In this document: positions 1 through 35,002 of the stretch, piece by piece
Position numbering within the stretch: the first letter of the stretch is position 1
Layout: each line of letters begins with the position of its first letter
Virus record (IMG/VR): IMGVR_UViG_3300035664_000043
Span: 1 to 35,002 of that record
Source of the DNA: a virus
Direction: 5' to 3' (one strand)
Length of the DNA stretch: 35,002 nt
The notes under the pieces: model-generated
What the model was told of the DNA's origin: nothing
The model's input: only the letters and a program-made list of their open reading frames with translations
Database searches by the model: none
Made by a program: the position numbers and the translations under genes

Positions 1-1666
1 TCGTATCAAATCCCCAGCGAAGCTGATAGTTTTGATTTGTGGCACCAGTAATTCGCGCCTGGGTTCCATCGGAACTGTCTTGTGCAACATGAAATAACGC
101 ACTGGGGCTACTAGTCCCCAGACCTAAGAGGCCAGCGGAGGTTAGGCGCATCCGCTCATTGGCTCCAGTACCAAAAAGTAGAGGTGTCGCTCCAGTCGTA
201 TTAATGAATGAGTAGCCCGTTGCGTTTGTAACTCGAAACGTTTCGGCTCCGCCTTGCATCATGGACAGGATGGCCCCATCCGCTCCGTTTATGGTTAATC
301 CGCCGTAGCCAGCATTATTGACAGGACTCGCAGCACCAACTCCAACATTCCCATTCGCATCAACAAACAACCGCCCAGTACCACTAGTTGAGATGGCTAC
401 GTTGTTTGACGAAGGAAGATAAACCCCGTTGGTGGGCGCCGTGCTGCTGGTGGGACTGAAGCTGGCAGCGGTGCTGGTGCCGGTGGTCGTGGTGTTCTGG
501 CTGCCAAAATCCGGGCTGATCTTGGTGCCAGCGATTGCGGCAGAAGCGTTGACGTCGGCGTTGACAATGACGCCGCTGCTGATTGCGGTAACGCCAGAAG
601 AAGTGATTGTAATATCGCCGGAAACTTTACCAAAGGTATAGTCCGTAATGCGGGTGGCAGCAGCCTTGCGATTAGTACCAGCTCCACCATCGTCAACAAT
701 GAACAAATCAGCATCGGCCAATGCTGCACCAATGTCAGTGCCACCATCAATATTTAATGCCGATAGCGAAACCTTATCAGCAGTCGAAATGGTATCAAGC
801 TTGGTATCAGCAATTGCTGCGCTAGCGCTAATTTCAACATTACTGATTGTGCCATCAACAATATTGCCACTTGCAACAGTGATCGTGGTTGGCAATGCTC
901 CAGTTCCCAACTTCGTCAATGTAATTGCAGCCGCGCTATTAATATCGGCATCAACAATGGTGTCATTAGCGATCATTGTGCCAGTAACAGTGCCACTATC
1001 ACCAGTCGTAACAACCGTGCCCGTAACATTAGGCAACGTAATCGTCCTATCTGCCGTCGGATCCACCACGGCAATGGTGGTTTCAAAACCATCATCAGTT
1101 GCCCCTTCAAAAACCAAACTTCCGCTAGGGCTAATTGTCACCGCCCCAGTAATGGTGCCTCCAGTCTTGGGAAGTGCCGCGTCGGCCAAATCGTAAGCGC
1201 TTTTAACTGCCGTAGAAGAGGCAATGGTGGTAGAAGAAGACGTGGAGGTGCTATCACTGATTTTGCTTTGCAAGCCAGAAGGCGTTACAGCTCGTGCGGC
1301 ATCAGTACCAGCTTGCGTTTCCGCATCAGTGGCAAGCTCAACCAAGCCAATGGTGCCCGTAGTGCCAGATGGCGTAAGGTTGACGAAAGCGGTGCCGTTG
1401 TAATATTTCAGGCCATTCGTTGTCAGGCCAGTATCCACCCACAGTTCACCAGTGGAATTGCCGGCGCTACCAGCCGGGCTCGTATTAGGAGCAGTGGCAC
1501 CAACGTGAGCAGGGCCCACTTTAACAATATTGCTTGCACTATCTTTAAAGAATAATGCCGGGGTGCCAGAAGCAGTGTTAATTGCAATCTGACCATCTGC
1601 CAAGCCCGATGCAGTGGGACGCTTGTTGGCAGTAGAAGAACGAAGATGCTTAAGAATAGAAGCCAT
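1..1666 (-). CDS. Tail fibre protein, 3' end beyond window
   Basis: The frame is open from an ATG at 1666 to the window edge, giving about 555 visible residues with no stop. The N-terminus (MASILKHLRSS, then LADGQIAINTASGTPALFF) is of a type common in phage, especially cyanophage, fibres. The middle is low-complexity Ser/Thr/Ala/Val, with stretches such as TISNVEISASAAIADTKLD. The visible C-terminal part carries GNVGVGAASP and LGLGTSSPSALFHV, motifs that often precede a self-cleaving endosialidase-type (peptidase S74) chaperone domain. That domain, if present, lies outside the window. The gene follows the 54-residue ORF after a 40-base gap with no strong ribosome site. Its role in host adsorption is inferred from position and composition. 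The fibre class is fairly secure; the receptor is unknown. Confidence 0.85.
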   Translation of the reverse strand, partial: MASILKHLRSSTANKRPTASGLADGQIAINTASGTPALFFKDSASNIVKVGPAHVGATAPNTSPAGSAGNSTGELWVDTGLTTNGLKYYNGTAFVNLTPSGTTGTIGLVELATDAETQAGTDAARAVTPSGLQSKISDSTSTSSSTTIASSTAVKSAYDLADAALPKTGGTITGAVTISPSGSLVFEGATDDGFETTIAVVDPTADRTITLPNVTGTVVTTGDSGTVTGTMIANDTIVDADINSAAAITLTKLGTGALPTTITVASGNIVDGTISNVEISASAAIADTKLDTISTADKVSLSALNIDGGTDIGAALADADLFIVDDGGAGTNRKAAATRITDYTFGKVSGDITITSSGVTAISSGVIVNADVNASAAIAGTKISPDFGSQNTTTTGTSTAASFSPTSSTAPTNGVYLPSSNNVAISTSGTGRLFVDANGNVGVGAASPVNNAGYGGLTINGADGAILSMMQGGAETFRVTNATGYSFINTTGATPLLFGTGANERMRLTSAGLLGLGTSSPSALFHVAQDSSDGTQARITGATNQNYQLRWGFDT

Positions 1667-1706
1667 GTGCCTAAACCAAAAAGGTGGCGATTAAGTCTTC
1701 AACATT

Positions 1707-1871
1707 CTAATAATATTCACCTTCGTCTATCTCTGCGTTCATATCGTTAATCACATGGTCAATGTCAGCCCATGCCGTGTAATAAAATGCCGAAGCTGTT
1801 TTTACCAGCACTTGTCCTCTATCCCCGTAGGGAGGAATTTCCTTGCCGGCATAAACAAACCTTTCATGCAT
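1707..1871 (-). CDS. Small 54-residue protein between the two tail fibres
   Basis: This short ORF reads MHERFVYAGKEIPPYGDRGQ at its start and ends in DEGEYY. It begins 22 bases after the stop of the repeat fibre, with GAGG about 8 bases before the ATG. An in-frame TGA lies just upstream of the ATG, which fixes the start. The C-terminal third is acidic (DIDHVINDMNAEIDEGEYY). There is no signal peptide or membrane segment. I do not recognise a family. Sitting between two fibre genes, it could be a fibre-associated or fibre-assembly protein, but that is inference from position only. Confidence 0.6.
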   Translation of the reverse strand: MHERFVYAGKEIPPYGDRGQVLVKTASAFYYTAWADIDHVINDMNAEIDEGEYY

Positions 1872-1893
1872 TGGTCAATCCTCAACATTGGCT

Positions 1894-4512
1894 TTAATAA
1901 GAGCCATCATCGACTGTGCCAATGCTCATTTCGCCAGTACCAGACGCCACTGCAATTTCCGTGGAGGCGCGAACAATGCCAGCCGTGGTTAAATTTGCAA
2001 TTTGCGCTCGTGCCCACAATATTTCATTTAAATCTTCTTGGCTAGCCACGCCAGAAGCCACGGGGATTAAGGCGCTGCCGTCAACCAGCACGTCTTGATC
2101 TCCAACGCCAGCCACGGCGCTGCTCAGCGTCACTTTTGTCCAAGTGGAACCAACACCCTCGGACAACACCCAGTTACCAATGGCAAGGTTTTCATTCGGA
2201 GCCGGAGTTGTGCCCACGCCCGAAGACGTACAAATCAGATAGACGCCGTTATTGCTGGTATTGGGGCTAGACAGCGGTTGGCCAATGGTCAAGCCGGCTT
2301 CAATGCCGTAACTGTTGATACTTTGAACAACATTGCCAGAAGCGCTATAAGTGCCACCAAAGCGCAAGTTAATTTGCGTAGGGCTGCCATAGCCAAGGTT
2401 TAGCCAATAGCCCTCCGGAGAAGGAGCCACTGCACCCACCCAGATATAGGCCGAACGATCATTGGGGTTGATCCACCACTGACCAGCAAATTCTGGCGTT
2501 GGCGCACTTTCGCTAACCTGAGCAATGCCATAGTCAGCTAGTTGCGATGCCGTAACACTATTAGGAGCAAGGAAAGTACTAGAAAATGTGCCAGTAGTAA
2601 TTTTGCTTGCATCAAGATCAGGCACATCATCTGCGCTCATGAAAGGGCTAGCGCTAACAATATGCCCTTGAGCGTCAATCGTAATTGCACCGGCAAATGT
2701 GCCTGCCGTTGTGGAATTACTATGTTGAATAGTGCCAGGACTGCCCATTTGCAAGCCAGCACCAGGCAACACAGCGCCTACAGTGCCTGCAGTTGCCAAG
2801 GGCAAGTCTGGAGCTTCTAAACTCCTAAACGTAGGACTGGACGGTGATCCTGAAATAGGGCCGGCAAAAATGCGATTGGCGGATTGATTGTCCAATCCAG
2901 TGGTAATTTGAGCCGAGAAATTATCTGCATACGCCACTGAAAAAGTAAGAGGCGTGGAATCGTTGAAAGTAATTTCATTGATGGCCGCTTGGCGTTGCCA
3001 CGCTGCACCATTCCACGTGTATTCATAACCAGTGGATGTGTCGAGGAATTGCTGGCCAGTAAACGTACCATTCGCAACTGGCGCATTGGCTTGCACCACT
3101 GTCGAAGAGCTGTTGGCAAGCTTGATGGCCGTCACGCCACTATCAACCAACTGAGCGCTACCAACTGCACTATCAGCAATCTTTGCCAGTGTTACAGCGT
3201 CATCAGCAATGTTGACAGTATCAATGGCGCTAGCAGTGAACTTCCCTACGCCAATGGTGCCAGATGCAATCTTCGCATTGGTAATAGCACTATCAGCAAT
3301 GTTGGCAGTAAGCACGCCGCCAGTGCTAATCTGCAAGCCGCTAATCGTGGCGCTAGTAATTTTGGTGCCAGGAACATCCCCGTCAGAAAGATTGAGCTTG
3401 GCATAGGCAATCGTGGCGTTGGCAATCTTATCGTTGGTAACGGCAGCGCTTCCCAGCGCAGTGGTATCAACGGCGCCAGCGGCAAATTTTGCGCTAGTAA
3501 TACCACTCGTGGCTAATGCCGCAGTGGTGACAGCCTCCGCTCCAATCTTTGCAGCAGTAACGGCACTAGCAGCAATAGTGGCTGTCGTCACCGCATTGGT
3601 GTCGATCTTGCCAGCCGTTACGCCACTAGTAACAATCTTTGCAGCCGTAACAGCACTATCAGCAATGGCGCTGGTCCCAACGGCAGAAGCAGCAAGTTGA
3701 AGACCGCTAATTGTTGCGCTAGTAATTTTGGAGCCAGGAACACTACCGTCTGCAAGATTTAGCTTGCCATATTCAATGGTAGAAGCAGCAATTTTTGCAT
3801 TGGTAACTGCCAATGCTCCAAGAGCAGTGGTATCAACAGCGCCAGCGGCAAACTTAACACTAGTAATTCCACTAGCAGCCAATGCAGCAGTATCTACTGC
3901 TCCTGCCGTAAATTTAGTGGCATCAATGGTGGAAGCAGCAATTTTGGCGCCAGTAACTGCACTGTTTGCAAGCTTGCTAGTGGTTACATTGCCATCAAGA
4001 ATTTTGATGGTAGTAATTGCATCAGTAGCAATTCCAGAAGCAGTGAGGCCACCACTCTGAATTTTTGCATCAGTAACGGCATTGGCCGCAATCTTGACAG
4101 TTGTAACAGCACCGTCTGCAATGCCGGCAGTGGGCATCACCACTTGCTGATACGAACCAGCGGAATAAATATAGAGATTCTGATCAGTGGAGCGGAACCA
4201 GCCCTTTCCAGTGAAGTTATTGGCGCCAGGAGAAGTGCTGGCCGAAACAATAGAACTATTGTCGTTTAATTTGGCGGCAGTAATCGCTGCATCGGCCAAT
4301 GCAGCCGTGCCAATCTTGGTGGTACTATTTTGATCGAGCTTGATTAAATCAATGCTGCCATTAGTAATTAGCGCAATACCAGCTTCTACTAGCGTGGCAG
4401 CACGAATTTTCTTGGTTTCACTGGCACTAATATCAACAATCGGCAGTTCATCATTCGCCGCCAGCGAACCAGCAGCAAGAAGATTTAGCTGCGAAATTGT
4501 TTGGTCTGCCAT
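1894..4512 (-). CDS. Repeat-rich tail fibre protein
   Basis: The protein has 872 residues. The N-terminus (MADQTISQLNLLAAGSLAAN) resembles the attachment region of cyanophage fibres. Residues about 130-470 are degenerate repeats of roughly 15 residues on the theme AVT-x-AKIA-x-SA/GIT, likely a long beta-rich trimeric shaft. The C-terminal half contains FAGQWWINPNDRSAYIWVG, an aromatic-rich small domain, and a Gly/Ser-rich tail ending in EMSIGTVDDGSY. The start ATG at 4512 follows a 50-base gap after the tail-tube-like gene. A shaft fibre or distal tail appendage is the natural role. I see no enzymatic motif. Receptor specificity cannot be read from the sequence. Confidence 0.88.
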   Translation of the reverse strand: MADQTISQLNLLAAGSLAANDELPIVDISASETKKIRAATLVEAGIALITNGSIDLIKLDQNSTTKIGTAALADAAITAAKLNDNSSIVSASTSPGANNFTGKGWFRSTDQNLYIYSAGSYQQVVMPTAGIADGAVTTVKIAANAVTDAKIQSGGLTASGIATDAITTIKILDGNVTTSKLANSAVTGAKIAASTIDATKFTAGAVDTAALAASGITSVKFAAGAVDTTALGALAVTNAKIAASTIEYGKLNLADGSVPGSKITSATISGLQLAASAVGTSAIADSAVTAAKIVTSGVTAGKIDTNAVTTATIAASAVTAAKIGAEAVTTAALATSGITSAKFAAGAVDTTALGSAAVTNDKIANATIAYAKLNLSDGDVPGTKITSATISGLQISTGGVLTANIADSAITNAKIASGTIGVGKFTASAIDTVNIADDAVTLAKIADSAVGSAQLVDSGVTAIKLANSSSTVVQANAPVANGTFTGQQFLDTSTGYEYTWNGAAWQRQAAINEITFNDSTPLTFSVAYADNFSAQITTGLDNQSANRIFAGPISGSPSSPTFRSLEAPDLPLATAGTVGAVLPGAGLQMGSPGTIQHSNSTTAGTFAGAITIDAQGHIVSASPFMSADDVPDLDASKITTGTFSSTFLAPNSVTASQLADYGIAQVSESAPTPEFAGQWWINPNDRSAYIWVGAVAPSPEGYWLNLGYGSPTQINLRFGGTYSASGNVVQSINSYGIEAGLTIGQPLSSPNTSNNGVYLICTSSGVGTTPAPNENLAIGNWVLSEGVGSTWTKVTLSSAVAGVGDQDVLVDGSALIPVASGVASQEDLNEILWARAQIANLTTAGIVRASTEIAVASGTGEMSIGTVDDGSY
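3090..4120 (-). repeat. In-gene array of degenerate ~15-codon fibre repeats
   Basis: Inside the 872-residue fibre gene, successive segments encode AVTTVKIA, AVTDAKI, AITTIKI, AVTGAKIA, AVTAAKI and similar units. On top of this short period lies a longer duplication. Residues 214-273 (3694-3873) match residues 336-395 (3328-3507) at 48 of 60 positions, by manual alignment at an offset of 122 residues. This points to expansion of the shaft by unequal recombination or copying. The DNA copies have diverged, so this is a coding repeat and not a simple tandem repeat. Confidence 0.85.
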
Positions 4513-4562
4513 CTTACCGTATTAATGCCATTAAAAGAATTCTAACCGTTGCCATCTCTCGA

Positions 4563-5438
4563 TTAATCATTCACTTCCAATAGCAGACTATCCACGTCAA
4601 ATTCCTTAAGAAGAATACGACCACCATCTTGCAGGCGCAGTTCGCTTTCAGCCTTGCCCACTTTCAATTGAATTTCACCAGTGGACAAGAAGTCCATGGA
4701 AACATTGATAATCCTGTCAGCGCCCACCTCTACGCCTGCTCTAGTTATCACTGCATCGAAAGAATAAAACACATCTAAGTCGCTTCCATATACCAGTTCA
4801 TTGGTTAGGAACAATTCAGCCTTAAACCCGCTTCCAATTTCTACGCGCTGAATTAGTTGAAGCAGCAACAGAGATGTTTCCTGCGAAGCCGCCACGTCTA
4901 AATTAAACAGGGCGTCAATGCTGCCACTTCCGCTGATAAGGCCAGCACTATATTGTTGCTTGAATTTATCGTTTAACGATGTGGTTTCAATGGCTTCTCG
5001 TTCTGTCTGAAATTCAAAATTAGTAACGCTTCCTAAAGTTTCAAAATTGGTGTCTTCAATTTCGACAGTGATAGGCAATGGATCGCCAACAAAAGCTTCC
5101 AAAGGCAACTCGCCAGCCCTATTGTTATTCACTGCATCTTCAAAGGTGCGGAAAAATCTAAGGCCGCCATACAAATTTACGTTGACATAGGCAGCTAAAG
5201 ATTCTTGCACTTGCAATACGTTGGGCCATGTTGACGCGGGAAAACACAACAGCTTACGCGAATCAGTTGTTGAAATAACAACGCGATCACCAGTGAGTAA
5301 GTTTTCTAAACTTCCGCGAAAACCAAGCCTATTTAAAACAGTATTAACATCACTAGCACTAATTTCGCTCGTAAACGATACCACTTGCGAATTTCTTCGC
5401 AAGCGAATATAACCAGTATGGCCCGCGAAAAAAGTCAC
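4563..5438 (-). CDS. Tail protein with tail-tube-like signatures (291 aa)
   Basis: The N-terminus MTFFAGHTGYIRLRR parallels that of the adjacent 160-residue protein (MAFYTGRSGSLSFG), suggesting paralogy. Around residues 140-175 the stretch FEFQTEREAIETTSLNDKF followed by AGLISGSGSIDALF matches the tail-tube pattern of W/F-x-T-x-x-x-x-I-x-x-T-S followed by G-x-x-x-G-S-G-S. The C-terminal region (SMDFLSTGEIQLKV) fits a further beta sheet. It lies downstream of the J-like tip protein, where lambda-type phages carry distal tip and fibre genes. I infer a tip or fibre-adaptor ring built on a tube fold. It is not the main tube, because a better candidate lies at 17811-18389. Its exact function is unknown. 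Confidence 0.6.
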   Translation of the reverse strand: MTFFAGHTGYIRLRRNSQVVSFTSEISASDVNTVLNRLGFRGSLENLLTGDRVVISTTDSRKLLCFPASTWPNVLQVQESLAAYVNVNLYGGLRFFRTFEDAVNNNRAGELPLEAFVGDPLPITVEIEDTNFETLGSVTNFEFQTEREAIETTSLNDKFKQQYSAGLISGSGSIDALFNLDVAASQETSLLLLQLIQRVEIGSGFKAELFLTNELVYGSDLDVFYSFDAVITRAGVEVGADRIINVSMDFLSTGEIQLKVGKAESELRLQDGGRILLKEFDVDSLLLEVND

Positions 5439-5442
5439 AAAA

Positions 5443-5925
5443 TCAGCTCAGCACTTCCACGAAATCGCCATCCATCGTAAATTGAATGGGAACAGTAGAA
5501 AGTTCGCCAGTAGACACTGCCACGCCGGCGGAAGTGATGTAGCCCCAAAACTTAATATCATCTGAGGCGCCACCACCAGTGTTGAGTTCAAAGAACAAGC
5601 GATCTGCTTCAGTAATATTGCCGGTTTTCATGATGCTGTTGGTTAACAAGTCAACAAACGAAAACTTTGTTGTTGATTCATTGCCTTCTAGCCGATAGTA
5701 AATAAGCGTGGCGCTACCAGTGGCCCCTTTAATGCCAGGCGTAAATGTATTCACGCCACTATCAATGGAATTAGTGGAAATCAATTCCACAGTAGTATCT
5801 AACGACCAGTCACGAATTTTGGCGACTTCCCGAACGTTTGACGGAGCTGTCAATGCACTAGACGGAGAAGTGCTATCAGTGGTGCCGAAGGACAAGCTGC
5901 CAGAGCGCCCCGTATAAAATGCCAT
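5443..5925 (-). CDS. Tail protein with tail-tube fold (160 aa)
   Basis: This compact protein has strong tube-protein hallmarks. VREVAKIRDWSLDTTVELIS is followed by GIKGATGSATLIYYRL and a C-terminal VPIQFTMDGDFVEVLS. These match the conserved edge strand, long loop and G-x-x-G-x-G/A-S turn of siphovirus tail-tube proteins. It ends 4 bases before the ATG of the 291-residue relative, so the two are co-translated. Because it follows the J-like tip protein and not the neck genes, a second or distal ring role is more likely than the main tube. That role is inferred; the fold call is moderately secure. Confidence 0.6.
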   Translation of the reverse strand: MAFYTGRSGSLSFGTTDSTSPSSALTAPSNVREVAKIRDWSLDTTVELISTNSIDSGVNTFTPGIKGATGSATLIYYRLEGNESTTKFSFVDLLTNSIMKTGNITEADRLFFELNTGGGASDDIKFWGYITSAGVAVSTGELSTVPIQFTMDGDFVEVLS

Positions 5926-5962
5926 GGTCCTTGATCAGTAATAATTACATTCTATACATAGT

Positions 5963-8900
5963 CTATTCTGGTCGTCCATCAATTAAGAATAGTCCGGAAA
6001 TGTTTTCTACAATGCCACGAGAAATTAACGACAAGCCATTGGCGTCAGTAGCGTGATGCACGCCACGTACAGTCACCTCTCCCTCTTCGTCCATCTGCAC
6101 TTCCGTCACGCGGAAAATACGCTTATTGTTAACCACTGTGCCCACCACGAAAAGCTTACCCACGTAGTTTTGGAAGGCATTGGTGTTGCCGGCAATACTT
6201 GCTCGATTGTTTCCAATGGTCACACCAGTGAAAGACTGAGTGGACGATGCTCCTCCATCGGGCGAATAAATAAGCATTGAATAAGAAGATCCATTGGGAA
6301 TGGAGGCAGTGATAGGCATGTTCAAGAATCCGCCATCTTCAATGATGCCCGTGTAAATGCCATCCCACTGGTTATGCGCCAGTTCTACATAAACATAAGC
6401 TCCAGGAAAAACTGGACTATCAGTGGGGAATGTTTTAAACTCACAAGCTCGCTGCGAATAGCGCTTGCTGTTGCATAAAAATTTGCCGAGCTTAATTGCT
6501 TGATCCCGGCGGGTAACAAATGCCGAAGCATCAATAGTCTTTCGGGCGGCACTTTCTTCGACAACATCAGCAAGCTGCACATCCACGCTTGTATTAACAT
6601 TAAACACTCCAGTGTTATCAGTTTTGCGGTAGATGACTGTCACAATCATGTCTTGCGTGTTTTCGCCGTAATCAATAAACTCTTCCTTGTAAGACTCTTC
6701 GATAATATTTCCTTGGTTAAACAATGCAGTGATGGGAATGGTGCGAGTGATGGCGCCAGTAGTGGGCACATACGGCACAGCCGGAATCAAAACATCCTGT
6801 CCTCCAACCTTGGCAAGCTCCAGCAAACTAAACGCTGCAAATTGCGCCCAAAATTGTCTCCACGAAGATGGCTCAGCAATAATGCCATCCATAAACAATG
6901 AATTGGTTTCGCAGAATTTCTTGCTCTTAGCTAATTGTTCAAGATCAATGGAATGGATGGAAGCATGGCGGCCAATGCCATCTTGCACGTCTAAAACAGT
7001 ATCAACAAAAATATCAGGGGCAGTGTTGGCATAGCCATTGGCAGTGTCGGACAAATATTGGAAACCCGGCTGTCCCCATCCAATGCCACCAACAGTGCCT
7101 GAAGTGCGGAGAAGGCGCGACAAGCGTCCTTGCTCAGCAAACACACTAAACGAGCGCAAGTCTTGCACGCTCTTGCCTGAATACATATTGAGGCCAATTA
7201 GCGAAATATTGTCATAAAGCCCCGAATAATTGCTATATGGATCAATGATTTGTTCAGTAACTGCCGCCAATGACATTTCTGGGCCATTGTCAAACGAAAA
7301 CTGGATTTGCGAATCAGATGTATTGCTAAACACGTCCCACTCATTCAGGCCAGCAGGTTGTTCATTGACCGCTGGAAACAGTACAGAAGTGCGCACTGTG
7401 CCAATGAAATCAAAAAATGCTCCAGTATATATATTGCTTCCTAGCGCAAGACTTGCTTCATTGCCGGTATTTTCTAAATAACAATAAATCGTTTCACCAG
7501 CACTATTTGCCAATTGTGGCTTAGAAACAATTTCAGAGGCAACGTCGTAAACGGGCTCAAATTTAAATTGCCATTGTTGTGCATTAATTGCTCCAGAAGT
7601 GCCACTACGAAAGCGCAGATAAATATAGTTTTCAATGTCAGCACTACGACGTACAACAAAAATTGCGGGAGCGGTGGTATACGAAGAATCTTGTGGTCTT
7701 TTAACTTTAATCAAGAACATCATTGAGCGATATTTTAAGCCATTATCAGCACTTTTGTAACCACTTCCAACCCTGCTAGAGCCATATTCTTCTTGACGCC
7801 CATTAACCCGCTTAAATACGCGAGCCTTTAAAGAAAAATCAACAAGATTACAAGGTGAAATTGTTTCATAAGAGGCTTCTTCAATGCGGACAAGCGCTTT
7901 GGTGTAAAATAAATCTGCTTGTATACCTGCAAGTGCTTCGTCCCCAACAATGGGATTGAGCGAAATGTAAGATTGCAAAGCATTTCTTTCTTCGCTTGTT
8001 ATATTTCTTTGAAAGATGTAGCCATAATTAGGCGTTGTTACGGTAGCGGTGTAGTATTCCCATGCTGAGTAGCCACGGAAACCCACCAAGCGCCTCCTTC
8101 TTTCTTGATGAGTGCCATATCCCGTAATGCCATAGCTATAAAGGCGCCCATCGCTTAACAATGCTTGGGCGCTATTAATTTCAGGACGTGCATCTTGACT
8201 CAATAAGTCATTTGTGACGCTCTTTGCCGCTTCCCATGCTCTTCGCTTTTCTCCTGTTGGCGTGTCAGCAATGGCATTGGAAAAATCAACTCCTTCTGCC
8301 GTAATTGTTCCATAATTAACAGAATGCGCCCGGCCTTGTTCGATTGCCTTTAAATTAATAATCATTCTTCCATCGACAATATCTCCACGATTTGCTGAAA
8401 TAGCCTTTAATTTAGTTGAGCCAAATTTAAACACACCAGAATTGTCAAAAACTGATACCAATACCCGCCTTGAATCTTTTGCCTCTTCTGGGGCAAGTCC
8501 TTCGTCTGCACTAGAGGCTTGTAACAATTGGACAACAACATCAGTATTAATTGGGATGGTCTGACGAGCCGTGTAACCACCTCGTTCGGCCACTGACATT
8601 TGCACACCATTAACGGCATCTTCAAAATTGCCCGCAGCATTTCTAATGCGAATTTGCACATTAATAGGCACTGCACCATAAATGCCAAAAACATTAGCCG
8701 TGGAAGGAGAATAGCAATGACTAAAACCTTCTGAAGTGCCATTTGAAGAAGACCTTACTAAATAAGGGTTGGCATTAGATGATCCAAGGGTGGTTGGATC
8801 AGAGACGGTGAGACCATTCAACGCTGGCCTCACGTGACTATTTTGTAGAAATCCAGTGTAATTTGGCGCAAAATATAACCAATAATTTTGTGCAACTAAA

Positions 8901-9442
8901 TCACGCAAGGCAGTTTGGCCGAAAGCGCTTTTTTCTTCATCAATGCGACCAATGCCGCCAGCGCATAGGACAAACATAAGTCGAACAAGCTGACTATTGC
9001 CGTAGCTTAAAATTGCCGACCAAATTAATGAAGTGGCTACGCGAACACCTCCTGATGGATTGGTGTCGGTGTTGGTATAGACGAGGTTGATAGGATCGCC
9101 ATAGGCAGCAAGCTGCTGCTGAGTGTTGAAGCCAAAACGCGGAGCAAATATTTCATCACGAGAAGACGCTACGCCACCGCCCCCTTGCTGGCCGCTAATA
9201 CGAGGAGCCTGTGCTTGTGGTTGGGGAGCAATTAAGGCCGACACCACTTGAAAGATGATGCCAACCACCGCCAAGACAATTGCGACGACTTCCCAGTTCC
9301 TAGCGTCTAAAACAGTGCCTTCTTTTGGATCGCTATAGATTTGCTGTTGAGCAACAAAGTCTAAATATTGTTCTTTTGTAATACCAAGAGCTTCAATTAA
9401 TTGATGCTCATAAGGAAGAAGACGGCGCTGCGGATCGCTCAT
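5963..9442 (-). CDS. Tail-tip / host-specificity protein, lambda J-like
   Basis: The protein has about 1159 residues from the ATG at 9442, which overlaps the previous stop as TAATG. A TTG four codons earlier is less likely. Residues about 51-71 form a hydrophobic segment (VVAIVLAVVGIIFQVVSALI) followed by Pro/Gln/Ala-rich sequence, as in many J-like tip proteins. Then comes GDPINLVYTNTD with IWSAILSYGNSQLVRLMFVL, typical of the hub domain. The last third (LGKFLCNSKRYSQRACEF, then FPTDSPVFPGAYVYVELAHN) resembles the baseplate-hub and fibronectin-like region of J-type proteins. It sits last in an M-L-K-J-like run. Its role would be the tip of the tail, contacting the receptor and gating DNA release. 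Confidence 0.8.
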   Translation of the reverse strand: MSDPQRRLLPYEHQLIEALGITKEQYLDFVAQQQIYSDPKEGTVLDARNWEVVAIVLAVVGIIFQVVSALIAPQPQAQAPRISGQQGGGGVASSRDEIFAPRFGFNTQQQLAAYGDPINLVYTNTDTNPSGGVRVATSLIWSAILSYGNSQLVRLMFVLCAGGIGRIDEEKSAFGQTALRDLVAQNYWLYFAPNYTGFLQNSHVRPALNGLTVSDPTTLGSSNANPYLVRSSSNGTSEGFSHCYSPSTANVFGIYGAVPINVQIRIRNAAGNFEDAVNGVQMSVAERGGYTARQTIPINTDVVVQLLQASSADEGLAPEEAKDSRRVLVSVFDNSGVFKFGSTKLKAISANRGDIVDGRMIINLKAIEQGRAHSVNYGTITAEGVDFSNAIADTPTGEKRRAWEAAKSVTNDLLSQDARPEINSAQALLSDGRLYSYGITGYGTHQERRRRLVGFRGYSAWEYYTATVTTPNYGYIFQRNITSEERNALQSYISLNPIVGDEALAGIQADLFYTKALVRIEEASYETISPCNLVDFSLKARVFKRVNGRQEEYGSSRVGSGYKSADNGLKYRSMMFLIKVKRPQDSSYTTAPAIFVVRRSADIENYIYLRFRSGTSGAINAQQWQFKFEPVYDVASEIVSKPQLANSAGETIYCYLENTGNEASLALGSNIYTGAFFDFIGTVRTSVLFPAVNEQPAGLNEWDVFSNTSDSQIQFSFDNGPEMSLAAVTEQIIDPYSNYSGLYDNISLIGLNMYSGKSVQDLRSFSVFAEQGRLSRLLRTSGTVGGIGWGQPGFQYLSDTANGYANTAPDIFVDTVLDVQDGIGRHASIHSIDLEQLAKSKKFCETNSLFMDGIIAEPSSWRQFWAQFAAFSLLELAKVGGQDVLIPAVPYVPTTGAITRTIPITALFNQGNIIEESYKEEFIDYGENTQDMIVTVIYRKTDNTGVFNVNTSVDVQLADVVEESAARKTIDASAFVTRRDQAIKLGKFLCNSKRYSQRACEFKTFPTDSPVFPGAYVYVELAHNQWDGIYTGIIEDGGFLNMPITASIPNGSSYSMLIYSPDGGASSTQSFTGVTIGNNRASIAGNTNAFQNYVGKLFVVGTVVNNKRIFRVTEVQMDEEGEVTVRGVHHATDANGLSLISRGIVENISGLFLIDGRPE

Positions 9443-9834
9443 TAATCTGCCCAAAAATAATATTTTGGCCGCACCAATGAAACAGGCGCTGCTACTACCA
9501 TCTTACTTGGCGACAAAAACAAACAATTACCATCATCAGCAACGACAGCCATTGCCAATAACGATTTTGCTCCTGGCAAATAAAACATGGCCCCTGGACG
9601 AGGATCGGTGATTTTTTCGCCCAGCGTTAAAAGCCATCTAAGAATTCTGCGAATGGTCAGCTCTTCTTCCGCATAGTCTCTGTAAACGAAAGACCATGCT
9701 TCTTCTAAATGCTTAAGTCCCAAGCGTCTTCTCACCTCCATGCACAAAAGCCAGCAGTCAGTAAAGCCTTCGCCCTCGCTAGGACGAGCTGCATATTTAT
9801 GCTTAAGACCAATTAAATCGCTGTAGTCAATCAT
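9442..9834 (-). CDS. Tail-tip assembly protein, degenerate NlpC/P60-like (lambda K position)
   Basis: The 130-residue protein carries FTDCWLLCMEVRRRLGL with Cys27 in a D-C-W context, the catalytic-Cys signature of NlpC/P60 peptidases in lambda K-type proteins. PRPGAMFYLPGA follows where those proteins have a G-D-V strand. The expected catalytic His in the next strand is absent: the segment reads LLAMAVVADDGNCLFL. It may therefore be a structural or inactive relative, or use another residue. Overlaps of 4 bases upstream (ATGA) and 1 base downstream place it tightly between the L-like and J-like genes. The family call leans on both motif and gene order. Confidence 0.55.
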   Translation of the reverse strand: MIDYSDLIGLKHKYAARPSEGEGFTDCWLLCMEVRRRLGLKHLEEAWSFVYRDYAEEELTIRRILRWLLTLGEKITDPRPGAMFYLPGAKSLLAMAVVADDGNCLFLSPSKMVVAAPVSLVRPKYYFWAD

Positions 9835-10370
9835 TGCAAAGAAACATTAGCACTTAATGGTAATAAGCCTACAAGATTTCTGTTTAGTTGTCTTGCCGGA
9901 AACTGAGTGCCCACGCTATCCATAGCGCTTCTAAAACGAAGTTCAATGGTGGTATCGGAAAATGCAGCTCCAATGCCCACATATCTTTCTTGGTATGTCT
10001 TAACGGGAGAAAAATTGGCATTAAGCCATTGCGTAGTTAAAACAAGGCGACTAAGCCTATTCCCATTGCCTTGTTCAACCAGCCTTACTGCCACTTCCAC
10101 GTTGGGAAACAACACTTGCAACAGACTGTTGTCACCGCCAAGATTGCTGACAGTGCCTTCCGCTCTGAAAGGTGCAAACGCATATTGCTGCCCTTCAAAG
10201 ATTTTTGTCTCGTTGACAAAGAAATTTTGATAACGATGGTAAACAGTATTTGGCGAATCTCCCAGTGTAATCGTATCAGTTTGATTTAGTCCAGCAAGAC
10301 TTTGCGCCGTAAGAGCGCTTTCAGTCATTACCAATAAATCAAAATATTGAACAATTCTTAATGTGCTCAT
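9831..10370 (-). CDS. Minor tail protein, lambda L-like position
   Basis: The 179-residue protein starts MSTLRIVQYFDLLVMTESAL and is rich in beta strands (VEVAVRLVEQGN, RLVLTTQWLNANF). It ends FPARQLNRNLVGLLPLSANV, which recalls the conserved FPARR-type end region of minor tail L-like or DUF1833-like proteins. L proteins of lambda bind an iron-sulphur cluster through Cys residues, but this protein has none, so it would be a structural variant. A 4-base ATGA overlap joins it to the M-like gene. The role at the tail tip is inferred from gene order. Confidence 0.6.
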   Translation of the reverse strand: MSTLRIVQYFDLLVMTESALTAQSLAGLNQTDTITLGDSPNTVYHRYQNFFVNETKIFEGQQYAFAPFRAEGTVSNLGGDNSLLQVLFPNVEVAVRLVEQGNGNRLSRLVLTTQWLNANFSPVKTYQERYVGIGAAFSDTTIELRFRSAMDSVGTQFPARQLNRNLVGLLPLSANVSLQ

Positions 10371-10807
10371 TGTGCAAACTCAGAAACAAGCTTGACGCTA
10401 ATGGTACTTAGGTTTCTATATTTGCTTTCCACTTCAGGGGCGCTTTCGTAAAACCAAAGCATAGTCGTAGGACTTCCGCTTCCAATGCCAGCTTGTTGCA
10501 AAATAATATAAGGATCGCCAGCTTTTAACTGGGCAAACGTATTAGAAGAACTATCAAGGCCAGCAAGTGTTTCGTTGGAAAGAAAAAAGCCTTCAGTGTT
10601 GCCGCGTTGCCCATGGTAATGAGCATAAATAAGAGACAAAACAGTTTCGTCAACATTCTCAAAAACTAGTTCCAATGTGGCGCCAAATGGCCGATTGCCA
10701 AAGCTACGCCGAACCGTTTTGCCAGACAGTGAACGATAAATCTTTGTGGGATATTCGCCCAACGTAAAACTGCGGTTCGTAGGCTTGATTGAAGGGAAAT
10801 TAGCCAT
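10367..10807 (-). CDS. Minor tail protein, lambda M-like / distal tail
   Basis: The 146-residue protein includes FPSIKPTNRSFTLGEYPTK and LEISF-type strands (GATLELVFENVDETVL), followed by a loop with GFFLSNETLAGL. This is the pattern of phage tail M-like and distal-tail proteins that sit between the tape measure and the tip. It lies 5 bases after the tape-measure stop. No enzyme motif is seen. The likely job is connecting the last tube ring to the tip hub. Confidence 0.62.
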   Translation of the reverse strand: MANFPSIKPTNRSFTLGEYPTKIYRSLSGKTVRRSFGNRPFGATLELVFENVDETVLSLIYAHYHGQRGNTEGFFLSNETLAGLDSSSNTFAQLKAGDPYIILQQAGIGSGSPTTMLWFYESAPEVESKYRNLSTISVKLVSEFAQ

Positions 10808-10812
10808 GATAA

Positions 10813-13800
10813 TTAAATGCCAATCCTCCGACGAGTGCTAGGACTTTGCTGAAGCTTATCAATGGCCAAATTGGCTCCTTGCCGTGCTCCGTCACGAACG
10901 GCAAGCTTACGTGTTTCCATCATAGCCTGCTCTAATTGATCCCTACTGACGTATTCCACGTTGTTAATGGTGGTGGTCTCAAAGTTCATGGACAGTACGG
11001 GAGAAGCCATGCCGCCTCCGTTAGAGCTGCCTCCCATTTTGTCGCGGATGCTATCGCCTTGCATTTGCACGGGGATAGAGCGACCATCAGGCAGTGGCAC
11101 AATGGCTTCGTTGTACTTCCCTTCGCCCACCAGGCCAAGAGTGGGGCCTTGAACCATCCCTCCGTTTGCAAATGCCCTAACCGGGAACGGTTTCCAACCG
11201 CCAGAAGCAATGCCGCCATTGGCTCCAAATAACTTGCCAAATCCTAAAATCCCGCCGCCAACTCCCATCAAGATGCTTCCAATGCCCCCCAATACACTAG
11301 AGGTGTCTCCTTTCTCAATTTGCTTAATACCAGCAACAATGCCCATGGCAGCACCAGCAAGCATGCCCACGCCTTGCACAACGCCTCCCAATGACTGAAG
11401 AAGAGTGGAACCATTTTTGCTCGCATCTCCTGCGGCTTGAGCTGTTTTAACTGCAGCATCAACCGATGTGGCAGAGAAACCATTGACAGCCTCGCTGAAT
11501 CCTGTTAATGATGGCGTGGCATTTTGTAATCCTGTCGAAATACTGCCAATTTGTTCAGAGAAGCCAGAAAGACCAGCGCCAAAACCAACCCCCGTATCCA
11601 TGCCTTGCATAGTTGCTTGCAAGCCAGGCGAAAGGATGTTGGTGTCGAAAGTATTAAAGCCAGTCGCTGCTGTTCCAGCGCCCGCCCCTGTTGCCTGATT
11701 ATTTAATGCATTTGTAAGATTTTCAATAGCAGTTGTATTGGTAGTAGTGGCTTTGGTATTGTCATTTGTAGCTTGAACTGGATTCGTAGATGTAGCTTCG
11801 GTTGGTTTTTCTTTGTCTAGTTTTTCTAAATCTTTTTTAAATAAGCTTTCGATAAGTTTTCCGCTCACCACATCTTTAAAGAAATCTTCCACCGGCTTCA
11901 TTGTGAAGTCCAGGAAAATTGTCAGCACTCTATCTTTTAAGCCCGCTTGGAATTGTTCCAATGCATCAACGGCATCTTCGCCGCTAATAACAGCCTTCAA
12001 GAAGCCCTTGTAATCACGAGAAGTGTCATCAACAAAGTTGTCAATGATCTCGCGAGTAGCTTTAATGTTGTCGCGAACTTTTTCAAGATCAATGATTTCT
12101 TGAATCTTTTTCTCGCTATATCCTTCGCGACGCAATTCAATTCGCCGCCGTTCAGTATTATTTGCAGCACGAAGCAGCTCAATTTCCTCTTTGACAATCG
12201 CCAACTGTTTTTGTTTATTGCGAATAATTCCAGCAACTTCATCCTTTTGTTGTTTGCTCAACGTTGGAAGATCCTGAAGGATCTTGCGAATTTGCTCGTC
12301 AATCTTTAGGCGGTTGTATTCCTGAGTGGAAATGTAACCATTTTCATATCTAATATTTAATAATGTAGAGTTAATTTTTTCTTGCTCTCCGGCTATTTTT
12401 TCTGTATCTTGCGCGGCTTTATTGCGGTATTTTTGTTCAGTTGTTAAAAGCTCTATCCCTCTAATTTGAAGTTGATTGCGTAATTCTTGCAAATTATAAT
12501 CTAGTTGCTGAGCCGTCATTCCATCTTTAAGATAATCCGCCCTGTTCCCCTCAGCGTCTTCAATTTGCGCTTGAATAATAGCCATGTCAATCAATGTTTG
12601 CCGAAACTCGCCATAATATTCCAACATTCTTTCTGACTGGACCGTGCCGGGTGCAAGTGCCGCAGTTTCTTCCTTTGCGAGCTGCATTTCCGCCTTAAGA
12701 ACCGCCGCCCTCTGGGAGAAACGAGCACTTACAAGGTTTTCTAAACTAATCTTGCCCTTAGCCTTTCCTTCGTCCTCGCTTTCTCTAATCCTCTTCAACT
12801 CGGTTTCTTGTTTAGTCTGCTGCTTTAATGCAGTGTTAAGAGCGTTTTGTGTTTGGAGAATGCGAGTTTGCGCTTCCCCATATCCCTTTTGCGCGGCTTG
12901 TATATTTGCCTGAACAGCTCCTGGCGCTCCTACTTGCACTTGTAAGTTTGATCCTTTGCTGGTGCGCTGTCTCGCAAACGTCATATTTGATGCAAGCCCC
13001 AATGACTGAAGCTCTTGCGCTTGTGCAGCCGTCACCTCTCCCTGGCCAGCCTTGATTTTTTCCAATAGAGCTTGAGCATCTTTTAGTCTGACTGCTAATT
13101 TCTTTTCGGCAGCCAATGTGGTTTCCAGCCCGCCAACGTCTGCAGCCTGTCCTGCTGTTTTGACTGAATCTGCAAAGCTCAACATCTTTTGTTTTGCATT
13201 TTCGGCCTCCACCCCGGCTTTAATAAATTTCTCAATCAACATTGATAGGCCAACTAAAGCCACACCGATAATTGTTTTTGATCCCAAACTTGCAAGCGCT
13301 ATATTTAATCCGCGAATGGCGCCAGTTGTTACTGCTGCCGTAGTTCCAGTTAATGCCATAGTGCCTCGCACCGCAGCCAGGCGAGACATTCCCAAAGCAA
13401 GTTGTGTATTGAATAATAAGAATTGTCCAATATTTGAAATCAACGCAGCCCTTAGTAGCCCAAATGCAGTTGTCAGTGCATAGACAATTGGATACATTCT
13501 CGCTAAATAACCAAGCAACGGATCTGCCGCCAACGAAAGAGCAAATTTGGCCGCCATGCCAAGTGCAGTGCCAAAAGCTTGAACTGTAGGAATCAGCGAT
13601 TTTAGATTGGACAGAATTCCCTCAAAGCTTGGCTTTAAGCTTTCTAATTCTCTGGCAATTGCCATGCCTCCAGATGTTTTTGCGGCGGTTCCTTTGAAAA
13701 ACGCGTTAAAACCATCTGACAATGTTTTTAATTGACTGGATATTGGATTTACAAATACATTTAAAAATTGAACAGCGGCTGGTTCAAATGCTTGATAAAA

Positions 13801-15660
13801 AAGAGTGAGCGATGTTTGCATATTGTTAATTGCGCCTTGAAAGGTCTTGGCCGCTCCTTCAGCGCCTTTGCTGAACTTTGTATTAAGAACAATGCTCACA
13901 TTATTGAGCAAATCAACCATGGCGACACCTTTATAGCGTCCCGCTTCTAATTCTTTGGAGAATTCCTGAATAGCCTTTGGTCCTTTAAACCCTGCGGCTT
14001 CAGCGAAGATTGCCATTGCGCCGGGTAAAACATCGCCTAACTGCCCTTTCAGTTCTTCGCTCATCACCTGCCCTTTACTAGCCATCTGAGCAAAGGCATA
14101 ATTTACGCGATCAACTTTGTCGGCACTCATCCCGAAGGTGGCTGCTGCTTTGCTAATCCCAGTAAACAGTCCCCGAATTTCCTCTCCGCCAAAACCAGCC
14201 GGCTGCATGGAAGCATATAATTTTGTAAAACCATCGCGAGCAGATTGGAGGGGAATGTTATAGCGATCAACTAAATTAAGGATTAATTGGTTAGAGGCAG
14301 CAGCCTCTTTAGCGGTAGGCGAAATAGCAGCAAGCGTATTGTTGAAGGTTTGCAACTGTCCCACTGCATTGCTCACTTGAGCGGGAAAATCAGTGATAAA
14401 AGCCAAAGCCTTGTAAGCAGTACCAAACAGCAATACTTGCTTGGCGGCAAAACTAAATTCTTGCCCAAGTTCACGAATAGTTCCAGTGCCAGGCAGATTG
14501 ATGCCGCCAAGAGCACTGCCGAAACCACCCATGCCACGCATGCCACCCATGCCGCCGCCTCCTGACGGTGGACGAGGCGGCGGAGGGGGAAGAGGGCCAC
14601 CGATTGCCGAGGCTTGACTAATTTGCGTGGCTCGTTGCGAGAAGCCTAGAAAACTACCAGGCGTTCTACCCGATGGTTGCACTTGTCCTGCCTGTCTAGA
14701 AAAGGCAAGGAAACTGCCCGGCACTGCAGGATAAGCCTGTCCATATGGGCGAGAAACCATTCTGGGCTCATATCCTGACTGACCAGCAGCCCATGGAGCT
14801 TTGGATCCGTGAGGCAAAGGACCAATCGGGGAGGTATAAGCTCGCTGTCCAACCAGTCGCTGGCGCAGTGAGCCCACCGAAGGACCACCCATTCCGCTCA
14901 AGTCTGAAACCTTCGCCAGTTCAAACTTCAGCAAGGCAACAATTTTCCTGATCTCGTCAACTGACTTACTCTTGAACTCCTTCAGGCCGTCAAGAAAACC
15001 AATCTCTAAACCATCAGCGCTAAATTCGCCAAGCTGTTTAAATATTTTTGATGGTGATGCAATGCCAGTTGCACTTTTGAATGCATCGATAAATGACTTT
15101 GCGCCTTCGCGGCCATTTTCTTTGAGCTTAGGATCCAAGCCATTTGCCAGCCCTTGGGCAATGTCTCTCGTAATTGCGGGCACGCCGCTAATTATTGAAG
15201 CCCTTAATTCATTAACAGTTCCGCGCCCAACATCGGCCATGGGAATTTTGGCTTTTGCCATTCCCTGATACAAAGCTTCCAGCGCAGGCTTTGTTGCCCT
15301 GCCGAGCATTGTCGAGAAAGAACTTGCGTCTACTGTGCCAGCACCTTGTCCAGCAGCAGCTCTATTTGCAATTCCCTTGTTTTTCTGAACAGCATTGTCC
15401 AATCCTCGCAATGCCTTTGCGAGAGTGCCGGCATTTTTAATTTCTGCCGCTAAATTAGTCGCAACTTCTAGGCGATATGTTCTTTGGCTAATATTTCTTC
15501 CTAACGCATTAAGCTCATTTTGTACACTACGCCTATCAAATTGAACTTGCAGTTTCAATGGAGTGCCAGCAGCAGCCGCGCTAAGCCCCGTTAATTGTGC
15601 CCTAAAAAATGCCAGGTCAAGACTTACCTTAAGTTTAAGTTCGGCGTCTTGAGCTGCCAT
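10813..15660 (-). CDS. Tape measure protein (1615 aa)
   Basis: This is the largest gene in the window. Residues about 405-590 form a recognisable tape-measure domain (TMP_3-like) with the stretches NRYN-type IPLQSARDGFTKLYASM and MSEELKGQLGDVLPGAMAIF. At about residues 355-385 lies an unusual poly-Pro stretch followed by a Gly/Met-rich linker. Residues about 900-1240 are charged and predicted to be coiled coil. Near residues 1430-1490 are hydrophobic Gly-rich segments (GVGMLAGAAMGIVAGI) that may insert into the membrane during DNA entry. The C-terminus (RQGANLAIDKLQQSPSTRRRIG) matches a tail end seen in related phage tape measures. Gene length sets tail length; at roughly 1.5 angstrom per residue this implies a tail near 240 nm. 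Confidence 0.93.
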   Translation of the reverse strand: MAAQDAELKLKVSLDLAFFRAQLTGLSAAAAGTPLKLQVQFDRRSVQNELNALGRNISQRTYRLEVATNLAAEIKNAGTLAKALRGLDNAVQKNKGIANRAAAGQGAGTVDASSFSTMLGRATKPALEALYQGMAKAKIPMADVGRGTVNELRASIISGVPAITRDIAQGLANGLDPKLKENGREGAKSFIDAFKSATGIASPSKIFKQLGEFSADGLEIGFLDGLKEFKSKSVDEIRKIVALLKFELAKVSDLSGMGGPSVGSLRQRLVGQRAYTSPIGPLPHGSKAPWAAGQSGYEPRMVSRPYGQAYPAVPGSFLAFSRQAGQVQPSGRTPGSFLGFSQRATQISQASAIGGPLPPPPPRPPSGGGGMGGMRGMGGFGSALGGINLPGTGTIRELGQEFSFAAKQVLLFGTAYKALAFITDFPAQVSNAVGQLQTFNNTLAAISPTAKEAAASNQLILNLVDRYNIPLQSARDGFTKLYASMQPAGFGGEEIRGLFTGISKAAATFGMSADKVDRVNYAFAQMASKGQVMSEELKGQLGDVLPGAMAIFAEAAGFKGPKAIQEFSKELEAGRYKGVAMVDLLNNVSIVLNTKFSKGAEGAAKTFQGAINNMQTSLTLFYQAFEPAAVQFLNVFVNPISSQLKTLSDGFNAFFKGTAAKTSGGMAIARELESLKPSFEGILSNLKSLIPTVQAFGTALGMAAKFALSLAADPLLGYLARMYPIVYALTTAFGLLRAALISNIGQFLLFNTQLALGMSRLAAVRGTMALTGTTAAVTTGAIRGLNIALASLGSKTIIGVALVGLSMLIEKFIKAGVEAENAKQKMLSFADSVKTAGQAADVGGLETTLAAEKKLAVRLKDAQALLEKIKAGQGEVTAAQAQELQSLGLASNMTFARQRTSKGSNLQVQVGAPGAVQANIQAAQKGYGEAQTRILQTQNALNTALKQQTKQETELKRIRESEDEGKAKGKISLENLVSARFSQRAAVLKAEMQLAKEETAALAPGTVQSERMLEYYGEFRQTLIDMAIIQAQIEDAEGNRADYLKDGMTAQQLDYNLQELRNQLQIRGIELLTTEQKYRNKAAQDTEKIAGEQEKINSTLLNIRYENGYISTQEYNRLKIDEQIRKILQDLPTLSKQQKDEVAGIIRNKQKQLAIVKEEIELLRAANNTERRRIELRREGYSEKKIQEIIDLEKVRDNIKATREIIDNFVDDTSRDYKGFLKAVISGEDAVDALEQFQAGLKDRVLTIFLDFTMKPVEDFFKDVVSGKLIESLFKKDLEKLDKEKPTEATSTNPVQATNDNTKATTTNTTAIENLTNALNNQATGAGAGTAATGFNTFDTNILSPGLQATMQGMDTGVGFGAGLSGFSEQIGSISTGLQNATPSLTGFSEAVNGFSATSVDAAVKTAQAAGDASKNGSTLLQSLGGVVQGVGMLAGAAMGIVAGIKQIEKGDTSSVLGGIGSILMGVGGGILGFGKLFGANGGIASGGWKPFPVRAFANGGMVQGPTLGLVGEGKYNEAIVPLPDGRSIPVQMQGDSIRDKMGGSSNGGGMASPVLSMNFETTTINNVEYVSRDQLEQAMMETRKLAVRDGARQGANLAIDKLQQSPSTRRRIGI

Positions 15661-15695
15661 TTTAATTGCTCTTCACTATTCTCTTAATTCTATAA

Positions 15696-16163
15696 TCATT
15701 GTTCTTGATTACGTCCGGCAAAAGCCTTTAATTCATCCGCCAGCAAGGCAATCACTCTTCCGTCCATTTTGCGCGTCTTCATTAATCGCTGAAGAACAAT
15801 CAAACTTGCATCTGTCAAGCCACTATCTTTCTTGATCGACTTCGTGTCAAACGGCAAGAAGTCCTCTGGCTTCACTTTCGACTTCTTACCGGCCATCATG
15901 CCAGCAGCCATTGTGCCAAACTTGGCAATGGCAATGCTTTGCACGTTGTATTTGGCTATATCATGCTTATCCAAATATTTCAATGCCCGCTTCACGTCCT
16001 CAATGGGCTGCAGGCCAAATTGATCTGCGTTCCATCGAGGATCATGCATATCTGACGATGAAAGACGAAAATAAATTTCGTTCCAATCTGTCAAATTTTT
16101 CAATTGTCTTCTAGCAAGACTTTCTTGCTGTTCAGCTACTGAGGAGAATTCCTCTTCGTCGCT
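15696..16163 (-). CDS. Tail assembly chaperone T-like extension, made by -1 frameshift
   Basis: This reading frame has no credible start of its own (only a TTG at 16103, without a ribosome site). It is open back to 16163, where it joins the upstream chaperone frame by a -1 slip on A AAA AAA. The extension would add 155 residues (SDEEEFSSVAEQQESL, then KNLTDWNEIYFRLSSSDMHD), giving a 325-residue fusion. This is the G/GT arrangement conserved in long-tailed phages, in which the fusion recruits tube protein to the tape measure. The stop at 15696 lies 35 bases before the tape-measure ATG, the usual place. Slip efficiency cannot be read from sequence. Confidence 0.8.
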   Translation of the reverse strand, partial: SDEEEFSSVAEQQESLARRQLKNLTDWNEIYFRLSSSDMHDPRWNADQFGLQPIEDVKRALKYLDKHDIAKYNVQSIAIAKFGTMAAGMMAGKKSKVKPEDFLPFDTKSIKKDSGLTDASLIVLQRLMKTRKMDGRVIALLADELKAFAGRNQEQ

Positions 16164-16672
16164 TTTTTTGCCGTTGCCACCTCCTGCGCTTCGGCAGTTT
16201 GTTCGGCAGTGATAAATTCAACCACCTTTGCCACGTATTTACGCGGCAGCGCCTTCGTATCGTCTAATTCCCAATCAGTAAGATCCTGCCAATCCCCGTC
16301 AACCATGCCTTGCCCGCGAGAACGAATGAAGGCCGTAACCATGCGGGCATTAGTGCTTTCCATAGATGATCCGCTGGTGATCATGCTCAGCGTTTCTTCC
16401 GTATAGTCCGCCAACAGTTCCGCTTCAGTAATGGAGCCACCGCCACCTTGCAACAAATTAAATGCTTCGTCAAGGCCAATGCCCTTGGCTGATGCAATGC
16501 GTTTGGCAAGTTGCACGGCACGAATGGTTGCCTGACTTTGCAGTTTGCTAATTTCCTCTTGCTCAATGGCCTCAGCAACTAGCCAGCCGCCATATTTCTT
16601 AAGGCGCAGATCCGGCAGCAATTCAAAGTAGTCTTCAGCTTTGGTCTGAACTAGGAAGCTGTATTTGCTCAT
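16136..16672 (-). CDS. Tail assembly chaperone, G-like
   Basis: The 178-residue, mainly helical protein (AIEQEEISKLQSQATIRAVQ, then WQDLTDWELDDTKALPRKYV) lies directly before the tape measure, where long-tailed phages encode the short tail chaperone. Its C-terminus (ATAKKATKRNSPQ) contains the slippery codons GCA AAA AAA at residues 168-170, so a share of ribosomes should continue into the T-like frame. The gene overlaps the preceding 87-residue ORF by 38 bases. The protein itself is probably absent from the mature virion, as in lambda. Confidence 0.8.
   Translation of the reverse strand: MSKYSFLVQTKAEDYFELLPDLRLKKYGGWLVAEAIEQEEISKLQSQATIRAVQLAKRIASAKGIGLDEAFNLLQGGGGSITEAELLADYTEETLSMITSGSSMESTNARMVTAFIRSRGQGMVDGDWQDLTDWELDDTKALPRKYVAKVVEFITAEQTAEAQEVATAKKATKRNSPQ
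16141..16169 (-). promoter_or_regulatory. Programmed -1 frameshift site of the tail chaperones
   Basis: Seven A residues at 16169-16163 (minus strand) sit in phase as (GC)A AAA AAA, an X XXY YYZ heptamer. After an 8-base spacer comes a perfect 5-bp hairpin with a 4-base loop (GAGGA ATTC TCCTC, 16154-16141). The -1 frame is open on both sides and leads into the T-like extension; the 0 frame stops at 16136. Phase was checked by codon position. This is the standard layout of lambda-type chaperone frameshifting. Confidence 0.85.
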
Positions 16673-16898
16673 GGTCTAGGATGTTTAGCAATGCGTTGAA
16701 GACTTTCACTCGTTCGTTGGAAGAGCGAAATTCCTTCGGAATTTCAACCAGCATTGAATGATTTTCGTTAGAAAGTCTAACAGTCTCTTCGCGGCAGGAA
16801 ACAAGGCACAAGATGCCGGCCTCTAAAGCCGTGCCTTCTATGGCATTGTTAATTGCATGGACAGTTCTATCGTCGCTCCACAGATAGTCAATTTTCAT
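16635..16898 (-). CDS. Small protein before the tail chaperones (87 aa)
   Basis: The ORF starts MKIDYLWSDDRTVHAINNAI and contains the segment LSNENHSMLVEIPKEFRSSN. Its ATG overlaps the previous stop (ATGA), and its 3' end overlaps the chaperone start by 38 bases. That tight coupling supports a real gene. It is mixed alpha/beta in appearance, with no membrane segment. I do not recognise a family. Position between the neck genes and chaperone suggests a small tail-assembly or completion factor. Confidence 0.6.
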   Translation of the reverse strand: MKIDYLWSDDRTVHAINNAIEGTALEAGILCLVSCREETVRLSNENHSMLVEIPKEFRSSNERVKVFNALLNILDHEQIQLPSSDQS

Positions 16899-17350
16899 CT
16901 GTTCAATGCAGTGCGTATGCGAGATCGTAGCGCCTTACTTACACTACTGCCATCGAACAAATTACGCTCTTGAAATACATCCGTCCACTGCCTTGGTTCT
17001 AAATTTGTCGATAGTCCTTCATGGACATACCATGCATAACCCCTTCCGCTCTCGTTTTTGGCATCCCAGTTCCAAGATACAGTAATATCGTTGGCGCCTT
17101 GCGTAATTTTAAAACTGTCCTTTCCGCTTTGATAAAGTTCCCCAAGATCATAGATATTACGAACAGTCCCAGCATTTTCTCCGCTTTTTCTTCTTGTGTA
17201 CCCTGGATAGCTCCATTTATCGTCCTTAAATTGATCTTCAAAATATCCGTCGTCCACGTCCTCTTCCGCCCATGTTTCAAACGCCTTGACCAATTTTTGT
17301 TCTAAAAACCTTGCATTGAGAATAGTTCCGCCAACAATGATGCCGCTCAT
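16895..17350 (-). CDS. Neck / tail-completion protein, HK97 gp10-like
   Basis: The 151-residue protein begins MSGIIVGGTILNARFLEQKL, with an N-terminal helix followed by mixed sequence ending VFQERNLFDGSSVSKALRSR. The layout resembles HK97 gp10-type neck proteins: helix, central strands with Tyr/Gly-rich turns such as GRGYAWYVHEG, and a C-terminal helix. It overlaps the preceding gene by 4 bases (ATGA). The neck role is inferred from shape and position; sequence evidence alone is moderate. Confidence 0.5.
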   Translation of the reverse strand: MSGIIVGGTILNARFLEQKLVKAFETWAEEDVDDGYFEDQFKDDKWSYPGYTRRKSGENAGTVRNIYDLGELYQSGKDSFKITQGANDITVSWNWDAKNESGRGYAWYVHEGLSTNLEPRQWTDVFQERNLFDGSSVSKALRSRIRTALNR

Positions 17351-17757
17351 GGTGCAATCAATGGTCGAAGAATAAGGTCGGGGATTAAAAACCTACAACG
17401 CTCATAAGCCACATCATCACCAGGAAAATATCTTGGCGTGGAATCAGGAAAGCGCCTAACCATCCTGTCCATAGCAGTGGCAATAGCGCCAGCGCTAGGC
17501 GTATATTGCACCAAAATTACTTCCCAAATTTGCGTGACTTTCGTTGTCCCACCTAGCGGAGAGCGAGAAACTAGCTCAGGAAACTGTCGCATTGTCACTT
17601 CCAGCCCCTTCACTTTCCATTCTTTCGGTACACTCTGCGGCCCCACCACATAAACAGCAGGCAGCGTTGAACCATTTGGCAGTGTATAAGTGCCAATCAA
17701 ATTGGGAGATGCAGATAATAATTCAGTGATAGTCTCTCTGAGCTGAGAAATATTCAC
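17347..17757 (-). CDS. Probable tail terminator / completion protein (GTG start)
   Basis: The 136-residue protein starts with GTG at 17757 and reads MNISQLRETITELLSASPNL. It then carries VYVVGPQSVPKEWKVKGLEV and TQIWEVILVQYTPS. The short helix followed by beta strands resembles tail terminator proteins, which cap the tube near the head. Its Shine-Dalgarno GGGGAGG lies within the 3' arm of the terminator hairpin immediately upstream, with 9 bases between GGAGG and the GTG. Translation may therefore depend on whether that hairpin is open. The tail-terminator call is inference from neighbours. Confidence 0.55.
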   Translation of the reverse strand: MNISQLRETITELLSASPNLIGTYTLPNGSTLPAVYVVGPQSVPKEWKVKGLEVTMRQFPELVSRSPLGGTTKVTQIWEVILVQYTPSAGAIATAMDRMVRRFPDSTPRYFPGDDVAYERCRFLIPDLILRPLIAP

Positions 17758-17760
17758 AAT

Positions 17761-17784
17761 AAAAAACCTCCCCGTAAGGAGAGG
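17761..17784 (-). terminator. Rho-independent terminator after the tail tube gene
   Basis: On the minus strand the sequence is CCTCTCC, loop TTAC, GGGGAGG, then TTTTTT. This is a 7-bp stem with one G-U pair followed by six T. It sits 27 bases after the tail tube stop and 4 bases before the next GTG start. A second perfect hairpin (ACTTTC, loop CATT, GAAAGT; 17807-17792) lies just upstream. The site probably reduces read-through from the highly expressed capsid and tube genes into the low-copy tail genes. The 3' arm also forms the next gene's ribosome site. Confidence 0.8.
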
Positions 17785-17810
17785 CTAGCAAACTTTCAAT
17801 GGAAAGTGAA

Positions 17811-18389
17811 TCAGCTATTGGGAGCAGTCGGGATGATCGAGCCGCTTTCAGAAGCATTTTGGTGGATGCCAATGCGGCCACGGCTAATCAGATCAAAAGT
17901 ACACTCAACAAGGTTATCAGCGGGATAGCTCTCGTTGTAGTTCATCACGCGACCAACATAAGCCACGCGATCATAGTAATAAGTGGTGCCGCTAACACCC
18001 AGTTGCTTGTTAATTTCCACGTACACTTCTGCATTTTTGTCGTAACGTGCAGTAGCGATCACTTGGAAAGCTTCGTCGAAACTGTTCGGGATGAACGTGG
18101 TGCCATCCACGTCCTTCTGGAAGTAAGAGGTGACAGCAGCAGTGGCTTGGCTGGTAACAATGACGCTATCAGAAAAACCGCCGCCACCCAGCAGGTAAAA
18201 TTCAGTGTTGCCATCATTGAAGGCCACAGAGGCCGTGGTGGCAGCTTGCAGAGTGTAAAGCGTAGGAGCACCGCTCACGGTAAAAGTGGCGCCGCTCTGG
18301 GTGATAACTGGACGGGTGGTGCCGCCAATAGAGCCAACGCGCACAATCACGTCTTGGCTCTTTACCAGTTCAGTGGGATGGTAGAGCAT
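17811..18389 (-). CDS. Major tail tube protein
   Basis: The 192-residue protein begins MLYHPTELVKSQDVIVRVGS. It contains strands such as TLYTLQAATTASVAFNDGN, FQVIATARYDKNAEVYVEIN and LVECTFDLISRGRIG, consistent with the beta-sandwich tube fold. It lies after the head-closure genes and before the terminator hairpin. That hairpin suits a high-copy structural product. The ribosome site GAGG lies in a small hairpin (GAGGA TT TCCTC) directly before the ATG. Another tube-like pair lies at 4563-5925; this gene is the better candidate for the main tube by position. Confidence 0.7.
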   Translation of the reverse strand: MLYHPTELVKSQDVIVRVGSIGGTTRPVITQSGATFTVSGAPTLYTLQAATTASVAFNDGNTEFYLLGGGGFSDSVIVTSQATAAVTSYFQKDVDGTTFIPNSFDEAFQVIATARYDKNAEVYVEINKQLGVSGTTYYYDRVAYVGRVMNYNESYPADNLVECTFDLISRGRIGIHQNASESGSIIPTAPNS

Positions 18390-18424
18390 GAGAGGAAATC
18401 CTCAGCAATGTAAAGGGAAAGTGA

Positions 18425-18814
18425 TTAAGCGTTGTCCACGCTTCCTTTGCCAATTAGTCTAAAAATTCCCCTAATTGGCGTGCCGAGGAATTGCCAATAA
18501 TGAATAGCAATTTCCTCGTTTGGCAATAGTTCAAAACGCCCTTCCCTTCCATTGATGGTCGCCTGAGCGGAATCACCAGGCGTCACTCCAGAAAAAGCAA
18601 GAGGAGACGTAAGTCTCCCCTCCATATAAACTGCCGTTTGATCCGCTCCGAGAAGATGATCATACTGCGGAGCACGCTTTTGCCTTAACGATGCATAGTA
18701 AGTAATACCAGTCGTCGTGGCCACGTAATTGCCAGTTTCACTATCGAGCGCATATCCCGAAGCCACAAACCACACCAAAGTGGCATTAGCAAGTGGCTCC
18801 AGGAAATTGCTCAT
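18425..18814 (-). CDS. Probable head-closure (stopper) protein
   Basis: The 129-residue protein starts MSNFLEPLANATLVWFVASG and has a beta-rich body with LRQKRAPQYDHLLGADQTAV and GREGRFELLPNEEIAIHYW. Its length, strand pattern and place between the DUF4054-like connector and the tube protein fit the head-closure ring (SPP1 gp16-like class). A 4-base ATGA overlap with the connector gene supports co-translation. No direct family signature was recognised. Confidence 0.5.
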   Translation of the reverse strand: MSNFLEPLANATLVWFVASGYALDSETGNYVATTTGITYYASLRQKRAPQYDHLLGADQTAVYMEGRLTSPLAFSGVTPGDSAQATINGREGRFELLPNEEIAIHYWQFLGTPIRGIFRLIGKGSVDNA

Positions 18815-19122
18815 ACAACAAAACCAACGGCAGTCGAAGGAAGAGAACTTAAGAGACGTTTAAACTCTTGACCATATTGAGAAGCATCAAGCCCCTCGCC
18901 ATACACTTTGCCGTCAGTGGCACCAATTTGGACGCCCATCTGAGCAAGTTGTACGGCAATGATATGAGCAGCTAAAAACTTAACTGCCCTATCAGTTTGA
19001 TCCCCAAACACGTCAGCCGAGGCATCGTAAGTTGCTTCTGTAATGGCACCATTCACAATTCCCGATGGATGGGGCGTGAATTCAGGAAACCTGTCCAAAA
19101 AACTGGCGTAGGTGACGGCCAT
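18811..19122 (-). CDS. Head-tail connector, DUF4054-like
   Basis: The 103-residue protein begins MAVTYASFLDRFPEFTPHPS. That F-x-x-x-F-P-E-F opening is typical of the DUF4054 and gp6-like connector family. It is followed by a helix that holds ADVFGDQTDRAVKFLAAHII. Members form a dodecameric ring under the portal. It lies two genes below the capsid, which fits. The short C-terminus (SSLPSTAVGFVV) follows the usual S-rich tail. Confidence 0.75.
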   Translation of the reverse strand: MAVTYASFLDRFPEFTPHPSGIVNGAITEATYDASADVFGDQTDRAVKFLAAHIIAVQLAQMGVQIGATDGKVYGEGLDASQYGQEFKRLLSSLPSTAVGFVV

Positions 19123-19124
19123 AA

Positions 19125-19511
19125 TTAAGCTTTTCCAATGCGAATGGCTTCAGTGCGTTTGGCAATAGCGTTCCTCACACGGATTCGGCCTTCAATTTTC
19201 TTCCAATCAGCCAAGCGATCAGCATCATGGATGAGTTCAATGGCGCGAATGGCTTGAGTGAGGGGCAGCTCGGCAAGACTTTGAACAGACTCAGGCAGAT
19301 CCTCTACCATCACCTGTTCTTTCATCTCTTCGATTGCCCCAATTGCCATGAGCCTCTTCACTGCAATGTTCTCTTTAGCTTCGTTCCATTTGTCGTCAGG
19401 AATCTCCTGATTAAGCCCTGGAACAAGCTGAATAAGACCAGTTCTAGTGATAATTCCGAAGCCCGCCTCACGAGGGGGATTTTCAAGTTCGGGACGATAA
19501 GCAATGAGCAT
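19125..19511 (-). CDS. Small protein following the major capsid gene (128 aa)
   Basis: The protein starts MLIAYRPELENPPREAGF, then LIQLVPGLNQEIPDDKWNEA, a pattern (L-x-P-G-x-N-x-x-P-x-x-x-W) seen in small head-operon proteins of many tailed phages. The C-terminal half is helical and basic (IEGRIRVRNAIAKRTEAIRI). It lies between the capsid and connector genes. A weak ribosome site precedes the ATG at 19511, which follows seven T on the minus strand. A head accessory role is likely; the exact function is unknown. Confidence 0.6.
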   Translation of the reverse strand: MLIAYRPELENPPREAGFGIITRTGLIQLVPGLNQEIPDDKWNEAKENIAVKRLMAIGAIEEMKEQVMVEDLPESVQSLAELPLTQAIRAIELIHDADRLADWKKIEGRIRVRNAIAKRTEAIRIGKA

Positions 19512-19564
19512 TGTTCAAAAAAACAATTGTCAATAGCTTAACGCCCCTTCCTTGTTAACTATCC

Positions 19565-20467
19565 TCAGGCGTTGGCCTGAACGTAAATAACGCTCTTGGG
19601 ATAGTACAGAGCCACACCACCAACGCGAGCATGGGCGGGAACGATAAATTCCAGACCGCGCTGTTGAGGGGGGAACAGCTCCAGAGGCTGAGGAACGTGC
19701 AGTTGCACTTTCTCAGGATCACGCTTGTACACCACCATACGGTTGGTGTTCAGCACGCTGTTATCAGCATCCAGTTGGTTGATGGGCTCAACGTTGCGGA
19801 TGTAAGGGTTGGTACGCAGGAAGTACTCAAGCACGGTCACGTCCGAAGAATCGGAGTTCCGGGTGGTGCTCACTTTGTTGTAATCTTCCCACGCCATCAG
19901 AATGGTGTCGGGCTGCTCCTTCATTTTGGAAGCGTTGATAATGGCGGTCACGCCATAGTTCAGCAGTTCCAGCATTTCCTGGGCAGTGGCAGTGCTGAAC
20001 CACTTGTCAGCAGCAACCACATCCACGGTGGAGTTGTTGAAGAAACCAGACAGACCCACGGTGCTCTCACCGAAGAAAGCGAGATCTTCCACTTTCTCTT
20101 CGTAAGCACGACGCACAGCAGCAGCGCGACGCTGCTCCAGGGCGATATTGGCCATTTGAGCAGCACGCAGTTCCTGCACGGTGTAGCCGAAGCTACCGCC
20201 GAAGGAACGGATGTTGATGCTCTTCTCGGTCTGGCTGATGTCGGCACGGGGCAGATCATCAGCAGCATCAGCGATCAGCTTAAACTCACCAGTGGCATCC
20301 ATGATGCGGTAGGTGAAGGTCTGAGCGCCAGGACCGGCTTCAGAAGTTACGGGCAGCACAGTCGGATATTTGATATCCGCATACTGCACTTCAAACACTT
20401 GGGGGCGGATGAACTCAAGCTGACGCTCAAGAAACAGACCCGCTTCATCCATACGGAATTCAGACAT
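19565..20467 (-). CDS. Major capsid protein, DUF2184-like HK97 fold
   Basis: The 300-residue protein starts MSEFRMDEAGLFLERQLEFI. DISQTEKSINIRSFGGSFGY is followed by TVQELRAAQMANIALEQRRA and EDLAFFGESTVGLSGFFNN. This order, with AWEDYNKVSTTRNSDSS and a C-terminal VGGVALYYPKSVIYVQA, matches DUF2184-type capsid proteins. A strong AGGAGG lies 9 bases before the ATG, as expected for a high-copy product. The upstream neighbours are a cement protein and a protease-scaffold. The shell-forming role is well supported. Confidence 0.9.
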   Translation of the reverse strand: MSEFRMDEAGLFLERQLEFIRPQVFEVQYADIKYPTVLPVTSEAGPGAQTFTYRIMDATGEFKLIADAADDLPRADISQTEKSINIRSFGGSFGYTVQELRAAQMANIALEQRRAAAVRRAYEEKVEDLAFFGESTVGLSGFFNNSTVDVVAADKWFSTATAQEMLELLNYGVTAIINASKMKEQPDTILMAWEDYNKVSTTRNSDSSDVTVLEYFLRTNPYIRNVEPINQLDADNSVLNTNRMVVYKRDPEKVQLHVPQPLELFPPQQRGLEFIVPAHARVGGVALYYPKSVIYVQANA

Positions 20468-20482
20468 TGGTAGGGCCTCCTA

Positions 20483-21043
20483 TCAAGAATCAGCAGAGAG
20501 AGTGAAGCTCGGACCATTCAGCTCCAGCAGGGCAATACCGCTGCTAGTAGTAGAGGTGAGGAAACGAGCGTTAGCCAGACGGACGGTTTTGCCAGAAGCG
20601 AAAGCGTGCGAGAACTGACCAGCCTTGCCAGTACCGCTTGCCGAATACAGCACGCGAACGACAGACTTGGGGGTGACGGCGCCAGTCACATAGACGGCAA
20701 CTGCACCTTCGTTCACCACGTTCATGGCTTGCTGGTTCTTCACGCCAGGGCGGCCATTGGCGTCTTCAGCGGTCTCATCCACATAGGTGAGAGCGTTGAT
20801 GCCCAGAACGGTATCGGAAGCGCCAGAGATAGTGACGGCAGAGTTGGCAACAGTGCCAGCATTGTTATAGACCACCACGTCACCGAAAGGCACAACAGCG
20901 CCGGTTTCGTTGATCGAGGTGGAGATGGTGTTGTCGCGAATGTCAGACAGGCCACCTTCCAGATAAGCAGTGTGAGCCAGGGCGTAAGCCTGTTGCACAC
21001 CGCCAGCGGAGGCAGTGCCCGAAGCGGAGAAAGAAACGGCCAT
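20483..21043 (-). CDS. Structural cement / decoration protein
   Basis: The 186-residue, Ala/Gly/Ser/Val-rich protein has no membrane segment and reads in strands such as PFGDVVVYNNAGTVANSAVT, NEGAVAVYVTGAVTPKSVV and IALLELNGPSF. This resembles the gp24-type structural cement proteins that accompany DUF2184 capsids. AGGAGG lies 10 bases before the ATG. It sits directly before the capsid gene, with a 15-base gap. The likely role is capsid stabilisation after expansion. Confidence 0.72.
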   Translation of the reverse strand: MAVSFSASGTASAGGVQQAYALAHTAYLEGGLSDIRDNTISTSINETGAVVPFGDVVVYNNAGTVANSAVTISGASDTVLGINALTYVDETAEDANGRPGVKNQQAMNVVNEGAVAVYVTGAVTPKSVVRVLYSASGTGKAGQFSHAFASGKTVRLANARFLTSTTSSGIALLELNGPSFTLSADS

Positions 21044-21045
21044 AA

Positions 21046-21666
21046 TTACTTAGCCTCCTTAGAGATGGAGAGAGGCTTCTTCCATGCATTTTGCAGCGTT
21101 TCCATGTAGGAAGACGGTGCGCTCATGGGAGAAGCAATAGAAGCCACGGCTTTACGCAGCTCATCAGTGGCAACAGAATCATCGCGGGACGATTCGGCCA
21201 GAGTGTCAAACATGGCCTGAACATAGTCATCAGACTTTTCAGACAGATCAACACTATCGCCACGCACGGCTTTGATGGCGTCCACCATCACCTCACGGGC
21301 TTCTTTGCCGCTAAATTCATAGGCGGCATCCAGAACAGGCTTAGCCTTTTCAATCAGAGCAAGACGCTCTTCAACCATGGAATCAAGATTGATTTCCTTG
21401 GCGGCAGCCAGTTCACCTTTCAGTTCTTCAACGTGCTCGGCCAGAGCATCGGCGCGACCCTCAGCGGAATCGCACTTGCCCTTCATTTCCTTCTGCATGG
21501 CGTCCATTTCGGACTTCATGGCATCGGCGGCGGCCTGCAGCTCGTCGTATTTTTTCTTCATGTCCTCGTAGGACATTTTGGCGTCTTCGCGTTCTTTAGT
21601 GATCGCAAGAGCAACGCTCTCCGTCACCTCAAACTCGGCGCCATCAAAAACGACTTTTGCAGTCAT
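21046..21666 (-). CDS. Nested scaffold protein from internal in-frame start
   Basis: An ATG at 21666 (codon 193 of the protease-scaffold) is preceded by AGGAG with an 8-base spacer. It falls exactly at the border of the protease and scaffold parts. The product would be 206 residues, starting MTAKVVFDGAEFEVTESV. This is the same design as lambda C/Nu3, where the scaffold is translated alone from within the protease gene. The ribosome site and domain border are visible; actual use of the start is inferred. Confidence 0.65.
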   Translation of the reverse strand: MTAKVVFDGAEFEVTESVALAITKEREDAKMSYEDMKKKYDELQAAADAMKSEMDAMQKEMKGKCDSAEGRADALAEHVEELKGELAAAKEINLDSMVEERLALIEKAKPVLDAAYEFSGKEAREVMVDAIKAVRGDSVDLSEKSDDYVQAMFDTLAESSRDDSVATDELRKAVASIASPMSAPSSYMETLQNAWKKPLSISKEAK

Positions 21667-22242
21667 TAGATGGTCTCCTGTAGTAGAGAATAAAGATAGA
21701 TCGGCTGCATCTTGGCGATCAAGATGGAGCTTCACTTGCGGGCCAGCGCGGCCCCGACGAACAATAGCGATGTGATTGCCGATGATCTCCTTTTGGATGC
21801 CATCGTAATTTTCGCCACTTTCTGTAACGCCAGGCGTGGGATCATAATTCACCCTGTAGCCAGCGCTTACCTCACGAGCATCTCCCCGCATAATCCGTTC
21901 AATGGCATCTTTGTCCGTGATTGTCATCACGGCCTTGACGAAACCATTGTCATAGACAATCTCAGTGCCGCTAAAGCCCACTTGGTAGTCTTTAGTATTG
22001 TCGGCATCAAGAAGAACAGGGGGATGTTCCGAAGTGATTGCCTTGCCCGCAAACGAAGCAAGACTCTCGGGAGACGCCACTTCTGTTTCTGGACGATACT
22101 CTCGCCGCACAGAGCCATCAGCATCTGTATAGAGCTGAATGCCAGTGCGAGCAATCGAAGCCCACGCCCGAAGATAGCCTTCTGGCGTCATTTCGTATTT
22201 CTCAATTGGCGAGAAATCGTACCGACAAGATGTGGTGCTCAT
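21046..22242 (-). CDS. Capsid maturation protease fused to scaffold (DUF2213-like)
   Basis: The protein has 398 residues. The N-terminal 190 form a DUF2213-like protease. KAITSEHPP holds the candidate catalytic His73, DAREVSAGYRVNY holds Ser126, and GNHIAIVRRGRAG (155-167) is the conserved block. From about residue 223 the sequence is a charged coiled coil (MSYEDMKKKYDELQAAADAM), followed by an acidic helical region, the usual scaffold type. After assembly the protease should cut the scaffold and itself. An internal ATG with a strong ribosome site at codon 193 probably makes a separate scaffold. The C-terminal stop is 2 bases before the cement protein ATG. Confidence 0.85.
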   Translation of the reverse strand: MSTTSCRYDFSPIEKYEMTPEGYLRAWASIARTGIQLYTDADGSVRREYRPETEVASPESLASFAGKAITSEHPPVLLDADNTKDYQVGFSGTEIVYDNGFVKAVMTITDKDAIERIMRGDAREVSAGYRVNYDPTPGVTESGENYDGIQKEIIGNHIAIVRRGRAGPQVKLHLDRQDAADLSLFSTTGDHLMTAKVVFDGAEFEVTESVALAITKEREDAKMSYEDMKKKYDELQAAADAMKSEMDAMQKEMKGKCDSAEGRADALAEHVEELKGELAAAKEINLDSMVEERLALIEKAKPVLDAAYEFSGKEAREVMVDAIKAVRGDSVDLSEKSDDYVQAMFDTLAESSRDDSVATDELRKAVASIASPMSAPSSYMETLQNAWKKPLSISKEAK

Positions 22243-22305
22243 GCTTATACTTTACCAAAAAATTGTTATTACAATAAAAAAGCTTATTCAATTTCGACTA
22301 GCGTT
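22243..22305. promoter_or_regulatory. Divergent AT-rich intergenic region with inverted repeat
   Basis: These 63 bases separate the protease-scaffold (minus) and the XRE gene (plus). They contain the overlapping inverted repeats TTGT-TATT-ACAA and TTATT-AC-AATAA (22263-22277) and an A-tract. GTATAAG lies just before the protease ATG on the minus strand. This is a natural place for promoters of both genes and for an XRE operator. No sigma-70 pair with good spacing was found, so the promoter part is weak. Confidence 0.4.
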
Positions 22306-22587
22306 ATGATGTTCCTGGCAAAGAGCAACGCCGATGTGCTTAAAATGCCGCACCAGCAGGCGCGATTGCTCATTGCTCAGCGTGTCAAGGACGCTCGCTT
22401 AAATAGCGGCCTTTCACAAAAGGATGTGGCTGAAATTCTCCATATCAGTCAAAGCTCTTATTCACGCATTGAACGCGCCACTGTCCCGCCAGACTGCGTG
22501 CAAATTCGCACCCTCAGCGGCCTCTATGGGATAAGCGTGTTATGGCTGATGGGCTATCCGTCTTTTATCGCCCATACGCGACATTAA
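22306..22587 (+). CDS. XRE-family DNA-binding regulator
   Basis: The 93-residue protein carries one Cro/C1-type helix-turn-helix at about residues 35-56 (GLSQKDVAEILHISQSSYSR), with the conserved Q-x-x-V/L-A and S-x-x-S pattern. The C-terminal part (IRTLSGLYGISVLWLMGY) matches the tail of XRE domains. The chosen start is the ATG at 22306, at the edge of the divergent promoter region. The long upstream open frame on this strand only overlaps the opposite gene. It is one of few plus-strand genes in the head run, and overlaps the convergent 102-residue gene by 4 bases at its end. It may control the adjacent head operon; that is inference. Confidence 0.8.
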   Translation: MMFLAKSNADVLKMPHQQARLLIAQRVKDARLNSGLSQKDVAEILHISQSSYSRIERATVPPDCVQIRTLSGLYGISVLWLMGYPSFIAHTRH

Positions 22588-22892
22588 TCTTCGTCGTCAT
22601 CTCCGCGAAGCTCGCTAAGTTGACTTTCAATGCCTTCCATGATATAAGCTTTAGCCATCGCCTCAATTTCAAACGTGAGAAACTTGGTGGGGTCAAAATG
22701 AGGGTCGGGCTTTTCGTAAACACTCATCACATAGATGTGAGTTTCATCTAAGCGACCATTCTTAAAGCATTGCTTTTCAACGAGTTCCCACTGGGAAGTA
22801 TTGCGGTGTTCGTTTGCGGAAAGAATGGCTAGCGCCTTCAAAAGACCAATGCCTTCGTCTTCTTCTTCGATGACGCGCACATATTCGCTCAT
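22584..22892 (-). CDS. Small acidic protein (102 aa)
   Basis: The ORF reads MSEYVRVIEEEDEGIGLLKA and ends in a run of acidic residues (LSELRGDDDED). The middle (LDETHIYVMSVYEKPDPHFD) suggests a compact alpha/beta fold. It overlaps the frameshift-domain ORF by 4 bases (ATGA) and the convergent XRE gene by 4 bases at the stop. I do not recognise a family. An accessory role near capsid assembly is possible by location only. Confidence 0.6.
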   Translation of the reverse strand: MSEYVRVIEEEDEGIGLLKALAILSANEHRNTSQWELVEKQCFKNGRLDETHIYVMSVYEKPDPHFDPTKFLTFEIEAMAKAYIMEGIESQLSELRGDDDED

Positions 22893-23242
22893 TGGTCTTT
22901 TTGACGACTTTCTACCATCTTAATAATGCGATTTGCCCACGCCCTACCGGCATCGCCGCCCCATAGCAGCCAAGCAATATAACCAGCATCGTTTTCTCCG
23001 CCGCTCTTGTTTTTCTCGTGGCGAGAAAAGAAAGCAGCCATACGCTTAATTGTGGCGAAGCTTACGGCTCCACCACCAGCTAGATCACTAGCGCGAGCCA
23101 CGCCGCTACCAATGCCTTGCTTCCCGGCCTCTTGCGTAGTTAGTCCGCCTTTTCCATGCTTCTTGCGAAGCTCTAGGCCGCGACGGGCGGCGCTTCTAAC
23201 GCCAGCAGGAGGGGAGAAGCTTTCTGCGTCGCCCCTCAGCGC
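22889..23242 (-). CDS. C-terminal domain reached by -1 frameshift from the DUF6496-like gene
   Basis: This frame is open from 23242 to the stop at 22889 and codes for 117 residues. It includes SFSPPAGVRSAARRGLELRK, RASDLAGGGAVSFATIKRMA and GYIAWLLWGGDAGRAWANRI. This whole pattern (PPAGVR...ARARDL...RM..FF.RHE...GGDAGR.WA) is a recurrent phage domain of unknown function. The only ordinary start inside is a GTG at 23101, which would cut the domain in half. The codons before it are conserved domain sequence with no ATG, GTG or TTG. The full domain is therefore best explained as the tail of a 210-residue frameshift product. Chance mutation is the alternative. Confidence 0.75.
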   Translation of the reverse strand, partial: ALRGDAESFSPPAGVRSAARRGLELRKKHGKGGLTTQEAGKQGIGSGVARASDLAGGGAVSFATIKRMAAFFSRHEKNKSGGENDAGYIAWLLWGGDAGRAWANRIIKMVESRQKDQ

Positions 23243-23266
23243 TTTTTTCCGCAGGAGGCATCCTCC
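23209..23266 (-). promoter_or_regulatory. dnaX-type programmed -1 frameshift signal
   Basis: The minus strand shows three elements. The slippery heptamer A AAA AAG (23248-23242) lies in phase as GGA AAA AAG. GGAGG, acting like a Shine-Dalgarno, lies 13 bases upstream (23266-23262). A 6-bp hairpin GAGGGG/CCCCTC, extended by an inner AGAA/TTCT stem (23237-23209), begins 4 bases downstream. The 0 frame stops one codon after the heptamer. The upstream GGAGG can also pair with CCTCC (loop 3 bases). Phase and open frames on both sides were checked by position. Confidence 0.8.
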
Positions 23267-23520
23267 ATTTCTTCTTCCATGCCTTCTTCCTCTTCTTCTT
23301 CTCCAATGAGGGTCATGAAATAATTATCCCAATATTCATCGCTCTTGCCCTGACGGCTCATGCCGGCTTCTGAAAGGGCAATTGCAATGGCCTGCTTACG
23401 ATTCTTTACAGGTTTTTTGTCGCTGCCCTTTAGCGTGCCAGCTTTGAATTCACGCATCACCTTGGCCACTTTGGCCTGTTTTTCCTTCTTGGTCATGGTC
23501 GTAATGCTTTCTTTAAGCAT
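23236..23520 (-). CDS. DUF6496-like small phage protein; 5' part of frameshift pair
   Basis: The 94-residue product from the ATG at 23520 contains KVAKVMREFKAGTLKGSDKK followed by PVKNRKQAIAIALSEAGMSR, the hallmark of DUF6496-like proteins. A TTG two codons earlier and an ATG ten residues on are alternatives. The last 20 residues are very acidic (EEEEEEGMEEEMEDAS) and end in Lys/Arg at the slippery site. A -1 slip would join it to the PPAGVR domain and give 210 residues. Function is unknown. It follows the glycosyltransferase cluster and precedes the capsid genes, so a head-associated role is possible. Confidence 0.78.
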   Translation of the reverse strand: MLKESITTMTKKEKQAKVAKVMREFKAGTLKGSDKKPVKNRKQAIAIALSEAGMSRQGKSDEYWDNYFMTLIGEEEEEEGMEEEMEDASCGKKR

Positions 23521-23522
23521 AC

Positions 23523-24239
23523 TCAATGAATAAATCCTATCGGCGCTGTTTCAATAGTCATGCCAGGAAAGAATTTGTCACGGTATAAAACCAGGCCAGT
23601 TAGCAAGCGCTCTGCAATGAACGCTAATGCTCGCCTGTCATAACCTTCAATGGAAAGAAAATGTTCTTTATGCTTTTCCCAAATGGGCAATAAGCAAACA
23701 AACAGAGTGGTCATAAATTGCTTGTAATATTGCTTCGGACCGCGAGCCATGTTGCAACCAATAAACAGATTTTGCGCCCATAATTTGTCAATCTCTTCTC
23801 GCGTGAATACCCAGGCGCCGGTATCAGCAAGTTCGCGAGTGATGGCAGGAGCGTCAAACTCTGAATGGCCGCCATAGAACTGCTGCTCCAAGGTGCAACT
23901 AAACACAGCCGGCTCTGGCACGTAAAGCACATCCTCCGCATACCATCCGGACTTAGGCTCTATCCAATTCCGACGATATTGGGCATTGCCAATGTTTGCT
24001 TCTTCAGCATTTAGCAACATCCAATGCACACAAGATAGTTCTCCCCATCGCCTATTTAAAGAGGAAATAAACGCTCCTTCGTCGTCAAACATATAACCTT
24101 GCTTCCGCAAAGCCCTGCGCTCTGCATCGACAATGTTGCAGGCCCCGCCCATGATCGGGATGATTTTTGATTGCGCTTCATAACGAACCTTTTCGTTTTG
24201 AATGCAAACTGCATAGATGGTGTAATCAGACGGTTTCAT
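23523..24239 (-). CDS. DUF4422-family glycosyltransferase
   Basis: From the ATG at 24239 (MKPSDYTIYAVCIQNEKVRY) the protein has 238 residues. The stretch PIMGGACNIVD, then ISSLNRRWGELSCVHWMLLN and ANIGNAQYRRNW, matches the DUF4422 core (N-I-S-x-x-N-x-x-x-x-E-L-x-x-x-Y/H-W, then I-G-x-x-H/Q-Y-R-R). Members act in capsule or O-antigen sugar transfer. The longer open frame upstream overlaps the neighbouring gene and adds nothing recognisable. It overlaps the GT32-like gene by 14 bases. The sugar and acceptor are unknown. Confidence 0.8.
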   Translation of the reverse strand: MKPSDYTIYAVCIQNEKVRYEAQSKIIPIMGGACNIVDAERRALRKQGYMFDDEGAFISSLNRRWGELSCVHWMLLNAEEANIGNAQYRRNWIEPKSGWYAEDVLYVPEPAVFSCTLEQQFYGGHSEFDAPAITRELADTGAWVFTREEIDKLWAQNLFIGCNMARGPKQYYKQFMTTLFVCLLPIWEKHKEHFLSIEGYDRRALAFIAERLLTGLVLYRDKFFPGMTIETAPIGFIH

Positions 24240-24948
24240 ACACTTGCCTCGCAGCCCATAGTTCGTTGTAATTGTTGACGCTCTTGGCGCCCAGTCCAGT
24301 GAGGTCGCCGCCTCCGGCTGGCTTGCTCCACGCCATGATAGTGCCATCGGGAAGCACAAACGCCCTATTCTTCTGTTCGTGCGTGGGCGTCAGCTCCAGA
24401 TAGTCTCCATAAACAAAATCTGCCTGACTTCCGTTAGACGCCAGCGCCTTGCCAAGAAGCGTGGGGCCAGTGGGGCACAATGGTGTAATGCCGTAATACT
24501 GCTGCACGCAGTTGGCCACAATCATTTCAATGGCAGCTTGTAATGCCTCATTATTGGGCTGAGAATACAAAACAGTTGTGGCACAAGCCCAACTGGTATA
24601 GCTAAATCGCTGGATATCACGAAAGGCTAAAAATTTAATGCGATCTCCCACGTCCACAGCATTAACAGCGCGAATAGCAATATCGAAATACCAGCCGCCA
24701 AAATGATTGAGGAGACAGAAGCGCCCAAGATCAGCTTTATACGAAAAAGGACGTAACGAATCGTAAGCCCATAAAACGTGCTCACCATAAACAGAACCAA
24801 TGAAATCACGGAGTTGTTCATTGTTGTAAATGACATGATTGGCTTTAGGAAATACTGTATCAATAGTGCCAGTGGCATATTGAAGAAAAGGGGAAAGCTT
24901 TTCTTCTGGATCAGTGGTTAGGAAAATTTGAGAAATCTGCATGGCCAT
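24226..24948 (-). CDS. GT32-like glycosyltransferase with altered DXD motif
   Basis: The 240-residue protein starts at the ATG 24948, which overlaps the previous stop as TGATG. The core YKADLGRFCLLNHFGGWYFD, followed by IAIRAV, matches the sugar-binding region of GT32 (Gly_transf_sug), in which S-D-x-x-R-x-x-x-L-x-x-x-G-G-x-Y-x-D-x-D binds the nucleotide sugar and metal. Here the final D-x-D reads D-I-A, so the second Asp is lost. The usual C-terminal region, with TGPTLLGKAL, is present. It may be a weakened, changed or inactive enzyme. It belongs to the glycosylation cassette. Confidence 0.7.
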   Translation of the reverse strand: MAMQISQIFLTTDPEEKLSPFLQYATGTIDTVFPKANHVIYNNEQLRDFIGSVYGEHVLWAYDSLRPFSYKADLGRFCLLNHFGGWYFDIAIRAVNAVDVGDRIKFLAFRDIQRFSYTSWACATTVLYSQPNNEALQAAIEMIVANCVQQYYGITPLCPTGPTLLGKALASNGSQADFVYGDYLELTPTHEQKNRAFVLPDGTIMAWSKPAGGGDLTGLGAKSVNNYNELWAARQVYETV

Positions 24949-26165
24949 CAATCAATTTTTGCGGGAGTACCAAAGCCCTTGAATTCAGGCTCTTCTGGCT
25001 CCATGGTCAAAACTGTTTCCACTTGAGCCATCATCAGCTCCGTAATAACAGGCCAAGTGAATTCTTCAATGCGCTGCTTGCACCATTCGCCATCATCCTT
25101 TAATTGCTCTCGATCTTCGTAATACATTGTGAGCAGTTCGGCTAAATGATCTGGCGATGGCTGGCCACGGTCAAGGCCATAATTCCTGTCCACCTCCCAG
25201 CTTTCAATGGCAATGCGCGGCACGCCACTAAAGATTTCCTTGCAGCTCGTATGATCTGGCACCAACTGAGCCACGCCAGTGGCCGCATGTTCAGTGTTGA
25301 CCAAGCCCCAGCCTTCCCCAATGCAAGTGTTGATGCCAATGTCTGAAGCGTTATAGACCATGTTGAGCTGCTCAATAGTAAGACAATTGGCCGTCGAAAA
25401 GCTTGGACTCGTCAAAATAAGTTTGCCGGTTGGGTCGTAGCCTTCGTCTCTCGCTACGCGCTTAAACAACGGAATCAAATCCCACCCCATATCTTTGCTG
25501 CCCATATTTAGCCATAGTCTTGCATCAGGCTTGTCCTTGGCAAATTTGATAAAGCCCTTAATGGTTAAGTCAATGCGCTTACGGGGCTGGTTTCTATTGC
25601 CATTGAAAACAATGAAAACATCCGGCGGCACGCCCAGCTTTTCTCGACATTCGGCTTTGTCCATCGGGAAAAACTTGGTGAAGTCCGTGCCATGGCCCAT
25701 GATGCCAATCGGTCTTTCATAGCCAATTTTGCGAAGCTCCTTCACGCCAAATTCCGTATAAGTGGCCACGCCATCCCATTCGTTAATGGGCTCCAACAGT
25801 TCGGGAAACAAACCGTAGCTGTCAATTGGCGTATAAACAAAGAATTTGAAGCCGATGCTTTCTTTAAAAGCCTTAACAGCCTTCCATAAGCTGATGCCTA
25901 TCCAAATATCATTTGTCACCCATACCAAATCTGGCTTGATCTTTTGTACTAGCTCTCCAATGCGATGAGAGCCAAATGGATCGGAGCCATGCAGCATCGC
26001 CGGGTAGGTGTTGTATTTACGAGCTTCTTTGTCTGGATCGCCATGGTAGTTAACGGCCAACACGCTCACTTCATGCTCCTCGGCCAATGCGGGAAGCAGG
26101 TTTTCCGCCACACGGCCAAAGCCAGTTTCCACAAAAGCATCGCCGCAATACAGAATTTTTGCCAT
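24948..26165 (-). CDS. GT4-family glycosyltransferase
   Basis: The 405-residue enzyme has an N-terminal Rossmann half starting MAKILYCGDAFVETGFGRVA and a C-terminal donor half with FNGNRNQPRKRIDLTIKGF. The E-x7-E motif is visible in GEGWGLVNTEHAATG. Both are hallmarks of GT4 (glycosyltransferase B fold). The chosen ATG at 26165 starts at the family N-terminus. Two further in-frame ATGs at 26189 and 26192 add MMAKILVFV, a near copy of the true start. None has a strong ribosome site. It probably adds a sugar to a glycan of the phage or host. Confidence 0.85.
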   Translation of the reverse strand: MAKILYCGDAFVETGFGRVAENLLPALAEEHEVSVLAVNYHGDPDKEARKYNTYPAMLHGSDPFGSHRIGELVQKIKPDLVWVTNDIWIGISLWKAVKAFKESIGFKFFVYTPIDSYGLFPELLEPINEWDGVATYTEFGVKELRKIGYERPIGIMGHGTDFTKFFPMDKAECREKLGVPPDVFIVFNGNRNQPRKRIDLTIKGFIKFAKDKPDARLWLNMGSKDMGWDLIPLFKRVARDEGYDPTGKLILTSPSFSTANCLTIEQLNMVYNASDIGINTCIGEGWGLVNTEHAATGVAQLVPDHTSCKEIFSGVPRIAIESWEVDRNYGLDRGQPSPDHLAELLTMYYEDREQLKDDGEWCKQRIEEFTWPVITELMMAQVETVLTMEPEEPEFKGFGTPAKID

Positions 26166-26200
26166 GACAAAAACAAGAATCTTCGCCATCATAAGCCGCG

Positions 26201-26228
26201 TTTATACTATGGGCGCAGGAGACGAACC
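26201..26228 (+). promoter_or_regulatory. Candidate -10 element and ribosome site for the plus-strand sugar pair
   Basis: TATACT at 26203-26208 is a good -10, and AGGAG lies 7 bases before the ATG at 26229. No convincing -35 is found at 16-18 bases upstream. The site divides a divergent pair and would give this plus-strand pair its own expression within the minus-strand run. Confidence 0.35.
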
Positions 26229-26927
26229 ATGCGACTATCACCAACTTCAATGCGCTTCTGCATTAGCACTTGCCAGAAGTTTGCAGCGCATACATTGCAG
26301 GTGATCGTACCTTCCCTACTCCAAAACGGCATTGCCAAAGAGCATATTTTGATTGTCAATGGTGGATGGGAAGATTCCCTGGCAATCACGGACTACGAAG
26401 GCGTGCCAATGCTGTTGACGCCGCAAAACTCTTTTGAATACACTCCTCTCATTGAAATTGTCGATAACAACATCCACAGCGACTATTGGTTTCTCCTGCA
26501 CGACACCTGCATCGCTGGCCCCTTGTTTTACGAACTTGCCTTGTCGTTGCCAGTAGACAGTCCAGAGAAAGTGGCCCTCAAGGGCACGCCATCAATGAGC
26601 ATTGGCCTGTATCGCATGGACTACCTCCTACGCCACAAGGAACGCTTGATGGCCATCCGAAACATGGACTGCTCGCCTGAGGCCCTGCAAAGATGGAAGC
26701 AATGGGGCGTGCCAAATGAGGACTACATGCTCTGGAAATTAAACGACGCACCCACTCACGTTTACCATCCTGATCGCCATGGTCCCGACGAATGGAACTA
26801 CCAAGGCCATTCAGACGCATATGGCACTGGTTTTGCCCGTCGCATTGAATATTTTCCCCAGTTAGACCTCTATAAAGCCAAAAGCAATTGGCAAGGCGTG
26901 CAGCCAGTCCTCTGTCTTGACATCTGA
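26229..26927 (+). CDS. Glycosyltransferase-like protein (GT-A type)
   Basis: The 232-residue protein begins MRLSPTSMRFCISTCQKFAA, and its start is fixed by AGGAG. It carries LLQNGIAKEHILIVNGGWED and SDYWFLLHDTCIAGPLFYEL, where H-D-T sits in the usual metal and nucleotide-sugar position of GT-A enzymes. PNEDYMLWKLND later provides the acceptor-side acidic residues. This matches GT-A proteins of phage and bacterial glycan clusters. Its stop overlaps the next start by 1 base (TGATG), making an operon pair. The long upstream open frame on this strand is antisense to the GT4 gene. The sugar is unknown. Confidence 0.65.
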   Translation: MRLSPTSMRFCISTCQKFAAHTLQVIVPSLLQNGIAKEHILIVNGGWEDSLAITDYEGVPMLLTPQNSFEYTPLIEIVDNNIHSDYWFLLHDTCIAGPLFYELALSLPVDSPEKVALKGTPSMSIGLYRMDYLLRHKERLMAIRNMDCSPEALQRWKQWGVPNEDYMLWKLNDAPTHVYHPDRHGPDEWNYQGHSDAYGTGFARRIEYFPQLDLYKAKSNWQGVQPVLCLDI

Positions 26928-27901
26928 TGAAAAATATTGCCATCATCGGAGGCGGCTGGGTGGGCTGTCATCTAGCCAAAGAGTTCAGCAAAGAACACAA
27001 CATTACGATTTACGAGCGCAATGATCATTTGATTAGCGAGGCATCGCTGATCAATCAGAATCGCTTGCACTATGGCTATCACTATGCACGAAATGGAAGG
27101 ACGCGCCAATTGTGCCGCACTACTTTCCATGCGTTCTTAAAAGACTACGGTCATCTTGTTGAAGACATTACGGACAATTTGTACGCTGTTTCGCAAGACG
27201 AAAGCTTATTGGACGACACAACAATTTTGACAATTTTTGATGAGTGGCCGCATCGCGTGGTTTACGCCCCGTGGCTAGACAACACTTCCTGTGCCATTGC
27301 CACGCCAGAAAAATTTATCAACCCTGTATTGGCAGGAGAATATTTTCAAGCCCTTCTCTCGCCATTTGTTGTGCATGAAGAAATAGTTGCCAATGAACTT
27401 CCCCTTTTACAACAAGACTATGATTTAGTGCTTGATTGCACTAACAACTTTCTTTTGAAGCCAGAAGAAAATTGCTTTTTTGAGCGCGTCATGATGATGC
27501 TCTATACCATTGAACGGCCTCTTCCCTTTGGCGCACTTACTTACATTGACGGAGAATTATTCTCCCTCTATCCCTATGGTGAAGGGCTTATGTCTTTGAG
27601 CCACGTAAAGCATGGGATTTTGTCGCAAAGCGCTCGTCCTGTTGACAATTACGACGATCACGACTACAATCTCCATCGCTTAAAAATGGAGGATCATGCA
27701 AGGCAATATTGGCCGGACTTTAATTTATACCTAAGACCCGTGGCGCCAGTGTGCTCTACCAAGGCCAAGATTAAAGACAGAAGTGCCAATCGTATGCCTG
27801 TTTATCGCCAGCGTGATAACTTTGTTTCTATTTTTACTGGCAAAATTCAAGGTGTCTATGCCATTAAAAACCACATTCAAACCATTATCAATCAGGCATA
27901 G
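26927..27901 (+). CDS. FAD-dependent oxidoreductase (DAO-like)
   Basis: The 324-residue protein starts MKNIAIIGGGWVGCHLAKEF, a classic GxGxxG dinucleotide-binding motif. NQNRLHYGYHYARNG follows, close to the NQ-x-R-x-H-x-G-Y-H-Y-x-R motif of FAD oxidoreductases in the DAO superfamily. The C-terminal VSIFTGKIQGVYAIKNH would close the FAD site. It is co-translated with the GT-A-like gene. Its 3' end overlaps the convergent TIM-barrel gene by 10 bases. It may oxidise a sugar or amino-sugar, which is inferred from the neighbours. Confidence 0.78.
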   Translation: MKNIAIIGGGWVGCHLAKEFSKEHNITIYERNDHLISEASLINQNRLHYGYHYARNGRTRQLCRTTFHAFLKDYGHLVEDITDNLYAVSQDESLLDDTTILTIFDEWPHRVVYAPWLDNTSCAIATPEKFINPVLAGEYFQALLSPFVVHEEIVANELPLLQQDYDLVLDCTNNFLLKPEENCFFERVMMMLYTIERPLPFGALTYIDGELFSLYPYGEGLMSLSHVKHGILSQSARPVDNYDDHDYNLHRLKMEDHARQYWPDFNLYLRPVAPVCSTKAKIKDRSANRMPVYRQRDNFVSIFTGKIQGVYAIKNHIQTIINQA

Positions 27902-28635
27902 ATTTGCCTGAACAGTGGATATTCACGAAGATAATTTTTAGCCTTAAAAAGTTCGCGAATAATGCCAAGCTGGTAACCATGCATGCCCAGCATTTCTCTA
28001 ATTTGCTCGTGCTCATATTTATTTAATAGTGGTCCATTATCAGTGTCGCTGATATGCACGTGAGCAATGTAAGGAAGATAATGTCCCAATATCTTTTTAG
28101 GGCTATCGCCCTCTAGCCATGCGTTGTTTGTATCGAGCATGGTCTTGACATTTTTCAAATTGTAATAATCAATTAAATTGACAATTTCACCAACAGTGTG
28201 AAAATATTTTCCGCCAAATGCCCGTGCCACTGGTTCAATGCACAGAATGGCATCATTGGCTTCCAGAATCTTGTCCATGCGGCGAAGCACGTTCATTAAA
28301 CAGGCAGGACTTCCACGCCGGAGACCGGGACTGCCAAGAACAAAGCGCTTAATTCCCATAAAAGAACCTAGCCTAATAACGCGCAATAAATGCTCTTGAG
28401 TGGCCTCGGTATTTTCAAAACTTTCTACATTGCTGCCGAAAAACAAAGCTTGAGCAGAATATGCCCAAAGACCATATTCTTCCCTATATTTCTTTGCTAA
28501 GTCCGCATAATCAAGGCGTTGCTGAAACACTCGATGAGGAACAATCTCCAGCAGATTAAACGCCCCGGCATTGGCGCTTAAAATTTGCTCCTCCTGTTCT
28601 GGCTCCCAGCCAATCGCACTAATTCCGATAAGCAT
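27892..28635 (-). CDS. TIM-barrel sugar isomerase/epimerase-like
   Basis: The 247-residue protein begins MLIGISAIGWEPEQEEQILS and has AP-endonuclease-2/sugar-isomerase features. MGIKRFVLGSPG and ILCIEPVARAFGG hold the metal-binding Glu, KTMLDTNNAWLEG holds the Asp, and IAHVHISDTDNG holds His and Asp. GGAGG lies 9 bases before the ATG at 28635. An earlier open stretch of 27 codons overlaps the epimerase gene and is not needed. Overlap with the epimerase is 17 bases. It probably acts on a sugar in the cassette. The substrate is unknown. Confidence 0.75.
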   Translation of the reverse strand: MLIGISAIGWEPEQEEQILSANAGAFNLLEIVPHRVFQQRLDYADLAKKYREEYGLWAYSAQALFFGSNVESFENTEATQEHLLRVIRLGSFMGIKRFVLGSPGLRRGSPACLMNVLRRMDKILEANDAILCIEPVARAFGGKYFHTVGEIVNLIDYYNLKNVKTMLDTNNAWLEGDSPKKILGHYLPYIAHVHISDTDNGPLLNKYEHEQIREMLGMHGYQLGIIRELFKAKNYLREYPLFRQIYA

Positions 28636-29314
28636 TGATAAACGCCTCCATTTTTGCAAGCATTTCTTCTTTGCCGTATTTATAACTCCCGCAATGATAG
28701 TCAATACGGGAGCCATAACTCACTTTAGCTTCAGGAAAAAAACGATCAAGAATTTCCTGCGTTTCAATGGGCTCAGAAAATAAATCGTAAATGCCGGCCC
28801 CTTCAATCGCCAGGGTATCTTGCCATAAATCGTTTAAATCGTACCATTGGTAGGCAGAATTGCCATTGATTTGACCAACATTATTATTGTTCAATAAATC
28901 AAACAAAACGTTCTTTTTAATGCGCTTGTGAAATAATGCGGGAAGACGAATAATCTTTACAACGCTATTCGGAAACATCGCTTTCACTAATAGCTCAAAC
29001 ACGCGCCTTACGCGCCCGTAATCTAAATTGCCAAAAGAATGCTTGTAAATATCAATGGTGGAATAAAGAATAATTTCCTTCGTTTCCCAGGGGCGAATAG
29101 TGGCTGCAATTTCTTGCATGTTGAAGAAATCTTTTGCCGGATCTTGATTGGCCTTCCATTTCTCCGCCGGAAGACACGCCAGATACAACTTATCAATCGT
29201 GCCATTTAGTAATGAAGCGCGATACAAATTGCTGGAATTGTACGAATGGTTGAACTGCTGATGTTCCTGGAGAATGCCGCCAATCAGGCCGGTGTTTCCA
29301 ATCAAAACATCCAT
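28619..29314 (-). CDS. NAD-dependent epimerase/dehydratase-like protein (short)
   Basis: The 231-residue protein starts MDVLIGNTGLIGGILQEHQQ, a GxTGxxG Rossmann motif. EIILYSTIDIY fits the strand that carries the catalytic Ser, but the usual YxxxK is replaced by DYGRVRRVFE, with Tyr present and Lys changed to Arg. Length is shorter than typical sugar-nucleotide epimerases. It may therefore be a binding-only or altered enzyme. It begins 2 bases after the head-morphogenesis stop, so sugar genes and head genes share a message. Confidence 0.65.
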   Translation of the reverse strand: MDVLIGNTGLIGGILQEHQQFNHSYNSSNLYRASLLNGTIDKLYLACLPAEKWKANQDPAKDFFNMQEIAATIRPWETKEIILYSTIDIYKHSFGNLDYGRVRRVFELLVKAMFPNSVVKIIRLPALFHKRIKKNVLFDLLNNNNVGQINGNSAYQWYDLNDLWQDTLAIEGAGIYDLFSEPIETQEILDRFFPEAKVSYGSRIDYHCGSYKYGKEEMLAKMEAFINAYRN

Positions 29315-29316
29315 GA

Positions 29317-29997
29317 CTAAACCGCCACGACAGGCGCTTGCTGACGCAGATACTTTACCTTACATTTGCAATTGGAACGGCACGCACAGCGCTGTCCGGG
29401 TAGAGGCAGACTGCCAATTGGCACAACGCCTCGCGCTGCATAGTCCAGGCAGTCTTGGCAATGCTTGGCCTGGCTGTCAAGGATGCGCCGCATCAGGCTA
29501 TATCCTTGCCGTTCCTGGCGCATGGACGCGCCTTCCCAGTAAGCACCTCGCACACTTTCAGCATACATCCCAATACGAGCAAGAGCCATGGGAGTAGATA
29601 TGCCCCCAGCCAACAAATCGCGAGCAAAAACCTCCAAATAACGGTATTCAGCACGAAGCCTCTGGCCGATGCGGCCCCATTCAACTGGAGTCATACTATT
29701 ACGACCACCACTGCCGATCATCGCGGCCTGAGAGTGAGCCAGCTTCAACGCTTCTCTGACGCTTTGTTGCCACTGATCCAGCGTGATATCGCCACGATCA
29801 AGCATATTTGTATAACGGCGTAGGAGCCGACCAAGATTAGAAATGCGACCATCGACTAAAGCCTCCACGGCGGTTTGAGAAAGGAAACGTCCATTTGCTC
29901 CGCGATAACGCCCACTAATTGGGTCGTAGTTCCATTCAGCATCAAAGCGAACAATGGAAGCGGAGAATTCCGAAAGTGGATTAAGAAGGCTGGACAT
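29317..29997 (-). CDS. Head morphogenesis protein (MuF / SPP1 gp7-like)
   Basis: The 226-residue protein has an N-terminal SGRYRGANGRFLSQTAVEAL, a long helical middle and a C-terminal Cys cluster: HCQDCLDYAARG (C180, C183) and GQRCACRSNCKCK (C204, C206, C210, C212). This order is typical of phage head-morphogenesis proteins. The Cys groups may bind zinc. It overlaps the portal gene by 17 bases. The likely role is an internal head protein acting with the portal early in assembly. Confidence 0.8.
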   Translation of the reverse strand: MSSLLNPLSEFSASIVRFDAEWNYDPISGRYRGANGRFLSQTAVEALVDGRISNLGRLLRRYTNMLDRGDITLDQWQQSVREALKLAHSQAAMIGSGGRNSMTPVEWGRIGQRLRAEYRYLEVFARDLLAGGISTPMALARIGMYAESVRGAYWEGASMRQERQGYSLMRRILDSQAKHCQDCLDYAARGVVPIGSLPLPGQRCACRSNCKCKVKYLRQQAPVVAV

Positions 29998-32257
29998 CCT
30001 CAGCCTCCAGAATGTCCTTAAACCGTTCCGGCGCTTCTTGCTTCCATTGATTCAATGCGGCGTCAATGTCCTCGTCGGAAATCAACGAAGCCTCATCCAC
30101 GTCTCCCAACACTAAGCCACTGGTTTTTAGCGGTTCAATTGCATCTTGCTTTTGAGCAAGAAATTCTTCGTGCTTCTTCTCAAAAATGGCATGAGTGGAA
30201 CATGGCATATAAACAGGGCCATCTTCCGTTTGTTCCACATGGAAGCCTTCACAACCAATCCTGGCGGCAGTGGCCTCGGCTTCTTCTTGCGTTTTGTAAA
30301 CGTGGGCATTGGGATTTTGAGCATCCACTTTGCTGCTAACCATCTTCGCCGGACCACGGCGCTCTGGATCAGGATCTGCCTTGCGCTTGCGAGCAACAAT
30401 TGTTTGCCGTTCTTCTTTGCTCATAGCCTGAGCCTTGGCCTTAGGCAAACACTTTGGCTTGCCCTCTTTTTCTTCACGTCCGCCGCATGGCCCCATGATT
30501 TCGCCATTGGCGCCAATCCTCACCCACTCTTCTTTAAACCATTGCTCAAGATCATCGGCATGGATTTCACCTTCGTCTCCTTTAAAAGCGCCGCTCAATG
30601 AACCGTGCTTCTTCTTGAACATTTGCTTATATTGCTGCACCACATAGCCGCTGGCGTAAGCCGAAGGCCACACTTTGAACTTCGCTTTGGCTGCGCTAAC
30701 AGCGCGAGAATGCAGCTCCTTGTCTGTGAATTTCACGTCGCCACGCACTTTCTCAAGATCGCGGGGCAGAAACAAACCAGCCGAATCTTCCACTTCACGA
30801 CTTCCATCCATCGGTAACGTGCCATTCTCCTCATTCATTGGATCGCGACCACCAGGCGGCACAGCAAAACCACCCCGCCCTTGAGTGGAACCACCCCCAC
30901 CTTGAGCGGGAAGTTCGCGAATGACAGTTGGATCGAGGGTAAGCTCCATGCTCCACTCAGAACCGCCGTAACGGGCGTCCGCCACTTCCTTCGGACTCAG
31001 CACGCCAAGCTGGATGTAACGGCCATCTACAGCCGCCACACGCGCCCGCACGTCCGCCATTTCCCGCTCATTTAGTTCAAACAATGGGTTGAAGGAGATG
31101 CGCCACGACTCAGGCAGCTTTCCATTCGTCGGACCCTCTTTGCTCAGCATGATGTATTCCATCAGCTTCTTAATAGGCCGCTTGAAATGGACGCTTTGAT
31201 AGTCAGCAAGCGTTTTTGCGAAATCACGCTCTTCACTACGGCCAGTAGAGCCCAGTCCGCTCGGGCTTTCGCCAAATAGTACGGTATGAGGAATTTTGCT
31301 GGCGCCAATAATGTCAACGCGCAGCTTTTCCAACACTTCTCCAATGCCGCCAAAATTACGACTAATAAATTCAAGCTCCTCCTTCTCCGCGTCAATCGCA
31401 TAGCCGCGATAAACGCTCTTGCTCATATCATTAACTTGCAGCCTGTCCCTGACGGCACCTTCCTTCCCGGCTGCCAGCATCGCTGCAAGTCCCTTCACTT
31501 TATGCACAAAAATATCAAACTCAGTGAGCAACGTGGCCGCTGAATTTAAGCCAGTCCAATAGTGGCGGAAGCTGTCATAAACAGTTTGAAGGCTGCTCAT
31601 GCCCCAACCATAATTCCGCTGCCTAATGCGATAAGGCAGCCAATCTCCATCAAACCGCAAAATCCTGTCCTTATGGATGTAGGACAACGTGGGTTCGTTA
31701 ATTAAATCGCCGGAAATAATTTGATAGTAATTGGCCTTTGAATAGTCGTAGAGGTTTTCCTCAGAGATGACTGGGGCAATTTGCCACCTGTCCAAACATT
31801 CAATTTCCTCCACGCGACGAATGTTCCTTCTATCGACAGGCATATAAGCGGGACGACCATCATCAATAAACAGAAGTAGGCAAGCGCCTCCGTATAGACG
31901 AGAGTTCTTTGCTGCGAGGTTGAGGAATTCAAGGATGTAGAGGTCTTCAATTACTTGCTCAATGCCTTGCACTTCTTCGGCTCTAACGCCGTCTCCGCCA
32001 AACAATACTTTGAAGCCTTTCCGAGTGGCTTGGTCAGCATAAATGTCAACAATGCGACGAGGCAGCCATTCACCATATAAATTCTCCAGCTCCTCTTGCG
32101 CTAGGAAAATTGTAGCCGTGGTCTTGGTGTACTGGCCCTTGTCGCGACTAGTGCCCATGCCAATGAGCACGTTTTGCAGCCCGTCAGCACGCAGTCCGCC
32201 CTCAGAAGCATGCCCCAAATCGACCATTTCGTTATCCATTGACTTTCTTAAGGCCAT
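29981..32257 (-). CDS. Portal protein (DUF1073-like) with extra C-terminal domains
   Basis: The protein has 758 residues. Residues about 40-450 form a DUF1073-like portal with the conserved LYGGACLLLFIDDGRP and a clip and stem region ending FNPLFELNEREMADV. A Gly/Pro linker (450-475) follows. Residues about 505-640 match the DUF5872-like pattern: KVWPSAYASGYVVQQYKQM, LEQWFKEEWVRIG, then CGGREEKEGKPKCLPKAKAQ. Residues 660-692 carry C669, H673, C686 and H689 (IGCEGFHVEQTED, then YMPCSTHAIF), a possible metal site. The extension makes this portal unusually long. The portal role is well supported; the role of the appended parts is unknown. Confidence 0.88.
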   Translation of the reverse strand: MALRKSMDNEMVDLGHASEGGLRADGLQNVLIGMGTSRDKGQYTKTTATIFLAQEELENLYGEWLPRRIVDIYADQATRKGFKVLFGGDGVRAEEVQGIEQVIEDLYILEFLNLAAKNSRLYGGACLLLFIDDGRPAYMPVDRRNIRRVEEIECLDRWQIAPVISEENLYDYSKANYYQIISGDLINEPTLSYIHKDRILRFDGDWLPYRIRQRNYGWGMSSLQTVYDSFRHYWTGLNSAATLLTEFDIFVHKVKGLAAMLAAGKEGAVRDRLQVNDMSKSVYRGYAIDAEKEELEFISRNFGGIGEVLEKLRVDIIGASKIPHTVLFGESPSGLGSTGRSEERDFAKTLADYQSVHFKRPIKKLMEYIMLSKEGPTNGKLPESWRISFNPLFELNEREMADVRARVAAVDGRYIQLGVLSPKEVADARYGGSEWSMELTLDPTVIRELPAQGGGGSTQGRGGFAVPPGGRDPMNEENGTLPMDGSREVEDSAGLFLPRDLEKVRGDVKFTDKELHSRAVSAAKAKFKVWPSAYASGYVVQQYKQMFKKKHGSLSGAFKGDEGEIHADDLEQWFKEEWVRIGANGEIMGPCGGREEKEGKPKCLPKAKAQAMSKEERQTIVARKRKADPDPERRGPAKMVSSKVDAQNPNAHVYKTQEEAEATAARIGCEGFHVEQTEDGPVYMPCSTHAIFEKKHEEFLAQKQDAIEPLKTSGLVLGDVDEASLISDEDIDAALNQWKQEAPERFKDILEAEDVQPS

Positions 32258-32304
32258 TATGTATTGCTTTCATTCTAAAAGCTGGCTACATTGGCCTGGT
32301 TGCT

Positions 32305-32802
32305 ATGGCCAGTATGGCTAGCCCTCTGCAATTTGCTTTCAGCGACGAACAGCGCAAAGCTGTCTACGCCGAAGCCCACCGCCGTCAAGCCGTCAATTCC
32401 GCACTAGGTCTTAAGGGCCGGAACAATGGCCCAGCCTCAGGCAGCGAAGCCCTCCGCCTCCACCTCATTGGAGCGGCGGGAGAGATGGCCGTCGCCGCCC
32501 TGCTCGATATGGAACACTTTCTCTACCAGGAAACCACGGCCAAACGAGGCTCCGCAGACCTCCCTCCCAATATTGATGTTAAAACTCGTGCTCGCCACTA
32601 CTATGATTTAGTGGTGCAATTGGATGAAAAGCCTGGAAAAATATTTGTTCTCGTGACCATTGAAAATCGAAAAACTCTTGTGCATGGCTGGATAAAAAGT
32701 GAAGACGCCATGAAAGATCAATGGAAAAAAGAGCACGTTAAAGGCCGCCCGGCCTTCTTCGTCCCCAAGCACTATTTACAGCCTCTTTCGTCATTATTGT
32801 AA
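32305..32802 (+). CDS. PD-(D/E)XK nuclease-like protein before the terminase
   Basis: From the ATG at 32305 the protein has 165 residues; an ATG at 32314 is also possible, and upstream sequence adds an unlikely hydrophobic leader. GAAGEMAVAALLDM supplies the Glu of an N-terminal helix. GSADLPPNIDVKTRARHYYD provides D-x-(n)-D-V-K, and FVLVTIENRKTLVHGWIKSE follows. This is the layout of small phage PD-(D/E)XK-fold proteins. It shares 1 base with the terminase start (TAATG). A role in DNA processing or packaging is inferred. Confidence 0.62.
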   Translation: MASMASPLQFAFSDEQRKAVYAEAHRRQAVNSALGLKGRNNGPASGSEALRLHLIGAAGEMAVAALLDMEHFLYQETTAKRGSADLPPNIDVKTRARHYYDLVVQLDEKPGKIFVLVTIENRKTLVHGWIKSEDAMKDQWKKEHVKGRPAFFVPKHYLQPLSSLL

Positions 32803-34169
32803 TGCTTCGCTGTTCAGACTTCGCCAAACACGCTCTTCATTTAGAGCTTTTCCATAAACAGGCTGAAATTCTCGATGAATTTTTTCAGCCCGGCAAGTCG
32901 CATGCAGTGTGGGCTCTCGGGCGACGCTCAGGCAAGACGCTCATGGCAGCCATTGCCTGCATCTATATGTGTTTCGTCCTAGAAGAACAATATCGTCGTA
33001 AAGTAAGAAAAGGAGAACGCTGGTACGTTGTAACTGTTGCAAACAGTCAAGATCAGGCTCGTATTGCCCTAAACAACATCCGGCAGCTCATCATCGAAAG
33101 TCCCTTCGCTCAGGAGATTGTTCGTGAAACTGCCGACATCATTGAAATTAGTAACCACTGCGTTTTTAAAGCTATACCAACTTCCGGGCGTGCTGCTCGT
33201 GGTCTCGCTTGCGCCGGTGCTGTTTTTGATGAACTTGCATTCGCCACAGAAGGCGATGCTAACTCCGGCGGACGTGGCATTTATGACGCTCTTTCTCCTT
33301 CTATCGCTCAGTTTGGCGGTCATGGGCGCATCCTAGAACTCTCCTCTCCATGGCTTACTGACGGCATCTTCTATCAGCATTTCAAAGAGGCAGCGTCTGG
33401 TCGCTTCCCTTTCATGCAGGCCATCAACCTCCCAACGTGGGAGATGAACCCTCGCATTTCGCAAGAGTTTCTTGACACAGAGAGGCAACGCGACCCCGAG
33501 AAATTTAAAGTGGAATATGGCGCTCAGTTCGCCAGTAATCTTTCCGCTCTTGTTGCTAGTGATGTTGTTGACGCCTGCATTGATGACCGTCGAGCGGCTT
33601 TACCACCCAGAGCCCAATTCCAAGGTGCTTATGTCTTGGCCTTGGACCCTGCCCGAGGTGGGGTTGGCCGTGATGATTACACTGCTTGTGTTGTTCATTT
33701 TGAAAACGGCACGTTAGTCGTTGATAAATTCCATTCTTTTGCCGCTGATTTTGAAATCAATGGGCGCATGGAAGTGAATATCAATGCAGTGGAAGATTGG
33801 ATAAAAGAGCAGCATCGCCTATACGTCTTTGACACGATTGTGATGGACCAGTTCAACAGTGCTGGCACCATTCAAACTCTCGCTGGTGATTTGCCTATCA
33901 CAGAACTCACTTGGACTGTTAGCTCCAAGATGAAAGCTTTCAGTAAGATGCGGGAACTGTTCAATGCAGGGCAAATTAATTTATACCGCCACGAAAAAGC
34001 AATCATGCAAATCAAAAATCTTACTGTCACTTACAAGCCCAGTGGGCAATGGACGGTTACTGGCGGCAAGGCTACGGGGATTGACGACTTAGCGTTTGCA
34101 ATGGCTGGTGCAATCTTGGCCGCATCTAAAGATGATGACATTGGATGGATCGAAAGCTTAATCTCCTAG
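32802..34169 (+). CDS. terL: Terminase large subunit
   Basis: The 455-residue packaging motor has an ATPase domain with Walker A GRRSGKT (residues 40-46) and Walker B AGAVFDE (138-144, Asp143 and Glu144), plus a coupling motif region near SSPWLTDGIF. The C-terminal nuclease domain holds LALDPARGG (Asp282), TIVMDQFNS (Asp349) and GKATGIDDLAFAM (Asp428/429), the expected acidic triad. It is on the strand opposite to the portal. No small terminase subunit was recognised nearby; the 87-residue ORF at 34201 is a candidate only by position. Confidence 0.95.
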   Translation: MLRCSDFAKHALHLELFHKQAEILDEFFQPGKSHAVWALGRRSGKTLMAAIACIYMCFVLEEQYRRKVRKGERWYVVTVANSQDQARIALNNIRQLIIESPFAQEIVRETADIIEISNHCVFKAIPTSGRAARGLACAGAVFDELAFATEGDANSGGRGIYDALSPSIAQFGGHGRILELSSPWLTDGIFYQHFKEAASGRFPFMQAINLPTWEMNPRISQEFLDTERQRDPEKFKVEYGAQFASNLSALVASDVVDACIDDRRAALPPRAQFQGAYVLALDPARGGVGRDDYTACVVHFENGTLVVDKFHSFAADFEINGRMEVNINAVEDWIKEQHRLYVFDTIVMDQFNSAGTIQTLAGDLPITELTWTVSSKMKAFSKMRELFNAGQINLYRHEKAIMQIKNLTVTYKPSGQWTVTGGKATGIDDLAFAMAGAILAASKDDDIGWIESLIS

Positions 34170-34200
34170 TATGATTTTCAAACAATAGTTCTTTATTGGC

Positions 34201-34464
34201 GTGGCTTATTGCAAATTAACTATACAAGAAACGCAGTTTTTGATTGCGCTTCTTGAGAATGGCACCACTAGCAAGCAAACTTCCCTGCAGCTTCTAGCGG
34301 CCGAACACCTTTATATTCCCGTGCTATTGCCCAAGCTTAAGGACTATGCCAAGCGCTTGGGGCAAATTGAAGCGCTGGAGCAATGCCTCGACGAGGAAGG
34401 CACGTTTGACGACTATTGCCGAGCCCACCCCGACAGCCAAGAATGCAAGGAATATGACGTGTAG
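34201..34464 (+). CDS. Small protein with C-x(3)-P-x(3)-E-C tail (87 aa)
   Basis: The ORF opens with GTG (MAYCKLTIQETQFLIALLEN) and ends DDYCRAHPDSQECKEYDV. A C-terminal pattern with C-x-x-x-P-x-x-x-E-C and acidic residues recurs in small phage proteins. No strong ribosome site is visible 5' of the GTG, so the exact start is uncertain. The middle is helical (LLPKLKDYAKRLGQIEALEQ). It follows the terminase by 31 bases. A packaging accessory role is possible but unsupported by motif. Confidence 0.55.
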   Translation: MAYCKLTIQETQFLIALLENGTTSKQTSLQLLAAEHLYIPVLLPKLKDYAKRLGQIEALEQCLDEEGTFDDYCRAHPDSQECKEYDV

Positions 34465-34471
34465 GCAACAT

Positions 34472-34630
34472 GCGTGCTATGCTTTTGGGGCTTTCGCGAA
34501 GCACGCTGGCCAGCGTTACAACTAGACAGTGGCAGGCACTGTCTTGCAGACCAATCGAGGCCATGAGCCAACTCATGGTTAAATGTCGTACAAAGGCGGA
34601 TTGAAGCCCCGCCTCGACGCCTCGATGTCT
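34472..34630 (+). ncRNA. Candidate structured RNA upstream of the tRNA
   Basis: About 160 bases hold a chain of perfect or near-perfect inverted repeats: a hairpin at 34490-34502; a 14-base palindrome ACGCTGGCCAGCGT (34503-34516); a 7-bp hairpin GACAGTG/CACTGTC (34525-34543); and a branched unit. In the branched unit, AGAC plus ATCGAGG (34548-34560) pairs with CCTCGAT plus GTCT (34620-34630). It encloses CCATGAG/CTCATGG (34561-34578) and AGGCGG/CCGCCT (34594-34614). The branched unit ends one base before the tRNA. GCGTGCT (34472-34478) with AGCACGC (34500-34506) is an alternative pairing. No good ORF was found. It could be an RNA, or a DNA packaging or origin site. Confidence 0.5.
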
Positions 34631-34631
34631 A

Positions 34632-34705
34632 GCCCTTGTAGCCCAACCGGCAGAGGCAAGCGACTTAAAATCGCTCCAGTGTGGGTTCGACTCCCACCGA
34701 GGGTA
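34632..34705 (+). tRNA. tRNA with anticodon UAA (Leu by codon), class I body
   Basis: The 74-base tRNA folds with a 7-bp acceptor stem (GCCCTTG with CGAGGGT, two wobble pairs), a short D arm with GG at 34649-34650, and an anticodon stem AGCGA/TCGCT with loop CTTAAAA. The T arm is GTGGG-TTCGACT-CCCAC, and the discriminator is A at 34705. The anticodon TAA (34666-34668) reads UUA, a Leu codon. The variable region is only five bases (CCAGT), whereas normal tRNA-Leu has a long variable arm. CCA is not encoded. The host enzyme may or may not charge it with Leu. Confidence 0.85.
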
Positions 34706-34730
34706 TCGTGCTAAGCTGCATCTACGTTCA

Positions 34731-34774
34731 CCCCACATGGGGCGCATGACACCCACCTACGGAACGGGAGGTGG
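34731..34774 (+). promoter_or_regulatory. Hairpins that hold the ribosome site of the 37-residue ORF
   Basis: CCCC-ACAT-GGGG (34731-34742) is a compact hairpin. A second, CCACCT/AGGTGG (34753-34758 with 34769-34774, loop of 10), includes part of the strong GGGAGG (34766-34771) that lies 6 bases before the ATG at 34778. Folding should hide the ribosome site, so translation could be switched by an RNA or protein ligand. Visible structure; switching is inferred. Confidence 0.5.
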
Positions 34775-34777
34775 ACC

Positions 34778-34891
34778 ATGGAGAGCGCCATGAACACTCT
34801 GTTGCTCGTGAAGCAGCAGCTTGAAAAAGCTGCCCGTCTTCGCAAGGCTCAGTTGGCCTCATTGCATGGCCATCGCTATTGCGTGGCTTAA
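34778..34891 (+). CDS. 37-residue small protein after the tRNA
   Basis: This ORF (MESAMNTLLLVKQQLEKAAR, then LRKAQLASLHGHRYCVA) has a strong GGGAGG ribosome site and lies before a strong terminator, so it looks like a true gene. A second ATG at 34790 would give 33 residues. The first half is an amphipathic helix. The end (LHGHRYCVA) loosely recalls the Y-R-G-x-x-Y end of small cyanobacterial DUF4278-type peptides, but this match is weak. Function is unknown. Confidence 0.62.
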   Translation: MESAMNTLLLVKQQLEKAARLRKAQLASLHGHRYCVA

Positions 34892-34898
34892 GCTCATC

Positions 34899-34921
34899 GG
34901 CCCGCTACGGCGGGCCTTTTT
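34899..34921 (+). terminator. Strong rho-independent terminator
   Basis: GGCCCGC, loop TACG, GCGGGCC is a perfect 7-bp GC stem followed by TTTTT and ATTT. It closes the tRNA and 37-residue ORF unit 7 bases after the stop. No T-run on the minus side, so it works for the plus strand only. Confidence 0.92.
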
Positions 34922-35002
34922 ATTTGCCTTCTCTTTTGTGGATGTAAGCCTTAAGCTCTCTTAAATAGTTCCTCAACATTGCAGCCTGTTGCAAATGCCA
35001 AG
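34920..35002 (-). CDS. 3' end of a minus-strand gene (partial)
   Basis: The frame is open from the right window edge to a TAA at 34920-34922 and would encode 26 residues (WHLQQAAMLRNYLRELKAYI, then HKREGK). It is helical and basic. The gene converges on the plus-strand terminator. Only the tail of the protein is visible, so neither family nor reality is sure. Confidence 0.4.
   Translation of the reverse strand, partial: WHLQQAAMLRNYLRELKAYIHKREGK

Follow-up and report, generated by a model that had tools for sequence, protein, structure and literature searches.

Does a programmed frameshift carry ribosomes past the stop of the short DUF6496-like gene that lies near the capsid genes in a cyanophage-like virus, and what would the longer product be for? 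The gene lies on the minus strand of IMG/VR record IMGVR_UViG_3300035664_000043, and the 35,002 nucleotides of that record that were analysed are called the window here. Judging from sequence comparison, it is very probable that programmed -1 ribosomal frameshifting appends a mobile, presumably head-associated domain to the DUF6496 protein. The original prediction of a dnaX-type -1 frameshift is strongly backed by conservation and switching of the slippery heptamer, covariation in the downstream hairpin, the missing start of the second domain and the existence of natural in-frame fusions.

Table 1. Coordinates of the frameshift gene and its signals in the window
Feature	Position	Strand	Remark
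0-frame ORF (DUF6496 domain and acidic tail, 94 aa)	23239..23520	-	ATG at 23520; a CGC codon precedes the stop
0-frame stop TGA	23238-23236	-	
GGAGG, Shine-Dalgarno-like	23262..23266	-	13 nt upstream of the heptamer
Slippery heptamer A AAA AAG	23242..23248	-	X XXY YYZ phase with the 0 frame; alignment A1
Stimulatory hairpin (predicted), outer stem GAGGGG/CCCCTC plus inner stem	23210..23237	-	4 nt after the heptamer
-1 frame, 117 codons, helical domain RGDAESFSPP...GGDAGRAWA	22892..23242	-	phrog_2859 match
-1 frame stop TGA	22891-22889	-	
Next gene (102 aa)	22584..22892	-	ATG overlaps the -1 frame stop as ATGA

The 0-frame product passes the gathering cut-off (24) of Pfam DUF6496 (PF20106) with 38.1 bits and an E value of 2e-9. 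An alternative start at ATG 23496 would give 86 aa; it is the methionine of MTKKEKQ and the start used by most relatives. At its 3' end the frame reads ...GCC TCC TGC GGA AAA AAG CGC TGA, and it does stop one codon past an in-phase A AAA AAG (23248-23242), while a ribosome that enters the -1 frame at the heptamer reads GCG (23242) CTG AGG GGC GAC and so on. The -1 frame is open throughout its length, and no ATG, GTG or TTG precedes the second domain in it; the first such codon, GTG 23101, lies inside that domain and opens an ORF of 70 aa. The predicted product lengths of 94 and 210 residues (93 + 117 = 210) were borne out by reading the frames, and folding returned the expected GC-rich hairpin 4 bases past the heptamer. 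The second part matches phrog_2859 (function not assigned) with an E value of 3.5e-17 and is about 80% identical to its counterpart in Synechococcus phage S-CBS4.

A pattern search for GGAGG N5-15 AAAAAAG found two occurrences in the 35-kb record, one here and one in a tail chaperone candidate (15696-16672, minus strand; heptamer at 16169-16163, an A AAA AAA site). An ORF of 178 aa in this candidate terminates after GCA AAA AAA GCG, which is preceded by GGAGG; its -1 frame leads into the next ORF, directly ahead of the tape measure gene, as is classical for tail assembly chaperones. The DUF6496 gene does not adjoin the tape measure (10813-15660), and as this separate candidate exists elsewhere in the window, a tail assembly chaperone identity was rejected for the DUF6496 gene. 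Two other observations concern the record as a whole. Positions 23523-29314 hold glycosyltransferase- and sugar-metabolism-like genes (DUF4422, GT1/GT4 types and epimerase-/isomerase-like ORFs, recognized by eye), a block that interrupts the structural module between the portal and head genes and has a smaller version in S-CBS4. A tRNA-Leu (TAA) lies near the record end (34632-34705, plus strand); it might be a phage tRNA or mark the border of an integration site.

Using the second part as query against viral contigs, 80 loci were first listed and 386 relatives were found in all. Six further scans of the close family added loci, and 164 distinct close-family loci were tallied, comprising 132 shifted loci (second part in -1 relation), 29 in-frame loci and 3 with apparent single-base indels; these counts cover related sequences, are not independent and are inflated by kinship. 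By sequence comparison, X XXA AAG stands at the exact junction in all 132 shifted loci (98 A AAA AAG, 29 G GGA AAG and 5 C CCA AAG), with zero cases among them of a heptamer outside X = A, G or C. This conservation is far above chance, and the restriction to these three bases fits the prediction of tandem re-pairing for bacterial Lys tRNA. In the E. coli measurements of Sharma et al. (PMC4066793), which covered all 64 heptamers, the most efficient with stimulators were C CCA AAG, G GGA AAG and A AAA AAG, on which Atkins et al. (PMC5009743) agree; the three heptamers of the relatives are exactly these three. Moreover, the 0-frame stop lies 0-1 codon past the heptamer in 120 of 122 shifted loci, and the isolate S-CBS4 has A AAA AAG, the hairpin and the gene order as in the window. 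Asked whether homologues form a single ORF or keep the heptamer and hairpin, the family gave both kinds, and the two parts were not found always as separate genes with their own starts and no heptamer.

The homopolymer at the junction naturally raises the suspicion that a sequencing or assembly indel in the A run has split one ordinary gene, and single-base variants do occur, with A7 in L073 and A5 in L215. However, A6 recurs in 98 distinct loci from many metagenomes as well as in the S-CBS4 isolate, and the frame relation is unchanged in 34 loci that carry GGGAAAG or CCCAAAG and thus lack a long homopolymer. The stop within one codon and the hairpin selection specific to shifted loci (see below) also speak against an indel, and such an explanation is refuted for the family and is next to impossible for the window. 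Apparent single-base indels at or near the frameshift site were seen in L167, L215 and L225. L215 looks like an isolated indel, judging from L222, which is nearly identical in the domain and has the normal A6. L073 is counted among the 29 in-frame loci, and its tail is typical of shifting genes; it is probably a one-base change or an error in a shifting gene.

In place of ribosomal slippage, the fusion could also arise when RNA polymerase slips in the A run, which is possible in principle at the A6 of the A AAA AAG loci. However, slippage of RNA polymerase usually needs longer runs, runs of equal bases at the GGGAAAG and CCCAAAG sites do not exceed four, and the phase of the heptamer and the spacing of the hairpin match ribosomal slippage. 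We regard slippage during transcription as very improbable.

If the second domain were a separate gene, translated from its own or a reinitiation codon, the heptamer would be a coincidence. GTG 23101 might be taken for such a start, S-CBS4 is annotated with two genes, and an independent start exists in a distant group (Limnohabitans phage DC31 type), where an in-frame Met stands near the domain start in 58 of 58 loci and the DUF6496 part is absent in the loci read. However, initiation at GTG 23101 would remove the first helix of the domain. Among the 132 shifted loci, 93 contain no ATG, GTG or TTG before the second domain, and 23 do not contain even CTG, ATT, ATC or ATA there. Independent translation would also leave the conservation of both heptamer and hairpin unexplained, and we give it very little credence. 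In S-CBS4, gp018 and gp019 were deposited as two unrelated hypothetical proteins, and the internal start annotated for gp019 (L082 8305-8613; HQ698895.1 13217-13525) cuts off the first part of the domain.

The original prediction also included GGAGG 13 bases upstream of the heptamer. The motif is present in the window, but as a conserved part of the signal it did not stand: no Shine-Dalgarno-like motif was found within 22 nt upstream in 40 of 124 relatives, and its position varies in the others. An essential role, tested over the relatives, was thus not upheld. Upstream Shine-Dalgarno stimulators are not obligatory for frameshifts in general. Because of this absence and variable position, GGAGG may be a helper in the window and does not appear to be a defining part of the signal.

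The downstream hairpin is better conserved. The 39-nt fold of the window has an energy of -18.1 kcal/mol. In 99 distinct shifted sequences, 97.6% of the cells of the 8-bp stem (AGGGGNGA/TYNCCCCT) are paired, with 47 doubly changed cells, and none of 500 shuffles reached as high a pairing. The covarying pair joins the third base of a Gly codon with the first base of a Ser/Ala codon (A-U in 42, C-G in 37 and U-G in 8 of the 99 sequences), while in in-frame relatives the covariation is absent and, with one exception, the first base of the Ser/Ala codon is T. The mean energy in shifted loci is -16.4 kcal/mol versus -9.6 kcal/mol after synonymous recoding, and in in-frame loci -8.6 versus -7.2 kcal/mol. 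The stem Arg codon is AGG in 115 of 117 shifted loci versus 9 of 24 in-frame loci, although AGG is a minority Arg codon elsewhere in the second domain (228 of 1566); the corresponding figures for the AGG/GGGG arm are 115 of 117 versus 9 of 24 and 8 of 24. Among well-supported independent contrasts, a compensatory pair change was found in 5.4 of 6 and the reverse in none (p about 0.03), while the contrast of arm against state has 4 well-supported pairs, too few to reach significance alone. In the window, however, the covarying pair of the hairpin is a C-U mismatch, which counts against the frameshift reading. From the above, the enrichment of the AGG/GGGG arm in shifted loci and the compensatory A-U/C-G pair indicate that the hairpin is under selection at the RNA level in shifted loci.

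The in-frame loci carry both parts as one ORF, usually with an acidic linker and with no heptamer, and these lineages indicate that the short product is not needed everywhere. A tree was built from the second domain without the hairpin columns. On the best tree, which is poorly resolved in places, the heptamer type has at least 28 state changes, and 10 changes are needed between in-frame and shifted states, 4 of them forced by well-supported branches. The tree is silent on whether the shifted or the in-frame state came first. In distant phages, the second domain has its own start or is fused to protease, portal or capsid genes. Only one relative was found in cellular genomes, in a Gemmatimonadetes MAG (L393 3996-6302), where the second domain forms part of a 768-aa protein encoded immediately before a portal-like gene; because this gene adjoins, the relative is probably a prophage or a phage contig.

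For the structure of the fusion, an AlphaFold2 model of the in-frame fusion L102 (mean pLDDT 85) contains a helical N domain (residues 3-66), a disordered acidic linker (70-78) and a C domain (about 81-189) that is predicted to be all-helical, with pLDDT mostly above 79. The second domain has no match in Pfam or NCBIfam and no Foldseek match in the PDB at E <= 0.001, a sequence search of solved structures gave nothing convincing, and the best VIA-align Z against the PDB, 3.9, has little meaning for a helical domain. Among predicted viral structures, the C domain recurs in prohead proteases, portal proteins and XkdF-like proteins. Polypeptides annotated as capsid protein begin with it in S-CBS1 and Roseobacter phage CRP-406, portal-gpF proteins of haloviruses contain it, and in Vibrio phage 1.123.O it forms a gene of its own between head morphogenesis and the next gene. 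In both the window and S-CBS4, the frameshift gene lies ahead of DUF2213 protease, cement and capsid genes. Stand-alone copies in the jumbo phages PaBG and SCTP-2 lie outside obvious head modules, which counts against a head role; DNA binding by the PaBG copy is an annotation only. The second domain is most likely a head-associated, mobile module: this is the best guess because of its fusions to protease, portal and capsid proteins and the neighbouring head genes, and it is uncertain because of the PaBG and SCTP-2 copies.

The shift might also affect the gene that follows. An ATGA overlap of the -1 frame stop with the start of the next gene is present in 83 of 124 shifted loci and in 26 of 29 in-frame loci, and the next gene starts without a clear Shine-Dalgarno sequence, as do many genes of this virus. 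Unshifted ribosomes terminate about 350 nt before the next gene, so the shift may dose that gene also. It could even be that the shift is real but serves chiefly to set the dose of the downstream 102-aa gene through translational coupling, with the fusion protein not its main purpose. The stop/start overlap in most loci and the weak start signal of the next gene would suit such a role, but the second domain shows strong conservation of its own, in-frame fusions have the overlap just as much, and a Shine-Dalgarno sequence is missing from many other genes of the virus. Dosing of the next gene as the main role is therefore unlikely, though less so than the alternatives weighed above.

The preferred reading, frameshifting that makes a fusion protein, would proceed as follows. 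Most ribosomes would make the DUF6496 domain with its acidic tail and stop one codon past A AAA AAG. The GC-rich hairpin 4-5 nt downstream would hold back a fraction of them, which would re-pair one base back; both sites hold Lys codons, and the AAG codon would re-pair as AAA. The shifted ribosomes would continue for 117 codons and yield the 210-residue protein, in which a disordered acidic linker leads to an additional helical domain. The likely outcome would be that a fixed minority of the DUF6496 protein carries the head module; via the ATGA overlap, translation of the next gene might be coupled to shifted ribosomes. We tentatively extend this to a group of aquatic phages, in which a selected -1 frameshift might dose the mobile, hitherto uncharacterised head module onto the DUF6496 protein, with several switches between frameshift and constitutive fusion, and ATGA coupling might set the expression of the next gene; this wider scheme is a speculative proposal.

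These relatives amount to a natural experiment, with the three best heptamers, swaps among them, a covarying hairpin and a hairpin relaxed in in-frame fusions. The annotation can also be corrected, since pipelines divide the gene in two and lose the beginning of the second domain, for which S-CBS4 is an example. No literature naming DUF6496 was found, and the gene pair was not found reported as a frameshift in the literature on cyanophage and head-gene frameshifting, which was partially covered and gives weak evidence of novelty. The original prediction regarded a head-side case as new. This gene and domain pair is apparently unreported, but head-side frameshifts as such are known (T3/T7, A2, Listeria), and the gene adds to a short list of frameshifts in the head region of tailed phages.

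Compared with known systems, the signal resembles that of E. coli dnaX, with A AAA AAG, a downstream stem-loop and, in the window, an upstream Shine-Dalgarno-like element. Unlike in dnaX, the Shine-Dalgarno element is unconserved here, and relatives replace A AAA AAG by other heptamers. The shift in dnaX gives the shorter product, whereas here it would give the longer one. The reverse arrangement is called rarer (PMC5009743). Lambda G/GT (G GGA AAG) is alike in that a -1 shift near the end of the short gene yields a minority longer product, and heptamer types are shared; however, the present gene lies between glycosyltransferase genes and the head protease and belongs to a different protein family. 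Frameshifts in capsid genes have been described for T3/T7, Lactobacillus A2 and Listeria phages (PMC5009743). Like the gene studied here, T3/T7 gp10 and the genes of Lactobacillus A2 and Listeria A118/A500/PSA are head-region genes extended C-terminally by frameshift, but what is extended there is the major capsid protein, and the added domain is often Ig-like. An Ig-like frameshift of a capsid protein was rejected for the window, where the base is DUF6496, the capsid protein is encoded at 19565-20467, and the extension is helical, not beta. S-CBS4 gp018/gp019 is a direct homologue that differs in its annotation as two hypothetical proteins. The closest parallel in logic is the promiscuous Ig-like domains, mobile domains that phages add to a range of virion proteins, either in frame or through a frameshift (PMC5009743). 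However, the domain here is unrelated, and its signal, kept over at least 132 loci with covarying RNA and heptamer swaps, is not one that a single phage landed on by chance.
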